Shown piece by piece: positions 1-64,000 of a stretch of 64,000 nt of DNA; the stretch's first letter is position 1, and every line of letters starts with the position of its first letter. The translations under genes and the position numbers were made by a program. Under the pieces are notes generated by a model. The model did not search any database, had not been told where the DNA came from, and was given only the letters and a program-made list of their open reading frames with translations. Origin of the DNA: Acidaminococcaceae bacterium (GTDB lineage Bacteria > Bacillota > Negativicutes > Acidaminococcales > Acidaminococcaceae); the NCBI GenBank assembly GCA_022484685.1, contig JAKVKY010000005.1:1-64000 (forward strand), read 5' to 3'.

Positions 1-676
1 TGCGTGATTTAATTTTCTCCAGGATAGAATCTATCTTATAGGGAATCTCCGGAATTAAAATAACATCGGCACCGCCGGCCAGTCCGGAATGTAAGGCAAT
101 CCAGCCCGCATATCGTCCCATAACTTCCAAGGCCATCACCCGGTGATGAGATTCAGCGGTAGTATGGATACGGTCTAATGCTTCCGTAGCCATCGCCATA
201 GCTGTGTCAAAACCGAAAGTGCGTTCCGTACAAGGCAGATCGTTATCGATGGTCTTGGGAACCCCTACAACCTTGACCCCACATTCTTTAGCCAGCTGAC
301 TGCCAATAGCCAGACTGCCGTCACCGCCGATATCAATCAAAGCTTCAATGCCGCGACGCTTCAGATTCCTGACTACCGTTTCCCGTTCATCCGTATAGGT
401 AATCGTGCCATCTTTAGCCTCATGGGCAAATTTAAAAGGATTATCCCGGTTCGTAGTGCCCAGCACCGTACCACCCTGAGGCAAAATACCGGAAACATCT
501 TTATGTGTTAATAAACGCATCTTATCACTTACGAGACCATTAAAACCATTTTCTATCCCGTAAATATCATAGCCGCAACCAAGGGCCGTTTTTACAACGG
601 CCCTGATCACGGCGTTCAAACCGGGGCAATCGCCGCCACCGGTTAATACTGCTAATGTACCTCTTGTATCAATCAT
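1..676 (-). CDS. pfkA: 6-phosphofructokinase, N-terminal part (cut by window edge)
   Basis: Phosphorylates fructose 6-phosphate in glycolysis, in the cytoplasm. The frame opens at the ATG ending at 676, behind a GAGAGG ribosome site, and runs off the left edge after about 225 codons. Visible family motifs are the phosphate loop GGGDCPGLNAVIR near residue 12, GGDGS near residue 115 and PKTIDND near residue 138. GGDGS is the ATP-type form of its motif. The lysine of PKTIDND is found in PPi-dependent enzymes and in the mixed-substrate group III clade, whose members can be ATP-dependent. The family is certain; the phosphoryl donor is not settled by sequence. The next gene lies 20 bases upstream on the same strand. 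Confidence 0.93.
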   Translation of the reverse strand, partial: MIDTRGTLAVLTGGGDCPGLNAVIRAVVKTALGCGYDIYGIENGFNGLVSDKMRLLTHKDVSGILPQGGTVLGTTNRDNPFKFAHEAKDGTITYTDERETVVRNLKRRGIEALIDIGGDGSLAIGSQLAKECGVKVVGVPKTIDNDLPCTERTFGFDTAMAMATEALDRIHTTAESHHRVMALEVMGRYAGWIALHSGLAGGADVILIPEIPYKIDSILEKIKSR

Positions 677-696
677 TTAAACTTGCCTCTCTGCTT

Positions 697-1158
697 TTAG
701 TCAACATTCCAAACTGTAAATCCTGCCTTAGGAATACGAATGGATTCCGTTCCGTCGAACTTATCATAGCAGAGCTGTCCATCTTTTTCATAACCAGGCC
801 ATGCAGCCACAATAACTTTCTTCTCGCTCAGTTTCTTTAACAAAGAACCAACATCCAGGTGGAAAACAGGTACGAACAAGGTTTGCAACCTATCCAACAT
901 AATCACGTCTGAATTGTAACTATCCAGGATGGCACCCATGATTTCCGGTGCTTTGTCATTCCTGCCATTCTGAGGCACGGTCAGGAACTCCTCGCTAATC
1001 AGCATCCGGCAATCCAGATACTCCCATTTCTTATCCTCGGCAGCCTCGCGCATAATCTTGCTCTTACCGCTACCGGGCTTACCGATAACGAAAATTACCC
1101 CGTTCACACCTTTTTGAGCTGCTTCCACCACATTCACAAAATCTTCTGCCTGGCTCAT
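697..1158 (-). CDS. BrxF-like P-loop NTPase, without a BREX locus
   Basis: A 153-residue predicted ATPase. The Walker A loop GKPGSGKS lies at residues 26-33 and a Walker B-like VIMLDRLQTLF at 85-95, followed by LLKKLSEKKVIVAAWPG. This layout (short N-terminus, P-loop, hydrophobic strand ending in D, then a 'leucine-rich helix, strand, W-x-G' segment) and the size match BrxF, the small P-loop protein of type 3 BREX phage-defence systems. No other BREX gene (brxC, pglX, pglZ, brxL) occurs in the window. The neighbours are pfkA and sigH. The ribosome site GGGAGG precedes the ATG, with a TATAAT just upstream, so it may have its own promoter. The family call is from memory and moderate; any small AAA-like ATPase is the alternative. 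Confidence 0.55.
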   Translation of the reverse strand: MSQAEDFVNVVEAAQKGVNGVIFVIGKPGSGKSKIMREAAEDKKWEYLDCRMLISEEFLTVPQNGRNDKAPEIMGAILDSYNSDVIMLDRLQTLFVPVFHLDVGSLLKKLSEKKVIVAAWPGYEKDGQLCYDKFDGTESIRIPKAGFTVWNVD

Positions 1159-1236
1159 ATTAATTACCTCCCAACTATTATACTACGCATCTACAACTTT
1201 GGTTATTATATTCGCTATTTCTCGATAAAACCCTTT

Positions 1237-1276
1237 TGAAAAAGATAACATCATCTGTTTTTTCCAAATGATGTTA
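1237..1276 (-). terminator. Possible terminator after sigH
   Basis: An inverted repeat with 9-bp arms (1246-1254 and 1268-1276) and a 13-base loop lies just downstream of the sigH stop. On the minus strand it is followed by TCTTTTTC. The stem is AT-rich, so the call is tentative. Confidence 0.45.
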
Positions 1277-1294
1277 CAATATGTATCACTTTTA

Positions 1295-2035
1295 TCATTT
1301 TTTGCCTTTTCGTCCTGGCTTTCTGACACCCTTATGATGCCTGTCCGCCGCTAAAAGACTTTTGCACACGGCTTGAATATCCACATCACTGGCACAACTT
1401 TCCCGATACTTTTCCACCTTCCGCTTTACTCTTTGCAGGGCATTATCAATGGATTTAATATGCCGGTGTAATTCTGCCGCGGTTTCCTGGTAAGATTTTC
1501 CATCCAGATAACTCATGAAAACTTCCCATTCCAGATCGCTAAGTATCTTGTACATCTTATTCTGGATATCCGCCAGTTCTTCCTGCCGGATAATCATCTC
1601 TTCCGGATTAGTCTGCTTGTTAGTATTGGCAAACACATCCAACAAGGTGCGGTCTGAGTCATCTTCATAAATTGGTTTATTCAAAGAAATATAAGAATTT
1701 AAAGGAATATGTTTCTGGCGAGTAGCAGTCTTGATGGCCGTAATAATCTGCCTGGTCACGCACAACTCTGCAAATGCTCGAAAAGAAGACTGTTTATCGC
1801 TACGGAAGTCACGGATAGCTTTATAAAGCCCAATCATGCCTTCCTGAATAATATCTTCTCTTTCAGCGCCAATCAAAAAATAACTCCTGGCTTTACCGCG
1901 AACAAAGCTTCTGTATTTAATCAACAGATACTCCTGCGCCAGACTGTCATGTTTCTCCTGAGCAATCTTTACTACCTGCTCATCCGGCAGGTCCACAAAA
2001 GCGGCAAACGGGTCTTTGATTTCTTCATCAGTCAA
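1295..2035 (-). CDS. sigH: RNA polymerase sigma factor, SigH type
   Basis: A 246-residue sigma-70 family protein that directs RNA polymerase to alternative promoters. Region 2 is visible around residues 40-100 (KYRSFVRGKARSYF, then EDIIQEGMIGLYKAIRDF), and region 4 with its helix-turn-helix around 165-215 (LSDLEWEVFMSYLDGKSYQETAAEL). It lies directly behind rlmB and yacP, the same place as sigH (spo0H) of Bacillus. The start is a TTG with GGGAGG seven bases ahead; no ATG fits the frame. About 30 residues after region 4 form a basic tail ending KPGRKGKK that typical SigH lacks. In Bacillus SigH controls early sporulation and competence. No other sporulation gene is seen here, so its regulon in this organism is unknown. 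Confidence 0.9.
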   Translation of the reverse strand: MTDEEIKDPFAAFVDLPDEQVVKIAQEKHDSLAQEYLLIKYRSFVRGKARSYFLIGAEREDIIQEGMIGLYKAIRDFRSDKQSSFRAFAELCVTRQIITAIKTATRQKHIPLNSYISLNKPIYEDDSDRTLLDVFANTNKQTNPEEMIIRQEELADIQNKMYKILSDLEWEVFMSYLDGKSYQETAAELHRHIKSIDNALQRVKRKVEKYRESCASDVDIQAVCKSLLAADRHHKGVRKPGRKGKK

Positions 2036-2106
2036 AGAAAGGCCCTCCCTTCGCTGTAGTCATGCTTTCATTATACATGGAAAGCGGCTCCGGGTCAAAT
2101 GCGGCG

Positions 2107-2625
2107 CTATTTGCGGCGTAATTCTTCCAGATTCTGCAAAACCCCTGGATGGATACGCCCCGCTACCTCGTTGCGCCCGCTGCGACCAGGCCGTCTCTCA
2201 ATTTTTTCTGAAATGCGTTTCTTAGCATACAAATATTTCTCTCTAAATTCCCGGGAACTGATACGATATGCACCGCTGCCGAGAATACTGTTTTGTTCCG
2301 CATAATCACTGGTAACCACGAAGACCTTGGCACCTCCGTTACGTGCCAGTTGGTAAACATAACGTTCAATCCAGGTATCAGCGGTTTCATTTTCCGCTGT
2401 AAAAACCACCTTGGCACCGGCTATCTCCGTGACCGAAGCCGGTCCTTTCACTTCCATGGCATCAAAAACCAGCACGGCCTGATAATCATAAAAGGCAGCG
2501 TACTCGCTTACCTTATGGACAAGCTGGTCCCTGGCATGTGCCAGATCAAGTTCTTTCAACTTGGCAAAATCATCCCAGTTATTAATAACATTGTAGCCGT
2601 CTACTACAATATATTCCCTGCTCAT
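2107..2625 (-). CDS. yacP: YacP/Rae1-family NYN (PIN-like) endoribonuclease
   Basis: A 172-residue PIN-like ribonuclease. The N-terminal YIVVDGYNVINNW carries the first conserved acidic residue of NYN domains. Further acidic positions follow at VLVFDAMEV, ADTWIERY and VVTSDYAEQ. In Bacillus subtilis the orthologue Rae1 cuts mRNA in the ribosomal A site. I chose the ATG ending at 2625, because MSREYIVVDGYN matches the family start; a longer frame reaching 2694 would overlap rlmB. The basic C-terminus (RRPGRSGRNEV) is likely RNA-binding. It follows rlmB by one base and precedes sigH, a conserved Firmicute order. Confidence 0.88.
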   Translation of the reverse strand: MSREYIVVDGYNVINNWDDFAKLKELDLAHARDQLVHKVSEYAAFYDYQAVLVFDAMEVKGPASVTEIAGAKVVFTAENETADTWIERYVYQLARNGGAKVFVVTSDYAEQNSILGSGAYRISSREFREKYLYAKKRISEKIERRPGRSGRNEVAGRIHPGVLQNLEELRRK

Positions 2626-2626
2626 C

Positions 2627-3775
2627 TTACCTGTTCCTCGCCAGGCGCTGACGTACAACCTCATATAGTAAAACCGCGCCAGCCGCGCCGGCATTTAACG
2701 AATTCACACCGCCGAACATGGGTAGGCGTACCAGGATGTCACAACTTTCACGCACCAGACGTCCCAGCCCCTTGCCTTCAGCTCCGACCACCACCACGAT
2801 AGGTCCGGTCAAATCAGCCTCATAACAAATGTTACCCGACATATCAGCGCCTACCACCCAGAAGCCCTGCTCTTTTAATTTTTGCAGGGTCTGTGTCACA
2901 TTACCGATTTGAACCACTGGCACATATTCCACAGCTCCGGCCGAAGTTTTCGCCACAACGGCGTTGAGAGGGCAGCTATGTCGTACTGGCAAAAGAACTC
3001 CATGAACGCCGGCGGCATCTGCCGTTCTGATTAAAGCCCCTACATTTTGCGGATCCTGCAATTCATCCAACAGCAGCAAAAAGGGAGCTTCTCCCCGGCT
3101 GCGCGCTTTTTCCAACACCTTCTCCAGGGAACTAAAGGCTACCGGCGCCGCCACCGCGGCCACACCCTGATGCTTGATACCTGGCAGCAGGGTGTGCAGT
3201 TTCTCCGGCTTCACGTACTCTACCATGATACCGGCTTCTTTAGCCTGATGGAGTATCTCGCCCAAACTACCGCCCTGTAAGCCTTCCTGCACATAAAGTT
3301 TATTTAAAGGTCTACCACTGCGCAAAGCTTCCATGACCGCATTCCGGCCGCCAAAGGTTCCCTCTGACGGCATATTTGGTGTAACAGCAGTCTCTGTCTG
3401 CACGACACTAACTGGAGACGCCGGCCTTATTTCCTGATGCTGTGCCGGCCTCTGCAGTCTCGTCTTTGCAGGCAAAGTTTTTTCTCTTGCCAGTACCTGA
3501 GGCTGCCCAGTCCTTACCTGCGCCACAGGTTTATGGGTCTGCTCAGACTTCCTCCGCGCCACAGACTTATGCCGCTCAGGTCTTGCCGGCGCTGCTGGTT
3601 TTGCGTAGTCAGGCTGTACCGGCGTTCTGCCTTTATTTAAGCCCGGCTGCTGCATCTTACTCCGATGTTTGAACTCTGGTTTTTCCGGCAGGGTCCGCCG
3701 TTTCGCCCTCGTCACCGTATGAATTTGATCACCTGCATGTGAGGCTGAACCTAACCCCTGTTTACGACCTTTCAT
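2627..3775 (-). CDS. rlmB: 23S rRNA 2'-O-ribose methyltransferase, TrmH/RlmB family, with long basic N-terminal extension
   Basis: A SpoU/TrmH-family SAM-dependent RNA 2'-O-methyltransferase (RlmB methylates G2251 of 23S rRNA). The conserved part covers roughly the last 245 residues: an L30e-like substrate-binding segment beginning [12 protein letters not shown], then the knotted catalytic domain with [31 protein letters not shown] and [22 protein letters not shown]. The first 130 or so residues are low-complexity and rich in K, R, P, Q and A, so probably disordered and RNA-binding. The start at 3775 forms an ATGA overlap with the thyX stop and has GGAGG upstream. An upstream in-frame start at 3853 would lie inside thyX and is less likely. 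Confidence 0.92.
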
Positions 3776-4485
3776 TGCTTGCCTCCGGTCTGCTTTTGCT
3801 TTGCTGCCAGAATCTTTTCTAAGCGTCCGCAACTCATAGCGCCTTCGTGACAAACGCCTTCGCTCTCACAAGGAGGACCTGCTTTTTCAAATAGTACCGG
3901 CGCAACCCGCTTGCATTCTGCCAGCATCTTCCAGGCCAGTTCCCTGATTTCCCATTGCGCCCGCATACAACAGCGCAGGCTGAAAAAATTATACAAGCTG
4001 CGTACATTGAAAGTACACATAATTTTAGTCTCGGTAGCATTGGGAAGCACATAGCGTGCATCTTCGGCCGGGATTTGATAATGCTCTGTTAAATCATTAT
4101 ATAAGGCTTGCAAATCTTGCATAGCCTTGGCAAACTTAGCCTGTGCCTCTGGCTGAGCAGCAATGGTCGGCGGCATGATAGTTTCAAAGTTATGTTCCTT
4201 AACATAACGCTGCGACTGCTGACTATAGCTGGCAATCCTATGCCGTACCAGTTGATGGGTCAGCACCCTGCTTACACCTTCAATCGCAAAGGTGAACGTA
4301 ACATGTTCCACCGTGGAAAGATGTCCCATGCTGATCAATTTGCGTACCAGCTTGGCCGCCTGCTCATCCGTCATCTTTTCTTCCAGCTGTGCCGCTCCTA
4401 TGGGAGAGTAGCAAAGCCTGGCACTCATAGCCACTGTCTTTTCCGGTTCGGGTGTATGCCGAATCAGTTTTACTTGCATCGTCAT
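3772..4485 (-). CDS. thyX: FAD-dependent thymidylate synthase
   Basis: Makes dTMP from dUMP with methylene-tetrahydrofolate and FADH2. The 237-residue length fits ThyX. The signature RHRxxSxxxxSxR is present as [14 protein letters not shown] near residue 84, preceded by [10 protein letters not shown]. The C-terminal [34 protein letters not shown] is the conserved nucleotide-binding segment. It is inserted between mrnC and rlmB, which are neighbours in Bacillus, and is coupled to rlmB by a four-base ATGA overlap. No thyA is seen in the window. Confidence 0.95.
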
Positions 4486-4516
4486 AATTCTACCTCACTT
4501 CTTAGCCACAGCCGGT

Positions 4517-4984
4517 TCAAACTTTCTTGGCGCCAGCCATTTCCTGGGCAATGATTTTAAAAATTTTTTCCATCAGCTCGTCTAACCGCGTAAATTGATC
4601 CGTCAGCAAGAGCCATCCCAAGAGGGCTTCCATGGCTGTAGCCAGGTGATATTCCGCCACGCTGGCACTTTTAGGCGTCAGGGAATGAGCATTGCGACCG
4701 CGGCGTATTACCGCTTCTTCTTCGCTCGTAAAGTTTCCCGCTAAACTCTGCATGGCATATGCCTGCATCCTGGCAGAAACAATCTTAGCCGCCAGGGTAT
4801 GCACTACCCGCACCTGTGAAGAAGCCGGCAATAATCTTAGCCTGACATACAAAGAAAAGACACCGTCTCCGATTAAGGCTAACAGGATGGGTCCCAGCTC
4901 CTTCACATCCGGATAGGGCCGGCCTTCTGCCGCACAAGCTGCCAGTGCCTGCTGCTTAATTAATTCATAATGTAAAAATTTCAT
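4517..4984 (-). CDS. mrnC: Mini-ribonuclease III
   Basis: A 155-residue RNase III catalytic domain without a double-stranded-RNA-binding domain, as in Mini-III, which matures 23S rRNA ends. The first catalytic motif is LIGDGVFSLYVR (usually LGDAVYELYVR) near residue 37, and the second is TAMEALLGWLLL near residue 117. It sits 33 bases after cysS, the standard Firmicute position. The change of DAVYE to DGVFS near the first motif is mild divergence; the acidic catalytic D and E are kept. Confidence 0.92.
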   Translation of the reverse strand: MKFLHYELIKQQALAACAAEGRPYPDVKELGPILLALIGDGVFSLYVRLRLLPASSQVRVVHTLAAKIVSARMQAYAMQSLAGNFTSEEEAVIRRGRNAHSLTPKSASVAEYHLATAMEALLGWLLLTDQFTRLDELMEKIFKIIAQEMAGAKKV

Positions 4985-5017
4985 GTAGCATATACCTTTT
5001 TCCGGCCAAACTACCGC

Positions 5018-6469
5018 TTATTGCCGTTTCCATTTCGGTCCCTGCGGCGTATCTTCCAGGATGATGCCCATCTCCGTCAGTTGTTTCCTGATGGCATCTG
5101 CCTCCGCATAATTCTTGGCTTTACGGGCAGCCTGACGTTTGGCTACCAAATCATTAATCTTGGCATCTTCCTGATCGACAGCAGCATCTTTGGGTGCTGC
5201 TGTCTTGTCTTCAAAAATACCGATAATACCGCACAACTCTTTCCAGACATGGGTCATGACGTCTACCAGTTTACCGTCCGGCTTACCCTTAGCGGCTTCA
5301 ACACTGCTCTTATACACGTTGATTTCTTTGGCCATGGCGAACAAATAGCTAATAGCCAGCGCCGTATTAAAATCATCACGCATGGCATCCATAAATTTGT
5401 CTCTCAACTCCAGGACCCTGGCGCTTAAAGACGTACTTTCAGCTGTGGGACCTGCGCCCATCATGAGATTCAGGGCCTGCAGGTTGTCACCAGCGGTACG
5501 CAGACGTTCCAGGCTGGCGGCGGCTTCTTTTAAACGTGCATCGCTGAAATCCAGCGGGCTGCGGTAATGGGTGCTGACAATGAAGAAACGTAGCACTTCC
5601 GGAGCAAATTCTTTTAAGATATCGATTACCATGAAGAAATTGCCCAGGGATTTGGACATTTTTTCTTCATTAACCGTGATAAAACCGTTATGCAGCCAGT
5701 AATGCACAAAAGGATGGCACCCGGTGCAGCCTTCGCTCTGGGCAATTTCATTTTCATGATGGGGGAAAATCAAGTCACTGCCACCGCCATGTAAATCGAA
5801 AGATTCACCCAGATATTTCATGCTCATGGTACTGCATTCAATATGCCAGCCGGGACGGCCTTTGCCCCAGGGGCAATCCCAGGCCGGTTCTCCCGGTTTT
5901 GCTGCTTTCCAGAGAGCAAAATCCATAGGATTATGTTTCCGCTCATCCACATCCACCCTTGCCCCTGCCAGCATATCTTCCAGCTTCCGGCCAGATAACT
6001 GTCCGTAATACGGAAATTTTTCTACGCTGTAATAAACATCACCGTCAATCACATAACCAAAGCCTTTATCAATTAAAGTCTGTACGGTCTTAATAATATC
6101 AGGAATATGTTCGCTGACCCGCGGATAAATATGGGCACGGCGTACATTTAATTTATCCATCACTTCGAAATAGGAATCAATATAACGGTTGCAGATATCA
6201 AACCACTGCACGCCTTCCTTGTTGGCCGTGTTAATAATCTTATCGTCCACATCCGTAAAGTTTTGCACATGCAGGACATCATAACCTTCGTGTTCAAAGA
6301 AGCGACGGATCACATCCCAGGTCACAAACGGCCGGGCATTACCGATATGCGGATGATTGTAAGGCGTCACACCGCACACATACATCTTTACTTTGCCCGG
6401 TGTCATCGGTTTAAATTCTTCTTTATGTCTGGATAAAGTATTGTAAACAAAAATTTGTTTCGTCATCAT
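5018..6469 (-). CDS. cysS: Cysteinyl-tRNA synthetase
   Basis: Charges tRNA-Cys in the cytoplasm. At 483 residues it is full length. The class I signature appears as PYNHPHIGNAR near residue 36, the zinc-site cysteine in YVCGVTPYN near 31, WHIECSTMS near 210 and HHENEIAQSEG near 240, and KMSKSLGNF near 270. The end has the usual DALR-like helical domain (AEADAIRKQL). Two ATGs stand in tandem at the start; the second (6466) is better spaced from AAGGAG. It follows gltX by 24 bases. The cysE often found between gltX and cysS in Bacillus is absent. Confidence 0.97.
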   Translation of the reverse strand: MMTKQIFVYNTLSRHKEEFKPMTPGKVKMYVCGVTPYNHPHIGNARPFVTWDVIRRFFEHEGYDVLHVQNFTDVDDKIINTANKEGVQWFDICNRYIDSYFEVMDKLNVRRAHIYPRVSEHIPDIIKTVQTLIDKGFGYVIDGDVYYSVEKFPYYGQLSGRKLEDMLAGARVDVDERKHNPMDFALWKAAKPGEPAWDCPWGKGRPGWHIECSTMSMKYLGESFDLHGGGSDLIFPHHENEIAQSEGCTGCHPFVHYWLHNGFITVNEEKMSKSLGNFFMVIDILKEFAPEVLRFFIVSTHYRSPLDFSDARLKEAAASLERLRTAGDNLQALNLMMGAGPTAESTSLSARVLELRDKFMDAMRDDFNTALAISYLFAMAKEINVYKSSVEAAKGKPDGKLVDVMTHVWKELCGIIGIFEDKTAAPKDAAVDQEDAKINDLVAKRQAARKAKNYAEADAIRKQLTEMGIILEDTPQGPKWKRQ

Positions 6470-6493
6470 TTACTCCTTAAAATTTTTACAGTC

Positions 6494-7969
6494 TTAAAAC
6501 TTAATACCGGCTTTAGTCAGGCTGTCCTGGATACGCTTCAACGTACGTTCGATACCCAGGAGCGGTACCATCTCCGCCAGTTCCGGACCATGCTGATTAC
6601 CGGTCAAGGCAACGCGGATAGGCATAAAGACAGCCTTGCCGCCTAGCTTTGTGGTCTTCTGAATCTTTTTGAACAGCGCCTTGACATTAGGCCCGTCCAC
6701 CGGACTAAGTTTAGGCAGCTCCTCAAACAGCATCTTCATAACGGCAGGCACGGTGGCTTCTTGCAAAACAGCTGCAGCCTCCGCATTTTCGAAATCAAAC
6801 TCATCTGTAAAATACATGCTCAGCACTTGCGGAACCTGGGCACCAAAGTCCACATGGTTCTTCGCCGTCAGGATTACCCTGCGCAGCCAGGCCTGCTTAG
6901 CCGTATCTTCTTTACCGGTCATGAAACCGGCCTTTTCCATATGGGGTACAGCCACCGTCATAAAGTCCTCATCCGACAGCTGGCGCATATGCTTGCCGTT
7001 AATCCAGTTTAATTTATCCAGATCAAAGACGGCGGGATTCTTGGCCACATGTTCCATGGAGAATTGTTGGATTAATTCCTGCATCGTAAAGATTTCCTGC
7101 TCACTATTAGGCGCCCAGCCTAAAAGGGCCAGGAAATTATCGATACCTTCCGGCAGATACCCCAGCTGACGGTACTGATCTACCGATGTCGCACCGTGAC
7201 GTTTGCTCATCTTGGTATGATCCTTACCCAGGATAAGGCTGATATGACCAAACACAGGCTGCTTAAAGCCCAGTGCTTCGTACACCAGAAGCTGACGAGG
7301 CGTATTGCTCAGATGCTCTTCCGCCCTGATAACATGAGTGATGTGCATAAGCGAATCATCAATAACCACGGCATAGTTGTAAGTTGGGATACCGTCAGAT
7401 TTAACGATGACGAAATCACCGATACCGTTGGAATCGAATTCTACATCGCCGCGGACCAGGTCATGGACCACGATGGTTTCATCGGCCGGGACACGCAAAC
7501 GGATACTGGGTTTTCTGCCTTCCGCACGCAGCTGCTCCTGCTGTTCCGGGGTCAGATTGCGACACTTGCCCATGTACCGGGGCATCTTGCCCTCTTTTAA
7601 CAGAGCCTGACGTTCAGCTTCCAGTTCTTCATCGGTACAGAAACAATAATAGGCTTTGCCTTCTGCCAGCAGCTGATCCGTATATTTTTTGTAAATGTCC
7701 AGACGTTCTGTCTGACGATAGGGCCCATAAGGACCACCAACATCTACGCCTTCATCCCAGTCCATTCCCAGCCATTTTAAAGCGGCCTTAATATTTTCCT
7801 CAGATTCCCGGCTGGAACGTTTTAAATCAGTATCTTCAATACGCAACACCATCTTGCCGCCCAGCTTACGAGCTACCAGCCAGTTAAACAGGGCACTTCT
7901 GGCCCCCCCGATATGAAACGGACCTGTAGGACTAGGTGCGAACCTTACGCGAATCTCTTCTTTTGCCAT
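6494..7969 (-). CDS. gltX: Glutamyl-tRNA synthetase
   Basis: Charges tRNA-Glu, and in many Firmicutes also tRNA-Gln for later amidation. Class I motifs: RFAPSPTGPFHIGGARSAL at the N-terminus (HIGH as HIGG) and KMSKRHGATS near residue 255, in a roughly 490-residue protein. I moved the start five codons downstream of the longest frame, because the GGAGG ribosome site lies inside that extension and is ideally spaced for the ATG ending at 7969. It stands between ispF and cysS, as in many Firmicutes. Confidence 0.96.
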   Translation of the reverse strand: MAKEEIRVRFAPSPTGPFHIGGARSALFNWLVARKLGGKMVLRIEDTDLKRSSRESEENIKAALKWLGMDWDEGVDVGGPYGPYRQTERLDIYKKYTDQLLAEGKAYYCFCTDEELEAERQALLKEGKMPRYMGKCRNLTPEQQEQLRAEGRKPSIRLRVPADETIVVHDLVRGDVEFDSNGIGDFVIVKSDGIPTYNYAVVIDDSLMHITHVIRAEEHLSNTPRQLLVYEALGFKQPVFGHISLILGKDHTKMSKRHGATSVDQYRQLGYLPEGIDNFLALLGWAPNSEQEIFTMQELIQQFSMEHVAKNPAVFDLDKLNWINGKHMRQLSDEDFMTVAVPHMEKAGFMTGKEDTAKQAWLRRVILTAKNHVDFGAQVPQVLSMYFTDEFDFENAEAAAVLQEATVPAVMKMLFEELPKLSPVDGPNVKALFKKIQKTTKLGGKAVFMPIRVALTGNQHGPELAEMVPLLGIERTLKRIQDSLTKAGIKF

Positions 7970-8030
7970 GCCAAAGACCTCCACATATATTTATTCTTTC
8001 TTCTATGAACTAAAATACTAACCACAAGCT

Positions 8031-8513
8031 TTAAGGTTCCCGAACCAGGCTGGCCACAGCTTCCGCCGCAATGCCTTCACCTCTGCCCGTGAAGCCTAAA
8101 TGCTCCGTGGTCGTAGCTTTCACGCTAACTGCCGTCACATCAAGTTGTAAATCGCTGGCAATCGTTTGCCGCATCGTCTCAATATAAGGCGCCAGTTTAG
8201 GACGCTGGGCAATGATGGTGATATCCACATTATTAACCTGCCAGCCCTGCTGACGCAGCAATCTGCTCACTACCAGCAACAATTTTCTGCTATCGGCATC
8301 CTGATAACGGGCATCCGTATCCGGAAAATATTTGCCAATATCTCCCAGTGCTGCCGCCCCCAGTAAAGCATCCATCAGGGCATGGAGCGCCACATCGGCA
8401 TCACTGTGTCCTAAAAGTCCCTGTGCATAGGGAACCTCTACGCCGCACAGGATTAACTTGCGGTGTTCCGCAAAGGCATGGACATCAAAGCCACTCCCAA
8501 TTCTAAAGTGCAT
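8031..8513 (-). CDS. ispF: 2-C-methyl-D-erythritol 2,4-cyclodiphosphate synthase
   Basis: Fifth step of the MEP isoprenoid pathway, forming the cyclodiphosphate with loss of CMP. The 160 residues match the family. Metal ligands lie in GFDVHAF (D and H, residues 8-12) and LLGHSDADV (H, near 34). The hallmark [16 protein letters not shown] closes the protein. It overlaps ispD by 11 bases, so the two steps are translationally coupled. Confidence 0.96.
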
Positions 8514-9219
8514 GTTCCAGCTCCTGTCTCTTAATCAAATTTTCAGCCAGCAACAAATCCTCCGGCGTGGTTACTTTAAAGTTCTCGTAAGAACCCAAGG
8601 CCACGGCCACCTTGTGGCCTAAAGCTTCTACCAAAGAAGCATCATCTGTCACTGCCACCGGCTGCTTCCGTAAGGCTGCGTAGGCCTGCCGCAGCAAGTT
8701 AAGTTCAAAAATCTGCGGTGTCTGTACGGCCCTCAGAGAGCTGCGATCTGGCGTTGACGCCACACAATTTTCGTGGTCGACGATCTTAACCGTATCCTTT
8801 AGCGGCACAGCGGCAATAGCAGCGCCGTAAAGTCTGGCTGCCTCATAGGTACGGGCAAAAACTTCTGTACCGGCAAAAGGCCGGGCACCATCGTGTACAG
8901 CCACATAGCCGCCCTTGTCCTTAATCGTTGCTAGGGCATTCGCCACGCTGTCCTGCCTTTCCTTGCCACCCTCTACAAAGCGGTAAGGTAAATCTTGCAG
9001 CAAAGTAGTGCGATAGCTATCTACCAGAGCCTTAGCCTGGGGAATTTCTCCCGGGGCCACTACTACCACTACTTCCTGCACTAAACCCGTCCGTGCCAGC
9101 ATCGCTAAGCAACGCACTAAAAGCGGTTGCCCGCCCAGAATGGCAAAAGCCTTATTATGTCCCAGGCCGAGCCGTTTACCCAACCCGGCCGCAGGCACAA
9201 TCGTAATCAGTTTCTCCAT
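8503..9219 (-). CDS. ispD: 2-C-methyl-D-erythritol 4-phosphate cytidylyltransferase
   Basis: Third MEP-pathway step: joins CTP and MEP to CDP-ME. The nucleotide-binding glycine-rich start reads [18 protein letters not shown], then VVVVAPGE, the GGKERQDSV substrate motif, VHDGARPF and VTDDASLVE. Length 238 is normal. It begins one base after the PIN/TRAM gene ends and overlaps ispF, in the conserved PIN/TRAM-ispD-ispF order. Confidence 0.96.
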
Positions 9220-10383
9220 TTACTTCACCTTGGCAAAAATCATCCGGCCGGCACTCGTCTGCAAAATAGACGTTACCGCTACCGGCACCTTTTCACCTAC
9301 CAGGCGGCGGCCGCCTTCCACAACTATCATGGTACCGTCTTCCAGGTAAGCCACGGCCTGACCGGTGCTCTTGCCTTCTTTGACCAGCATTACTTCCAGT
9401 TCCTCACCCGGTGCGACAATCGGTTTTACCGCATTGGCCAGATCATTAATGTTAAGAACGGTGATTCCCTGAATAGATGCCACCTTATTTAAGTTAAAAT
9501 CATTGGTAATAATGGCAGCATGTTGGGCTTGCGCTAATTTTACCAGCTTACTATCCACTTCCGGGATATCCTCAAAATCAGTCTGCTCCACTACCACCTG
9601 CTTATTATCCTGCTGCAGCTGGGCAATTAAATCTAAGCCCCGGCGCCCCTTGGCCCGTTTTAAATCATCCGCAGAGTCGCTCATCCTTTGCAGTTCATCC
9701 AGGACGAAATGCGGTACCACCAGCCTGCCTTCCAGAAAGCCTGTCTTCCAGATATCGCTGATACGGCCATCAATGATGACACTGGTATCCAGAAGTTTAT
9801 CCTGACTGAACACGCGGCCTTCCGCTTTTTGAGCTTCTTCCAGAGCCTTCTCCGCCTTGGCAGCTTTCTCCGCCGCCTTAGTTTCACGCTTAACAGCCCT
9901 GGCATTGGCAACCCGGTTAAAATAACCTGTCAAATCCTGGTGTTTCCGCAAAGCTACCTTGGCGCCAACCACAGAAAAAATCAAGCTTAAAAAGAGAGGG
10001 ATATACGGCCCCACGATGGGTAACCTGGCAAAAGGCGCTCCCAGCAGATTAGCCAGGATCAAACCTACGCCGATACCAAAAATCATCACCATGATATCGC
10101 TGGTAGGCGCCCGATCCATGACGGCAGCCATGCGTTCACTATAACGCAGGATCAGATGAGTCAAATAGGGAGCTAAAGCCCAGCCCATACCGCCAAAAAT
10201 AAAAATGCCTACCACGCCTGAGACAATCTTGGCCGCGGCAATGCCGAAAAAGCCGTTCTTATAAATATCGTAGCCGAAAATGGTGGGGACCTGCGGAAGC
10301 AGGTTCTCCATGATAATGAGACCGGTTACTGCAAAAATAGCAGCCACGATAAAATTAATCAGCTTCTTAATCACTTGTTTCAC
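9220..10383 (-). CDS. Membrane-anchored PIN/TRAM-domain protein (YacL-like)
   Basis: A 387-residue integral membrane protein. About four hydrophobic segments fill residues 5-150, followed by an Ala/Lys/Glu-rich coiled linker (about 165-195). Then comes a PIN nuclease-like domain (about 198-320) with acidic residues in LDTSVIIDGRI, FVLDELQRM and IITNDFNLNKVA, and a C-terminal TRAM domain (about 325-387). Bacillus YacL occupies the same slot between disA and ispD. Here disA is missing. A GAAAGGAGGTG ribosome site precedes the start. The function of this family is not firmly known; nuclease activity is inferred from the PIN fold. Confidence 0.9.
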   Translation of the reverse strand: MKQVIKKLINFIVAAIFAVTGLIIMENLLPQVPTIFGYDIYKNGFFGIAAAKIVSGVVGIFIFGGMGWALAPYLTHLILRYSERMAAVMDRAPTSDIMVMIFGIGVGLILANLLGAPFARLPIVGPYIPLFLSLIFSVVGAKVALRKHQDLTGYFNRVANARAVKRETKAAEKAAKAEKALEEAQKAEGRVFSQDKLLDTSVIIDGRISDIWKTGFLEGRLVVPHFVLDELQRMSDSADDLKRAKGRRGLDLIAQLQQDNKQVVVEQTDFEDIPEVDSKLVKLAQAQHAAIITNDFNLNKVASIQGITVLNINDLANAVKPIVAPGEELEVMLVKEGKSTGQAVAYLEDGTMIVVEGGRRLVGEKVPVAVTSILQTSAGRMIFAKVK

Positions 10384-10521
10384 CTCCTTTCTCTAAATTA
10401 GCATCCTATATCTCACTTGGACATAGTAATACTTATATATATTTTACTACAATTTTCAAGATAATAATAGAGGAATAAAAAAGTTTTTCCCAGTTTCTCC
10501 AATTTCTTTCCCAGCTGTTCC

Positions 10522-10553
10522 CAAAACAAAAGCCCCGCCCGTAGACGAGGCTT
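10522..10553 (-). terminator. Intrinsic terminator after the 10559 gene
   Basis: On the minus strand, AAGCCTCG and CGGGGCTT form a GC-rich stem followed by TTGTTTTGG, directly downstream of the stop at 10559. Confidence 0.75.
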
Positions 10554-10558
10554 GCAAC

Positions 10559-11371
10559 TTATTCCATGATGGATAGATTTAAGATATCTTGCAGACTGGC
10601 CAGCGGCACAGAATAAACATGGATCCTGCCGGTCTTATCCAGGGAACCTGGATTGTAAACTACCACTAATGTCTTCGCGCCATCCACATAATATTCCTCA
10701 TTACCGTAAACCCGAATGTTCTTCTCAATCAGTACAGTTCTACCGGTTAACTTCTGGTAAGCCAAAGCATCTGCCTGTTCCTGTTTCGTAATTAATCCCT
10801 GCAGACGTTCCCGATAGTTGGTATTAAACTTAAATAGATCCCGCAGCGGTACCGGCCTTCCCTGTAGTAAATCATAGTTTACCGAATTCCAGAAATAACG
10901 ATGTTTAGCACCGGAAATATGGGTAAACTGTACCAGGGATAAAAAGTTATCCTTGCCAGTCTTTAGCTGATAGCCATGCAGGATACCTGGTTTAGTCGCC
11001 TCTTTCATGACCGGATGCCAGTTTTTTTGCACATACTTGGCCATCGCAGCTAAAAATTCTTCGTCGCCCTTGAGGACATCACCCTGATAGGTCTTATCAA
11101 ATTTATCCCGTTCCTGAACGGTTATACCTAAAGGTAAGACGCTGGTTATCGCCAGCAGCGAATTATGGGACAAATCCCGATTTACCCGCATCTCTATCGT
11201 TGCCCCACCCGCAGCGCCCCCGATGACGGGAGTGGTAATCTGAATTTTACCTGTCTTAAAGACATGATCCTTAATCTGTAAAGGTGCTGCCTGTCCCAGG
11301 CTCCCCGCACCTAAAAGCACTAAGTTTACCAGCAGCAACATAATCGTACATTTTTTTACCATCTTTACCAC
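10559..11371 (-). CDS. Exported protein, DUF3298/RsiV-like
   Basis: A 270-residue secreted protein. It has a basic start, a hydrophobic signal segment (about residues 8-24) and a likely cleavage site after GQA. The middle part (NVDLSHNSL-like strand, then FWNSVNYDLLQGRPVPLRDLFKFNTNYRERL) resembles the DUF4163/DUF3298 pair seen in RsiV anti-sigma factors and in PdaC. Here there is no cytoplasmic anti-sigma domain and no adjacent sigma gene, so a role as anti-sigma factor is unlikely. The target is unknown. The gene is divergent from the phosphoesterase gene at 11499. Confidence 0.6.
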   Translation of the reverse strand: MVKMVKKCTIMLLLVNLVLLGAGSLGQAAPLQIKDHVFKTGKIQITTPVIGGAAGGATIEMRVNRDLSHNSLLAITSVLPLGITVQERDKFDKTYQGDVLKGDEEFLAAMAKYVQKNWHPVMKEATKPGILHGYQLKTGKDNFLSLVQFTHISGAKHRYFWNSVNYDLLQGRPVPLRDLFKFNTNYRERLQGLITKQEQADALAYQKLTGRTVLIEKNIRVYGNEEYYVDGAKTLVVVYNPGSLDKTGRIHVYSVPLASLQDILNLSIME

Positions 11372-11498
11372 CCCTCATGTTTTATTATACAACATCACAC
11401 CTCTCGTTGCACGGTAGTATAAATATTTTGGTGACAAGCAAACTAAAAAGTGTTATCTTCATGGTGATGAGGAATGATTTTAACGAGGTGAGAGAATC

Positions 11499-12488
11499 AT
11501 GTTAAAAAAAATTTTCAGTCTGGCCCTGGTTGTCTACAGTACCTGTGCTTGTCTTAGCGTCGTACCGGCAGTTCAGGCTAAGACCGCACCAACACAGGAC
11601 TATAAACGCATCGTCATCGTCAGCGATGCTCATTATCCCAGTAAAAGTAACCGTTTCACCCAGCCTGACGTCTGGCAGCAGAAAGTAAACCGCAAAATAA
11701 AGGCAGCCAAAGATATTAACAGCTGGCAGGATGTGAACCTGGTCGCCTTCACCGGCGATCTGGTAGCTTTAACCGGCAGCGAACACGACCGGGAACTGGC
11801 TAAAAGTTACGTGGATCTGTTTAGCAAACCTAAAGCTATCATGGCCGGTAATCATGAATTTACCTATCAAGATATCCGCGGAGCTAACGGCAAGCTCGTA
11901 CATGCCTCCTTGCCGGAACAGCAGGCCAAACTTCAGGCCTTTCAAGCAGATTTTGGCCTGAAGCACCTCTATCGGGCTAAAAAAATGGGTCCCTACGAAT
12001 TAATTTTCCTGTCCCCTGAACCCGTAACCGGCAAACATCTTTGTGAAATATCGCCCCGCCAGCTAACCTGGCTAGACAAACAACTAGCCGCACATCCGGA
12101 ACAGCCAACCCTAATCTTTTTCCATGCGCCTCTCTTTGATACCCTGGCCAAAACCAGTAAGGCTGGCAAGACAGGCAATATTTATGCCGAACCCCACAAG
12201 CAGCTGATGCAAATCTTGCGCCGGTACCCCCAGATAAAACTTTGGGTAAGCGGCCATACCCATACCCCACCTACCAATCCCAGTTTTGCTTCTCCCCATA
12301 ATTACACCCATGGTATCTTAGATGTCTATAATCCGACCCTGGACGGGAAACGCATCTGGACCAACTCGCTGTACCTGTATCCTGATAAGATCGTCATCAA
12401 GACTTTTGACCATCAGGCACAGAAATTCCTGGATAAATTTACCCGGACAGTACCGGTAAATAATACCGCCGTCTCGAAAGCTGCTTAA
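11499..12488 (+). CDS. Exported calcineurin-like metallophosphoesterase
   Basis: A 329-residue secreted phosphoesterase. The signal peptide covers residues 1-27 (hydrophobic core, VQAKTA cleavage region). Metal-binding motifs of the calcineurin fold follow in order: VSDAHYP (near 45), FTGDLVAL (near 86), MAGNHEF (near 120), FFHAPLFD (near 208) and WVSGHTHTPP (near 249). It probably hydrolyses a phosphoester outside the membrane, but the substrate cannot be read from the sequence. The AACGAGGTGAG ribosome site is well placed. It ends against a shared terminator with the convergent gene at 12623. Confidence 0.85.
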   Translation: MLKKIFSLALVVYSTCACLSVVPAVQAKTAPTQDYKRIVIVSDAHYPSKSNRFTQPDVWQQKVNRKIKAAKDINSWQDVNLVAFTGDLVALTGSEHDRELAKSYVDLFSKPKAIMAGNHEFTYQDIRGANGKLVHASLPEQQAKLQAFQADFGLKHLYRAKKMGPYELIFLSPEPVTGKHLCEISPRQLTWLDKQLAAHPEQPTLIFFHAPLFDTLAKTSKAGKTGNIYAEPHKQLMQILRRYPQIKLWVSGHTHTPPTNPSFASPHNYTHGILDVYNPTLDGKRIWTNSLYLYPDKIVIKTFDHQAQKFLDKFTRTVPVNNTAVSKAA

Positions 12489-12563
12489 GCTAAAATCAGC
12501 AGCCGCAAGCACCGTTTCCTGGTCTAGTTCTTAATGCAATATCCAATATCCAACCTCAACAGT

Positions 12564-12601
12564 AAAAAAATGGCAGCGACTTAACATCGCTGCCATTTTT
12601 C
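12564..12601. terminator. Bidirectional intrinsic terminator
   Basis: A perfect stem (TGGCAGCGA with TCGCTGCCA) flanked by A7 on one side and T5 on the other. It serves the convergent genes ending at 12488 and 12623. Confidence 0.9.
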
Positions 12602-12622
12602 TTACTACTGCACGCCTCAATC

Positions 12623-13360
12623 TCAAGTATTATACAGGCTCAACCTCACACTCTTAGGATAATTAGTGAACCAAAGATATTCTCCGTCCGCAATCCGGTT
12701 AGGACCACCGTCGTTGCCAGTTACCGGCATCTTCGTTAAGCCGTATCTTTGTTTAAAATCTGCCAGCGGCGAGTTCGCCTTCAGGTTGCTGTTCTCAAAA
12801 TTCAACGGGCTGTTAGCCGCCACCGTAATATTATAAACGATACCATTATCCAGTCCCAGCTGCAAACCTTTTTGATCATAAAATAAGATTTTAGTTTGCT
12901 TGTCTTCACGTTCAGGCCGGCCTAAAGTACGCAGTGCTTCTTCCCGGGACATGCCTAAAAAAGCGCCGCCGATAGACTCAGAATAATGTGCTTCCCAGCT
13001 GCGACGCAGGGGGCGTCCGTTTAAAAATAAATACTGGTGGGAATTATCACTGCTGGCAAAATGCCAGCCGATACGCAGTTCACTGACGATACCGTCACTA
13101 CCGTTAACTCTGAAAAGGCAGCTGCCTGGATCACCGCCCACAAAACCATAGCCACCTTCTACTGCCGCCCCGCTAATCGTGGTAGGCGTTATAACCAGGG
13201 CCTGATTACCATTAGTATAATACCAGGTTCCGCTTAGCTTCTTGAGCAGCTGCGTGGTCATCTCATCAGACTCACGTGGCGCCGCAACCTCTGCTGCCAA
13301 AGCGGCTCCGCTTGTCACCATTACTAACAATAAACACAGACACAACCATAACTTTTTCAT
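12623..13360 (-). CDS. Exported protein of unknown function
   Basis: A 245-residue secreted protein with a clear signal peptide (residues 1-23, cleavage after ALA). The central segment MSREEALRTLGRPEREDKQTKILFYDQKGLQLGLDNGIVYNI resembles the 'mechanism-of-assembly' style repeat of SmpA/OmlA-like domains: a short helix, LG-x-P, then strands. A second, weaker copy follows near ANSPLADFKQRYGL. The same pattern occurs in the exported proteins at 21165 and 24014. I do not recognise a function. The start has AGGAGG nine bases ahead. A hairpin terminator separates it from the upstream lipoprotein gene. Confidence 0.7.
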   Translation of the reverse strand: MKKLWLCLCLLLVMVTSGAALAAEVAAPRESDEMTTQLLKKLSGTWYYTNGNQALVITPTTISGAAVEGGYGFVGGDPGSCLFRVNGSDGIVSELRIGWHFASSDNSHQYLFLNGRPLRRSWEAHYSESIGGAFLGMSREEALRTLGRPEREDKQTKILFYDQKGLQLGLDNGIVYNITVAANSPLNFENSNLKANSPLADFKQRYGLTKMPVTGNDGGPNRIADGEYLWFTNYPKSVRLSLYNT

Positions 13361-13373
13361 CGCGAACCTCCTG

Positions 13374-13397
13374 TAAAAAATCCTGCCCCCGCAGGAT
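13374..13397 (-). terminator. Short intrinsic terminator between two minus-strand genes
   Basis: The arms ATCCTGC and GCAGGAT (7 bp, 4-base loop) are followed on the minus strand by TTTTTT. It lies between the lipoprotein gene at 13458 and the start of the 12623 gene. Confidence 0.75.
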
Positions 13398-13457
13398 AAA
13401 CCTGTTAATTAAATTATAACGTACCCGGTCTGCCTTGGCAAACCTGTTTTGCTGCCA

Positions 13458-14375
13458 TCACTGATAAATTTCTCTGGCCACCAGCCGGGAAAGTTGGACC
13501 ATATCCTGTGTGACGGTACCCGGTCCATAATTTTCCTTCGTCATGATAATCAGCAGATAATCTCCCTTAGGATTATAAATGATGCCTCCGTCATGCAGAT
13601 AGCCTTCCAGCTCCCCCGTCTTATGGGCAAAAACGCTGCCGGCCGGCAAACCTACGGCAATCTTATCGTTATCAGTCTGTCCCTTTAAAATTTCCAGCAT
13701 GGCTGCGTCCGCCCCGGGGTTCACGCATTGATGACGATATAGTTTACTAAAAATCTTCGCTAAATCCTGCACACTGGTAAAATTTTCCCGGCCCTGACGC
13801 TGCGCCGTAAAATCCATCATACACCGCTGCAATTTTGTGTCACGATAGCCCTGTTCCGTTATATAGCGCTGGATATTGGTCATCCCCAACCTGTCAATTA
13901 TCATATTAGTAGCCACATTATCGCTATCCACCACCATCTTGGTCAATAAATAGTGGATGCTGAGCGGCGTACCATTACGCAGCCCCTGGATGTTACCGGC
14001 GCCACCCACTTTATCACTTTGTTGTAAGGTAATGGTTTCCTGCTCCGTCAATTTTCCCTGCTGCATCTGCTGATAGGCGTACGCCAGAATGTACATCTTA
14101 ATCATACTGGCCGAAGGCAGGATCTCGCTTTTATTCACATAAACCCGCTGTTTCCGCAAATCCTGCACATAAACATTAAAATCAGCATGACCATTAGTAA
14201 GCACCGGCTTCAGCGCCGCCGCCATCTTATCCCGGAAAACTTCCTCCGGCAGCTTTTCTGTTTGCGCGGCAGCCGGCACTTCTGCCTTAGCTACCGTCTT
14301 GGCATCCGTAGGTACGGTCATACACCCTGCCATAAAAATACTACAGGCCAGTACTGCTAAAAACTGTTTCCACAT
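13458..14375 (-). CDS. Class A beta-lactamase-fold serine hydrolase, lipoprotein
   Basis: A 305-residue lipoprotein: signal peptide with lipobox MAGC at residues 15-18. It has the class A penicillin-recognising fold: SASMIKM (nucleophile S and K, near residue 88), DSDN (near 156, equivalent to SDN) and HKTGE (near 262, equivalent to KTG). At the omega-loop position, where true class A beta-lactamases have EPELN, the sequence reads CMMDF. The general-base glutamate and the asparagine are therefore missing. It belongs to the 'beta-lactamase2' family and is unlikely to destroy penicillins efficiently. A peptidoglycan peptidase or esterase role is possible. Orientation is divergent from the flavoprotein gene at 14542. 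Confidence 0.82.
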   Translation of the reverse strand: MWKQFLAVLACSIFMAGCMTVPTDAKTVAKAEVPAAAQTEKLPEEVFRDKMAAALKPVLTNGHADFNVYVQDLRKQRVYVNKSEILPSASMIKMYILAYAYQQMQQGKLTEQETITLQQSDKVGGAGNIQGLRNGTPLSIHYLLTKMVVDSDNVATNMIIDRLGMTNIQRYITEQGYRDTKLQRCMMDFTAQRQGRENFTSVQDLAKIFSKLYRHQCVNPGADAAMLEILKGQTDNDKIAVGLPAGSVFAHKTGELEGYLHDGGIIYNPKGDYLLIIMTKENYGPGTVTQDMVQLSRLVAREIYQ

Positions 14376-14541
14376 CCTACCACACTTTCCCTCCCAAGGT
14401 TAAAATCTTTAACCCATCAATTAACTCTTTAATTATACCGTAAATAGCAGAGAAAAACAAAAAGAGAAAATAGCAACTGTCTGCTCTAAAAATAAAAACT
14501 GTGTTATAATTTAGAGAGTATGGAGAAAGAAGGAATAGCAA

Positions 14542-15084
14542 ATGAAAAAAGTAGTTATCCTGGCAGGCAGTCCTCATGTCAACGGTACCACGGCCGCCCT
14601 GGTCGAACATTTATTATACGGCGCTCAGGCTGTAGGTCATAAGGTAGACCGTTTTAATGTTGCCACTTTAAAGATTGGCGGTTGCAAAGCCTGCATGGCC
14701 TGCCGTAAACCCGGCGGTCCCGGCGTCTGCGTCCAAAAAGACGATATGGCCAAGGTCGGTGCCGCAGTGGCTGCCGCTGATGTGGTCGTTTTCGCCACTC
14801 CGCTCTATTATTCTGATATGACCTCCCAACTCAAAGCTACCATCGACAGGTTTTTCAGCTTTGGTGAAAGCATGAAGAAACCCAAAGATGTGTATTTGCT
14901 GTTGGCCTGTGGCGGTCCTGACCCCAAGGCTTTGACACCGGTGATCAGTGTTTTTGAAGCCATGTGTGCTTATCTGGGCTGGACCATTAAGGGCAAAGTA
15001 TTGGCCAGCTGTTGTATGGATGCCGGCGCCTTAGCCAAGACGCAGCATTGCATGACGGCCTACGAGATGGGACAAAAAATTTAA
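14542..15084 (+). CDS. Flavodoxin-fold NAD(P)H-dependent oxidoreductase
   Basis: A 180-residue FMN reductase/flavodoxin-like protein. The phosphate-binding loop GSPHVNGTTAALVEHLL starts at residue 9, and the flavin-contacting TPLYYSDMTSQLK lies near 93. A cysteine cluster GCKACMACRKPGGPGVC (residues 48-64) resembles the iron-sulfur site of archaeal and clostridial Isf flavoproteins, but the last spacing (eight residues) is longer than the classical five. It may therefore bind a cluster or only zinc or nothing. A TATAAT at 14505-14510 provides a likely -10 box; the -35 is poor. The physiological electron acceptor is unknown. Confidence 0.85.
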   Translation: MKKVVILAGSPHVNGTTAALVEHLLYGAQAVGHKVDRFNVATLKIGGCKACMACRKPGGPGVCVQKDDMAKVGAAVAAADVVVFATPLYYSDMTSQLKATIDRFFSFGESMKKPKDVYLLLACGGPDPKALTPVISVFEAMCAYLGWTIKGKVLASCCMDAGALAKTQHCMTAYEMGQKI

Positions 15085-15130
15085 GCAGTCTCGCACTTTC
15101 TTAACCCCTGTATATTTATCCTGGCCACGT

Positions 15131-15168
15131 AAAAAAGCTGGTGTGCTTACGCACATCAGCTTTTATTT
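15131..15168. terminator. Bidirectional intrinsic terminator
   Basis: An AAAAAGCTG-x-TGTGC / GCACA-x-CAGCTTTT hairpin with A and T runs on both sides, between the convergent genes ending at 15084 and 15215. Confidence 0.88.
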
Positions 15169-15214
15169 TGCGTACTATTTTTACCAAAGATTTAAAACCA
15201 GCCGTGGCCGGGAG

Positions 15215-15748
15215 CTATTTCCCTGTAGCTTTCTCAGCCGCTACATTCTTCTTACCGGCGGATGTGTCCAGTTTAGCTTCCCTTGTTTCTAAAAGGCGTT
15301 TCTTTTTAGCCTTATATTCATCATAATGCCGTTTACCATCGGCATAAGCAACTTTCTGGGCCTCTGTTTCCAGATTGACCTGTTTTACCGGCATGGGCCT
15401 GCTGTTCCTATCTAAAGCTACCATGGTAAAATAGGCACTCAGCGCCTTTTGCGGCTTACTAAAATGCTGTAAATCTTCCGCTTCCACTTTTACCGCCACT
15501 TCCATGGATGTACGACCTACGAAAACCACCTCAGCACTGCATACTACCAGATCACCAATCAGGATAGGTAAATGAAATTCCAGTTCATCAACCCTGGCCG
15601 TAACAACGTTAGCACGGGCATAACGCCGCGCCGCCGCATAGGCGGCTGAATCCATCAATTTCATGATTTCACCGCCGTGGACATTGCCGCTGGGGTTCGC
15701 ATTACTGGGCATCATTACTTCGCTGATAATAATTTTACTTTCTTCCAT
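15215..15748 (-). CDS. Hotdog-fold acyl-CoA thioesterase
   Basis: A 177-residue thioesterase of the YciA/BACH type, which hydrolyses acyl-CoA. The start MMPSNANPSGNVHGGEIMKLMDSAAYAAARRYA holds the conserved N-P-x-G-x-x-H-GG active-site stretch with its catalytic aspartate. Next come a VDELEFHLPILIGDLVV strand pair and ALSAYFTMVALD. The last 45 residues are a charged Lys/Ala-rich tail that most homologues have in shorter form. Monocistronic as far as can be seen, with a GAGGAGG-like ribosome site. Confidence 0.9.
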   Translation of the reverse strand: MEESKIIISEVMMPSNANPSGNVHGGEIMKLMDSAAYAAARRYARANVVTARVDELEFHLPILIGDLVVCSAEVVFVGRTSMEVAVKVEAEDLQHFSKPQKALSAYFTMVALDRNSRPMPVKQVNLETEAQKVAYADGKRHYDEYKAKKKRLLETREAKLDTSAGKKNVAAEKATGK

Positions 15749-15841
15749 ATAAAAACCTCCTCAGGTTCAGGAATTTTAACTTTGATGGTGTTCATTGTAT
15801 CATATACGCCCAAGGGCGACAGTGAACTTTTTGTTAAATAT

Positions 15842-15871
15842 AAAAAGACCCCGGGTCAAAACCCAGGGTCT
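15842..15871 (-). terminator. Intrinsic terminator after carD
   Basis: AGACCCTGGGT and ACCCGGGGTCT pair around TTTG, followed on the minus strand by TTTTTATATTT, eight bases beyond the carD stop. Confidence 0.88.
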
Positions 15872-15879
15872 GCAGTAAC

Positions 15880-16362
15880 TTAGGCTAATAATTTATCAAT
15901 CCAGACTTCTGCTTCATCCAAAGACGTGGCTTTGGCAATACAAATTTCACTGGCCAGTATTTCCCGGGCATTGGTCAGCAAACGTTTCTCCCCCGTCGAC
16001 AACTTTTTATCATGATCCTGCACCGAAAGCACGCGTATCACTTCTGCTAATTCCAGCACATCACCGCTCTTCATCTTATCCAGATAAATAGCAAAACGGC
16101 GGTTCCAGGTGATACTGCGCAAATTGCTGCCGGTCCTGTCTTTCAGGACCTTGGCAATCTTCGTCACTGTTTTTTTATCACTAACCGGTCTCAAACCCAC
16201 CTTTTCCACACTTAGAAAAGGTACATGCACTTTCATGCCTCCGAGCAGCATGGTCAGTACCAGATACTTGGTCGGCTGGTTGGCAAACATCCGTTCTTCC
16301 ACCCCGACAACTTTTCCGGCACCATGCATGGGGTAGACCACGTTATCCCCAATGCTAAACAT
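15880..16362 (-). CDS. CarD/CdnL-family RNA polymerase-binding regulator
   Basis: A 160-residue CarD-type protein. The N-terminal Tudor-like RNA polymerase-interacting domain reads FSIGDNVVYPMHGAGKV ... YLVLTMLLGGMKVHVPF (residues 2-55). The rest is helical (about 70-160) and would contact the upstream fork of the promoter. It includes a conserved tryptophan in SITWNRRFAIYLDKMKSGD. The family stabilises open complexes, often at rRNA promoters. In Firmicutes carD often lies near radA or ispD, as here. Confidence 0.9.
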   Translation of the reverse strand: MFSIGDNVVYPMHGAGKVVGVEERMFANQPTKYLVLTMLLGGMKVHVPFLSVEKVGLRPVSDKKTVTKIAKVLKDRTGSNLRSITWNRRFAIYLDKMKSGDVLELAEVIRVLSVQDHDKKLSTGEKRLLTNAREILASEICIAKATSLDEAEVWIDKLLA

Positions 16363-16474
16363 CCCTCAACCCTCCACGAACTAATCTTATGAGTTCATTT
16401 TAGCATTTTTCCTTCCAAGTGTCAAATTTGGTATTATATCATAGTGTACAGATGGCTGTCAACAATATTTACAT

Positions 16475-16530
16475 AAAAAAACAACCAGGCTGCAATTTTT
16501 TCCGTAAAGATACGCAAAACGCAACCTGGT
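16475..16530 (-). terminator. Intrinsic terminator after radA
   Basis: A 10-bp stem (ACCAGGTTGC with GCAGCCTGGT, one G-T pair) encloses a 30-odd-base loop and is followed on the minus strand by TTGTTTTTTT, just past the radA stop. Confidence 0.8.
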
Positions 16531-16551
16531 GCCCGTCATTACCATATATTT

Positions 16552-17928
16552 TTAAGAAAAGATAGCCGCAACAGCAGCAGCTACGCTCCGTACCTGCACA
16601 ATCTGGTTTTTAGTGATGCCGCCCAGTTGGTTGGTACTTAACCTTCCTGCCGGCACGACAAACTTTTTAAAGCCCAGTTTGGCCGCAGCAGCTATTCTTC
16701 TTTCAGGAGCCGCTACCCGGCGTACTTCGCCGGTCAGCCCTACCTCGCCAAAAGTCAAAAGCCCATACGGAACCGGTTTATCCCGCATACTGGACACCAG
16801 CGCGGCAATAACTGCCAGATCGGCTGCCGTTTCCTTAACACGCATCCCGCCTACCACATTCACGTAGGCGTCGTAGGTGCCGAAATCCATACCTTTATGT
16901 TTTTCCAGGATAGCAATCAGCATGTTCAACCGGTTAAAATCAAAGCCTACCGCTGTCCGCCGTGGCAGACCGAAAGGCGTCCTGCTCACTAAAGCCTGAA
17001 ATTCTGTCAGGATAGGGCGATTGCCTTCCAGACAACCGCAGACTACCGCGCCTGTCACTGCCTGTTCCCTTTCTTCCAGGAACAAGCCTTCCGGATTGGC
17101 AATCTCTTTGAGCCCGCCTTCCTCCATAGAGAAAATACCGCTCTCATTGGTACTGCCAAAACGATTCTTTAAGGCCCGCAGTACCCTGAAAGCATAACTC
17201 CGGTCTCCTTCGAACTGCAAGACCACGTCCACCATGTGCTCTAAAAGTCTGGGACCTGCAATATTACCTTCTTTGGTCATATGTCCCACAATCAGGACCG
17301 CAATCCCGGTGGTCTTGGCAAAACGCAGCAGCCGGGCCGTACATTCCCGGACCTGCCCCACGCTGCCAGCAGTCGTTTCCACTGCCTCCGTAAACATGGT
17401 CTGGATAGAATCCACCACCAAAAGGGCTGGGTTCACCTTTTCCGCCTGGTCCAAAATATGATCCAGGTTGGTTGCCGTCAACAACAGCAGGCTGTCCGAA
17501 CACTTGCCCAGGCGTTGCGCTCTTAGTGCTGTCTGCTCTTCGCTCTCTTCGCCGCTGACATAAAGACACTTTAACTGTCGCTCAGACAGACGCATTACCA
17601 CGTCCAACAGGATCGTGGACTTACCGATGCCGGGATCACCGCCCAAAAGTACCAAAGACCCTGGCACGATGCCACCGCCCAAAACCCGGTCAAACTCACC
17701 GATGCCGGTGACAATGCGTTCCACCTGGGTCTGGCTGATATTGGCTAAAGTCTTGGGAATGCCTGTTTCCATGAATTTCAGGAAACTTTTGGTAGTTCCC
17801 TGAACGGAAGGTACAGCCGTTTCTTCCACCAAGCTGTCCCAGGTGCCGCATTCCGGACATTTTCCCAACCAGGAAACAGTGGTATATCCGCAATTCTGAC
17901 AGACATATTTAACCTTAGCTCTGGCCAT
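16552..17928 (-). CDS. radA: DNA repair protein RadA
   Basis: A RecA-like helicase for branch migration in recombination and repair. The 458 residues have the standard layout: zinc finger CQNCGYTTVSWLGKCPECG (residues 9-27), Walker A GGDPGIGKST (near 95), the RadA-specific KNRFGSTNE (near 253), and a Lon-protease-like C-terminal domain (about 270-458). It overlaps clpC by 14 bases, so the two are translationally coupled in the ctsR-clpC-radA operon. Confidence 0.97.
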   Translation of the reverse strand: MARAKVKYVCQNCGYTTVSWLGKCPECGTWDSLVEETAVPSVQGTTKSFLKFMETGIPKTLANISQTQVERIVTGIGEFDRVLGGGIVPGSLVLLGGDPGIGKSTILLDVVMRLSERQLKCLYVSGEESEEQTALRAQRLGKCSDSLLLLTATNLDHILDQAEKVNPALLVVDSIQTMFTEAVETTAGSVGQVRECTARLLRFAKTTGIAVLIVGHMTKEGNIAGPRLLEHMVDVVLQFEGDRSYAFRVLRALKNRFGSTNESGIFSMEEGGLKEIANPEGLFLEEREQAVTGAVVCGCLEGNRPILTEFQALVSRTPFGLPRRTAVGFDFNRLNMLIAILEKHKGMDFGTYDAYVNVVGGMRVKETAADLAVIAALVSSMRDKPVPYGLLTFGEVGLTGEVRRVAAPERRIAAAAKLGFKKFVVPAGRLSTNQLGGITKNQIVQVRSVAAAVAAIFS

Positions 17929-20479
17929 GAACTACTTCCTCTCCCAGAGGCACACACACATCCTCCGGTGTATTTTCCACCTGCGTGAAGGCAAACTCTC
18001 CCCCTACCACGTCCAGATTTACCGTATCACCGCGTCCAAAAACTCCGGACAGATACAAATCGGCCAGCTTGTCTTCCACATTTTTACGTAAAGCCCGGCG
18101 CAAGGGGCGGGCGCCGTAACGCACATCCATACCTACAGCTAACAACTTAGCTTTAGCCGCGGCACTGGCTTTTAAGTGCAATCCCATCTCGCCTAACCGC
18201 ACCTGCATTTCTGCCAGCAGTTTGTCCACAATCTGTGCCAGTTCTTTCTTGCCCAGAGTATCAAAAACCACGACCTCATCCACACGGTTCAGGAACTCGG
18301 GCCGAAAAACCTGTTTGATGTCTTCCAGGACAGCCTGCTTCTTATTTTGTTCCTGTTCGCTGTCACTGGCGGCAAAACCCAGGGCCTTGCCTCCGGCCAG
18401 TTTCTCGGCGCTGGCATTACTGGTCATAATGAGGACAGTGTTACGAAAATCTACCGTGTTGCCCTGACCATCCGTCAACCGGCCATCTTCCATGATCTGC
18501 AGCAAGATATTAAAAACATCAGGATGTGCTTTTTCAATCTCATCCAGCAAAATTACCGCATACGGACGGCGCTTGATCACGCTGGTCAGTTGACCGCCCT
18601 CATCATAACCCACATAGCCTGGAGGCGCACCAATCAGGCGGGATACCGTATGTTTTTCCATATATTCACTCATGTCAAAACGTACCAGCGCCCGCTCGTC
18701 GCCGAAAAGATTTTCGGCTAAGGCTTTTGCCAGCTCGGTCTTGCCCACACCCGTAGGTCCTAAAAATAAGAAACTGCCTACAGGACGGTTAATATCTTTT
18801 AGCCCTGCCCGGGCACGACGCATGGCCCTGGCCACTACACCCACAGCTGTTTCCTGTCCCATAACCCGCTGATGCAGTTGTGCTTCCAGATGCAGCAGTT
18901 GCCTGGATTCAGCCATGGTAAGACGTTCCAGAGGAATATTAGTCCACTCGGAAATTATCTTTTCAATGGTACTGCGTTCCACCTGGGGTTTACCCATCTG
19001 ACCGCTATAATCTTTCACACTGTGCAGCCTGATTTCCGCGCAGGCTTCATCCAGCAGGTCAATAGCTTTATCCGGCAGGTTACGATCGCTGATATAACGG
19101 TCTGCCAGTTCCACCGCCGCCTGCAAAGCCTCATCCCTGATCTCCACTTGATGATAATCTTCATAACGGGGACGTAAGGTCTGTAAAATAGTTAAAGTTT
19201 GTGCTACAGAAGGCGCCTGGATCATGATGGGCTGGAAACGGCGTTCCAAAGCCGCATCTTTCTCAATGCTCTTCCGGTAATCTGCTACCGTGGTGGCACC
19301 AATCACATGCAGTTCTCCCCGGGCCAGGGACGGTTTTAACAAATTTCCCATGCTGACCGTACCGTCGCCGCCATTCATCAGCATCTGCATCTCATCAATA
19401 AACAGGATGATCTGCGGACAATCACGTACCGCCTCAATAATTTCCTGCAGCCGTTCTTCCAGTTCGCCCCGATACTTGGAACCGCCTAAGATACTGCCCA
19501 GTTCCAGGCTGAACACAGTTTTATCCTGCAGGAACTCGGGTACCTGTTTGGCCACGATCATCTGGGCCAACCCTTCGGCTACCGCCGTCTTACCTACACC
19601 AGCCTCGCCTATCAGCACCGGATTATTCTTAGTACGGCGGCTGAGAACCCTGGCCGCATGCGCAATTTCCTTGGCACGCCCTACCACGGGATCCAGCTTG
19701 CCCTGTTCCGCCAATTCATTTAAGTTACGTCCAAAACCCTGTAACGCTTCCAGGGCCCTTTTCATCTTCTCCTGAGCCCGTTCAGCTTCCATCTGTGCCT
19801 GGAACTTATTGCCTTCCGGTAATTCCTTGGAAGCAATAAAATCTTCATGCATCTGATTCTGCAGCTTGCTCCAGGTCAAATCAAAATGTGCCAAAACCCG
19901 GGACGCTACACATTCTTCCGCGGCCACCAGGCCTAAAAGGATGTGAGCCGTGCTTATCTGGCTCAGCAAATCTTTTTGAGCGAATTCCCGGGCCAGCCGC
20001 ATGGCTTCTTTCGCCTTCATAGACAAACCCGCCGGCTCTTCGCTTTCCCCGTTACCGCTCATCCAACTGGACAGTTCCACCCGGACCATATCCTTATTAA
20101 TTTTCAGAGCCTCCAGCAGTCGGGCGGCATAACAATTCTCATTGAGCAGGGCCAGCAAAATGTGTTCAGTCGCAATGTGCTCCTGCCGGCGCTGTTTCGC
20201 ATAACGTCTGGCGGCAACCAGAGCCCGGTTGGCATCCAGGGTATAATGCTCCTCGCCTAACAAACCGTCCATTGGCTGAGCGCTAACCAATTTATGAGCA
20301 AAAGGCTTAATCAAATCTTCCAAGAAAGCCTTCATGCTGTCGCTGTTCACGTCAATCACGTTATCAGGCGCCAATTCCTGGGCACACTGGGCGCACAGCC
20401 ACTTATCTATCTGTTTATTATTTACCACGCACACCACATGCATGGTCGCTTCACGTTTGTGACATCTTTCACATAACAT
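17915..20479 (-). CDS. clpC: ClpC-like AAA+ unfoldase with N-terminal zinc ribbon and no middle domain
   Basis: A 854-residue Hsp100 protein that unfolds substrates for ClpP. In order: a zinc ribbon with CxxC pairs at 3-6 and 29-32, like McsA or the ClpE N-terminus; a double Clp-N repeat (about 80-210); AAA-1 with GEAGVGKT at 291-298; and AAA-2 with GPTGVGKT at 574-581. An LGF tripeptide near residue 690 fits the ClpP-binding loop. Between DLLDEACAEIRL (near 480) and the segment leading into AAA-2, only about ten residues stand where ClpC normally has its UVR/coiled-coil M domain of about 40 residues. I start at the ATG ending at 20479, because AGAGG is eight bases ahead; a GTG three codons upstream is the alternative. 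mcsA and mcsB are absent. Confidence 0.95.
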   Translation of the reverse strand: MLCERCHKREATMHVVCVVNNKQIDKWLCAQCAQELAPDNVIDVNSDSMKAFLEDLIKPFAHKLVSAQPMDGLLGEEHYTLDANRALVAARRYAKQRRQEHIATEHILLALLNENCYAARLLEALKINKDMVRVELSSWMSGNGESEEPAGLSMKAKEAMRLAREFAQKDLLSQISTAHILLGLVAAEECVASRVLAHFDLTWSKLQNQMHEDFIASKELPEGNKFQAQMEAERAQEKMKRALEALQGFGRNLNELAEQGKLDPVVGRAKEIAHAARVLSRRTKNNPVLIGEAGVGKTAVAEGLAQMIVAKQVPEFLQDKTVFSLELGSILGGSKYRGELEERLQEIIEAVRDCPQIILFIDEMQMLMNGGDGTVSMGNLLKPSLARGELHVIGATTVADYRKSIEKDAALERRFQPIMIQAPSVAQTLTILQTLRPRYEDYHQVEIRDEALQAAVELADRYISDRNLPDKAIDLLDEACAEIRLHSVKDYSGQMGKPQVERSTIEKIISEWTNIPLERLTMAESRQLLHLEAQLHQRVMGQETAVGVVARAMRRARAGLKDINRPVGSFLFLGPTGVGKTELAKALAENLFGDERALVRFDMSEYMEKHTVSRLIGAPPGYVGYDEGGQLTSVIKRRPYAVILLDEIEKAHPDVFNILLQIMEDGRLTDGQGNTVDFRNTVLIMTSNASAEKLAGGKALGFAASDSEQEQNKKQAVLEDIKQVFRPEFLNRVDEVVVFDTLGKKELAQIVDKLLAEMQVRLGEMGLHLKASAAAKAKLLAVGMDVRYGARPLRRALRKNVEDKLADLYLSGVFGRGDTVNLDVVGGEFAFTQVENTPEDVCVPLGEEVVHGQS

Positions 20480-20566
20480 AGGGATCACCTCTTTGGTCCT
20501 GGACTAAAGTACATCTATAAAACTTATTTTTAAACTGCGGAGCTGTCACCTGCAGCAACAACAACC

Positions 20567-20977
20567 TTAACTGACATTGATCATCTCATGCAAAGTTTTC
20601 TGCAACAAAGCCAGCTTATCCTCTTCTTCCAGATTAAGACGGCTGAACAAATACTTGAGCATGACAAATTCCCGGGCCGTCAAAGCCTTGGTCTGATACC
20701 AATATTCCAAATATTCATCCACGCTCGGCTCAGCCTCCGGCTTTTTTTCCAGAGGCAGCACCCGCATGATGCGGATAAAGCCGCCGCTGCCCCGCTTACT
20801 TTGTACCAGATAACCCCGGTCCAAGGTAAAACGGGTGTTGAGCACATAGCTAACCTGGCTGGGCGCACAACCCACCCTGCTGGCCACATCGCTCCGGCTC
20901 ATCTGCAGCTCATTGTCATCTTCGCTCAGTAGCTGCGTCACAATATAATGTTCAATAATATCGGCAATATTTTTCAT
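20567..20977 (-). CDS. ctsR: Heat-shock repressor CtsR
   Basis: Class III stress repressor that binds heptad repeats in front of clp genes. The 136 residues have an N-terminal winged helix (ADIIEHYIVTQLLSEDDN, then SRSDVASRVGCAPSQVSYVLNTRF). The glycine-rich wing reads RGSGGFIRI (RGGGGYIRI in Bacillus; this loop senses heat). The C-terminal dimerisation helices follow after residue 80. The ATG ending at 20977 is chosen because CGGAG lies eight bases ahead; a GTG at 20995 would add six residues. No McsB arginine kinase is nearby to inactivate it, so release probably depends on the wing's own thermosensing. Confidence 0.93.
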   Translation of the reverse strand: MKNIADIIEHYIVTQLLSEDDNELQMSRSDVASRVGCAPSQVSYVLNTRFTLDRGYLVQSKRGSGGFIRIMRVLPLEKKPEAEPSVDEYLEYWYQTKALTAREFVMLKYLFSRLNLEEEDKLALLQKTLHEMINVS

Positions 20978-21011
20978 AAACTCATCTCCGTACACCTGCT
21001 AATTTACTTTT

Positions 21012-21040
21012 ATTATATTTGACCATTTGACTTTTTGCAA
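21012..21040 (-). promoter_or_regulatory. ctsR promoter with overlapping CtsR-type heptad repeat
   Basis: On the minus strand a -35 TTGCAA (21035-21040), a 17-base spacer and a -10 TATAAT (21012-21017). The spacer holds AGTCAAA (21026-21032), one base, then GGTCAAA (21018-21024). These are the CtsR heptads, here with a period of 8 bases instead of the usual 10. The operator fills the spacer, so binding would block RNA polymerase and give autoregulation of the ctsR-clpC-radA operon. Confidence 0.85.
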
Positions 21041-21079
21041 GTCCCTTCGCAAAAAAGTCACAACTTACCGGGTTTTCCA

Positions 21080-21136
21080 CTTAAAACAAAACCAGCCTTA
21101 CCGTCTGCAAAAACTTACGTCAGGTAAGGCTGGTTA
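21080..21136 (-). terminator. Intrinsic terminator after the 21165 gene
   Basis: A 13-bp stem (AACCAGCCTTACC with GGTAAGGCTGGTT) is followed on the minus strand by TTGTTTT. Confidence 0.88.
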
Positions 21137-21164
21137 AACATAATTCAGGACAAGAACTTACTGC

Positions 21165-21713
21165 TCACGCGCCCATGGTAAATTTAATTTCCCGGATGAT
21201 ATTACTTTTATCAACCTTAAACCGCATCACGGACGGACCATAGGTATATTCATAAAAATTATAACCCTGACTGACAGCGGCTCTGTCACCGGCTGCTTCC
21301 AGGCTTTCCGGAATATCTGCCAGTACCGTGCCATATTTGCCGGTCACCATGCTGAAAGGCTTGCCCACGGCAAAACCGCTGGGCGTCGCTAAAGCGGCAC
21401 TGGTGGTGGTCACGCCGATGATGGTGCTCACATGCTTGCGTTTGGTAGGCAGGGTAAAGACACTCATGCCGTTACTGTACGTATAGGCAATACCTTTAAG
21501 CTTCTTACCGTAGGAATAATGCAGGAATTTATCCTGACTTACCGGCTGGCCGTATTCTACGTTAACGGCGGTCAGTTGTGTACCCGGCTTAATATTGCCC
21601 AGCTGGAACTCCTCGTACTCGATGGTCGGCATCTGCACGCAGAAACCCGGCACGGCTAAACTTAAACACAGCATCGCCAGGGCCATGATCCTGACCCACA
21701 AACTTTTACGCAT
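21165..21713 (-). CDS. Exported protein, SmpA/OmlA-like family of unknown function
   Basis: A 182-residue secreted protein: signal peptide residues 1-26, cleavage after GFC or VQM. Two tandem copies of a small fold are visible. The first runs LGNIKPGTQLTAVNVEYGQPV then strands; the second runs FAVGKPFSMVTGKYGTVL then strands ending MRFKVDKSNIIREIKF. The same double pattern (G-x-P after a short helix, ending in VD-x-x-x-IREI) recurs in the protein at 24014. The start is the ATG ending at 21713; the GGAGG ribosome site lies within the longer frame. No function can be assigned. Confidence 0.72.
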   Translation of the reverse strand: MRKSLWVRIMALAMLCLSLAVPGFCVQMPTIEYEEFQLGNIKPGTQLTAVNVEYGQPVSQDKFLHYSYGKKLKGIAYTYSNGMSVFTLPTKRKHVSTIIGVTTTSAALATPSGFAVGKPFSMVTGKYGTVLADIPESLEAAGDRAAVSQGYNFYEYTYGPSVMRFKVDKSNIIREIKFTMGA

Positions 21714-21785
21714 GGTAAGCGCCTCCATATTTTTAAGTTGGTTTAATTATATCACAAATATGGGCTAGCACCTAAAGACCGCCTT

Positions 21786-22598
21786 TTAGTTGGCCGGTAC
21801 GATAGTACCTTTAAAGGTGTCGGCAATATACTGCTTGACAGCTTGGGAATGGAACAGGTCCGCAATCTTCTTATAAGTAGGATTATCCTTATCCTTTTCC
21901 CGGGCGGCCAGCACCATCACGGCCAGAGGCTCGTCATCCTTTTCCCAGAAGAGGCCCTGTTTCTTAACATCCAGTTTAGCGCTCATCACATAGTTCATGG
22001 TGATAACGGCAAGGTCCACATCGCTGAGACTGCGGGGCAATTGTGCTGCTTCCAGTTCCTTAAACTGCAGGTGCTTGGGATTTTCCACCACATCTTTAAC
22101 CGTAGCCTTAAAGCCTACGCCGGGTTTTAACTTAATCAAGCCAGCCTTTTCCAGAAGCCCCAGCCCCCGGCCGCCGTTGGTAGGATCATTGGGGATGGCT
22201 ACCGTAGCCTTATCGGGGATAGCTTTTAAATCGTGAATCTTATCGCTGTAAATGCCCATGCGCATCAGAATGGTCTTACCGATAGGTACCAGCTTGGCAT
22301 TATTTTGTTTGGCGAAATTGGCCAGGAACGGCGCATGCTGATAACTGTTCAAATCCAGGTCACCATCGGCCAAAGCCTTATCCGGGGTCACATAATCGCT
22401 AAATTCTACCACCTGCACATTGAGGCCCTGCTTCTTAGCCTCCTTGGCCACCGCCTCCACCACCTGGGCATGCGGTCCGGCCGTAGCGCCGATCTTAATC
22501 GGCTTGGACGTGCCACTTTCCTTCTTGCTGCCACCACAGCCGGCAGCCGCAAAGGCCACTAATGTCAGGGCTACTAACAGATACACCAGTTTTTTCAT
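21786..22598 (-). CDS. metQ: Methionine-binding lipoprotein MetQ
   Basis: Periplasmic or surface substrate-binding component of the MetNIQ methionine importer. The 270-residue NlpA-family protein has a lipobox FAAAGC near residue 20. It has the typical order IKIGATAGPHAQVVEAVAKEAKKQG, VEFSDYVTPDKALADGDLDLNSYQHAPFL, VAIPNDPTNGGRGLGLLEKAGLI and VITMNYV. The ATG ending at 22598 has AAAGGAG at good distance; a TTG three codons earlier is the alternative. No metN or metI gene adjoins it, so it must work with a transporter encoded elsewhere. Control by the SAM-I riboswitch upstream confirms methionine as the ligand class. Confidence 0.95.
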   Translation of the reverse strand: MKKLVYLLVALTLVAFAAAGCGGSKKESGTSKPIKIGATAGPHAQVVEAVAKEAKKQGLNVQVVEFSDYVTPDKALADGDLDLNSYQHAPFLANFAKQNNAKLVPIGKTILMRMGIYSDKIHDLKAIPDKATVAIPNDPTNGGRGLGLLEKAGLIKLKPGVGFKATVKDVVENPKHLQFKELEAAQLPRSLSDVDLAVITMNYVMSAKLDVKKQGLFWEKDDEPLAVMVLAAREKDKDNPTYKKIADLFHSQAVKQYIADTFKGTIVPAN

Positions 22599-22663
22599 CT
22601 TGTACAATCTCCTTTGTCCGGCACAAGTGCCGTAAATTTAACAACGTACCCTTTCATCATGTC

Positions 22664-22696
22664 TGCAAAAAAATAACTCTTCAGATGAAGAGTTAG
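22664..22696 (-). terminator. Terminator of the metQ SAM-I riboswitch
   Basis: An 8- to 9-bp hairpin (AACTCTTC with GAAGAGTT, 22675-22694) is followed on the minus strand by TTTTTTT. Its CTTCATCTG is exactly complementary to CAGATGAAG at the 3' strand of aptamer helix P1, so terminator and antiterminator are mutually exclusive. Confidence 0.93.
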
Positions 22697-22709
22697 AATC
22701 GTCTTTTGC

Positions 22710-22805
22710 TTCATCTGCCGGATTGCTCCGTTGGATTTGGCACCATGCACCTCAGTGCGGTTGCCGTAGTTTCATCGGGCCAGTCCCTCCGCTACTCGTG
22801 ATGAA
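22710..22805 (-). promoter_or_regulatory. SAM-I (S-box) riboswitch aptamer
   Basis: The minus strand carries the S-box core: P1 arms TTCATC (22800-22805) and GATGAA (22710-22715), CGGAGGGACTGGCCC, GATGAAACTACGGCAACC, GGTGCCAAATCC, and CGGAGCAATCCGGCAG. When SAM is plentiful the closed P1 leaves the downstream terminator free to form, switching metQ off. When SAM is scarce the P1 3' strand pairs with the terminator arm. Confidence 0.97.
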
Positions 22806-22909
22806 TTTTTAGTTGTTGACGCTATGATAGCCCTTCCCCCCGGTGTTGTCAAGGAAAAGGGCTAAACTTTTTCTTATTCCTATTAATTTACTATAAATCG
22901 TTAAGCATG

Positions 22910-23257
22910 TTACAGTTCCGTATACTTTTTGGCGTTACCATAAGCCTTAGCCACAGGATACTTTTGGATATTCTGCGCCAGTTTCTCCTTAATGATAGTC
23001 TCCGGATCCAGTTTCAGGACCTGGCTGAGCATGATGCAGTACATGAACACATCTGCTAACTCCTCCGCCATCTGCGGTTTCTTGGCCGGTACCGCCAGAT
23101 CCGCACCGGACCACTGGAACAGCTCCAAAAGTTCGGCCGCCTCCAGACTTAACGAGATAGCCATATCCTTGGGATTATGGAACTGATCCCAGTTGCGTTC
23201 CGTCACGAATTGACGCACAGCCGCCAAAGTCGCAGCGCTGATCTCCTTGTCCTGCAT
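22910..23257 (-). CDS. MazG-like nucleotide pyrophosphohydrolase
   Basis: A 115-residue all-alpha NTP pyrophosphatase of the MazG/RS21-C6 (dCTPase) type, which removes noncanonical or excess nucleotides. Acidic metal-binding motifs are LSLEAAELLELFQW (residues 33-46) and EELADVFMYCIML (64-76), followed by the KYPVAKAYGNAKKY tail typical of the group. The exact nucleotide preference is unknown. It lies 12 bases downstream of the exported-protein gene at 23270 and is probably co-transcribed. Confidence 0.88.
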   Translation of the reverse strand: MQDKEISAATLAAVRQFVTERNWDQFHNPKDMAISLSLEAAELLELFQWSGADLAVPAKKPQMAEELADVFMYCIMLSQVLKLDPETIIKEKLAQNIQKYPVAKAYGNAKKYTEL

Positions 23258-23269
23258 ACTACCACTCCT

Positions 23270-23932
23270 TTATTGTTGTTTCTGATAAGCTACCAGATAA
23301 TAGGTAGGTCCTGCCAGATCCGCCACGCTGACCTCGGCGTGGTAAACCGCTACCAGGTGCGGCAGTTCCTGCCGGTCGCCTTTCAACCACTCGGCAGGCG
23401 CAGCATGTACATCGCCCGTAAACGTGGGACTGGCCTTATACACATTGACCGTGGCTTCATACTGTCCTTCACCCGTAGCATTAAAGGTAAAGACCTGAGA
23501 GAACGTAGCTCCCTCCCCGTCCGCCTTGGGCAGGATATAGTAGCCGCTGTTCGACAAAGAATATCTGGTCGTGGCCCGCAAATCTGAGTCCGCCAGGGTA
23601 TAACCAAAATATTTATGCACGGCAGCACGGACCTGGTCCGCGGGCACACCCCAATGACGGGCATCCAGGCTGATCATTTCCCGGCCCGGCGTATTCAAGC
23701 GCACATGGTCCACGCCAAAATTCAGGATGGCGTCTAAAGCTAAATTACCGTTAGTAAATTCCGGCAAACCCGCTTCCGAAAAATTACTAAAGAAAGTATC
23801 CAGCCTATCCCGCTCCGCAGCAGTCAAACCAGCTACATCCCGCTCTGCTGCCAGAGCCGTACCGGCGCCGGCCAGTTGTACTACCAGCAGTAACAATGCC
23901 AGCGCTAACCCCATGAGCCTTTTCCTTAACAT
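23270..23932 (-). CDS. Exported protein of unknown function
   Basis: A 220-residue secreted protein. Signal peptide residues 1-28 (LMGLALALLLLVVQLAGAGTALAA, cleavage after ALA). The mature part begins GLTAAERDRLDTFFSNFSEAGLPEF, then INTPGREMISLDARHWGVPADQV-like helices and strands. I see no catalytic motif. The start at 23932 is preceded by GGGGAGG; the longer frame to 24010 has no ribosome site and no signal. The gene stands in a run of exported proteins (21165-25568) all on the minus strand. Confidence 0.68.
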   Translation of the reverse strand: MLRKRLMGLALALLLLVVQLAGAGTALAAERDVAGLTAAERDRLDTFFSNFSEAGLPEFTNGNLALDAILNFGVDHVRLNTPGREMISLDARHWGVPADQVRAAVHKYFGYTLADSDLRATTRYSLSNSGYYILPKADGEGATFSQVFTFNATGEGQYEATVNVYKASPTFTGDVHAAPAEWLKGDRQELPHLVAVYHAEVSVADLAGPTYYLVAYQKQQ

Positions 23933-24013
23933 ACCCTCGCCTCCCCTAAAGTTTGTTTCTGCTTTCATTCTAACAAAGATTAAAGGAATCCGTACTGAGG
24001 TCGACCTCAAATT

Positions 24014-24538
24014 TTAATTCCAGCGGGGATCTCCGGCTACCCGGTGATTAATCCAGATTTCCCTGATGAACCCGGTATGGTCCACTACAAAACGCAGATG
24101 CCGGCGGCCTAAAACATACGTAGCCGTAAAACCTTCATTCTTGGTCTTAACCAGTTCCGGATCGGCCTGCACCACGTTTGTCGGCGTACCTAACCTGGAC
24201 TGCGCCAAACTGAAAGGCATATCGGTATGTAAGCCGCCCGGCGTCATTAAGCTGTTCGCCTTAGCGCCCACGCTGACCACATAGGTTCCCTGCGCCTTAT
24301 CCTTTACCGCCAGGATCTCGTATAAATCATTATAGCTTAAATAGATAATCTTCGGTCCTTCGTTGTAAATCTTAGGTTTACCGTATACGGCTTCCACATG
24401 AGCTACCGTATCGCCCAGAGCCACGCTGCCGATACTCATCTCTTTCTGCACGGCAGCCTCATTCATAGCCAGAGCCGGCACGGCCAGCAGCAGGCATAAA
24501 CTGCTTAAGAGAAGCAGCTTCAGGATAAATTTTTTCAT
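24014..24538 (-). CDS. Exported protein, paralogue of the 21165 product
   Basis: A 174-residue secreted protein with a signal peptide (residues 1-24, cleavage after ALA). It has the same two-copy plan as the 21165 product: SIGSVALGDTVAHVEAVYGKPK, strands and YVVSVGAKANSLMTPGG in the first half; MPFSLAQSRLGTPTNVV and LRFVVDHTGFIREIWI in the second. The G-x-P turns after a short helix recall SmpA/OmlA-like assembly domains. Divergence between the two paralogues is large, so the duplication is old. Function unknown. Confidence 0.7.
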   Translation of the reverse strand: MKKFILKLLLLSSLCLLLAVPALAMNEAAVQKEMSIGSVALGDTVAHVEAVYGKPKIYNEGPKIIYLSYNDLYEILAVKDKAQGTYVVSVGAKANSLMTPGGLHTDMPFSLAQSRLGTPTNVVQADPELVKTKNEGFTATYVLGRRHLRFVVDHTGFIREIWINHRVAGDPRWN

Positions 24539-24557
24539 ATTCCGCCTCCGTCTAAAT

Positions 24558-25568
24558 TTATTTACTACCGTGGACGTTATAACTGTTACCGTCCGTAGTG
24601 ATAATCAAATCACCGTTCTGTTTGGTCGTGACCACCTTAATGCCCAGATAATCGTAGGTGCTCAGCACCTTAGGATCCGGATGCTTAAATTTTACCGGGT
24701 CGCCGCCGCAACTGATGACACCCCAGGTGGGTTTCACCGTGTTCAGCCAGTTCCAGGTGGAAGAAGTCCTGCTGCCGTGATGCGCCACTTTCAGCACATC
24801 CACATGTAAATCGGCAGCCGGGTAATTACCCATCACCTGATATTCCGCCGCCGCTTCCATATCCCCCGTAAACAGCATCTGGAATTTACCATAATGCAGT
24901 TTCAGCACCAGGCTGTTGTTGTTCAGGTAATGTCCATACTCTTTTTTGCCTTTGGGCAAAAGCTGGCTGCCCGGAGACAGCACGGAAAAGTAAAAGCCAT
25001 CTTTCAGGGTCAGCCGCTGGCCACGCCGCAACACGGTACGGTTCCAGCGCCCGTCCGCATATTCCTGAAACATCTTTTTCACAAAGTTGCTGTAGTCATT
25101 CACGACCCCGGCATCATAGATACGCCCCACGCCAAAGTTACGCAGCACCGTTAAAAGGCCGCCGCTGTGATCGCCGTGATAATGGGAGATGATCAGCGCA
25201 TCAATAAAATGTACCTTGTTTTCCCGCAACTTTTGCAGGACAATCTCGTTCGCCGGCGCATCACCCGTGTCAATCAAAACCGTCTTACCATCACCCTGGA
25301 GCAGGATACAATCGCCGTGGCCCACATCCAGAAGTTTAATCGTAAGCTGTCCCGGCATTGCCGGCGCTTCGGCTGCGGCAGCACTGCCAGGAGTGCTGCC
25401 TTGTATGGGCGCAGTTGTAGTCTGAGACTGCGACTTTCCTGTACCCGGACCTGCAACCGTACCTGCGGCCCCGGCCCCATCACTGTTACCGCCGCTGCTG
25501 CCACAACCTGCGCACAGACAGCACAGCGTCAACAGAACTAACAGGAATTTACTCAATCTCTTCATCAT
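24558..25568 (-). CDS. Secreted lipoprotein with ComEC-type metallo-beta-lactamase fold
   Basis: A roughly 336-residue lipoprotein: signal peptide with lipobox LCAGC near residue 20. A Gly/Ser/Thr/Ala-rich linker of about 45 residues comes next, then a metallo-beta-lactamase domain. Metal motif HYHGDHSGG lies near residue 130, with LLDVGHGDCILLQGDGKTVLIDTG before it and FTGDMEAAAE and VAHHGSRTSS after it. This is the same hydrolase type as the C-terminal domain of ComEC, encoded separately at 42624. It may act on extracellular nucleic acid or nucleotide; the substrate is unproven. The start is one of two tandem ATGs at 25568/25565. Confidence 0.85.
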   Translation of the reverse strand: MMKRLSKFLLVLLTLCCLCAGCGSSGGNSDGAGAAGTVAGPGTGKSQSQTTTAPIQGSTPGSAAAAEAPAMPGQLTIKLLDVGHGDCILLQGDGKTVLIDTGDAPANEIVLQKLRENKVHFIDALIISHYHGDHSGGLLTVLRNFGVGRIYDAGVVNDYSNFVKKMFQEYADGRWNRTVLRRGQRLTLKDGFYFSVLSPGSQLLPKGKKEYGHYLNNNSLVLKLHYGKFQMLFTGDMEAAAEYQVMGNYPAADLHVDVLKVAHHGSRTSSTWNWLNTVKPTWGVISCGGDPVKFKHPDPKVLSTYDYLGIKVVTTKQNGDLIITTDGNSYNVHGSK

Positions 25569-25645
25569 CCAGCCCCATTTCCTCGCGCAGATTATCAACC
25601 CTGACTTACAGGTTCATTGTACACACTCACTATGACAAATTGATG

Positions 25646-27106
25646 TCAGCGTTTGCCTAATTCTTTCTTCATGATCCGTTTATACGCTTCTACGCCCGGC
25701 TGGTCGTAAGCATCCACATCCGCCAGCTCGCCTTCATAAGCGATGCTGAACATCAGGAACATCAAGAGCTGTCCTAAACGGCGTTCATCCAATTGAGGCA
25801 GGATATAACGGGCACTGGGACGTCCATCGCTGTCCAAAGCTTGTTCATTAGCTGTCAGAGCCAGGTTCAGTAAATCCGCCACATTCCGGTCGGCATATTT
25901 TTCACACGCTGCGTCATGGGCAAAAACCCTGGGCGTCACTACCTTACCTGCCTGACCTACCTGCAGGAACTGTACCACCTTATTGCGTTTGCCGTCCTGA
26001 TGTTGCTGGGTCTGGGCATGCATATCCGTAGTGCCGACAGCCACGACGGGCGTACGGCCATAATTAATTTCTTTCCCTTGACGGTTCATACGTTTACCCA
26101 ATGATTCCGCCAGCAACTGTACATACCACTCGCCCAAACTCTTCAGCCGGTCCCCGTAGCCCATAAAGACTTCAATGTCTGCACCCAGTTTCTTCTGGGC
26201 CAGGAATTTCAGGCCGGCATTTATTAAAGCCGGATTATCTTCCTTCTTGGCATTCAGGCATAAGTCCGCCATCTCCCGGGCGCCTTGCAGCAGTTCCCGA
26301 ATCTTCAGCCCGATGACGGCTCCGGTAATTAAGCCGGGATTAGAAAGTACACAGAAACGTCCCCCGATGCCTTCCGGCAGGTCAAAACAACGCCAGTGAT
26401 GTTCCTTGGCCAGACGAAACAAGGCGGATTCCTTGGGGTCCGTACCGGTAACGGCAGTAACCGTTACCTTATAATGTTTATCCTGGGTAAGCTTGCCGTA
26501 AAAATAACTGAAACCAGCTAAAGGCTCCATGGTAGTACCGCTCTTACTGATAACCACCATCTCCACCCGCAAAGGTGCTTTCACCGTGGCTGCCGCCGCG
26601 CGCACTGCTTTTCTGGATGCCAGATATTTAAGTTCCGTCTCTAAATCCAGGAACGCCTGGGGATCCACATTGTTGCCGGAAAAATAAATACGCGGCCGGC
26701 CGTGACGTTTAGGTTTGGGCAGACTGTTCCAATACGGACCGGCGCCCAGGTCGAACAGGACCTTATTACCCAGATAGGAACCACCAATACCAAAGAAGAG
26801 CACCACATCAGCTTCTTCTTTAATCCTGGCGCCGTACATTTCCAGCTCCCGCACAGATTCCTCCGTGTTGGGATTTTTCTGGTCCAGATAACCCTGGCGC
26901 ATAAAATAAACATGTTCCGGCGTGCCGTCCTTGGACAGATGCCCGTCCGACGTACCCAGGAAATAAATTTTACGTACCTTGGCCGCCGCCGGCATTAACC
27001 CGGAAGCAAAAGTTTCCAGGTCCTTCATGGTGAGGCGCCGCTCGCCTAACATCTTGGAGTAATCAAAAATGAAACCATCTTTAAGACCCACTCTGGTTTT
27101 CCACAT
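25646..27106 (-). CDS. pgi: Glucose-6-phosphate isomerase
   Basis: Interconverts glucose 6-phosphate and fructose 6-phosphate, the step before phosphofructokinase. The 486 residues carry FGIGGSYLGNKVL (near 104), the sugar-phosphate site VVISKSGTTMEPL (near 188), EGIGGRFCVLSNPGLI and the C-terminal DQPGVEAYK. The ATG ending at 27106 is spaced better from AAAGGAG than the one at 27112. The gene seems to stand alone, behind comF. Confidence 0.94.
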   Translation of the reverse strand: MWKTRVGLKDGFIFDYSKMLGERRLTMKDLETFASGLMPAAAKVRKIYFLGTSDGHLSKDGTPEHVYFMRQGYLDQKNPNTEESVRELEMYGARIKEEADVVLFFGIGGSYLGNKVLFDLGAGPYWNSLPKPKRHGRPRIYFSGNNVDPQAFLDLETELKYLASRKAVRAAAATVKAPLRVEMVVISKSGTTMEPLAGFSYFYGKLTQDKHYKVTVTAVTGTDPKESALFRLAKEHHWRCFDLPEGIGGRFCVLSNPGLITGAVIGLKIRELLQGAREMADLCLNAKKEDNPALINAGLKFLAQKKLGADIEVFMGYGDRLKSLGEWYVQLLAESLGKRMNRQGKEINYGRTPVVAVGTTDMHAQTQQHQDGKRNKVVQFLQVGQAGKVVTPRVFAHDAACEKYADRNVADLLNLALTANEQALDSDGRPSARYILPQLDERRLGQLLMFLMFSIAYEGELADVDAYDQPGVEAYKRIMKKELGKR

Positions 27107-27142
27107 CAGCATCGCTCCTTTGTAAATTTATCTGATTCCGTG

Positions 27143-27757
27143 CTACGCAAATTTTTCCAACGGCTGGCCCAGATTATCCAGGGCGCCGGCAAAAGTTAAA
27201 GCCGTCACGCCGGCAGCACCGGCGGCCCGTAGTGTCCTGGCCGCTTCCTGCATGGTAGCGCCTGTGGTAAAAATATCATCCGTCAGGAGTATTTTTTTAC
27301 CACGGACGTCACCCACTACTACAAAACATCCTTCCAGACAGAAACTGCGTTCCTGCGGATTCAGGCTGAATAAAGGTTCCGTAGGCCGTTGACGCTGCAG
27401 GAGCGTCTGCCAGGTCAAACCCTGGGCCGTCACTGCCTGCCGGAATAAAACTTCCGGCAAATCAAAACCGCGTTCCCGGCGCCGCCTGGCATCCGTAGGA
27501 ATCCCCGTCACCAGGTCCGGCCGTGGCAAAGACAACGGCCAGTCTTCCCGGGACAAGGCCAGAGACGCCTCGCTGCCTAAAAGCTGGGGTAACTCCCGGT
27601 CACCCGCAAACTTAATCTTCCGGATGGCTTCCTTTACCGCCTGATCATAAGCGAACCACAACCACGCTCCATCCAGGGCTTCGGCCGGCGGCAAAACCTT
27701 GCCCACCCATAAACCCTGGCGGCAGGCCGGACACAACCAGCCATCGGCAATCTCCAC
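27143..27757 (-). CDS. comF: ComF-family phosphoribosyltransferase-like protein
   Basis: ComF proteins aid late steps of DNA uptake. The phosphoribosyl-transferase fold shows KKILLTDDIFTTGATMQEAARTL near residue 155 and IPTDARRRRERGFDLPEVL near 87. The last canonical start, a GTG ending at 27757, cuts the N-terminal zinc ribbon in half: the frame stays open upstream to about 27860 and encodes LVREIFFPRLCYECR, which supplies the missing first CxxC to match LCPAC. AAAGGAG lies at 27857-27863, before an ATC at 27848-27850 and an ATT at 27842-27844. The real protein is therefore probably about 235 residues with a non-AUG start. Confidence 0.85.
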   Translation of the reverse strand: MEIADGWLCPACRQGLWVGKVLPPAEALDGAWLWFAYDQAVKEAIRKIKFAGDRELPQLLGSEASLALSREDWPLSLPRPDLVTGIPTDARRRRERGFDLPEVLFRQAVTAQGLTWQTLLQRQRPTEPLFSLNPQERSFCLEGCFVVVGDVRGKKILLTDDIFTTGATMQEAARTLRAAGAAGVTALTFAGALDNLGQPLEKFA

Positions 27758-27937
27758 CCGGCACTCATAACAGAGCCGGGGGAAAAAGATTTCCCGTACC
27801 AGGCTGCCTAAAGCGCCACACCCGGCACCTAACTGACTAAAAATACTGATGACCTCATCTCCTTTAGAAAATGTTTAGTCTCTCAACTTCAAAAAATACT
27901 TTTATGCTTAGTACCTGCAAAGCTCACGCCCTTCAGG

Positions 27938-30091
27938 TCACACAATCTCGCCGTCTTCCTGCAGACGCTCCGCTAACAGGGAATAACGTTTCCGGGTCCG
28001 GTCATTCAGGACCGCCGTCTGCAAAGCTGCCTTGGTACCTACCAGTAAAACTTTTTGTCTGGCCCTGGTCACCGCCGTATATAACAGGTTACGCTGCAAC
28101 ATGATATAGTGTCCCGGCACCAGTGCCAGGATTACCATGGGGTATTCACTGCCCTGGGATTTATGTACGCTCATGGCATAAGCCAGCTGTAAATCCGCCA
28201 GTTCTCCCTGAGCATAAGGCACATACTGGCCGTCCAGCCGTTCTGGGTACCACACCTGGACCGTCTGGTCCTGGCCGATGGCCATGATGCGGCCGATATC
28301 GCCGTTGTACACATCCTTATCGTAGTTATTGCGAATCTGCATGACCTTATCGCCCAGGCGGAAGACAACGCCGGGCACCCGTACCTCGCCTTTAGCCGGC
28401 GCGGCAGGATTCATCCTGGCCTGCAGCAGTTTATTTAAATTTTCCACCCCGCAGGGACCGCGATGCATAGGCGTCAGCACCTGGCATTGCTGCCAGTCTT
28501 CCCGGTTGGCCGCAGCATAAGTTTCGGTAATAAAAGCGGCCGCTTCAAACTCGTTCTGATACAAGGCCATGGCAAAATCTGAACCCGGCACACAGTCCGG
28601 CAACTCGCCCTGATTAATCTTATGGGCATTGCGCACGATGGGGCTGACTTCCGCCTGGCGGAAAACTTCCTTCAGCCGTACTACCGGCATCTTGCCGGAA
28701 CGGATAATATCTTTTAAGACGCTGCCGGCGCCGACGCTGGGCAGCTGGTCCACATCGCCCACCAGGATCAAGCGGCAGCCTGCCGGCAGTGCCTCCAGCA
28801 GATGATAGGTCAGGACGATATCCAGCATGGAGGCCTCGTCGATAATCACCGCGTTAGCTTCCAGGGGATCGTCTTCATCTTTGCCGAAGACGCCGGTCAC
28901 ATTGTATTCCAGCAAACGGTGAACCGTCTTGGCTTCCTGTCCGGCTGCTTCTGCCAGCCGCCGGGCCGCCCGTCCTGTCGGCGCGGCCAAAAGTACCTGG
29001 CAGCCCGCCCGCTTCAGCACGGCTAAAATACCCTTGATGATCGTGGTCTTGCCGGTACCGGGACCGCCTGTTAAGGCAAAGACACCGTAACGCAGGGAGA
29101 CTCGGATGGCTTCTTTCTGCGCCTCAGCTAATTCAATGCCGGCTTCCTTTTCCCAGGCAGCCATGATACGTTCCGTGTCCACCTTACCCAGGCTGCCGGC
29201 ATTATCCCGCAGGTACAGCAAATGTCTGGCGGTTTCCACCTCCGCCCGGTACAGATATTCCGGGTAAATCAAAGTCTGGCCGCCGAAATCCACCGTCCGT
29301 AGCAGATCAGCTTTAATGAGCTCATCACATTTACGTTCCACCGGTCCCGGATCCACGCCCAGAAGTCTGGTCGCCAGCCGTAACAATTCCTCTTCCGGAA
29401 CACAGGTATGACCATTGGTGGCAATTGTGGTCAGGGCAAAGCCCAGACCGGCCTGCAGCCTGGATTCCGATTCCCGTTCCACGCCCAGGTCCATGGCTAT
29501 CTTATCCGCCGTCTGAAAACCGATACCATCAATATCGTTAGCCAGATCATACGGATTATTTTGAATTCTTTCCAACGCCAGGTTGCCGTAAGCCGCCTGG
29601 ATGCGTGCCGCATAGTTGGCGCTGATACCGTGGGACTCCAGGAATAACATCAGTTCACGAATTCCTGCCAGTTCCGCATACGCCGCTCCTATGTCCGCCG
29701 CTTTTTTCCGGCCGATGCCAGGCACTTCTGCCAGCCGTTCCGGATGTTTGGCTAAAATATCCAGGGTAGCCGCACCAAAAGTGCCCACGATCCTGGCCGC
29801 CGTCACCTTGCCGATACCCTTCACGGCGCCGGAGCCTAAAAAATGTTCTATGCCGGAAGCCGATGAAGGCATCACGGTCTTATATGCTTGAATGGCAAAT
29901 TGCCGGCCAAAGCGGTTATGTTCCTGCCACAACCCTTGAGCCACGATATTCTCACCTAAAAAAGGCGCCGGTCCTTTAAACACGGCGGTCACCTTACCCG
30001 TACCGGGACTTTGTACCGCAAAAACACTGAAACCCTGGTCCGCGCTTTGAAAAATGATACTGGCCACTGCCCCTTCCAGTTGTTCCATCAC
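27938..30091 (-). CDS. recD2: RecD2-type DNA helicase
   Basis: A 717-residue superfamily 1B 5'-3' helicase not associated with RecBC (RecD2/YrrC), involved in replication-fork maintenance and repair. The N-terminal extension holds helix-hairpin-helix repeats (GIGKVTAARIVGTFG, VPGIGRKKAADIG, IDGIGFQTADKIA, residues 90-215). Walker A GGPGTGKTTI is near 340, DEASMLD near 420, GDVDQLPSVGAGSVL near 447, and a C-terminal VHKSQGSEYP motif near 643. Length and layout are complete. Confidence 0.95.
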   Translation of the reverse strand: MMEQLEGAVASIIFQSADQGFSVFAVQSPGTGKVTAVFKGPAPFLGENIVAQGLWQEHNRFGRQFAIQAYKTVMPSSASGIEHFLGSGAVKGIGKVTAARIVGTFGAATLDILAKHPERLAEVPGIGRKKAADIGAAYAELAGIRELMLFLESHGISANYAARIQAAYGNLALERIQNNPYDLANDIDGIGFQTADKIAMDLGVERESESRLQAGLGFALTTIATNGHTCVPEEELLRLATRLLGVDPGPVERKCDELIKADLLRTVDFGGQTLIYPEYLYRAEVETARHLLYLRDNAGSLGKVDTERIMAAWEKEAGIELAEAQKEAIRVSLRYGVFALTGGPGTGKTTIIKGILAVLKRAGCQVLLAAPTGRAARRLAEAAGQEAKTVHRLLEYNVTGVFGKDEDDPLEANAVIIDEASMLDIVLTYHLLEALPAGCRLILVGDVDQLPSVGAGSVLKDIIRSGKMPVVRLKEVFRQAEVSPIVRNAHKINQGELPDCVPGSDFAMALYQNEFEAAAFITETYAAANREDWQQCQVLTPMHRGPCGVENLNKLLQARMNPAAPAKGEVRVPGVVFRLGDKVMQIRNNYDKDVYNGDIGRIMAIGQDQTVQVWYPERLDGQYVPYAQGELADLQLAYAMSVHKSQGSEYPMVILALVPGHYIMLQRNLLYTAVTRARQKVLLVGTKAALQTAVLNDRTRKRYSLLAERLQEDGEIV

Positions 30092-30154
30092 ACACCCCGT
30101 TCTTAATTATTCATTTTAATTATAACACGGTCGGCGGTGAAAGACTACTTTTCT

Positions 30155-30183
30155 TTGACAATATGCACTACCTCTGATATAAT
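30155..30183 (+). promoter_or_regulatory. Consensus promoter of the AdoMetDC-like gene
   Basis: TTGACA (30155-30160), 17 bases, TATAAT (30178-30183): a perfect housekeeping sigma-factor promoter, about 65 bases ahead of the start at 30248. Strong constitutive expression is expected. Confidence 0.92.
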
Positions 30184-30247
30184 TTCTTAGCAATACAAAC
30201 AAGCATCTGGATATGCTCGTTTACAACTTTAGGATTACGAAAGACGG

Positions 30248-30733
30248 ATGATTATGAATTTAAAATCTACAGGCAAGCTGATTGCCATGGATATGTACAA
30301 CTGCAGCACCGCCCTCCTGGACGATGCGGACAAAGTAGCCTGGACCCTGGAAGACAAGGCCAAGGCCTGTAACATGAGCCCGCGTAAGATCATCATGGAC
30401 CGGGAAGAAGGCAGCAAAGAATTTTCAGTAGGTGTTTCCTGCAAACAGGGACATGTGCTCATGCACCTGTATCCTGAGATTGGTTTTGGAACCATCGATA
30501 TCTTTACCCGCCGGGAAGATGCGGAACCGGACCGTCTGGCGCGCCAGCTGCGGGAATATTTTAATCCGGACAAGACCAAGGTTACCTACCTGAACCGGGG
30601 CGACTTTGGCAGCCTGGCTGATATGAAACCGCGCCGGCACCGTAATACTACTGCCATGCGCCGGATGCGTAACTTTGGCAATAACATGGGCCGGACCTTC
30701 ACCCGCATCATCCTCAAACCTAAATCTATGTAA
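30248..30733 (+). CDS. S-adenosylmethionine decarboxylase-like protein lacking catalytic residues
   Basis: A 161-residue homologue of bacterial SpeH. The family pattern is clear: GKLIAMDMYNCSTALLDD (residues 9-26), FSVGVS (59-64), the H-x-x-x-H-x-x-PE core GHVLMHLYPEIGFGTIDIFT (68-87), and EPDRLARQLREYF. Yet the serine that is cleaved to make the pyruvoyl cofactor (ESH in SpeH) is glycine here (QGH, G68), and the catalytic cysteine (FTCG) is arginine (FTRR, R88). The protein cannot self-process in the usual way. A basic tail of about 35 residues (PRRHRNTTAMRRMRNF) is added. It may be a regulatory or AdoMet/polyamine-binding protein. It has its own strong promoter and terminator. Confidence 0.8.
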   Translation: MIMNLKSTGKLIAMDMYNCSTALLDDADKVAWTLEDKAKACNMSPRKIIMDREEGSKEFSVGVSCKQGHVLMHLYPEIGFGTIDIFTRREDAEPDRLARQLREYFNPDKTKVTYLNRGDFGSLADMKPRRHRNTTAMRRMRNFGNNMGRTFTRIILKPKSM

Positions 30734-30751
30734 ACTTATTACATAAAAAAG

Positions 30752-30784
30752 TAAGGACCATCTCGGAAGAGATGGTCCTTTTTG
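30752..30784. terminator. Intrinsic terminator between convergent genes
   Basis: AAGGACCATCTC and GAGATGGTCCTT form a perfect 12-bp stem with loop GGAA, followed by a T run on the plus strand and by a TTTTTT on the minus strand. Confidence 0.92.
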
Positions 30785-30863
30785 TCTGCCAAAACTACAA
30801 GCCGGTCTACCGCAGCCTGGTTGCTACGCACCGGGCACTCGTCCGTACCACCATCTTATCTGG

Positions 30864-31520
30864 TCAGGCCCTGTGTCCTCTGCGGCCGCGCTTACGTACA
30901 TCTGCCTGTAATGGCTGGTCCCAGTCGTCCAGGATTCCTTCGCCGCTGCGGAAACTCATGTTCATCGACTTCACCGCCTCGTAGCAGCACTCCACCCCGT
31001 CCTTATCCGCCACATAATTGGCGGCTCGATCCCGCCGGATGCCCATCCGGCTGGCGGTAGCAATAGCATCTATGTTGGCACCAATAAAAACAAACTCCCA
31101 ACCGCATTCCTGCTGCTGTACCAGTACCTGTTTCACCTTGGCAAAGGTGTACTCGGAGCTGGCATTCTCGTAACCATCCGTAATGATGGTGAACAAAGTC
31201 TTGTCCGGACGCTGTTCCGCCTTCGTATGTTCCTGGGCCGTCTTAATCTTGGCCACCGTCCGGCCAATGGCGTCCAGGAGCGCGGTACAGCCACGGACAT
31301 AGTAGTCCTTAGCTGTCAGCAGGTTTACGCCTTGCAAATCAATACGGTCATGCAAAAGTTCATACTGGTCATCAAAAAGTACCGTGGTCACCAGCGCCCG
31401 GCCTTCCAGTTGCTTTTGTGCCGTCAAGAGTCCGTTAAAGCCGCCGATGGTATCTGTTTCCAAACCAGCCATAGAACCGCTGCGATCCAGGATAAATACT
31501 AATTCTGTTAAATTTTTCAT
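30864..31520 (-). CDS. von Willebrand factor A-domain protein
   Basis: A 218-residue single vWA domain. The metal-ion-dependent adhesion site is intact: DRSGSM at residues 12-17 (DxSxS), the threonine in GCTALLDAIG near 98, and the aspartate in IITDGYENAS near 134. No signal peptide, so cytoplasmic. Such stand-alone vWA proteins (ELVFILDRSGSM, DTIGGFNGLL) are common in Firmicutes; their partners are unknown. The last 20 residues are basic (RKRGRRGHRA). It follows the macrodomain gene by 79 bases, and a perfect palindrome overlaps its ribosome site. Confidence 0.88.
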   Translation of the reverse strand: MKNLTELVFILDRSGSMAGLETDTIGGFNGLLTAQKQLEGRALVTTVLFDDQYELLHDRIDLQGVNLLTAKDYYVRGCTALLDAIGRTVAKIKTAQEHTKAEQRPDKTLFTIITDGYENASSEYTFAKVKQVLVQQQECGWEFVFIGANIDAIATASRMGIRRDRAANYVADKDGVECCYEAVKSMNMSFRSGEGILDDWDQPLQADVRKRGRRGHRA

Positions 31521-31531
31521 TGTCTCAACCT

Positions 31532-31553
31532 CCTTAACTTGGTTAAGTTAAGG
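31532..31553. repeat. Perfect 9-bp inverted repeat at the vWA ribosome site
   Basis: CCTTAACTT (31532-31540) and AAGTTAAGG (31545-31553) around a 4-base centre. On the minus strand, the second arm runs into AAGGAGG, the Shine-Dalgarno of the vWA gene. It could be a protein operator or an RNA hairpin that hides the ribosome site; no T run follows, so it is not a terminator. Confidence 0.8.
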
Positions 31554-31599
31554 ATAGCACTTTTCCCCAGGCAAGTGGTCGTTTGGCAAGCGACACGAC

Positions 31600-32781
31600 T
31601 CAGGGTCCGAAAGGCTTCTCGCCATACGACCCTAAAATCTCATTGACTTCAATGATATCATAAATCTTTTTTTCAAAGCAATACTGCACGATGACATCCG
31701 CTTTCACCGCCGGTGAAAAAGCATAACCGGCACGGGCTAAAAGATCCTCCGCGTCATAAACGGACAGCTGTAGGGCAATAGCCAGGGAGAGGGCCGTAGC
31801 CTTACTGGGTTTATACTGTCTGGCTTTCCGGATCTTGGAAAAAAGTTTCCGGTCCAGATTGGCCCGCTGGTAAACTTCAATCTCGCTTAAACCCCGCTCC
31901 TTGATCAGTTTGAATAAAGTTTCGGCAAAACCTGGCAGCAGGTGCGGCATGCCTGGCAAGGCCATTTCCTGAAATTCCCTAGGTTCTCCGACATCTAACG
32001 CCAGTCTGTCGGCAGACACCCGATCTTCTTCGTACGCAGGGCTGACTGCCTCGCTGCTCTTGGCAGAGCTAGGCTTGCCAGCGGCGCCAGACTTTTTTAC
32101 GCTCCGGGAAACATGCTTTTCTGCAGCCGCTTGCCCGAATTCCCGTAAGGCCTGCAGTTCCCGGGACAGCACCTGGTCCTGTTCCAGCTCACGCCGCCTA
32201 CGCTGACGGTACCGGGGTCGCAGATTCGTATTTTCCTCCAGGATGTTTTCATAGTGCTTACTCAGATAATCATCCAGGGAAATCTTTACTTTTTCCGAAA
32301 CGGTCAGTTTAAAGCGGTCATACACCACCAGATAGACCACCAGGTCCGCTTCCTGTAAAAATTTACGGATTGCCGCCAGGGCGATATGCAAAGCTTCTTT
32401 TTTGGGATAACCATAAATACCCGTGCTGATCAAAGGGAACGCGATAGAATGGCAGCCGTGTTCCAGAGCCAGGATCAACGCCTGCTCATAACAGGAAGCC
32501 AAAAGTTCCGCTTCATGGCTTTGGCCACCCTCCCAGATGGGGCCGGCCACATGGATCACATATTTGGCCGACAGTTTAAAACCGGGGGTCAGCACCGCCT
32601 GGCCCAAAGGGCAACTGCCAATCTTACGGCAGGCAGCTTCCAGTTCCGTATAACCGGCCGCCGCAAAGATGGCGCCGCAGGCCCCGCCACCGGGAATCAG
32701 TCCCGTATTGGCAGGATTCACGATGGCATCCGTAGGCATGGTCACGATATCTTTTTCAACAATGTATAAAGGCACTTTCAC
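31600..32781 (-). CDS. Macrodomain protein with C-terminal helix-turn-helix-like domain
   Basis: A 393-residue fusion. Residues 1-170 are a macrodomain of the YmdB/MacroD type, which binds ADP-ribose and can remove it or deacetylate O-acetyl-ADP-ribose: DAIVNPANTGLIPGGGACGAIFAAAG (near 18) and FPLISTGIYGYPKKEAL (near 120). A charged, probably disordered linker follows (about 185-285). The last 105 residues form an all-helical domain (FKLIKERGLSEIEVYQRANLDRKLFSKIRKARQYKPSKATALSLAIAL), resembling a XRE-type helix-turn-helix and found on several Firmicute proteins. It may sense NAD-derived signals and bind nucleic acid; this is inference. It lies upstream of the vWA gene. Confidence 0.85.
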   Translation of the reverse strand: MKVPLYIVEKDIVTMPTDAIVNPANTGLIPGGGACGAIFAAAGYTELEAACRKIGSCPLGQAVLTPGFKLSAKYVIHVAGPIWEGGQSHEAELLASCYEQALILALEHGCHSIAFPLISTGIYGYPKKEALHIALAAIRKFLQEADLVVYLVVYDRFKLTVSEKVKISLDDYLSKHYENILEENTNLRPRYRQRRRRELEQDQVLSRELQALREFGQAAAEKHVSRSVKKSGAAGKPSSAKSSEAVSPAYEEDRVSADRLALDVGEPREFQEMALPGMPHLLPGFAETLFKLIKERGLSEIEVYQRANLDRKLFSKIRKARQYKPSKATALSLAIALQLSVYDAEDLLARAGYAFSPAVKADVIVQYCFEKKIYDIIEVNEILGSYGEKPFGP

Positions 32782-32815
32782 TCACTCCTTTATTAAAGCT
32801 GACTTAACAGGCAGC

Positions 32816-33334
32816 TTAATGTTCCCATTCCTGCTTGTTGCGCGTGCGGCTTAACACAAAATCCAGGGCGCCGCTTTTTAATAACAGGCCGGCAATGATG
32901 CTGCCGCCCATGGTGCTCACCAGAAACGGCGGGATGAAAAACCAGGCGGCCGCCTTACTACCCAAAACGAACCTGGCTACCACCCAGGCCACACTGCCGC
33001 CCAGGATGCCAGTGCCAAAGACTTCGCCCAGCATGGCTGCCGGCAGTTTGCGCCAATGTTTATATAACAATCCGGCGCACAGGGCGCCGATCATGCTGCC
33101 GGGGAAGGCTAGCAGCGAACCGGTCCCCAGGGCATTACGCAAACAGGAGATCACAAAAGCGATGGCAACGGCCGGACCCGGTCCTAAAATTACTGCGCTC
33201 AGCACATTGATGGCATGCTGAACGGGAAAACACTTGGACACCCCGGCGGGAATATAGATCAGATTGGCACATAAAGTGCCGATGGCTACGAACAAAGCAC
33301 ATAAGGTTAAACGATAAGTACGCAATCCTGTCAA
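32816..33334 (-). CDS. thiW: ECF transporter S component, ThiW family
   Basis: A 172-residue membrane protein with about five or six hydrophobic segments. The ThiW pattern is visible: CANLIYIPAGVSKCFPVQHAINVLSAVILGPGPAVAIAF and NALGTGSLLAFPGSMIGALCAGLLY. ThiW binds a thiazole-type thiamine precursor and works with a shared EcfA/EcfT module encoded elsewhere. It is usually next to thi genes or behind a TPP riboswitch; here only 30 bases separate it from the upstream exported-protein gene, with no aptamer. The start appears to be TTG. Confidence 0.88.
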   Translation of the reverse strand: MTGLRTYRLTLCALFVAIGTLCANLIYIPAGVSKCFPVQHAINVLSAVILGPGPAVAIAFVISCLRNALGTGSLLAFPGSMIGALCAGLLYKHWRKLPAAMLGEVFGTGILGGSVAWVVARFVLGSKAAAWFFIPPFLVSTMGGSIIAGLLLKSGALDFVLSRTRNKQEWEH

Positions 33335-33364
33335 CTTCTTTCTTTTTTACTTGCAGCACTAAAA

Positions 33365-34891
33365 TTACAATTTCGCAGAAGCTTCCCGGAGCAGAGGCTG
33401 CCGGTACAAGTCAAACTGCCGGATGGTACCGGCGATGACCGCATCAGGAGCCTGGCCCGGTTGATGCAGATAGCATAAGCCGTTCAGCATATTTTGTTTG
33501 TTAAAATAAAGCTGCGCCTGAAAATCAGTACCAAACGGCACCAGCTGGTTATCTTTAAAAATATCATAACCCGGCTGCCGCATCAGCTTCAGGTTCCGCG
33601 GTAAATGCAGGTCTAAGTGTCCGCCCACGTGCACCAGGGCGTTATCCGGATTAATATCCATCTTAGACTGCAGGTTGGACATTTTAAAAATTCTCTCCAG
33701 CTTGGTACGGGTAGCCTGGGGCAACACCGGTCTCTGCATAAATTTTTCCAAGAACAATTTCGTCAGTTCCGGATTCTTAAAGAACGTACCGAACTTGTCC
33801 CCTTCCTGAGGCGCAAACTTCAGCGATACGGAAAGCAAACCCTCCTGATAGATAGCCAGCGCCGACTGCATATCCAGGTTCTCCAGGTTAGAAGTAACAT
33901 CCAACTGCCGGTTCCTGGTAGCAACCTTCAGCTGATTCTCCGAACCTAGCTGGGCGGACAGAAATTTTTCGATGCCGGTAAAAGGCAGGGCGCCAAAAGC
34001 CGTATAAGCCGTACCCGCATTATTACCCTGGGTAAAAACATACAGCCAGTCGTGGGGCACGCGATATTCCTTCTGGAACACCGTATCCTTAATGGTCAAC
34101 GGCTCGCTGCCGGACTGAGGTGCAAAAAATTCCAGCGACCGGGCCAAATTGCGATTGGCCTTTTTATAAGCGGCCAGGCTGAAAGGTTCCCGGGCCTGCA
34201 GGTTCAGCTTGTTTCCCAGGGCTTCTTGCAGCTTTTCCTGAGGACGGGACCACAGGTCTCCCTCCTGGGTGTAGCTGTTACTAATCTGCAAGATCCGGTC
34301 ATGCTGACTCAACAGATAATTATCGGAAATCACCTTCAGCTTCAGCTGCATCTCTTTACCGTCAGCGCTAAACTTGATTCCCGGTTGTTGCTTTTTGCTC
34401 TGCTCCTGCTGTTCCTTGGTAAAAGGTTCCGGCAGCTGGATCTTATAGTTAATCTCCGTGGCATTCTGGTAAGCCAGCGCCGGAACACCGGCCACCTTCG
34501 TGGTCTGATAGGTAAATTTCCCGGCCCCGGACATGTCCTCCACCAGTTTCTGCCCCCAGGGCTTTTGCGCCTGGCTTAGAAAGGCATAGGCCGGTTCGTG
34601 CAGCACATCCTTGCCTGCCTTAAGCTCCTTGCCCATAGCCTGCAGCAGAACCTGGAACTCAGGCGTCGTAAAAACCTTGCCGTCCTTTTGCAACTCCCGG
34701 GCAATAAAACTATGGCTTCCGCTGGCACTGTCCACAGCCACCACAGCATCCTTGGTCACAAATAAACTGTATCTGTCCGGGATGGCAACCTTAAAGCCGC
34801 CGTCTTTACTCACATACTCAAAGGCCCCGCACCAGGAAGAAACCGTGGTCACTCCCAGTAAGACCAGCAGCGCTAGTTTCCGCAGTCGCAT
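33365..34891 (-). CDS. Large exported protein of unknown function
   Basis: A 508-residue secreted protein. Signal peptide residues 1-23 (LALLVLLGVTTVSSWCGAF). The mature start FEYVSKDGGFKVAIPDRYSLFVTKDAVVAVD looks like the lipocalin- or PsbP-like folds in bacterial surface proteins that begin by describing an insoluble 'state'. A related strand pattern recurs near residue 290 (VFQKEYRVPHDWLYVFTQGNNAGTAYTAFGALPF). I recognise no catalytic motif. The ATG ending at 34891 is preceded by GGGGAG; the longer frame to 34945 would lack a signal peptide. It overlaps nothing and precedes thiW. Confidence 0.7.
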   Translation of the reverse strand: MRLRKLALLVLLGVTTVSSWCGAFEYVSKDGGFKVAIPDRYSLFVTKDAVVAVDSASGSHSFIARELQKDGKVFTTPEFQVLLQAMGKELKAGKDVLHEPAYAFLSQAQKPWGQKLVEDMSGAGKFTYQTTKVAGVPALAYQNATEINYKIQLPEPFTKEQQEQSKKQQPGIKFSADGKEMQLKLKVISDNYLLSQHDRILQISNSYTQEGDLWSRPQEKLQEALGNKLNLQAREPFSLAAYKKANRNLARSLEFFAPQSGSEPLTIKDTVFQKEYRVPHDWLYVFTQGNNAGTAYTAFGALPFTGIEKFLSAQLGSENQLKVATRNRQLDVTSNLENLDMQSALAIYQEGLLSVSLKFAPQEGDKFGTFFKNPELTKLFLEKFMQRPVLPQATRTKLERIFKMSNLQSKMDINPDNALVHVGGHLDLHLPRNLKLMRQPGYDIFKDNQLVPFGTDFQAQLYFNKQNMLNGLCYLHQPGQAPDAVIAGTIRQFDLYRQPLLREASAKL

Positions 34892-34941
34892 CTTGAACTC
34901 CCCTTCCCCCAACTTACTTAGCTTTACCAGACACCTGCCCA

Positions 34942-34988
34942 CCAAAACAAAACAGAGTTGCTGCCGGATAATCCTGCAACAACTCTGT
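34942..34988 (-). terminator. Intrinsic terminator after the 34995 gene
   Basis: ACAGAGTTG-x-TGC and GCA-x-CAACTCTGT pair around a 10-base loop, followed on the minus strand by TTTGTTTTGG. Confidence 0.88.
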
Positions 34989-34994
34989 CCTCGT

Positions 34995-35450
34995 TTAGCA
35001 GCTCTTAAAAATTACATAAGTTTGCGCATTGTAACGGTTCAAAACCTGCCAGTGTACCACACCTTTATACACATCGTGCTTGGAATACTCTGTCACCAGC
35101 GTACTGCCGCTTACCGGATATTCCTTACCGCCGACGATCACGCTCTTCACGTAATAAATCTCCGCATCCTTGGTGCTCAGGACGATCATACCCTTCGTAT
35201 CTGCCGTAGCCTGCAGGGAGCGTCCCTTGGTGGTATTGTAGACCAGTACCGCGCCCGCAATAGGATTGCGGCGGCTGTCCAGGAACATGTACACTACCTT
35301 GGCTGTACCCGGAGTCTTCAGCTCCTCCGCCTCTTTCGTATACACATCATCGAAGGGATTCTCGTAACTGGGGGCAGCAGCTGCCACCCAGGTAATGGCC
35401 ATCATGAAAACGACCACCAGACCTGCCATGATATAACGTAATCTTTTCAT
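34995..35450 (-). CDS. Exported small protein of unknown function
   Basis: A 151-residue protein with an N-terminal signal segment (residues 5-26, AGLVVVFMMAITWVAAAA). The mature part has a beta-sandwich-like pattern: TAKVVYMFLDSRRNPIAGAVLVYNTTKGRSLQATADTKGMIVLST. This recalls carboxypeptidase-regulatory or transthyretin-like domains, with 'N-P-I-x-G-A-x-V' and 'T-D-x-x-G' turns. No enzyme motif. It lies 31 bases downstream of the LUD-protein gene. Confidence 0.65.
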   Translation of the reverse strand: MKRLRYIMAGLVVVFMMAITWVAAAAPSYENPFDDVYTKEAEELKTPGTAKVVYMFLDSRRNPIAGAVLVYNTTKGRSLQATADTKGMIVLSTKDAEIYYVKSVIVGGKEYPVSGSTLVTEYSKHDVYKGVVHWQVLNRYNAQTYVIFKSC

Positions 35451-35481
35451 AGTTTTTGCTCTCCTTGGCGCCTGGCGCCGC

Positions 35482-36120
35482 TTAATATCCTAAAGGTTCT
35501 CCCACCAGGATGACCTTGATACGTCCCTGAGGGTTGCTCCTGCGGGTGATGACAAAATAGTTACAGATACAATCGGCAGACAGGCAATCGGCACAAGCTC
35601 CGGTCACGCTGCAGGGTGTCTTTTTGCCCGGAAACCGCTGCACATTGGTAGTAGCCGCCACGCTCCTGGCCCTGGCCAGGGCCGCATGTAGATCTTTGGC
35701 GACCTTATTGAGCCCGGCGATGACTAACACCTGTTTAGGTCCGTAAATCATGGCCGCACAACGGTTGCCGTTGCCGTCAATATTAATCAGTTCTCCGTCC
35801 ACGCTCATCCCGTTGACGCTCATCAAAAAAGTATCAGCTAAAAGTCCCCGGCGCATGATTTCCACACGTTCCGCCGGATCTTTTGCCTTCTCGCGGTCAA
35901 TAGTTTTATATTCAGCCCGCACCTTGTCCAACAGACCGATCTCGCTGATGCTCATACTACCGCCCCAGCAAACCGTATCTGTCTGCGGAATCAGTGCCAG
36001 CGCCTGTTTCAATGCCGCCTGCTTATCCGCACAATAGTAGGCGTTAAAACCGCGCTTCTGTAAATTTTTTACTACCGTGGCACCCAAGGCCGCATTACGT
36101 ATTTCCACCGGACTTGCCAT
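35482..36120 (-). CDS. LUD-domain protein (LutC/YkgG family)
   Basis: A 212-residue DUF162/LUD protein. Members take part in lactate oxidation (LutABC) or act alone. Visible motifs: VCWGGSMSISEIGLLDKV (near residue 52) and INIDGNGNRCAAMIYGPKQVLVIAG (near 115). The C-terminus carries a cysteine set CSVTGACADCLSADCICNYF, typical of the stand-alone subfamily and possibly a metal site. No lutA or lutB gene adjoins it. The ATG ending at 36120 has AGGAG eight bases ahead; the GTG at 36129 is less likely. Confidence 0.88.
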   Translation of the reverse strand: MASPVEIRNAALGATVVKNLQKRGFNAYYCADKQAALKQALALIPQTDTVCWGGSMSISEIGLLDKVRAEYKTIDREKAKDPAERVEIMRRGLLADTFLMSVNGMSVDGELINIDGNGNRCAAMIYGPKQVLVIAGLNKVAKDLHAALARARSVAATTNVQRFPGKKTPCSVTGACADCLSADCICNYFVITRRSNPQGRIKVILVGEPLGY

Positions 36121-36173
36121 AGTTGTCACTCCTTCATGTACACCTGTATCATACTCAGAAAGCTACGCTCGTG

Positions 36174-36737
<564 letters not shown>

Positions 36738-36784
36738 TCAATCGTTTTTATTATAACACAGAATCATGTTTTTTTTATGTTTGC

Positions 36785-37789
36785 TCAGGTAAACTGTCCG
36801 TTATGCAGGCGGGTGATGATAGTCTGCATATCCGCCGGCAGCGGCGCCTCAAAATGCAGGGCCTGACCCGTCCGGGGATGAATAAAATCCAGGGTCTGGG
36901 AATGCAGGGCCTGACCCTTGATATTAAACGGCACCTTCATAGGCGAATACTTGGGGTCACCGACCAGGGGATAACCCAGATATTCCAAGTGTACCCTGAT
37001 CTGGTGAGTACGTCCCGTCTTTAGTAAACAGCGGACAATGGTATACTTGCCAAACCGTTCCAGTACCTGGTATTCAGTGATAGCTTCCCGTCCGCCTTCC
37101 TTGACTACCGCCATCTTCTTACGGTCATCCTTGTCCCGGGCAATCTGGGTAGTGATGGTACCGCTGTCCGTTTTAACATTACCGCGGACGATGGCCAGAT
37201 AACTGCGCCGCGCCGTCTTATTCTGAATCTGGTGACTCAGGGAAACATGAGCGACATCGTTCTTAGCCGCGATCATGATACCGCTGGTATCCTTATCCAG
37301 ACGATGGACAATGCCCGGCCTGATCACCCCGTTAATACCGGACAGATGCTTGCAGTGATACAGCAGGGCGTTCACCAGGGTACCTGTATAATTACCTGCC
37401 GCCGGATGTACCACCATGCCCCGGGGCTTATTAACCACTACCACATCTTCGTCTTCATAAATAATATCCAGGGGGATATTCTCCGGCTGGGCAGCCAAAG
37501 GCTGCGGTGTCGGGATAAAGACGGCCAGCACATCGCCCTGACGCAACTTGTAATGTGCCGCCACCGGCTTACCCTTCCTGGTTACCAGCCCCGCTTCCAG
37601 CAGATGCTGCACCGCGCTGCGGGTACTGCCCAGCGCCGCCGCCAGATAGACGTCCGTGCGCTGGCCCACAGCCTCGGCCTCTACCGCCAGGGTTTTCGCC
37701 GTGCCGGTTTCTCCCGGCAAATCTTCTTCCAGCTCCGGCTGGTCTGCTTTTATTTCTGCTTCCGGAATTCCTCTTTTAAGATGCTCCAT
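36785..37789 (-). CDS. rluD: Ribosomal large-subunit pseudouridine synthase, RluD family
   Basis: Makes pseudouridines in 23S rRNA (RluD type). About 334 residues: an N-terminal extension of some 30 acidic residues, an S4 RNA-binding domain (GQRTDVYLAAALGSTRSAVQHLLEAGLV, near 40), then the catalytic domain with GIVHRLDKDTSGIMIAAK (near 158). Further motifs are GRTHQIRVHLEYLGYPLVGD and LHSQTLDF. The ATG ending at 37789 overlaps lspA by 40 bases; upstream codons in the same frame give an unlikely leader. Confidence 0.94.
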   Translation of the reverse strand: MEHLKRGIPEAEIKADQPELEEDLPGETGTAKTLAVEAEAVGQRTDVYLAAALGSTRSAVQHLLEAGLVTRKGKPVAAHYKLRQGDVLAVFIPTPQPLAAQPENIPLDIIYEDEDVVVVNKPRGMVVHPAAGNYTGTLVNALLYHCKHLSGINGVIRPGIVHRLDKDTSGIMIAAKNDVAHVSLSHQIQNKTARRSYLAIVRGNVKTDSGTITTQIARDKDDRKKMAVVKEGGREAITEYQVLERFGKYTIVRCLLKTGRTHQIRVHLEYLGYPLVGDPKYSPMKVPFNIKGQALHSQTLDFIHPRTGQALHFEAPLPADMQTIITRLHNGQFT

Positions 37790-38196
37790 ACGATCATTCC
37801 CACTCCCACACAAATTGCACAATCGGCCACGTTGAATACGGGCCAGATACGAAAGTCAAAAAAGTCCACCACCAGGCCGCTCACCGCCCGGTCCCATACA
37901 TTGCCCAAGGTACCGCCTAAAAATAGCGCCGTGCCCCAGCGGATCCAGGCCGTTTCGTGTAAAATTCCCCGCCGGTACCACCAGATAACCCCTACCGCCA
38001 CCAGCGCCACCAGTAAAAAGAACCAGCGGTTGCCTTCCAGCATACCGAAAGCCGCACCGGGATTTAAAACATATGTCAGGTGAAAGATGCCCGGCACCAC
38101 CGGGATACTTTCTCCTTCTAACATCCGGGACGACACCATGATCTTGGTCAGCCGGTCCAGGATAATTACCACCAGGGGTACCCACACTAAAATCAT
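37750..38196 (-). CDS. lspA: Lipoprotein signal peptidase (signal peptidase II)
   Basis: Removes signal peptides from prolipoproteins at the membrane. The 148 residues show four membrane segments, the LNPGAAFGML region (near 44), and the two catalytic aspartates in LGNVWDRAVSGLVVDFFDF (near 98) and PVFNVADCAICVGV (near 121). Its work is needed for the several lipoproteins in this window (MetQ, the MBL lipoprotein, both SBP-permease fusions). The start has GGAG five bases ahead. It overlaps rluD. Confidence 0.94.
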   Translation of the reverse strand: MILVWVPLVVIILDRLTKIMVSSRMLEGESIPVVPGIFHLTYVLNPGAAFGMLEGNRWFFLLVALVAVGVIWWYRRGILHETAWIRWGTALFLGGTLGNVWDRAVSGLVVDFFDFRIWPVFNVADCAICVGVGMIVWSILKEEFRKQK

Positions 38197-38232
38197 ATCT
38201 GCTCCTTAACGCCTAAAGATATTCTTATTATA

Positions 38233-38276
38233 GCAAAAACCCCGCCGCTTGCATAGCCTGCCCAGCGACGGGGTTA
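38233..38276 (-). terminator. Intrinsic terminator after the acyl-CoA dehydrogenase gene
   Basis: AACCCCG and CGGGGTT (7 bp with further pairs inside) are followed on the minus strand by TTTTTGC, 12 bases past the stop. Confidence 0.82.
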
Positions 38277-38289
38277 ACCTACGTACAGA

Positions 38290-39429
38290 TTACCGTAACA
38301 GCTTGTTGGCGATGACCAGACGCTGAATCTGGTTCGTACCTTCGTAAATCTGCATGATCTTAGCATCACGCATCATCTTTTCTACAGGATACTCACGGCT
38401 GTAACCATAGCCACCCATGATCTGTACCGCATCCGTGGTCACAGACATAGCCGTATCCGCAGCATAGCACTTCGCCATTGCTGCTTCCTTAGAAAATTCC
38501 ACATGCTGGTCGCGCATCATGCAGGCGCGCTGTACCAAAAGACGGGCTGCATCCACCTTCATGGCCATGTCCGCCATCATGCCCTGCACCATCTCGAAAG
38601 AAGCCACGGGCTGGCCGAACTGACGGCGCTCCTTGGCATATTTAACCGCATAGTCCAGTGCTGCCTGCGCCAGGCCTACAGCCACAGAACCTACAAACGG
38701 ACGGGCTGCGTCCAGGGTCTTCATGGCAATCCGGAAACCTTCGCCCTCACGGCCGACACGGTTCTTTTCCGGAATCACTACGTTTTCCAGGATTAATTCA
38801 CAGGTATTGGAAGGACGGATACCCATCTTATCCTCTTTTTTACCAACTTTAAAACCGGGCGTATTCCTGGGAACGATAAAGGCGGTCAAACCGCGGATAC
38901 CACCAGAAGCACGGGTATTAGCAAAAATCAGATAGATATCGGCGATACCACCGTTGGTGATGAAAGCCTTGGTACCGTTCAGAGTGTATGTACCTTTTTC
39001 TTTATCATGCACTGCCCGGGTAGATACCCCGCCTGCATCGCTGCCGGCACCGGGTTCGGTTAGGGCAAAGGCGGCTAACCCGCCATTATTCAGGAGGTCG
39101 CAGTACATCTTCTTCTGCTCTTCCGTACCAGCAATAAGCACTGGCGCGGTAGCCAGAGAATTGGCTGCCATGGAAGTTGCAACACCGGCACAGCCCTTGC
39201 CCAGTTCTTCGTAAATCATGGCAATAGTTACACTGTCCAGACCGGGGCCGCCAAATTCTTCCGGAACCACCACATTCAGCAGTCCCATATCCGCAGCCTT
39301 TTTCATCAAGCCAGGGGTGGCTTCATTATTCTTGTCCATCTCGGAAACGTTCGGCGTAATTTCTTTGGCGACGAAATCGCGTACCATTTCCTGTAATTCC
39401 AGCTGCTCTTCATTGAATGCAAAATCCAT
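38290..39429 (-). CDS. Acyl-CoA dehydrogenase (short-chain, butyryl-CoA type)
   Basis: A 379-residue flavoprotein that oxidises acyl-CoA, or in fermenters reduces crotonyl-CoA with an electron-transfer flavoprotein. Motifs: AFALTEPGAGSDAGG (near 128), FITNGGIADIYLIFA (near 157), and the catalytic glutamate in IYEGTNQIQRLVIANKLL at the C-terminus. The sequence is closest to butyryl-CoA dehydrogenases. No etfA or etfB gene adjoins it. The ATG ending at 39429 has GGGAGG eight bases ahead; the longer frame to 39513 has none. Confidence 0.94.
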   Translation of the reverse strand: MDFAFNEEQLELQEMVRDFVAKEITPNVSEMDKNNEATPGLMKKAADMGLLNVVVPEEFGGPGLDSVTIAMIYEELGKGCAGVATSMAANSLATAPVLIAGTEEQKKMYCDLLNNGGLAAFALTEPGAGSDAGGVSTRAVHDKEKGTYTLNGTKAFITNGGIADIYLIFANTRASGGIRGLTAFIVPRNTPGFKVGKKEDKMGIRPSNTCELILENVVIPEKNRVGREGEGFRIAMKTLDAARPFVGSVAVGLAQAALDYAVKYAKERRQFGQPVASFEMVQGMMADMAMKVDAARLLVQRACMMRDQHVEFSKEAAMAKCYAADTAMSVTTDAVQIMGGYGYSREYPVEKMMRDAKIMQIYEGTNQIQRLVIANKLLR

Positions 39430-39501
39430 TGTAATCCTCCCAAACTTTTGTTCCCAACTACAAATTAAACTAAAACACTGAGATATTTTACCACAACCAA
39501 A

Positions 39502-39540
39502 AATAATTCTCAACTGTTTTTCCCAAAACAGTTGAGAATT
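39502..39540 (-). terminator. Intrinsic terminator after glnA
   Basis: A 15-bp stem (AATTCTCAACTGTTTT with AAACAGTTGAGAATT) with a short GGGA loop, followed on the minus strand by ATTTTTGG, eight bases past the glnA stop. Confidence 0.9.
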
Positions 39541-39547
39541 AAAACTA

Positions 39548-41479
39548 TCATAAAAGGATATTCTGCTGATAACGATGATACAAAGACGTCAGCAACTGCG
39601 TCTTTTCCTTCAAGGTCAACAACAACTGGCTGGCCACATCATATTTACCTTCATTCAAAGCTTTGCGCATCTTGGAAATCAGGCTGCCGTCCTTGGTCTT
39701 ATCCTGGACCAGTTCCCGGCGCAGCCGGTCAATCTTTTTCCAGGCCAGTTTATCCTTGGTGGTGGCAGCGCTGTCATTATGCAACTGCTTGCAAGCCACA
39801 ACCAGATCGCGGGCTTCCGGCAGTATCCGGGTCAAAATTTCCGTGCGCCACCTAATCATCACGCCTTCCACGAAAGAATCAATATAAGGTTTCGGTAAAA
39901 TATCGCCGGCAGTAAGTACCCGCACCTTTTCCGGATATTTCTTTAAAGCCTGCATATTTTCCCAGACGGTAGCCGGCGGCTCACCAAACAACTTAGCACG
40001 CTCCGCTGCATTAAAGTCTTCGAAAACATCATCCTCGGTCCTGTACTGACGCTCTTTTTCCAAATAGAAGCCACTCTTGCCGGCCTTCTTGCTGATCTCG
40101 TTCTCCAGTTGAGCCAGAGATTTCTTGGCGGTTACGCAAGCCTTGATGCCGTCCAGGGCAGCCAGGTAGAAAATCGCAATAGCGATATAAGTATTGGTAT
40201 AGGGGTTGGGACTGCGCATCTCAATCCTGGTAGCCAGCGGGCTGCCCAGGTCGCGAATCAGGCCTGCCAGAACCGTACGGTTACGGCTGGGCTGCTCCGG
40301 GCTGGTGCCCAGAGAGGTCACGATGCACACCGGCGCTTCAAAGCCCGGCTGCAGTCGGTTCAAAGAATCATTGGTGCAGGAAATGAAGGGATTCAGCACC
40401 TCATAGTTTTTCAGGATACCCATGATAGCGCCAAAACCAACGGCAGACAAGAAAGCCTCGTCATCTTTCGTAGGCGCGAACAGGTTGACCTTGCGGCCAT
40501 CCTTCATGCGGGCGGCAATACCGACATGGGTATGCTCGCCACTGCCGGCCACGCCGGGAATCGGTTTAGCCTGGAAAGAAACTTCCAGACCGTTCAGGCG
40601 GAAAATTTCCTTGACCACGATACGCGCCAGGATCTCGTTATCGGCAGGCTGCAGACCGCTGTTATATTTCCAGTCGATTTCCAGCTGTTCCATGACATGG
40701 GTCATATGGCCGGTGCTGTCGATATGCCCGCGCACACCGCCGCACTCTTTGTGTCCCATCTCCGGTTCCAGACCGTAACGCTCCAGCATCTCCAGGGTTT
40801 GTTCCAGCGCCGTACGCACATTGCCGCGGGTACGCTGCCAGTACTGCTCCTGCATCATCTGGGAAGAAGACAGCGCTTCAATCGGCGCATCTTCCGCCGG
40901 AGTCTTTACCCAAAATTCCAGCTCGGTAGCCGTCGTAAAAACAAATTTATCAATATCCGCTAATTTTAAATGTTCCAGACCAGCTACCTGGGGATACTTG
41001 CGAAACAGCTTCTTCAGTTCCTCAGACACGTATTCAAAAGTATTCCGCAGGATGCTGCGGCTATCCACCAGCTTGCCATTGTGCAGCAAAAAGCAGGGAA
41101 TGCGCAGGGTGCCCACCATCTTGCCGGTCTCCGCGTCAAAATGTTCGTAATTATAATCCACGTACCAGTTCACGGTACGGTCCACCTGCATGTCCACCCG
41201 GGCGTCATTCAAGGTCGCAATACCGGGCAGAACTACGGAAGATCCATCCGTCTGAGCGGCGCTGCCTTCCAGGAATGCATGCATATCATCAATAAAGAGC
41301 TTGATGGGAATCTTTTCGTCGGTATCATTGCCGGCAAAATCCACACCCATCAGGGAGACAAACTTAATCTCCTGATGTTCTTTTAACAGTTTCAGTAAAT
41401 CTTCACGATTTTGTTTTTCCGGAGTAATCACATACAACAATGCGTCTTTGTTCATGATAATGTCGCGGTACGTCAGCAC
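39548..41479 (-). CDS. glnA: Glutamine synthetase, divergent type I-like with C-terminal extension
   Basis: Joins ammonia and glutamate to glutamine. At 643 residues it is longer than type I (about 450) and shorter than type III (about 720). The core shows FVSLMGVDFAGND, ATELEFWVK (near 183), MGHKECGGVRGHIDS (near 240, replacing HHEVAPGQHE), QAKPIPGVAGSGEHTHVG (near 303), NDSLNRLQPGFEAPV (near 358) and TRIEMRSPNPYTNTY. The last 180 residues form a mostly helical extension (DKLAWKKIDRLRRELVQDK, KEKTQLLTSLYHRYQQ). The start is a GTG with GGAG four bases ahead. It stands alone. Confidence 0.9.
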   Translation of the reverse strand: MLTYRDIIMNKDALLYVITPEKQNREDLLKLLKEHQEIKFVSLMGVDFAGNDTDEKIPIKLFIDDMHAFLEGSAAQTDGSSVVLPGIATLNDARVDMQVDRTVNWYVDYNYEHFDAETGKMVGTLRIPCFLLHNGKLVDSRSILRNTFEYVSEELKKLFRKYPQVAGLEHLKLADIDKFVFTTATELEFWVKTPAEDAPIEALSSSQMMQEQYWQRTRGNVRTALEQTLEMLERYGLEPEMGHKECGGVRGHIDSTGHMTHVMEQLEIDWKYNSGLQPADNEILARIVVKEIFRLNGLEVSFQAKPIPGVAGSGEHTHVGIAARMKDGRKVNLFAPTKDDEAFLSAVGFGAIMGILKNYEVLNPFISCTNDSLNRLQPGFEAPVCIVTSLGTSPEQPSRNRTVLAGLIRDLGSPLATRIEMRSPNPYTNTYIAIAIFYLAALDGIKACVTAKKSLAQLENEISKKAGKSGFYLEKERQYRTEDDVFEDFNAAERAKLFGEPPATVWENMQALKKYPEKVRVLTAGDILPKPYIDSFVEGVMIRWRTEILTRILPEARDLVVACKQLHNDSAATTKDKLAWKKIDRLRRELVQDKTKDGSLISKMRKALNEGKYDVASQLLLTLKEKTQLLTSLYHRYQQNILL

Positions 41480-41558
41480 CGCACTCCTTTCCCCTCACCT
41501 TAATTAATTATTGTACCAAATCACCGTTAAATTGTCTACTTTTAGCTACAGGTCCCGA

Positions 41559-42611
41559 CTAATACCGGGACGCTAACAGCTGGACCGCTATTTCTTCCAG
41601 CCTGGGAAAACCGCGACCACCCCGGCGAAAATCTACGCTCAGCTGATCTAAATCTCGGACCGCCCGGTAAGCTGCCATTTCCGGAAAATGCGCCGCCGCC
41701 GCCCAGGCCTTGCCGGCCACAAACGGATGCATCTGCAGCCGTCTGGCCATACTATCCTTATTCAGTCCCAGGCGCCGGCACTCCGCTGCTGCCAGCAAAT
41801 TGCGCACCTGAAACAGGAGCATACCCAGCACCGCCATCAGGTTGGTGCCTTTGCGTCGTTCCACGGTCAGCAAATTTAAGAAATTGGCCGTTTCCCCGTT
41901 CATCAGCGCTTCGGCCAAGGCAAAATTTTTGGCTTCCGGCAAAGCGGCAAATATATGGTCCACATCTTCGCCGGTCCAGGCTTTGCGCTCGCCGGCATAG
42001 AGAGACAATTTTTCAATTTCTCCCGCCAACAGCTGCATGGGCACCGTATCCACATTCAGCATATAGCTCAGGATGCGTTCCATGCCGTCCCTGGTAAAAG
42101 CAGCCCCGTGCTGCTGAGCCTGGTCCCGCAGCCAGGGTTCCAGCCGGTACGCCTTCAGCGGCGTACAAGTCACGAAACAATAATCTTTCTGCAGGGTCTT
42201 GCTCAGTTTCTGGCGTCCGTCTAACTTGGCGGCCTGAATCAGCACCGTACAAAAGTCCGGCACATCGCTGAGCAGCGTCAGCAATTTTTGCAGGCGGGCC
42301 TCGCCGGCCTTACTCACCTTGCCTTCCCGTTCCCGGGGCGCCAGCAGTTCCTGATCCGTAATCAGCACCGCGCTCTTACCGCCAAAGAAGGGATAGGTAT
42401 TGAGGATGTTTTCCAGCTGGTCCACATCCGTTTTTTCACTAAAAGTAGTCAACTCGTATTCCGCCGGCGCGGCCGGGGCAAAAATTTTGGCCAGGACGCT
42501 GCGCCGCACCTTATCCCGATAATAAGTTTCTTCGCCTACGATGGCGATTACCCTGGGCAAAGGCTGGTCCGTATGCAGTTGTGCTAAAAAATTAGCCGCT
42601 TCTATCTTCAT
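41559..42611 (-). CDS. holA: DNA polymerase III delta subunit
   Basis: Clamp-loader subunit that opens the beta clamp. The 350 residues have the HolA layout: IAIVGEETYYRDKVRRSVLAKIF at the N-terminus, then LENILNTYPFFGGKSAVLI (near 68). YVLNVDTVPMQLLAGEIEKLSLY-like segment and FALAEALMNGETANFLNLL follow, then VLGMLLFQVRNLLAAAECRR. It follows comEC by 12 bases, the usual comEA-comEC-holA order in Firmicutes. Confidence 0.93.
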   Translation of the reverse strand: MKIEAANFLAQLHTDQPLPRVIAIVGEETYYRDKVRRSVLAKIFAPAAPAEYELTTFSEKTDVDQLENILNTYPFFGGKSAVLITDQELLAPREREGKVSKAGEARLQKLLTLLSDVPDFCTVLIQAAKLDGRQKLSKTLQKDYCFVTCTPLKAYRLEPWLRDQAQQHGAAFTRDGMERILSYMLNVDTVPMQLLAGEIEKLSLYAGERKAWTGEDVDHIFAALPEAKNFALAEALMNGETANFLNLLTVERRKGTNLMAVLGMLLFQVRNLLAAAECRRLGLNKDSMARRLQMHPFVAGKAWAAAAHFPEMAAYRAVRDLDQLSVDFRRGGRGFPRLEEIAVQLLASRY

Positions 42612-42623
42612 GATCTTTATGCC

Positions 42624-44957
42624 TCAAAAAAATGCCGGTTGATATCTGTAACTATACCATCTTAATGCCCTACCGTCAAAAACAACCTTGATAGCCCCTA
42701 AAATATCCGTCCGCAGTACCAAGGCGCCGCTTTGGCGCAGGCGGGCCACGGCTTCCGGCGCCGGATGGCCGTAGATATTGCCCCGGCCTGCGGAAATCAC
42801 CGCCAGCTGCGGCGCTACCCGCTGCAGGAAACCTGTTTCCGAAGCTGTACCCGCGCCGTGATGGCTGACCTTGAGCAGCTGGGCGTGAATGTCCGTCCCG
42901 GTAGCCGCTAACTCTTCCGCCCCGGTGGCATCGCCGGTAAAAAGCAGCTGCTGACCCCCGCAGGTAAACCGCAGGATCAGGCTGCTTTCATTAGGGGTCA
43001 AGGCGCCGGCTCCTGCCGTGATCACTTCCACGGTGGTAGCGCCCAGACTCAGGTTCTGTCCTGCCGTCAACTGCCGAACCTTAGTACCCGGCCGCAAAAC
43101 ACGCAGTAGTTTTTGTTCGTCCTCACTGGCTGCCGCCGTGCCCCGGAAGACCTGGCGAATGGGTAGTGCCTCCGCAACAGCCGCAGCTCCTCCTGCATGG
43201 TCGTGGTCCCCGTGGCTGAGGAACAGTCCTTCCAGCTCCGTCACGCCCAGATAGCGCAAAGCTGGTACCACCACCCGGGCGCCGACATCAAAATCACCGT
43301 TTAAACCGCCGGCATCAATTAAAAAATAACGCCGGTCCGGCGTAGCCAGCAGCGCCGCATCTCCCTGACCCACATCCAGATGATACAGGGTTAGCGGCAC
43401 CGGTTGCCAGGCCTGCCAGCAGCCCAGACCCACAAAGACTGCCAGGCTGACCACCAGAAGCTGACGCTGCCCTGACGAGGATAAACGGCAACACCAGCCG
43501 GGCGTCAGCCAACCGGCCAGTGCCAGATAATAAGCCAGGGTGCGCAGATAGCCCCAGTGGCCGCAGGTTTGAACGGCCCCCGGCAGCAAGGCCAGGACTT
43601 GTCCCGTAGCCAGGGCGCCCCGCACCAGAAACAGCGCCGGCGCAAAGCAAAGCTGTGCCAGGAAGGGTAGCGATACTGCCAGGAGCAGGCCCGGCACAAA
43701 ACAAAGTAAGGCCAGGGCCAAAGCCGGCAGCAACAGCACGTTGCTCACCAGGGCGACCAGGGAAAACTGGTGAAAATACCAGAGGACCAGCGGCAGACTT
43801 ACCAACTGTGCCGTCAGCGTTACCGCCACTGCCTCCCGGAGTACCGCCGGCAACTGTGGGGGCAGGTAGCGCTGCAGTTCCGGTAGCAGCCAGATTAAAC
43901 CGGCCACCGTGCCGAAAGATAACTGAAAGCTCACATCCAGGAGCCAGAGCGGCCGGCAGGCTAAGATGCCCAGGGCCACCCCGGCCAGCAGCCTGCCCCG
44001 GTGCGCCCGCCGGTTAGAAGTGCGTCCTGCCAGGAGCACCAGGCTGCAGGCCACGGCCCGTACCACCGCCGGGGCAAAACCACAGGCTGCGGCATAAAGT
44101 ACATCCATAACCGCGATAAAGCTTTTTTGGCGGACAGGTGACCAGCTGGCTGTAACTGCCAGGATCAGCGCCGTTAAAAAAGCCACGTGGGTACCGCTGA
44201 CTGCCAGCAGATGGGCCAGTCCGTTCTCGCGAAAAATCGCCGCCACCTTTTCGTCCAGACCGTTATACCCACCCAGGGTCATACTGAGGAGCAGCGCGCC
44301 TTCCCGGGGAGGCAGCAGTTTTAAGGCCGTGCTGCGGAGATAGCTTACGGCCCGCTGGAAATGGCTGACCAGGCTGCCGCCGCCGGCTACTTTCTGTACC
44401 TGTCCCAGACCTACGGTCAGGCGTCCGCCCAGACCATGTATCCGTCCCGCCCGTTCGCTGTCCCGAACGCCCGGATTAGCAAAACCTGTCAGCGGGCGTA
44501 CCTCTCCCGCCACCCGGAAGCGTCCTGTATAAACGGCGCCCGGCCAGTCCTCCCTAGCCTGCTTGAGAAAAACTTTTACCCTGCCGGTGAGAGGCGCTGC
44601 CGCAGCCTGGTTTTGCAATTCCAGATCCATCAGTTCCAAAGCGATACCGTCCGGGCGTTGTTGTACCGTGGTACCATCCACCGTGCCTGTCAGGACCACG
44701 GTTCGTCCCTGCAAGCTGCGCACACCATCGCCCTGATGCCAGGCCGCCGCACCCAGGAGCAAGCCGGAGCTGCCTGCCACCACCGCCAGCGCGGCTACAG
44801 CCAGAGCTAACCGCTGCACGCGCCAGCAGATACCAGCTGTCGCCACAGCCAGGACCAGTACCAGGCCCTGCCACCAGGAAAACAGCACCCCGCTCTCAGC
44901 CGCTACCAGGATACCGCCGCTGTAGCAAAGCAAAAGCAGAGCCAGACCGGCGCTCAT
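42624..44957 (-). CDS. comEC: DNA internalisation channel ComEC/Rec2
   Basis: Carries single-stranded DNA across the membrane during natural transformation. The 777 residues contain an N-terminal OB-like segment (VVLTGTVDGTTVQQRPDGIALELMDLELQ, near 87), and the competence domain with many membrane helices (GLAHLLAVSGTHVAFLTALIL near 245). A C-terminal metallo-beta-lactamase domain has LYHLDVGQGDAALLATPDRRYFLIDAG (near 523), SHGDHDHAGGAAAV and VSHHGAGTASETGF. Length and motifs look intact. It overlaps comEA by four bases. Confidence 0.95.
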   Translation of the reverse strand: MSAGLALLLLCYSGGILVAAESGVLFSWWQGLVLVLAVATAGICWRVQRLALAVAALAVVAGSSGLLLGAAAWHQGDGVRSLQGRTVVLTGTVDGTTVQQRPDGIALELMDLELQNQAAAAPLTGRVKVFLKQAREDWPGAVYTGRFRVAGEVRPLTGFANPGVRDSERAGRIHGLGGRLTVGLGQVQKVAGGGSLVSHFQRAVSYLRSTALKLLPPREGALLLSMTLGGYNGLDEKVAAIFRENGLAHLLAVSGTHVAFLTALILAVTASWSPVRQKSFIAVMDVLYAAACGFAPAVVRAVACSLVLLAGRTSNRRAHRGRLLAGVALGILACRPLWLLDVSFQLSFGTVAGLIWLLPELQRYLPPQLPAVLREAVAVTLTAQLVSLPLVLWYFHQFSLVALVSNVLLLPALALALLCFVPGLLLAVSLPFLAQLCFAPALFLVRGALATGQVLALLPGAVQTCGHWGYLRTLAYYLALAGWLTPGWCCRLSSSGQRQLLVVSLAVFVGLGCWQAWQPVPLTLYHLDVGQGDAALLATPDRRYFLIDAGGLNGDFDVGARVVVPALRYLGVTELEGLFLSHGDHDHAGGAAAVAEALPIRQVFRGTAAASEDEQKLLRVLRPGTKVRQLTAGQNLSLGATTVEVITAGAGALTPNESSLILRFTCGGQQLLFTGDATGAEELAATGTDIHAQLLKVSHHGAGTASETGFLQRVAPQLAVISAGRGNIYGHPAPEAVARLRQSGALVLRTDILGAIKVVFDGRALRWYSYRYQPAFF

Positions 44958-45589
44958 GGTCTGCCTCCCTGCTTACTGCCGCTATAATTTTGGGTGCCTG
45001 TCCGCTTTCCGGATCGTTTAGACGCCTGCCGCTTACTACGTGCCCGCTTCTGAACGCCCCGCCGTTTGGGCTGAGCCTGATAACCTGCTCCTGAATCCTC
45101 GCTGATACCTGGTTCCGCATGTTCCCGGCTACCGGCGGCATCATATCTGTCTCCGTCAGCCATCCGTTCTGTATCCGCACTATCCTTTACCGAACTATTG
45201 CTACGTACCTTTTGTCCTTCCAGCCGCTGCTGTTCCTTTTCTCGCCGCTGTTTTAACTTGGTCTTACTCAGCGCCGGTACATTAATATGGGTCCCGTCCT
45301 TACAGATGCGGGCCAGGTTTACCCGGTCCTTATCCGCCGCTGCAGTTAACCCGCCGGCTTCCTTGATGGCCTCGTAGGCCCTGCAGCCTTTAGGCACCTG
45401 GTAGATGCCCGGGTGTACAACCTCGCCGCTGATATAGACCTGGGCCAGGGCCACCACCGGCGTCACCGCCTGCTGCGTAGCCTGCAAGGCCTCAGTTTCA
45501 CCGCCCGTATCCCAGAAGGCCGCTCCCGTACACACCGCCAGGGAAACTCCCACCACCGCTAATTTGGCCAGATTTCTTTTTTCCAACAC
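44954..45589 (-). CDS. comEA: ComEA-like protein, C-terminal DNA-binding domain missing or frameshifted
   Basis: ComEA binds incoming DNA. Here residues 1-30 form a membrane anchor (LAVVGVSLAVCTGAAF) and residues 48-105 the SLBB domain (VYISGEVVHPGIYQVPKGCRAYEAIKEAGGL). The C-terminal helix-hairpin-helix that should follow a linker is absent in this frame: the last 80 residues are a Lys/Arg/Gln/Ser-rich stretch without structure. In another frame of the same DNA (about 45080-45020) the codons read ARIQEQVIRL then GGAFRS, which fits the first hairpin of a ComEA HhH in motif and spacing, so a frameshift is likely. The start is a GTG. Overlap with comEC is four bases. Confidence 0.82.
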   Translation of the reverse strand: MLEKRNLAKLAVVGVSLAVCTGAAFWDTGGETEALQATQQAVTPVVALAQVYISGEVVHPGIYQVPKGCRAYEAIKEAGGLTAAADKDRVNLARICKDGTHINVPALSKTKLKQRREKEQQRLEGQKVRSNSSVKDSADTERMADGDRYDAAGSREHAEPGISEDSGAGYQAQPKRRGVQKRARSKRQASKRSGKRTGTQNYSGSKQGGRP

Positions 45590-45610
45590 CTCAACTCCTT
45601 TACTTAGTTA

Positions 45611-45650
45611 TAAAAAGAGCAGGGCCTCTTTCTCAGAAACCCTGCTGCAA
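45611..45650 (-). terminator. Terminator upstream of comEA, likely for leuS
   Basis: GCAGGG and CCCTGC arms enclose a 14-base loop and are followed on the minus strand by TCTTTTTAT. It lies 100 bases past the leuS stop and ahead of comEA. Confidence 0.82.
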
Positions 45651-45749
45651 TTGTCAATGTGCAGTTGCTAAAACAGCTTTTAGCTTTGTATGTTTGTGTG
45701 TAAACTTCCTTCTGTAAACTTGCTTCCGGAATTACTGTACCGGTTGTAC

Positions 45750-48239
45750 TTATCTGGCGACGATATTTACCAGACGGCCCGGTACGCAGATGACCTTTAA
45801 AACTTTGGCGGTGCCAATCAGTTTCTTAATCTTCTCGTCGGCCAGGGCCAGTTTTTCCAGGTCCGCCTTGGTAGCAGCCGCCGGTACCGTCAGACGATCC
45901 CGGTTCTTGCCGTTAATCTGGAGCACGATTTCCACATTGTCCACCTTGATGGCAGCCGGATCATAGGCCGGCCACTTCTGGGCATGCACGCTGGTCTTCT
46001 CGTTGATCACGCCGTGCCACAGTTCTTCGGTAATATGGGGAACGAAAGGCGCTAAGAGCAGGAGCAGGTTCTTGACGGTCTCATAAATCAGACCGGCGTT
46101 AGGCTCCTTCTTGGCATCCTTGTAGGCATACATGGCATTCACCAGTTCCATCATGGAACTGATGGCCGTGTTAAAGTTAAAGCGTTCTTCCACGTCTTCG
46201 CTGACCTTCTTGATAGTGGCGTGCAAAGCCCGGCGCAAATCCTTGTCCGCGTCATCCAGCTTCGCAGTATCGTAACTGGTCACTTGCTGCGCCAGTACTT
46301 TTTCGAAATGGTACACGATACGCCATACCCGGTTCAGGAAACGGAAGCTGCCGTCCACGCCCTGATCGCTCCACTCCAGTTCCCGTTCCGGCGGAGCGGC
46401 AAAGAGGATGAAGAGACGGGCCGTATCGGCGCCGTACTTAGCCAAAATTTCTTCCGGGGAAACCACGTTGCCCACGGACTTACTCATCTTGCCGCCGTCT
46501 TTCAGGACCATGCCCTGGGTGAGCAGGTTGGTGAAAGGCTCGTCGTAATCTACCAGGCCTGCATCCCGCAGCACCTTTAAGAAGAAGCGGGAATAAAGCA
46601 GATGCAGGATGGCGTGTTCGATACCGCCGATATATTGATCCACCGGACCCCAGTAAGCGTTGGCTTCCTTGCTGAAAGGCGCCTTCTCGTTGTGAGGATC
46701 GGTATAACGCAGATAGTACCAGGAAGAACAGATGAAAGTATCCATGGTATCGGTTTCCCGGCGGGCCGGGCCACCGCACTTGGGACAAGTGCAATGCAGA
46801 TACTCTTCCGAAGTTGCCAGCGGGGACATGCTGCCGTCGCCGAACTTTACATCTTCCGGCAGACGGACCGGCAGCTGGTCCTCAGGCACCAGGACCTCGC
46901 CGCACTTGGGGCAGTAAATGATAGGAATAGGAGCGCCCCAGTAACGCTGACGGCTGATGAGCCAGTCCCGCAGGCGGTAGTTAATCTTCCGTTTGCCCAG
47001 ACCCTTCTCTTCCATATAATCAATGATAGCGCCCATGGCCTTGTTCATTTCCATGCCGGTGAACTGGGCAGAGTTAACTAACACGCCGTCGTGGTCCTCG
47101 TACGCATGGTCCATGGTGTCCAGGGACAACACCTGATCCTTGGGCTGCAGGGTGATAATCTTTTCAATACCGTACTTAGTAGCGAACATCCAGTCACGCT
47201 GGTCGCCGGTAGGTACGCCCATGACGGCGCCGGTACCGTAATCGTACAGCACGTAGTTGGTAATCCAGATATGCACCTTGTGGCCGGTGAGGGGGTGGAT
47301 GCAGTCCACGCCGGTATACATGCCGACCTTCTCGGATTCGCTGCTGGTACGTTCAATATCAGAAGTGTTGCGTACCTTGTCGCAGAAGGCCCGCAGCTCT
47401 TTTTCCTTGGGATTATCCTTTAATAATTTTTCTACCAGAGGATGTTCCGGCGGTACCACCACGAAGGTGACGCCGTAAATCGTATCGGGACGGGTGGTGT
47501 ACACAGCCAGTTTCTCGTGGAGGCTGGGTACGTCAAAACTGAACTCCAGACCTTCGCTCTTGCCAATCCAGTTACGCTGCATGGTCTTCACCCGTTCGGG
47601 CCAGCCTTTTAACAAGGCCAGGTCGTCCAGGAGTTCCTCCGCGTAATCCGTGATCTTAAAGAACCACTGGTCCAGCTGCTTCTTCACCACCTCGTGGCCG
47701 CAGCGCCAGCATTTACCGTCAATAACCTGCTCGTTAGCCAGCACCGTACCGCAAGTATCGCACCAGTTAGCGCTGGAACGCTTCTTCACAGCCAGGCCCC
47801 GTTTATAGAACAGCTCAAAGAGCCACTGAGTCCAACGGTAATAATCTTCCTTGCAGGTGGTAACCTCACGGTCCCAATCATAGGACAGGCCCATGGCTTT
47901 CTGCTGCCGTCTCATGTTGGCGATATTATCCAGGGTCCATTTCTTCGGGGGAATACCGTGCTGGATGGCCGCGTTCTCCGCGGGCATACCAAAACTATCC
48001 CAGCCCATAGGATGCAGGACGTTAAAGCCCTTCATGGTCCGGAAACGTGCTACCACGTCGCCGATAGAATAATTGCGTACGTGGCCCATATGTAAATTGC
48101 CGGAAGGATAAGGGAACATTTCCAGCACATAGGATTTGGGTTTGTTCTTGTCGATTTCGGTCTTAAAAGTCTTGTGGTCTTCCCAGTACTGCTGCCATTT
48201 CTTCTCTATGGCATGGGGAGCATATTTTTCTTCAATCAT
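45750..48239 (-). CDS. leuS: Leucyl-tRNA synthetase
   Basis: Charges tRNA-Leu. The 829-residue bacterial type shows [18 protein letters not shown] (HIGH as HMGH, near 40). A zinc finger with [23 protein letters not shown] (near 160) comes next, and the editing-domain [14 protein letters not shown] (near 250). A second cysteine set lies in the zinc domain near 432 and 473, and [12 protein letters not shown] (near 575) follows. No T-box leader: the promoter lies only 45-70 bases before the start. GGAGG is well placed. Confidence 0.97.
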
Positions 48240-48282
48240 GCTTGCTAACCTCCTAGAATTCCTAGCACAGATATACTCTTAA

Positions 48283-48311
48283 ATTGTACTACCCAGCGCC
48301 GGAAAAGTCAA
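48283..48311 (-). promoter_or_regulatory. leuS promoter
   Basis: On the minus strand TTGACT (48306-48311), 17 bases, TACAAT (48283-48288). The transcript would start about 35 bases before the leuS start, leaving no room for a T-box. Confidence 0.85.
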
Positions 48312-48439
48312 TTTAAACGTCAAAATGTAAAGTTACCCGTCCGTACCCGCAAATACGTGAACAGGATGTCTTTATTGGCAATAGTCCAATCTCCTGCCAG
48401 CCACAGCCTAAAACATTTTATTAATTCCGAGAAAAGTAC

Positions 48440-48468
48440 TTGCAATTTCCGGCAGTTAGTAGTAAACT
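48440..48468 (+). promoter_or_regulatory. Probable bioB promoter
   Basis: TTGCAA (48440-48445), 17 bases, TAAACT (48463-48468). A GGTTAACA follows at 48483-48490, which looks like one arm of a Firmicute BirA operator; the second arm at the normal distance is not present. Confidence 0.6.
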
Positions 48469-48499
48469 TAATTTTAGTTTTAGGTTAACATTTTTATGA

Positions 48500-48547
48500 A
48501 ACTGTCTCTTGGCGAAAACTACACAGTTGCGCGGGAGACATTTTTGT
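48500..48547 (+). promoter_or_regulatory. Candidate attenuator in the bioB leader
   Basis: TGTCTCTTG (48503-48511) can pair with CGGGAGACA (48532-48540; two G-T pairs), followed by TTTTTGTT: a terminator shape 45 bases ahead of the bioB start. AACTGT (48500-48505) can instead pair with ACAGTT (48523-48528), which excludes the first hairpin. The rest of the 346-base leuS-bioB gap (48240-48585) holds the two promoters; I see no gene in it. Confidence 0.45.
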
Positions 48548-48591
48548 TAGCCGTTTTTCCTAGTAAGTTAATATGATAAGGAGCGATGCAC

Positions 48592-49569
48592 ATGGATGTT
48601 GTAAAATTAGCCCGGGAAATTATGAACGGCCGGCGCCTGAAGCGCGGCGAAGATTTAAGTTTCTTCTTAACTTGTGATTTAACAGAGCTGCGCCGGGGCG
48701 CAGACGAGATCCGTAAGCATTTTTGCGGCAACGAGATGGACCTCTGTACCATCATCAACGGCCGCAGCGGTCATTGTTCCGAGAACTGCAAATACTGCGC
48801 CCAGTCTGCTCATCATCATACTAACTGCGAGGTTTACGGTTTCCTGGACCAGGACAAGATTGTCCAAGCAGCCCTGGCTAACGAAAAGGAAGGCGCCGAC
48901 CGTTTTGCCATCGTCACCAGCGGCCGTACCCTGGCTGGCGCTGACTTTGAAAAATGTATCGCTGTTTTTAAGCGCATGCAGCAAGAGTGCAAGATTGAAC
49001 TGTGCGCCTCCCTGGGATTTTTAACCGCCGAGCAGTTCCACCGCCTGCATCAGGCCGGCGTCACCAGCTATCACGAAAATATCGAGACCAGCCGCCGCTA
49101 CTTTCCTTCTATCTGTACCACTCACACCTACGAGGAAAAGATTGAGACCATCAAGACAGCTAAGAAAGAAGGTTTCTGCGTCTGCTCCGGCGGTATCATC
49201 GGCATGGGCGAAACTTGGGAGGACCGGCTGGATATGGCCATCAGCCTGGCTGAGCTGGGCATCGAATCCATACCTATCAATGCCCTGATGCCGATTCCCG
49301 GCACGCCCCTGGAACATCTGCCCACCCTGCCGCCGGCAGACATCCTGCGCACCATCGCCTTCTTCCGCTACATCAACCCCGCCGCCAATATCCGTCTGGC
49401 TGCCGGCCGCAAGCTGCTAAAAAACGACGGCGAGGAAGCATTCCTGGGCGGAGCCAGCGCCACTATCACCGGCAACATGCTCACCACTTCCGGTTCCACC
49501 ATCAAGAGCGATATCCACATGCTGCGTCAGCTGGGCTTTAAGCTCAATCCCCGGGCGCCGCAATTGTAA
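48592..49569 (+). CDS. bioB: Biotin synthase
   Basis: Radical SAM enzyme inserting sulfur into dethiobiotin. The 325 residues have the [4Fe-4S] motif GHCSENCKYCAQS (near residue 60). Next come IVTSGRTLAGADFEKC, the second cluster's CASLGFL, and GVTSYHENIETSRRYFPSICTTHTYEEKIETI (conserved YNHN-type region, here YHENIET). SGGIIGMGETWEDRLDMA and LAAGRKLL ... FLGGASATITGNMLTT complete the set. The ATG at 48592 is better spaced from AAGGAG than that at 48586. No bioA, bioD or bioF gene adjoins it, so the precursor may be imported or made elsewhere. Confidence 0.95.
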   Translation: MDVVKLAREIMNGRRLKRGEDLSFFLTCDLTELRRGADEIRKHFCGNEMDLCTIINGRSGHCSENCKYCAQSAHHHTNCEVYGFLDQDKIVQAALANEKEGADRFAIVTSGRTLAGADFEKCIAVFKRMQQECKIELCASLGFLTAEQFHRLHQAGVTSYHENIETSRRYFPSICTTHTYEEKIETIKTAKKEGFCVCSGGIIGMGETWEDRLDMAISLAELGIESIPINALMPIPGTPLEHLPTLPPADILRTIAFFRYINPAANIRLAAGRKLLKNDGEEAFLGGASATITGNMLTTSGSTIKSDIHMLRQLGFKLNPRAPQL

Positions 49570-49586
49570 TGTAAAGTTATACTAGT

Positions 49587-49620
49587 TTACACCTGGCCCT
49601 AATTTAGGGACAGGGTGTAA
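49587..49620 (+). terminator. Long hairpin after bioB
   Basis: TTACACC-TG-x-CCCTAA pairs with TTAGGG-x-CAGGGTGTAA: about 15 bp with one bulge and one mismatch. It is followed by GTGTAATTTTAAA, so a terminator is likely. Confidence 0.6.
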
Positions 49621-49645
49621 GTGTAATTTTAAATAGTTAAGCTGC

Positions 49646-49686
49646 CGCCCCTTACCGCTCTCAGGTTGTAAGGGGCCTTTTTTTGT
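49646..49686 (+). terminator. Intrinsic terminator, second hairpin after bioB
   Basis: CCCCTTAC (49648-49655) and GTAAGGGG (49668-49675) form an 8-bp stem, followed by CCTTTTTTTTG. Confidence 0.88.
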
Positions 49687-49725
49687 GATAGACTACTCTT
49701 AGTCACAAGATAGGAGCAAGATAGC

Positions 49726-50280
49726 ATGGAACAGAAGGAATTTTTGCAAACAGTACAACAACAAATTACCGCCGCGGCGGAAGAGTTGATCACCGTGGCT
49801 CAGCCTAAGCCCGGTCAGATTTTTGTGGTGGGCTGCAGCACCAGCGAGGTGCTGGGAGAAAAAATCGGCACCGCCGGTTCTCCGGAAACGGCCCAGGTCA
49901 TGATGGTTGCTCTGCTTGCCGTCACCCACAAACATCATTTATATCTGGCTCAGCAGTGCTGCGAACATTTGAACCGGGCCTTAGTGGTGGAAGAAGAAGT
50001 ACTGGACAAGTACAACCTGACCCAGGTGACGGTCCATCCCGTCCCCCATGCCGGCGGTTCCATGGCCAGCGCCGCGTACGAAACTTTTAAGCACCCGGTG
50101 GTGGTGGAACAGATTCAGGCCCATCTGGGCTTAGATATCGGTCAGACCCTGATTGGCATGCACTTAAAAAGAGTGGCCGTACCGGTACGCCTGTCCGTAA
50201 AGAAAATCGGCAACGCCGTTTTAACCGCGGCCCGGACCCGTCCGCCTCTCATCGGCGGCGAGCGCGCCAAATATTTTTAA
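49726..50280 (+). CDS. UPF0340 (TIGR01440) family protein
   Basis: A 184-residue conserved protein of the YwlG type. Family marks are FVVGCSTSEVLGEKIGTAGS (near residue 33), HLYLAQQCCEHLNRALVVEEE (near 67), VHPVPHAGGSMASAAYETF (near 104) and DIGQTLIGMHLKRVAVPVR (near 140). It is cytoplasmic with no membrane segment. The molecular function of the family is not established. It is followed by a phosphoesterase gene 55 bases on and is probably co-transcribed with it. Confidence 0.9.
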   Translation: MEQKEFLQTVQQQITAAAEELITVAQPKPGQIFVVGCSTSEVLGEKIGTAGSPETAQVMMVALLAVTHKHHLYLAQQCCEHLNRALVVEEEVLDKYNLTQVTVHPVPHAGGSMASAAYETFKHPVVVEQIQAHLGLDIGQTLIGMHLKRVAVPVRLSVKKIGNAVLTAARTRPPLIGGERAKYF

Positions 50281-50335
50281 TCCTGCGCCTCTGGCAGCAC
50301 TTTTTTACTCACGAGGATAATCTTAAGGAGCAGTT

Positions 50336-51037
50336 ATGACCATTTATGCAATCGGCGACCTGCATTTTTCCGGGCTGCCGCCTACCAAACCCATGGAAAA
50401 GTTCGGAGCACACTGGGCCGGCCACCGGGACAAGGTCCTGGCCAACTGGCAGCGCCTGGTGCAGCCTGCAGACCTGGTCTTAGTCTGCGGCGATATTTCC
50501 TGGGGCATGACCCTGGCGGAAGCCAAGCCGGACTTAGACAGTTTAACCGCCCTGCCGGGACACAAGATCCTGCTTAAGGGCAACCACGATTACTGGTGGA
50601 CCAGCCTGGCCAAGATGCAGGCCGCCTATCCCGGCCGGTTTGCATTTTTACAAAACAATTTTTATAGCTGGGGCGAGACCGCCATCTGCGGTACCCGGGG
50701 TTGGATCCTGCCGGGAGTTGAAGGTTTTAAGGACGACGATGTGCCCCGCCTGCGCCGGGAAGCTTTGCGTTTAGAGATGTCCCTGGGGGCGGCACAGAAA
50801 GCTGGTTTTACCAAGCTGATCTGTATGCTGCACTACCCGGCTTTTTACTACGCCGGCCAGGAGAGTCCTTTCCGGTCCTTACTTGAAGAATACCATGTGC
50901 AGACCTGCGTCTTTGGACATATCCACGGAGCGGAAGCGGCCCAAAACGTCTTTCAGGGCCAGTCCGGAGGCTGCAGCTATCAACTGGTCAGCTGCGACAC
51001 CATCGGTTTTGCGCCGATGCCGCTCACGTTACGCTAG
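50336..51037 (+). CDS. Cytoplasmic metallophosphoesterase
   Basis: A 233-residue calcineurin-fold phosphoesterase of the COG1768 type. Metal motifs: IGDLHF (residues 5-10), VCGDISWGM (near 50), LLKGNHDYWW (near 80), MLHYPAF (near 163) and VFGHIHG (near 193). No signal peptide, unlike the exported enzyme at 11499. The substrate is unknown. GGAG lies seven bases ahead of the start. Confidence 0.9.
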   Translation: MTIYAIGDLHFSGLPPTKPMEKFGAHWAGHRDKVLANWQRLVQPADLVLVCGDISWGMTLAEAKPDLDSLTALPGHKILLKGNHDYWWTSLAKMQAAYPGRFAFLQNNFYSWGETAICGTRGWILPGVEGFKDDDVPRLRREALRLEMSLGAAQKAGFTKLICMLHYPAFYYAGQESPFRSLLEEYHVQTCVFGHIHGAEAAQNVFQGQSGGCSYQLVSCDTIGFAPMPLTLR

Positions 51038-51121
51038 TACCTGGCTTGGACCAGACTGCTGCTAAAGTAGTAACCGTTCCGTATCCTTTATTTTTACCAC
51101 GTTTTATGTTATAATATATTT

Positions 51122-51254
51122 AAACCAAGATTTAAGAAACAGAGGAAAGTTGGCACTTGGCTACAAGTGCTGCACCACTCAGCGTAAACCTTACACCAGT
51201 AGAACAGCATACCTTACCAACTCTCACCGGGGCTAAACGCTCCGGTTTTCTATT
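51122..51254 (+). promoter_or_regulatory. Structured 5' leader with terminator ahead of the radical SAM gene
   Basis: A TATAAT at 51110-51115 predicts a start near 51122. The leader folds into an outer helix AGTTGG (51148-51153) with CCAACT (51217-51222), an inner hairpin GCACTTG-GCTA-CAAGTGC (51153-51170) and a small GTAA-TTAC hairpin (51184-51194). An intrinsic terminator follows: ACCGGGGC-TAAAC-GCTCCGGT (51226-51246) and then TTTCTATTT. After it, GTTGGT (51256-51261) can also pair with ACCAAC (51216-51221). It does not match a riboswitch class I can recall. Confidence 0.65.
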
Positions 51255-51292
51255 TGTTGGTCCTCGTCAATGTTGCAAAGGAGATGGGTTCT

Positions 51293-52672
51293 ATGGATGT
51301 TAAGTACGCAGCCGCCAGAACAAGTGCGGCCCTCTTAGTGGACCATATCCTGGCTACCAGGGATGTGGCAACAAGGCAAAAAATTTTGCGGCGCCTGGCC
51401 GCTTTGGTAGAAAAGTTTTTTGGCAGTTATTTTGACCCCGGCACTTTTGCCGCGGCTCGCAATTATATTGAGCACCCGGAAGGCAAATGGTTCCAGTTCG
51501 TAAACCGGGCCTTAAACGAACTAAATCCCAAGGTGGTCAAAACCGCTGTGCTGGATTTAGGTTTTGATGCAGCTTTCTACGGGCTTAAACAGCGGGCGGA
51601 TGCCAGGAAAAAGTATCACTGCAACATTCCCTGGACTATCCTCATCGACCCCACCAGCGCCTGCAACCTGCGCTGTACCGGTTGCTGGGCTGCAGAATAC
51701 GGTCACACCCTGAACCTGACTTTGGCACAGTTGGAAAGCGTCATCAGCCAGGCTAAGGCCCTGGGCGTCCATTTCTTCATGTATACCGGCGGTGAGCCCC
51801 TGATGCGCAAAGCCGATCTGCTCAAGCTGTGCCGTTTGCATCCGGACTGTGAGTTTTCCGCTTTTACCAACGGTACCCTGGTAGACGAAGCTTTCTGTAA
51901 GGAAATGGCGGAGGTAGGCAACCTGAGCCTGTCCCTCAGCCTGGAGGGCTTCGAAGATGTCAATGACAGCCGTCGGGGTCAGGGCACCTTCCAGAAAGTC
52001 ATGCACGCCATGGACTTGTTAAAAAAATATGGACTTTTGTTTGGCACCAGTATCTGTTATACCCGCAAAAACCTGGAAACTGTCACCAGCGACGCCTTTC
52101 TGGATCTGATTATCAGCAAGGGCGTCTGGTACACATGGTATTTTCACTACATGCCCGTAGGCAACGAAGCTTCCCTGGACCTGCTGCCCACCAGGGAACA
52201 GCGCGCATATATGGTGCGCCGGGTACGGAAAATCCGGGCCGATGAAGGCGGTAAACCGATCTTCGCCATGGATTTCCAGAATGACGGCCAGTATATCGGC
52301 GGCTGCATCGCCGGCGGCCGCAACTATTGCCACATCAACCCTAACGGTGATGTGGAGCCCTGTGTGTTTATCCACTACAGCGATGCCAACATCAAGGAAA
52401 AAACGCTGCTGCAGTGTTTACAGCAGCCCCTGTTCCGGGAATACGGCGCCCACCAGCCTTTTAACTCGGATATGCTCCAGCCCTGCCCCATGTTGGAAAA
52501 TCCGGAGCTTTTGGAACGCATGGTCCACGAATGTGGTGCTAAGTCCACCGACCTGCAGTCCCCGGAGAATGTGGATCAGCTCTGCCACAAATGCCAAGTC
52601 TACGCTAAAGAATGGGCGCCGGTAGCCAGACGACTTTGGCGAGAAATTCAAGACCGGCAGAAAAATTCTTGA
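51293..52672 (+). CDS. Radical SAM protein with SPASM-like C-terminal cysteines
   Basis: A 459-residue radical SAM enzyme. The first 100 residues are a helical extension. The cluster motif is CNLRCTGCW near residue 122, followed by MYTGGEPLMRKADLL (near 160), FTNGTLVDEAF (near 187) and LSLEGFEDVNDSRRG. Cysteines near 340-365 (GGCIAGGRNYCHINPNGDVEPCVF) and near 445 (LCHKCQVY) suggest auxiliary iron-sulfur binding as in SPASM/Twitch proteins. The substrate is unknown and no small precursor-peptide gene is visible beside it. The ATG at 51293 has AAAGGAG nine bases ahead. Its leader carries a terminator, so expression is likely conditional. Confidence 0.88.
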   Translation: MDVKYAAARTSAALLVDHILATRDVATRQKILRRLAALVEKFFGSYFDPGTFAAARNYIEHPEGKWFQFVNRALNELNPKVVKTAVLDLGFDAAFYGLKQRADARKKYHCNIPWTILIDPTSACNLRCTGCWAAEYGHTLNLTLAQLESVISQAKALGVHFFMYTGGEPLMRKADLLKLCRLHPDCEFSAFTNGTLVDEAFCKEMAEVGNLSLSLSLEGFEDVNDSRRGQGTFQKVMHAMDLLKKYGLLFGTSICYTRKNLETVTSDAFLDLIISKGVWYTWYFHYMPVGNEASLDLLPTREQRAYMVRRVRKIRADEGGKPIFAMDFQNDGQYIGGCIAGGRNYCHINPNGDVEPCVFIHYSDANIKEKTLLQCLQQPLFREYGAHQPFNSDMLQPCPMLENPELLERMVHECGAKSTDLQSPENVDQLCHKCQVYAKEWAPVARRLWREIQDRQKNS

Positions 52673-52697
52673 CAAGCGCATTGATAATCAGTATAAT
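52669..52697 (+). promoter_or_regulatory. tRNA-Arg promoter, overlapping the radical SAM stop codon
   Basis: TTGACA (52669-52674), 17 bases, TATAAT (52692-52697): a perfect consensus. The -35 box includes the TGA stop of the radical SAM gene. Confidence 0.94.
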
Positions 52698-52731
52698 AAA
52701 TATCGTCACGACAGGGATGTCGTACAAATGT

Positions 52732-52808
<77 letters not shown>

Positions 52809-52819
52809 CATTGATTATT

Positions 52820-52850
52820 AGTCGAACACCTTAACGTGTTCGACTTTTTT
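52820..52850 (+). terminator. Intrinsic terminator after tRNA-Arg
   Basis: GTCGAACAC and GTGTTCGAC form a perfect 9-bp stem around CTTAAC, followed by TTTTTT. Confidence 0.95.
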
Positions 52851-53001
52851 ATTGCTCGTTCCTGACCCCAAAGAGTGCACCACTTTTAAGGCTGCTGATA
52901 CCGTTAGGGCGCACCGGTACTGCTTGGGAGTGGGACAAATTCACAAACACCCCAAAAACGCTTCACTCACCCTGAACTTGCTTCTTATTTTTTTGCTGTC
53001 C

Positions 53002-53040
53002 TAAAAAGTTAGCGGGGACCATCCTTAAAATGGTCCCCGC
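53002..53040 (-). terminator. Intrinsic terminator after the DUF4405 gene
   Basis: GCGGGGACCA (53012-53021) and TGGTCCCCGC (53031-53040) form a perfect 10-bp stem; on the minus strand TAACTTTTTAGG follows. The 52851-53001 stretch holds no gene that I can see. Confidence 0.85.
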
Positions 53041-53095
53041 TCTTGTTATTTTTGTGAGCAAGATCTTCCTGACAAAAATACGCACAGCTATTTTC

Positions 53096-53878
53096 TTACG
53101 ACTGTTCTTTTTCTGCCGCCTGGGCTTCCCGTTTGGCCCGTTTTTCCGCAGCCCGGTCCAGACGACGACGTTCAGCCCGGTTACGCGGCTTGGCCGGTTT
53201 AGTCCCCGCATCATCCCGGCGGCGCTGCAAGATTTGCAGCACCAGGTAACTCATGACCGCATTAAAGATGACTAAGAGTAAGCAGCCGCCGTAAAACATG
53301 ATAGCTGTTTCCGGTTTAGCCGCCCGAAAATCAAACAAGCCCCACAACCTTTGCCCCAGTTGTAACTCGCCGGCCATAAAAAGTCCGCCGATGGCGGCCA
53401 GGTACAGGACAATCTTGGCCCGGTTGCGGGCGCCTTCGCTCTCAGGCAGAAAGCGCGCAAACATTTTACCGTGGATACCCAGGTGCCAGCCCATGATGAG
53501 GAGCGCCCACCAGGCTGCCGCCTGATGTATCTTCAGTGACAGGGGCATCACCGGATTAAAGAAAGCATGGCTGCCTGCGCCTTTAGCACTGACAAACGTG
53601 ATAACCATGGCCACGATTAGCAGCACGTCCACCGTCAGGATATACAGGCGGAAACGGTTCCACTCCCCCTGCCGGAGATTATACACAAAGCGCCAGTTTA
53701 ATAACACATGTACCACAAAGAGGGCACCGACGGCACCGGCCAGGCCTTTATGCACATGGCCGCCGATCAGGCTGAAATGCATCAGGCCGATATACAGCAC
53801 CAGCATGGCGCTATCGATCAAGGGGCGCAGCCAGCGCTGCCGGTTAATAGCTTGTTCCAGGCTTAACAAAATGTTCAT
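53096..53878 (-). CDS. DUF4405 membrane protein, cytochrome b-like
   Basis: A 260-residue protein with about five membrane helices. Paired histidines lie in helices at HFSLIGGHVHKGLAGAVGALFVVHVLLNW (residues 34-62) and LKIHQAAAWWALLIMGWHLGIHGKMF (near 115-140). This pattern suggests two haems as in cytochrome b-type DUF4405 proteins. The C-terminal 45 residues are a very basic cytoplasmic tail (RNRAERRRLDRAAEKRAKREAQAAEKE). A redox role in the membrane is inferred. No partner gene is adjacent. Confidence 0.82.
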   Translation of the reverse strand: MNILLSLEQAINRQRWLRPLIDSAMLVLYIGLMHFSLIGGHVHKGLAGAVGALFVVHVLLNWRFVYNLRQGEWNRFRLYILTVDVLLIVAMVITFVSAKGAGSHAFFNPVMPLSLKIHQAAAWWALLIMGWHLGIHGKMFARFLPESEGARNRAKIVLYLAAIGGLFMAGELQLGQRLWGLFDFRAAKPETAIMFYGGCLLLVIFNAVMSYLVLQILQRRRDDAGTKPAKPRNRAERRRLDRAAEKRAKREAQAAEKEQS

Positions 53879-54010
53879 TCTTTCTACCTCATTCTAGATT
53901 ATGTAGCAATAGTTGCTCTAATGCCTTGCTATTATAACATAGAATTTTTTTCTTTCAAAGAGTATCTGCCGGTTTTACCTGCGGCAAAAGCAGACCTGTC
54001 AGACCGGCCG

Positions 54011-54661
54011 TTATTTATTGATCCGGTTATAAAAAGCGGCCCGGGCCGGAGAAATCTTCACGATGGGCGAACCGCAGCTATAGGCCACCAACTCGTACAG
54101 GGTAAAGACTGGACACACCACGCCGCCCTTTAGCAAAAAATAATCCTGGGGCACCCGCTGCACCGTACCAAGCCGGGGATTGCCCAGCTTTTCCCCTTCC
54201 AGGGTGTAGAGATGATCCACCGCTTCCGCAGCCAGCTGAGAAGGTGTAATACGCAGGTAATGCCGCAAAGGAATCCTGGCGCCGGTATTCTTATCATAGA
54301 CCAGACCGTGGTCATAATGCATGCCGTGAGCGCCGCCGCTGTAATAATAATCCTGAAAACGCAGGGAGATGACCTGCGGATCCTCATACATCAATTCCCA
54401 ACCGGTGGCACCGTCCCTGTAGTATATCCGGTCCCGCCCTTCCTCATCCTGAGGCGTACCCTGCTCCATGGCTGAGACAAACTTATCCACATAAACACGT
54501 AAGTCTTTGTTAATGGCAGCCGTAGCCGCCGCATTATTGGCCGTCACCACCGGATAACGCGCCACGTAGTGCGCGCCTTTAATGGTTTCTCCCTGCACGC
54601 TGGCCTCCACCGGTAAAGCTAACAGACATAACATCAGGACTAAAAATACCCATCTGCGCAT
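54011..54661 (-). CDS. Exported DUF3298/RsiV-like protein
   Basis: A 216-residue secreted protein with a signal peptide (residues 1-20, cleavage after VEA). The domain VVTANNAAATAAINKDL, then VISLRFQDYYYSGGAHGMHYDHGLVYDKNTGARIPLRHYL is the DUF4163/DUF3298 signature (YSGGAHG). RsiV and PdaC carry the same domain, which binds lysozyme in RsiV. There is no transmembrane anti-sigma part here. The 10559 product is a more distant relative. Divergent from the lipoprotein at 54825. Confidence 0.8.
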   Translation of the reverse strand: MRRWVFLVLMLCLLALPVEASVQGETIKGAHYVARYPVVTANNAAATAAINKDLRVYVDKFVSAMEQGTPQDEEGRDRIYYRDGATGWELMYEDPQVISLRFQDYYYSGGAHGMHYDHGLVYDKNTGARIPLRHYLRITPSQLAAEAVDHLYTLEGEKLGNPRLGTVQRVPQDYFLLKGGVVCPVFTLYELVAYSCGSPIVKISPARAAFYNRINK

Positions 54662-54824
54662 ACAAACACCGCCTTCCTCACTAAATTTCTCTCACCAGAA
54701 TCTATTATTTATATTATAGCATGTTTGCCGCTCTTTATTTTAGAAAATACTATGCAAGCACCTTCTTTTAACGTTATAATAGTCATAACGTAAGCAACAC
54801 TTGGGGAGAAAAGGGGGGAGTCAT

Positions 54825-55964
54825 ATGGGGCACTACTTTCAGTGCAGGCAGCTCTGCAGCCTGTGGCTTGTACTCTGCTTCTGTCTGACCCTGGGCTGCG
54901 CCAAAAGCCCCACGGTCCAGATGGGCGCCGACCTGGAAGCGCCGGAACTGGATCCGGTCCTGCCGGCTGCCGGCACTATCGTGTCCCATCTTGGCAATAC
55001 CATTATCACCAGCCAGCGGCTGGAAGGACGTTCCCTGACCTTTACCAACCTGGACGGCGTCGCCGGTTTAACCAGGTGGCAGGACAAACTGGTCTTTAGC
55101 AACGCCACTGGAACAGCACAAGGGCACCAGCCTTATCTGGAGGCCCTGGATGTTAATTTTGCCACCAGCAGGGTCAGCCCGGCTACGACCGTTTTTCAGG
55201 ACGGCAAACTGCTGCCCGGCCCCGGCGAAAGTTATATCAACCCCAGCGCCGACCTGAGCGGTTACCTGTATGTTGGCCGTTCCCAAAGTTTTGCCAGCTA
55301 CAAGGATCAGCGCTGGAGCGCCCGGGATACCACTTTCGGCGGCCAGGTCCAGATCCTGCCGGCGGCCAACGGCCACACAGCCCTGGTCTGGAAGGACTAC
55401 CTGCGGGGACGCGGAGAACTGGTAGAGGGCCGTCTCACTCAGACTCAGCCCCTGACGCCAGCAGCCACCTCCCAGTTCCAGAATCTCCAGGCCGTAACCC
55501 TGGGACGGGGTACTAACCCGCTCATCTATGTAAGCGGCCTCATCAAGGACCAGGCGAACGACAGCTACAAGCTGGGCATCTATACCCCTGACCTGAAGTT
55601 GCTCAAAATAACCGGTACGGATAAAAACGATAAGTTTGCAGACGGCTTAGACCTGCCTTTTCCGCAGCTGGCGGTTACCGATAAATATATCTGTTCCTGG
55701 AAATTCAGTTTTCAGCCCCGGATCCCGGCTCAAATCTGTTTGTGGAACCTGGACGGACGTTTCTTAGGTTCCCTCAGCGCCGCCAAAGTTTTAGGCGAAG
55801 GCTGGCAGCCCATAGCCGTTACCTCCTGGGACGACCGGACCCTGATTTTGCTGGGCGGCCGCATCACCCGCCAGGAAAAACGGCGTATGCTGGTAGATAA
55901 CCACTTCCACGAGCTGCAGGTTTATACCTGGGAATATAATTTCTTCCGGGTCGATGTCGGTTAA
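54825..55964 (+). CDS. Lipoprotein of unknown function, probable beta-propeller-like
   Basis: A 379-residue protein with a lipoprotein signal (lipobox LTLGC near residue 25). The mature part is beta-rich with repeating 'strand, turn with D/N-G, strand' units: TLDGVAGLTRWQDKLVFSNA-like, LEALDVNFATSRVSPATTVF and SGYLYVGRSQSFASY. GHTALVWKDYLRG, PLIYVSGLIKDQANDSYKLGIYTPDLKLL and ICLWNLDGRFLGSL follow. This hints at a beta-propeller, without a known catalytic motif. The ATG at 54825 has GGGGAG four bases ahead. A TATAAT lies at 54775-54780. Confidence 0.68.
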   Translation: MGHYFQCRQLCSLWLVLCFCLTLGCAKSPTVQMGADLEAPELDPVLPAAGTIVSHLGNTIITSQRLEGRSLTFTNLDGVAGLTRWQDKLVFSNATGTAQGHQPYLEALDVNFATSRVSPATTVFQDGKLLPGPGESYINPSADLSGYLYVGRSQSFASYKDQRWSARDTTFGGQVQILPAANGHTALVWKDYLRGRGELVEGRLTQTQPLTPAATSQFQNLQAVTLGRGTNPLIYVSGLIKDQANDSYKLGIYTPDLKLLKITGTDKNDKFADGLDLPFPQLAVTDKYICSWKFSFQPRIPAQICLWNLDGRFLGSLSAAKVLGEGWQPIAVTSWDDRTLILLGGRITRQEKRRMLVDNHFHELQVYTWEYNFFRVDVG

Positions 55965-55999
55965 AAATTACGATGGATAAAGACACTCCCCAACAGGCA

Positions 56000-56042
56000 A
56001 AAAAATTAAGCTGGCCCTTTCCGGACCAGCTTTTCTTATTTT
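56000..56042. terminator. Bidirectional intrinsic terminator
   Basis: AAGCTGG (56008-56014) and CCAGCTT (56025-56031) with an A run on one side and TTCTTATTTTA on the other, between the convergent genes ending at 55964 and 56049. Confidence 0.85.
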
Positions 56043-56048
56043 AGTATT

Positions 56049-56456
56049 TTAATATTTTTTCCATACCGTCAGGATATTCGTGTTCTGCGTATACGCATAC
56101 TCACATTTATCCATGGTCTTCTTAATCAAATAAATGCCCAGGCCGCCGATTTTCCGGTCTTCGGCTTTTAAAGTCGTATCCGGGTCTGGACGCGCCAGGG
56201 GATTAAAAGGCATGCCCTGGTCCTGGAACTGTAACATGATCTGCCGCGCTTCCTGGTCCACCTGACAGGTAAAAGTTGCCGTACCGCCCGGTTGCGTATA
56301 CGCATGGGTGGCAATGTTGACAAAGGCTTCTTCCACCACCAGTTCCAGCTGCAACGCCAGCCCCATCGGGCACTGCGTCCCCTCCAGCTGTTGATGCAAC
56401 ACATCCTGCAGCCTGTCAATCTGTTCAGTTTGGGCCGGCACTGTTAATGTTGCCAT
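56049..56456 (-). CDS. RsbW-like serine kinase / anti-sigma-type ATP-binding protein
   Basis: A 135-residue HATPase domain of the RsbW/SpoIIAB group (HATPase_c_2). The N box EEAFVNIATHAY lies at 42-53, the G1 box DQGMPFNPL at 79-87, and the G2 box GGLGIYLIKKTMD at 104-116, with a final N-x-L-x-x-x-K. All ATP-binding boxes are intact, so kinase activity on the STAS protein next door is expected. No sigma factor gene adjoins the pair. Its target may instead be the ABC ATPase upstream, whose C-terminal domain looks like this protein. Gap to the STAS gene is 46 bases. Confidence 0.88.
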   Translation of the reverse strand: MATLTVPAQTEQIDRLQDVLHQQLEGTQCPMGLALQLELVVEEAFVNIATHAYTQPGGTATFTCQVDQEARQIMLQFQDQGMPFNPLARPDPDTTLKAEDRKIGGLGIYLIKKTMDKCEYAYTQNTNILTVWKKY

Positions 56457-56502
56457 CTTAGACCTTTCTTTCCCCGCCTGCCGGCGGTGCAGCTCCTATC
56501 CA

Positions 56503-56802
56503 CTATTTTTCAATGGTGAGAATATCGGCGAAACCGGTCAGCTCAAAAACATCCAGCACGGCCGGGCACACATGGCGCAGCTTCAGCACGCCCTGCTTAT
56601 TCATTTTCTTCTGCGCCGTGAGCACGGTCCTGATACCGGCGCTGGAAATATATTCCAAGCCGTCAAAATCCAAGACTAACTCTTTAATATCCGGAGTTAC
56701 AGCATCAATTTCCTTACCCAGGTCCGGTGCCGTTACCGTATCCAGACGGCCGCTTACCACATAGGTTATTGTCTGCCCCGCCTGTGTCTTTGTAATCTTC
56801 AT
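56503..56802 (-). CDS. STAS-domain anti-anti-sigma-type protein (RsbV-like)
   Basis: A 99-residue single STAS domain. The segment DFDGLEYISSAGIRTVLTAQKK (residues 45-66) carries the serines (53/54) that RsbW-type kinases phosphorylate. In the classical partner switch the unphosphorylated form sequesters the kinase. It has a promoter of its own and is followed by the kinase gene. A possible partner is the ABC ATPase rather than a sigma factor; that is inference. Confidence 0.9.
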   Translation of the reverse strand: MKITKTQAGQTITYVVSGRLDTVTAPDLGKEIDAVTPDIKELVLDFDGLEYISSAGIRTVLTAQKKMNKQGVLKLRHVCPAVLDVFELTGFADILTIEK

Positions 56803-56854
56803 CTTCCTGCCTCCTCATGTATCTAAAAAATCTTACTTACCTGTTATTGGTTTA

Positions 56855-56883
56855 ATTATAGCACAATTGTTCCCAAAATTGAA
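56855..56883 (-). promoter_or_regulatory. Promoter of the STAS/RsbW-like gene pair
   Basis: On the minus strand TTCAAT (56878-56883), 17 bases, TATAAT (56855-56860), five bases beyond the ABC ATPase stop. The pair can thus be transcribed apart from the transporter. Confidence 0.7.
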
Positions 56884-56887
56884 CGCC

Positions 56888-57994
56888 CTACTTAGTTTCT
56901 GTTTTCAGCGTTACTTCCAGGTAGTTCATACCGTTCTCATACCGGTGCTTTAACTCTGGCGCCGTCTTCCGTACCAGCAGCAACGCCAACTCATCGTTAT
57001 TGGTATCGGTGAGCGGGTTATAAGCCGGACCGTCGTAACGCAGGGCAAATTCCAGGAGCAGGTTCCGGTCGGACCAGCCCAGGTCCAGGGCCGCGCTAAA
57101 AGTTGCCGGCAGGTGCGGCAGCACGCACTGCATGAACAGTTCCTCAAACAGCCGCTGGCTGGCATCCCGGAAATGTTCCGGCACCAGGTTCTTATGCATA
57201 AACTGGGCAATCTCACTGTTGATGCCCAGGAAGTCGAACTTTTGCGATTTGATATCCGCATGATACGGCTTTAACTGTTTAATGAAAATCCTGGTCCGCT
57301 CTTTCTGAGGATTACCAAAAATCTGCTCCGGAGTGCCGTCCTCGTAAATCAAGCCCTGATCCATATAAAAGATACGGGTGCTGATATCCCGGGCAAACTT
57401 CATCTCGTGGGTGACGATCATCATGGTCATCCCTTTTTCCTTCAAGGAACGGATGACCGAGACCACCTCTCCGACCATGGTAGGATCCAGGGCGCTGGTA
57501 GGTTCGTCAAAAAGGATGATTTCCGGATTCATGGACAGGGTCCTGGCAATAGCCACACGCTGTTTCTGCCCGCCGCTCAGTTCATCCGGATAGGCAAATG
57601 CTTTTTCCGCCATACCCACGGATTCCAAAAGTTCCATGCCGTGGTCATATGCTTCCTGCCTGGTCTTACCCAGCAGATCCGTGGCGCCCAGCATCACGTT
57701 CTCAATAATCATCAGGTGCGCAAACAGATTGAACTGCTGGAACACCATGCCCATCTTCTGGCGTACCTTGTTCAGGTCCACGCCGGCGGCCAGGATATTC
57801 TGCCCATCCACATAAATCTCGCCCTTGGTAGGATGTTCCAGGCAGTTAATGCAGCGCAAAAGCGTACTCTTACCCGTACCGGAAGGGCCGATAATGCTGA
57901 TGACCTCGCCCCGCTCAATCTCGCAGTTTATATCTTTTAACGGCGTGATATTAGGATACGCCTTGCACAAGTGCTTAACGGAAATCATGCTCAT
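56888..57994 (-). CDS. Amino-acid ABC transporter ATPase with C-terminal HATPase-like domain
   Basis: Residues 1-245 are a GlnQ/HisP-type ABC ATPase: Walker A GPSGTGKS (36-43), Q-loop FQQFNLF, LSGGQ (139-143), ILFDEP (160-165), H196. Typical members end there. This one has another 120 residues. Within them RLFEELFMQC (281-290), LLLEFALRYDGPAYNPL (312-328) and LALLLVRKTAPELKHRYENGMNYLEVTLK (336-364) match, in order and spacing, the N box, the D-x-G-x-P-x-NPL G1 region and the N-x-L end of the RsbW-like protein at 56049. ATP-binding residues in it are degenerate, so it is probably a docking domain. It starts within the permease stop (ATGA overlap). Confidence 0.92.
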   Translation of the reverse strand: MSMISVKHLCKAYPNITPLKDINCEIERGEVISIIGPSGTGKSTLLRCINCLEHPTKGEIYVDGQNILAAGVDLNKVRQKMGMVFQQFNLFAHLMIIENVMLGATDLLGKTRQEAYDHGMELLESVGMAEKAFAYPDELSGGQKQRVAIARTLSMNPEIILFDEPTSALDPTMVGEVVSVIRSLKEKGMTMMIVTHEMKFARDISTRIFYMDQGLIYEDGTPEQIFGNPQKERTRIFIKQLKPYHADIKSQKFDFLGINSEIAQFMHKNLVPEHFRDASQRLFEELFMQCVLPHLPATFSAALDLGWSDRNLLLEFALRYDGPAYNPLTDTNNDELALLLVRKTAPELKHRYENGMNYLEVTLKTETK

Positions 57995-59523
57995 AGTTTT
58001 ACTCCTTTCAGAGTCCTGGGCCGCTTCTTGGGATCGAGTTTATATTCCAGGTAAGTAAGGACGCTGGCCAGGCTCCAGGCCACCACCAGGTAAATCAACG
58101 CCGTCACGATCAGCGGGAAAAAAGCCTCGTAGGTGCGGCTGCGGATAATATCGCTCATCTTGGTCAAATCCTGGATGGCGATATAACCGACGATAGAAGT
58201 CATCTTCAGCATGGAGATGAACTCACCCGTGTACACGGGCAAAATCTGTTTCAGCGCCTGGGGCGCCACAATCTTGCTAAAAGTCTGGAACTTGGAAAAG
58301 CCCATGGCATAAGCGGCTTCCCACTGGCCTTTAGCCACAGCTTCAATACCGGTACGCATCATCTCCGAAGAATAAGCGGCCATGTTGATGGCAAAAGCGA
58401 TGATAGCCACGTAAATAGGATTGATGCTCACCTTACCGAAGACGATGTAGTACATGATCATCAGGAATACCACCAGAGGCGTTCCCTGCATGACCTTGAC
58501 AAACACATACGCCAGGCTGCTGCCCAGCTTGCTTCGGGAACGCCGCAGCAGGCAGACGCCAAAACCCAGGATCGTACCCAGGATAGCGGCGCACACGGTA
58601 ATGAAAATCGTCGTTTTAAGGCCGGCCAGGATCATCTTGTAGCGGTCTTCCACCATAAAGTTACGGCGGAAACTTTCCTTGATTCCCGCCATAAAACCTG
58701 CTTCCGTGACAGCGGCACTTTTCAGCCGCACCATGGCCACCAGGCCGCCTGTATAATCCGGGTCACTGAACAGCATGCTCTTTTTACGTTCTTCTGTGAT
58801 TGAGGCACAGCTAAAATAAATATCCACCTTGCCGGAAACCACGGCGGGAATCTCCGCGGCCAGGTCCATATTCCGGCACTCCAGCTCATAGCCGGCATCC
58901 TGCAGGATACTCATCACCAGCGCCGTCTCAAAACCTATAATCTGGTCATTTTTCACATAAACCATGGGCGAGCTGTCTGCGCTGACGGCAGCAATAACCT
59001 TACCCTTGCTGCCCGGTTTTAAAGCCGGCAGTTTTTTCAGGTCTTCATCCTTGCTAAACCAGATGGCTTCCAGCTTAGACGTATTACCATTTTGTTTATA
59101 CCGTGCCAAGCCCTCATCCAGGATTTTCTTTAAAAAAGCTTTCTTTTTATTGATACCGATACCGTAAACATCTTCGGCTAAAGGCTTTTTTATGTAAGAC
59201 ACACCGGGGTTTTCCAGAGCGATCATCCTGGCAATAGGCTCGTCGCAGATAAACCCGTCTATCTTGCCCTGTTTCAAAGCTGTCACGCAATCTGCGTAGC
59301 TGTTGTAATAATGTTGCAGCGATTGGGGAAAATACTCTTTGGTGATAGTATCCAGGATGGTACCGGTGATAGTACCCATGGGCCGGCCGTTCAGTGCTTC
59401 CTGACTGGCATAGGTCAACTCAGGCGTGATTGCTGCAGGCGTCTGCTGCACAGACCCACAACCATACAACATTATGCTGCTGATGAGGCCGAACACCAGG
59501 CCCAGCCATTTTCCAGTTACCAT
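57991..59523 (-). CDS. ABC amino-acid permease fused to a circularly permuted binding domain
   Basis: A 510-residue lipoprotein-permease fusion. Lipobox LYGC at 19-22. Residues 38-156 match the second lobe and tail of an SBP_bac_3 binding protein (LNGRPMGTITGTILDTITKEYFP ... YGIGINKK ... GNTSKLEAIWF). Residues 174-266 match the first lobe (KVIAAVSADSSPMVYVKNDQIIGFETALVMSIL ... ITEERKKSMLFSDPDY). The order is therefore reversed relative to normal binding proteins. Residues 285-490 are the permease with five or so helices and the EAA loop WEAAYAMGFSKFQTFSKIVAPQALKQILP. Acts with the ATPase at 56888. About 85% identical in its permease part to the next gene upstream. Confidence 0.93.
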   Translation of the reverse strand: MVTGKWLGLVFGLISSIMLYGCGSVQQTPAAITPELTYASQEALNGRPMGTITGTILDTITKEYFPQSLQHYYNSYADCVTALKQGKIDGFICDEPIARMIALENPGVSYIKKPLAEDVYGIGINKKKAFLKKILDEGLARYKQNGNTSKLEAIWFSKDEDLKKLPALKPGSKGKVIAAVSADSSPMVYVKNDQIIGFETALVMSILQDAGYELECRNMDLAAEIPAVVSGKVDIYFSCASITEERKKSMLFSDPDYTGGLVAMVRLKSAAVTEAGFMAGIKESFRRNFMVEDRYKMILAGLKTTIFITVCAAILGTILGFGVCLLRRSRSKLGSSLAYVFVKVMQGTPLVVFLMIMYYIVFGKVSINPIYVAIIAFAINMAAYSSEMMRTGIEAVAKGQWEAAYAMGFSKFQTFSKIVAPQALKQILPVYTGEFISMLKMTSIVGYIAIQDLTKMSDIIRSRTYEAFFPLIVTALIYLVVAWSLASVLTYLEYKLDPKKRPRTLKGVKL

Positions 59524-60300
59524 CTGTACCGCACCTCAAATTTTGACCTCAGGAACAATCTTGCTGCCAGGGACAGCCGTTACCGCCTGTCCCTGCGTTT
59601 TAGCTTTGTTTTAACTGCACGCCCTTCAGCGTCCGCTGACGTTTCTTCGGGTCAATCTTATATTCCAGGTAGACCAGGATGCTGGTCAGACTCCAAGCCA
59701 CCACCAGGTAAATCAGCGCCGTCACGATCAGGGGGAAGAAAGCCTCATAAGTACGGCTGCGGATAATATCGCTCATCTTGGTCAGGTCCTGGATGGCGAT
59801 ATAACCCACCACAGACGTCATCTTCATCATGGAGATGAACTCTCCCGTGTACACCGGCAAAATATGTTTCAACGCCTGGGGCGTCACAATCTTGATAAAG
59901 GTCTGCACCTTGGAGAAGCCCATGGCATACGCCGCTTCCAACTGTCCCTTATCCACGGCGTCAATACCGGTGCGCATCATCTCCGAGGTATAAGCGGCCA
60001 TGTTGATGGCAAAAGCGATGATGGCCACGTACATCGGATTGATGCTCAGCTTGCCGAAGACGATATAGTACATGATCATGAGGAACACCACAAGAGGCGT
60101 GCCCTGCATGACCTTCACAAAAATCTTGGCCAGGGTGCTGAGGAACTTCTGCTCCGAACGCCGCAGCATGCAGACGCCGAAGCCCAGGACCGTACCCAAG
60201 ATAGCGGCACAGATGGTAATAAAAATGGTAGTTTTTAGTCCGGCCAGTACCATCTTGTAGCGGTCTTCCACCAGGAAATTGCGGTGGAAACTTTCTTTGA
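58003..60300 (-). repeat. Duplicated permease segments of the two fusion genes
   Basis: The permease-coding stretches near 58003-58690 and 59613-60300 encode nearly the same protein (for example VKVMQGTPLVVFLMIMYYIVFGK in both), with clear nucleotide similarity. The second gene arose by tandem duplication, followed by gain or loss of binding-domain units. Confidence 0.88.
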
Positions 60301-62689
60301 GCCCCGCCATAAAGCTACTGTCTGCCGCCGGCTGTACTGTTTTCCTCACCACGGCCACCACACCACCGTCATAAGTAGGCTCACTAAAGAGCAGGCTCTG
60401 CTTACGTTCCTCCGTGATGCTGACTGCACCAAACATAAGGTCCGACTTATGAGCTACCACGGAAGGAATAGCAGCGTCAAAATTCATATTCTGCAGCTCT
60501 ACCGTGTAGCCGGCGTCCTGCAGGATCTGGGTGACCAGGGCCGTCTCATAGCCCACAATCTTACCGTTACGGACATAAACCATCGGCTCGCTTTCCGCAG
60601 CCACGGCACAACGGATCGTGCCTTTGCTGCCGGTCTTGGTCGCCGGCATCTGCTTGGCCTTTTCATCACTGCCAAACCAGATTTGATCTAACTTCTTTAA
60701 AGTCCCGTCCTGTTTATAACGCTTCAGACCTGCATCCAGGGCCGCCTTAATCTCCGGTCTGTCCTTGCTGATGCCCACGCCATATTGTACCTTAACCACC
60801 GGAGCGTGGATATAACCAAGTTCGGTGTCTTTGCTGGTCATGTTCCGGGCCACGGGTTCATCATCGAAGAAGCCTTCAATCTTGCCACTTTTTAAAGCTT
60901 CGATACAATCGGCATAGGTGTTGTACTGACTATAAGTAGATTTAGGCAAAACCTTTTTGGTCACAGCTTCAAAGATGGTTCCGGTCAACACCGCTACCGG
61001 TTTACCGTTCAATGCCGCCACCGTCTTATAGGTCAACTGGTCCTGAGGAGAGGTCGCCCCCGCGGCCGCAGCCGTACCGGCGGCTGCTTTCCTGACCACC
61101 AGTACCAGACCGCTCTTATAATCAGATTCGGAGAAGAGGAGGCTCTGCTTACGTTCCTCGGTAATGCTCACGGCGCCAAAAAGCACCTGGGCTTTGCCGC
61201 TGGCCACGGAAGGAATGACAGCGTTAAAATCCATGGGCTGCAGCACCACAGTATAACCGGCGTCCTGGAGGATGTCGGTTACCAGGCTGGCTTCGTAGCC
61301 CACCAGTTTACCATTGGCAATATAAGCCAGGGGCGGATTTTCTGCCGCCACGGCGCAAATTACGGTACCCTTGCTGCCGGTCTTAGCTGCCGGCATCACT
61401 TTTAGACTGTCGTCCGAACCGAACCAGATCTGGTCCAGCTTTTTTAAAGTGCCATCCTCTTTATATTTCTTGATGCCTGCATCCAGGACTTGTTTTAAAT
61501 CCGGTCTGCTCTTACTGATCCCGATACCCAGCTGGTCCGGCATCACCGCTTCTTTAAGATAGCCGATCTCGGGATTGGTACGCTGCATCTCCCGAGCCAC
61601 GGGCTCGTCGCATAAAAAACCTTCCACCTTACCGGTCTTTAAGGCGGTCAGGCAGTCCGTATAAGTATTGTAATAATTGTAAGGAGACTTGGGCAGATAT
61701 TGCTCCGTATGCCGGTCCAGCAACATCCCCGTTACCACGGCCATGGTCTTGCCATTAGCCTCGGCGATAGACTTGTAGGCCAGATCCGAGTTATCGGCAG
61801 CCTTGGCATTAGTACCACCGGCAGCCGTGGTCTTGGCATCAGCCCCTGCCCATTCCGATTTACGGATCATCACGGCAGCATAACTGGTGCAGTAAGGTTT
61901 ACTGAAGGCAATCTTCTGCAGCCGTTCCGGGGTTTCATTCAGATTGGCCAGGACCATGTCCACCTTCCCTGTTTCCAAGGCCGCCACCAGGGAATCGTAG
62001 TTCATGATCTTAAACTCCGGCCGCTTACCCAGTGCCGTCGCCAGACGCCAGGACAGTTCAATATCGTAGCCGGTCAATTTATTGTTGAACATAAAAGTCC
62101 AGGGAGGCACCAAACCGCTGGTGCCAATGGTGATAACCGGCAGGGATGTATCATCCTTCGCTACGCCCGCCGGCAGCTGCTGGTCTTTTTTCCCCAGCCA
62201 GCGCTCTTTCATCTCCGGCAGGATCCCGTCCGCCTCTAACTTGTCCAGCTGGGCGTTAACTTTCTGCAAAAGTTCCGTATTTTTCTTATTAATGCCGATA
62301 CCGATCTTATAGGTACCATAATTTTGGGGAAGGATCATCATCTCCGGCATGTTCCGGACCGCAATCTCCATGATGTCCCGGTCATAAGCCACCGCGTCCA
62401 CCTTTTTACTCCGCAAGGCCTCGTAGCCGTCCACATCCACAATAAACATCTGGAGATGACTCTTGTTAAAAACTTTATGACTTTCCATCTCCGAAGCACT
62501 GCCCTGACTGACCCCGATGGTTACCCCGGGCTTATTTAAATCCTGCAGGCTGGTAAATTTTTTCTCCTGCGGACCACTGCAGCCAAAAAGCAGGCCGGTG
62601 GTCACTATAACAAGCAGCCCTAACAAGAGTTGATGTACAAAATATGCTCTTGTCGCCGGCATCCGGCCCGTCAAACACGTTATCTTCAT
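59600..62689 (-). CDS. ABC amino-acid permease fused to three permuted binding-domain units
   Basis: A 1029-residue version of the previous protein. Lipobox LLFGC at 33-37. Six half-domains follow, alternating second lobe (46-166, 305-424, 553-673) and first lobe (184-277, 441-534, 690-783), separated by Ala/Gly/Thr-rich linkers. The permease is at 800-1010 with the EAA loop near 918-945. Units two and three are close copies of each other and of the single unit in the 510-residue paralogue; unit one is diverged. Internal first-then-second lobe neighbours can form two canonical binding domains, leaving the first and last halves to pair with each other. GAGAGG precedes the ATG. Confidence 0.93.
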   Translation of the reverse strand: MKITCLTGRMPATRAYFVHQLLLGLLVIVTTGLLFGCSGPQEKKFTSLQDLNKPGVTIGVSQGSASEMESHKVFNKSHLQMFIVDVDGYEALRSKKVDAVAYDRDIMEIAVRNMPEMMILPQNYGTYKIGIGINKKNTELLQKVNAQLDKLEADGILPEMKERWLGKKDQQLPAGVAKDDTSLPVITIGTSGLVPPWTFMFNNKLTGYDIELSWRLATALGKRPEFKIMNYDSLVAALETGKVDMVLANLNETPERLQKIAFSKPYCTSYAAVMIRKSEWAGADAKTTAAGGTNAKAADNSDLAYKSIAEANGKTMAVVTGMLLDRHTEQYLPKSPYNYYNTYTDCLTALKTGKVEGFLCDEPVAREMQRTNPEIGYLKEAVMPDQLGIGISKSRPDLKQVLDAGIKKYKEDGTLKKLDQIWFGSDDSLKVMPAAKTGSKGTVICAVAAENPPLAYIANGKLVGYEASLVTDILQDAGYTVVLQPMDFNAVIPSVASGKAQVLFGAVSITEERKQSLLFSESDYKSGLVLVVRKAAAGTAAAAGATSPQDQLTYKTVAALNGKPVAVLTGTIFEAVTKKVLPKSTYSQYNTYADCIEALKSGKIEGFFDDEPVARNMTSKDTELGYIHAPVVKVQYGVGISKDRPEIKAALDAGLKRYKQDGTLKKLDQIWFGSDEKAKQMPATKTGSKGTIRCAVAAESEPMVYVRNGKIVGYETALVTQILQDAGYTVELQNMNFDAAIPSVVAHKSDLMFGAVSITEERKQSLLFSEPTYDGGVVAVVRKTVQPAADSSFMAGLKESFHRNFLVEDRYKMVLAGLKTTIFITICAAILGTVLGFGVCMLRRSEQKFLSTLAKIFVKVMQGTPLVVFLMIMYYIVFGKLSINPMYVAIIAFAINMAAYTSEMMRTGIDAVDKGQLEAAYAMGFSKVQTFIKIVTPQALKHILPVYTGEFISMMKMTSVVGYIAIQDLTKMSDIIRSRTYEAFFPLIVTALIYLVVAWSLTSILVYLEYKIDPKKRQRTLKGVQLKQS
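60341..61777 (-). repeat. Tandem repeat of permuted binding-domain units inside the 1029-residue gene
   Basis: Two direct repeats of about 690 bases: codons 305-534 (61088-61777) and 553-783 (60341-61033). Shared protein segments include LKKLDQIWFGSD, GSKGT, LQDAGYTV and SITEERKQSLLFSE. A third, diverged unit (codons 46-277) stands before them. Confidence 0.88.
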
Positions 62690-62706
62690 AGCGCCGCAAC
62701 CTCTCT

Positions 62707-64000
62707 TTAAACTTCTTTTCTGAGTATCTCCTGCTTGAGCATACCCACGGAATCAGCCACGATACCCAGCCCGGCCATACCGCTCCAGACACTGGTAGCC
62801 GTACCTTTAAAGTCCAGCAGTTGGTCTAAAGGGATGGCCAGTACCAAGGCTTCTGTGGGAATACCTAACTGTAAACACAAGATGGTCAGACTAATCACAT
62901 CACCGCCGGCGGAAGACGGCTGTCCGGCCATGGACAGCATCCCGGACATGATAATCGCCACCAGCAGCCAGGAAGGATTAATAGGCACGCCGTACATCTC
63001 GGCCATGGTCAGGGAAATCACCATGTAGGCAATGGCTGCCCCCGGCTTAAACATGGCCTGCATCAGCGGGATACCTAAATCCGTTAATTTTTGGGAAACA
63101 CCCAGTTCCTTGTTACAGCAGTGGGAATTGCTGCTAAACGCCGCGGCGGAAGAACCGGTGGAAAAAGCAATGATATATGTAGGCAAAAGTTTTTTAAAGA
63201 TCAGGCTGGGGGAAACATGGCCGGTATAAGCCAGCCGCAGAGTAAAGTAGATCTGCACCAGGAATTCCACGCCCCACGCCAGCAGAAAAATCTTCAGGAG
63301 CAGGGATGTAGGAATATTGATGCCGCTGATAATCATATTCAGCACACAGACAAAGACAATGTACGGTGTCAGCACGCTGACACTGTTCATGCCTGTAAGC
63401 ACGATATTATTAATCTGTCCCACATCCGTAAGCACATTTTCCGTCTGCTTGCCCAGCATGAGCATGATCAGACCCGAGCACACGGCCAGGAAGATAATCT
63501 GCAATGAATTCCCTTTTAAGAACGGAGAAGCAATATCTCCGGGGACAATGTCCAGAAGCAATTTCCATAGCTGCTTGACGATACCGGCGCCGTTCACGGC
63601 GCCGTAGAAGTCCACGGGATAAAACCACAAAGCCACCGCCAGGGTCACCAGCAGGGTGCCAAAGGTCCACAGCAGCGCCCGGCCCACCAGCCGTTTGCCT
63701 ACGGTACTGAGAAAGGCCATATCGCCGATACCCACAATACCCCAGAGCATGCTGAAGAAAACGATGACGCCGGCTAACAGTCCCATCAGACGCATAAAAG
63801 CATCAAAAAGCGGCGTCAGGATATCCTGGGACAGGACCTTCAGGCTCGCCGGATCTACCAGCTTTAAGCAGAACTCCCCGATAATCACAGCCAGGACGAT
63901 GGAAAGCATCAAGGGGATAACCGGATTCAGCTTTTTACGGCGGGGCTGCAGCACCAGCCTGTTCACACCGTTATCGTAGTAATAAGCAGGGGACAGTCCC
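62707..64000 (-). CDS. SDF-family dicarboxylate/amino acid:cation symporter (runs off window)
   Basis: A secondary transporter with about eight membrane segments. The serine-rich reentrant hairpin reads AFSTGSSAAAFSSNSHC, followed by KPGAAIAYMVISLTMAEMYG and the second hairpin MAGQPSSAGGDVISL. The family takes up dicarboxylates, glutamate/aspartate or serine with Na+ or H+. A GTG at 63966 lacks a ribosome site, and the frame stays open to the right edge (reading SPAYYYDNG before it), so the true start is outside the window and there may be an N-terminal extension. It lies 17 bases upstream of the ABC fusion gene and is likely in the same operon. Confidence 0.9.
   Translation of the reverse strand, partial: GLSPAYYYDNGVNRLVLQPRRKKLNPVIPLMLSIVLAVIIGEFCLKLVDPASLKVLSQDILTPLFDAFMRLMGLLAGVIVFFSMLWGIVGIGDMAFLSTVGKRLVGRALLWTFGTLLVTLAVALWFYPVDFYGAVNGAGIVKQLWKLLLDIVPGDIASPFLKGNSLQIIFLAVCSGLIMLMLGKQTENVLTDVGQINNIVLTGMNSVSVLTPYIVFVCVLNMIISGINIPTSLLLKIFLLAWGVEFLVQIYFTLRLAYTGHVSPSLIFKKLLPTYIIAFSTGSSAAAFSSNSHCCNKELGVSQKLTDLGIPLMQAMFKPGAAIAYMVISLTMAEMYGVPINPSWLLVAIIMSGMLSMAGQPSSAGGDVISLTILCLQLGIPTEALVLAIPLDQLLDFKGTATSVWSGMAGLGIVADSVGMLKQEILRKEV

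Follow-up and report, generated by a model that had tools for sequence, protein, structure and literature searches.

AdoMet decarboxylase is an enzyme used in the making of spermidine. In the window, i.e., the whole stretch of 64,000 nucleotides from an Acidaminococcaceae bacterium that was analyzed, an open reading frame on the forward strand (30248..30733; 161 amino acids, a single-gene unit) had been described in an initial annotation as a homologue of this enzyme without its pyruvoyl-forming serine and its catalytic cysteine. The locus raises the question of what such a protein does, and whether it has any part in polyamine synthesis. The SpeD/SpeH core comprises residues 7–118 (30266..30601, forward strand). 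The protein matched PF02675 over residues 13–118 with 69.5 bits (E 3.5e-19; Pfam, cutoff 25), and the match of residues 7–118 to the NCBIfam AdoMetDC equivalog TIGR03330 scored 57.6 bits, under the cutoff of 75.65. A sequence search of the PDB with the window protein recovered the AdoMetDC of T. maritima, and Foldseek led from an AlphaFold model to the same enzyme (1tlu/1tmi; TM-score 0.84 by target length). This model was computed from three sequences (the window protein, L032 and L033), and its block means were 82–94 across residues 11–110 and below 50 for most of the tail. Thus, the reading frame with a SpeH core was confirmed by the Pfam match and the predicted fold.

For inspection of the active site, the window protein was aligned with SpeH of T. 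maritima and B. subtilis; around Ser63, the T. maritima reference matches the PDB chain. In the T. maritima enzyme, Ser63 is the pyruvoyl-forming residue, Cys83 the catalytic, His68 the processing and Glu72 the ribose-binding residue. The position of Ser63 is occupied by Gly68 (codon 30449..30451, forward strand) and that of Cys83 by Arg88 (codon 30509..30511, forward strand), as had been proposed from an alignment by eye, which proved correct. His69 (H64 in T. maritima) and His73 (the processing histidine H68) are retained. Judged from these residues, the window protein cannot form the pyruvoyl cofactor, and its catalytic death, i.e., its status as a pseudoenzyme, is strongly supported.

Homologues were present in 54 of 61 relatives, an AdoMet_dc protein in 197 of 201 Negativicutes genomes, and the tail-bearing family in nearly every Negativicutes genome searched. 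Outside the window's family, two AdoMet_dc proteins were usual; most of these Negativicutes had an additional AdoMet_dc gene, which in several genomes was a frame of 260–300 amino acids of the type-1a kind. Searches did not recover the tail-bearing family from G005 (100% complete) or G135 (99% complete), and it therefore looks dispensable in some lineages. Among phage copies, there was one distant SpeD-like match only. In the tree, all tail-bearing proteins formed one clade (100/100) separate from canonical SpeH, and the window protein, with its core and RGDFGxxxDMKP tail, belongs to this monophyletic Negativicutes clade.

Across the 112 members, the sequences of which are related by descent so that counts across them are not independent, serine and cysteine were both kept in 19 and serine only in 12, while serine was lost in 81. 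It was replaced by glycine in 64 members and otherwise by C, T, A, F, H or V. The catalytic cysteine was missing in 39 of the 112 and retained by most close relatives of the window protein. Thus, of the two replacements first noted, Gly68 is general, being the commonest state of the serine column, whereas Arg88 is common to the window protein and just one other member (2/112). On the tree, the serine column requires no fewer than 10 changes of state and the cysteine column no fewer than 12; these counts give no direction, and the inner forks are only partly resolved. The 19 members with both residues point to an ancestor that was probably catalytic, and judged by their residues these members may themselves still be active. 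In the dead lineages, the equivalents of T. maritima S55, E62, F49 and E72 are relaxed or variable, and D15, C19, H69, H73, D84, R117, D119, D125 and P128 remain.

Cys65, together with Gly68-His69, is conserved as a C-x-x-G-H motif in Acidaminococcaceae-like members, and the protein could on this ground still be an enzyme via another route, e.g., a pyruvoyl-independent reaction with this motif. We regard this as very unlikely, because Cys65 is missing in other dead lineages (serine column G, A, F, V, T, H or C). SpeD cores put to other use are known from the SpeD-derived arginine and ornithine decarboxylases (SpeDA/SpeDC), but these, according to PMC10407285, should still have Ser63, His68 and Cys83 and remain pyruvoyl enzymes; by this criterion, the window protein, with serine and cysteine replaced, differs from them. 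The same paper describes SpeD-SpeDC fusions, e.g., of Victivallis vadensis, with a degraded SpeD domain without active-site residues. In these fusions, the degraded domain is joined to an active SpeD, whereas the window protein is free-standing and carries a tail. Veillonella, Sporomusa, Selenomonads, Firmicutes and Bacillota found no mention in the main text of PMC10407285, and no paper or curated family describing the Negativicutes tail clade was found.

The tail begins with the motif R117-G-D-F-G-S-L-A-D-M-K-P128 (30596..30631, forward strand), in which R117 and P128 were invariant in 44 aligned sequences. In the form R-G-D-F-G-x-x-x-D-M-K-P, it is nearly invariant and common to active-site-intact and dead members. 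It is followed by a cationic, amphipathic segment (residues 129–161; 30632..30730, forward strand), for which helices were predicted with low confidence. The basic tail of the initial annotation was borne out by a net charge of +10 over residues 117–161 and by strong purifying selection on the tail in relatives. Family-wide, the net charge of the tail ranged from +6 to +21 with a median of +10, as compared to a core median of -2. The helical hydrophobic moment after DMKP averaged 0.54 versus 0.33 in shuffles (p <0.05 in 79 of 112 related sequences). In a phylum sample of 399 genomes, a tail profile matched 15 Negativicutes genomes and one genome outside; the latter match was weak (E 1e-4) and not convincing. 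Thus, the tail clade is apparently class-specific. Tail profile searches gave nothing convincing as to a known domain. Charge and amphipathicity of the tail fit docking to RNA, the ribosome or a membrane, without telling these apart, and the nucleic-acid binding suggested by the initial annotation would be compatible with the basic tail.

With regard to polyamine synthesis, neither a genuine speH/speD, i.e., a second AdoMet_dc, nor SpeE or NspC was found in the window genome, which is 81.6% complete. In at least 13 near-complete relatives (by hand from tables: G006, G008, G012, G013, G015, G016, G018, G024, G027, G028, G030, G036 and G037), the tail protein was the only AdoMet_dc, and there was no SpeE and no full-length NspC. 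Since these genomes keep the tail protein without SpeE, NspC or a second SpeD, it appears from gene content not to be tied to the spermidine pathway, and a role there as a decarboxylase, in polyamine synthesis or as a prozyme is disfavored. In other genomes of the family, speE was clustered with genes that were named by eye from sequence as encoding an aminotransferase-fold amino-acid decarboxylase and agmatinase-like and carboxyspermidine-dehydrogenase-like proteins; linkage of the tail gene to speE was not seen at the loci examined. Every near-complete genome looked at that encodes an active-site-intact tail protein also had a second AdoMet_dc match.

A dead subunit may nevertheless form heterodimers with an active SpeD, or with a different polyamine enzyme, and thereby activate or restrain it. 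According to PMC5201418 and PMC6221367, the Trypanosoma prozyme is a precedent, being a catalytically dead paralogue with AdoMetDC fold that activates the enzyme, and the second AdoMet_dc gene in most Negativicutes outside the window's family would be in line with such a role. However, the prozyme of trypanosomatids, a class 2 protein of eukaryotes, acts via an active partner (PMC5201418), whereas the tail protein persists where no partner was found, namely in the window genome and the near-complete genomes listed above. With no speE linkage seen either, a prozyme-like role is unlikely.

The initial annotation had also considered the sensing of AdoMet or polyamines. In such a ligand sensor, AdoMet, a polyamine or a nucleotide would occupy the old AdoMet pocket and thereby control binding by the tail. 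His69 and His73, beside the old cleavage site, are nearly invariant, in dead lineages too, and PII-like sensors showed weak similarity to the fold of the window protein (Foldseek, E about 0.01). The retained histidines may, however, be structural, and dead lineages show relaxed constraint where the enzyme has its ribose-binding Glu72 and its Phe49. As the gene also persists without SpeE, NspC or another SpeD, the sensing idea was not supported, and a ligand sensor is rather doubtful. The protein may bind imported polyamines.

The perfect consensus promoter noted earlier was recovered upstream of the tail gene (TTGACA-17-TATAAT, sigma-70, 12 of 12; 30155..30183, forward strand), and an intrinsic terminator with a 12-bp stem, which reads on both strands, lies at 30753..30780. 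In a scan of 121 upstream sequences, including 8 canonical SpeH rows, a 12/12 consensus was found in 25 and 11/12 in 42, as compared to 0 and 0.6 in shuffles. Thus, perfect or near-consensus promoters recur across the family. Among 346 open reading frames of the same loci, five had perfect promoters, four of them being the tail gene and one carD; this CarD-family gene is located at 15880–16362 on the reverse strand. In 16 of 18 genomes, codon adaptation exceeded the local median, but with a single exception it stayed below the median of ribosomal proteins. Accordingly, the strong expression anticipated from the promoter held as far as the promoter sequence across the family is concerned, but codon usage gave only moderate support: on these sequence features, strong transcription of the tail gene is likely, and a high protein level may follow. 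In V. parvula, Vpar_0438, annotated as 'SAM decarboxylase proenzyme', was 18-fold down in coaggregates (PMC6529473), and this gene could be either copy.

A conserved leader RNA in Sporomusa-like members was considered and rejected, as no pair of the 5-pair helix over the ribosome site was changed on both sides, and Rfam searches of the leader in 12 loci gave nothing credible. The Sporomusa-like loci L042, L044, L045, L048 and L050 have leaders of ~110 nt that contain GGCGTA...TACGCC; their ribosome site, AAGGGGCGA, hardly varies, and CGCCT may pair with it, without covariation support.

The dN/dS of the whole gene was 0.01–0.17 (Nei-Gojobori) in pairs of close relatives where measurable, dead ones included. 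The repeated loss of catalytic residues and the failure to find the gene in G005 and G135 might suggest a decaying, functionless relic of a spermidine gene, as might apparent frame splits in G121 and G151. Since dN/dS is this low, the gene is not regarded as a relic; with the tail motif conserved class-wide and the consensus promoter maintained, decay is extremely unlikely. The notion of a conserved pseudoenzyme therefore stands, with homologues in most relatives, serine lost in most members and a low dN/dS. The splits across frames concern L179 (G121) and L162 (G151), both of family f15, and assembly error is possible.

The tail gene stands alone in the window. In several lineages, it is oriented divergently to ctsR-mcsA-mcsB-clpC-radA or lies within a few kb of this cluster, and in the window the ctsR/clpC/radA cluster is ~9 kb away; in the tested f15 genomes, this linkage was not found within ~20 kb on the sides examined. 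The proximity is read as ancestral gene order, and a functional link to the ctsR cluster is possible though not supported. A CtsR operator was rejected, since one exact box and two boxes with two mismatches in 121 upstream regions gave no family-wide signal. An operon partner was rejected as well, because the neighbours differ between lineages: they are recD2/comF in the window's family, whereas other lineages have ctsR-mcsA-mcsB-clpC-radA and rRNA. Several further observations were made in the window. A single frame at 17915–20488 (reverse strand) encodes ClpC preceded by an McsA-like zinc-finger N-terminus; the list of open reading frames contains no separate mcsB between ctsR and radA, and other Negativicutes loci have an mcsB-like gene. 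A SAM riboswitch (RF00162, 81 bits; 22708–22807, reverse strand) lies upstream of a lipoprotein gene (21786–22607) whose product reads like methionine-binding MetQ. At 30864–32781 (reverse strand), a Macro-domain protein (PF01661) adjoins a von Willebrand A-like protein without Pfam match.

Compared with class 1b SpeD/SpeH (T. maritima 1TLU, B. subtilis SpeH; TIGR03330), the window protein is alike in fold, core length, the equivalents of His64 and His68 and a conserved cysteine in strand 1, but differs by the missing pyruvoyl serine and catalytic cysteine, the conserved basic tail, a score below the curated cutoff and its separate clade. We slightly favor the view that it represents a class-specific, SpeD-derived pseudoenzyme family in which the fold is a scaffold and the tail docks on a partner, probably an anionic one. 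The AdoMet-decarboxylase fold would be retained without formation of the pyruvoyl cofactor, and the scaffold would be dimeric, by analogy to class 1b SpeD. The conserved function would reside in the tail jointly with the core: the RGDFGxxxDMKP motif and the flexible cationic amphipathic segment would dock on the surface of a partner, which would most likely be anionic, i.e., RNA/ribosome or the inner membrane. More tentatively, and at somewhat less than even chances, this class-wide, strongly transcribed pseudo-AdoMet-decarboxylase may be a cellular component restricted to the diderm Negativicutes, namely a scaffold that docks on the ribosome, RNA or a membrane and is unlinked to polyamine synthesis.

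A domain search labels this protein AdoMet decarboxylase, and if the label is followed, spermidine synthesis is wrongly assigned to many gut and oral bacteria. Negativicutes such as Veillonella, Selenomonas, Phascolarctobacterium and their kin nearly always carry it. The family clearly illustrates how an enzyme fold can lose its active site several times while a new tail is held constant; tree and residue patterns thus make the new function directly testable. Since the tail was kept while the active site was lost again and again across nearly all Negativicutes, the protein probably has a different job in these bacteria.
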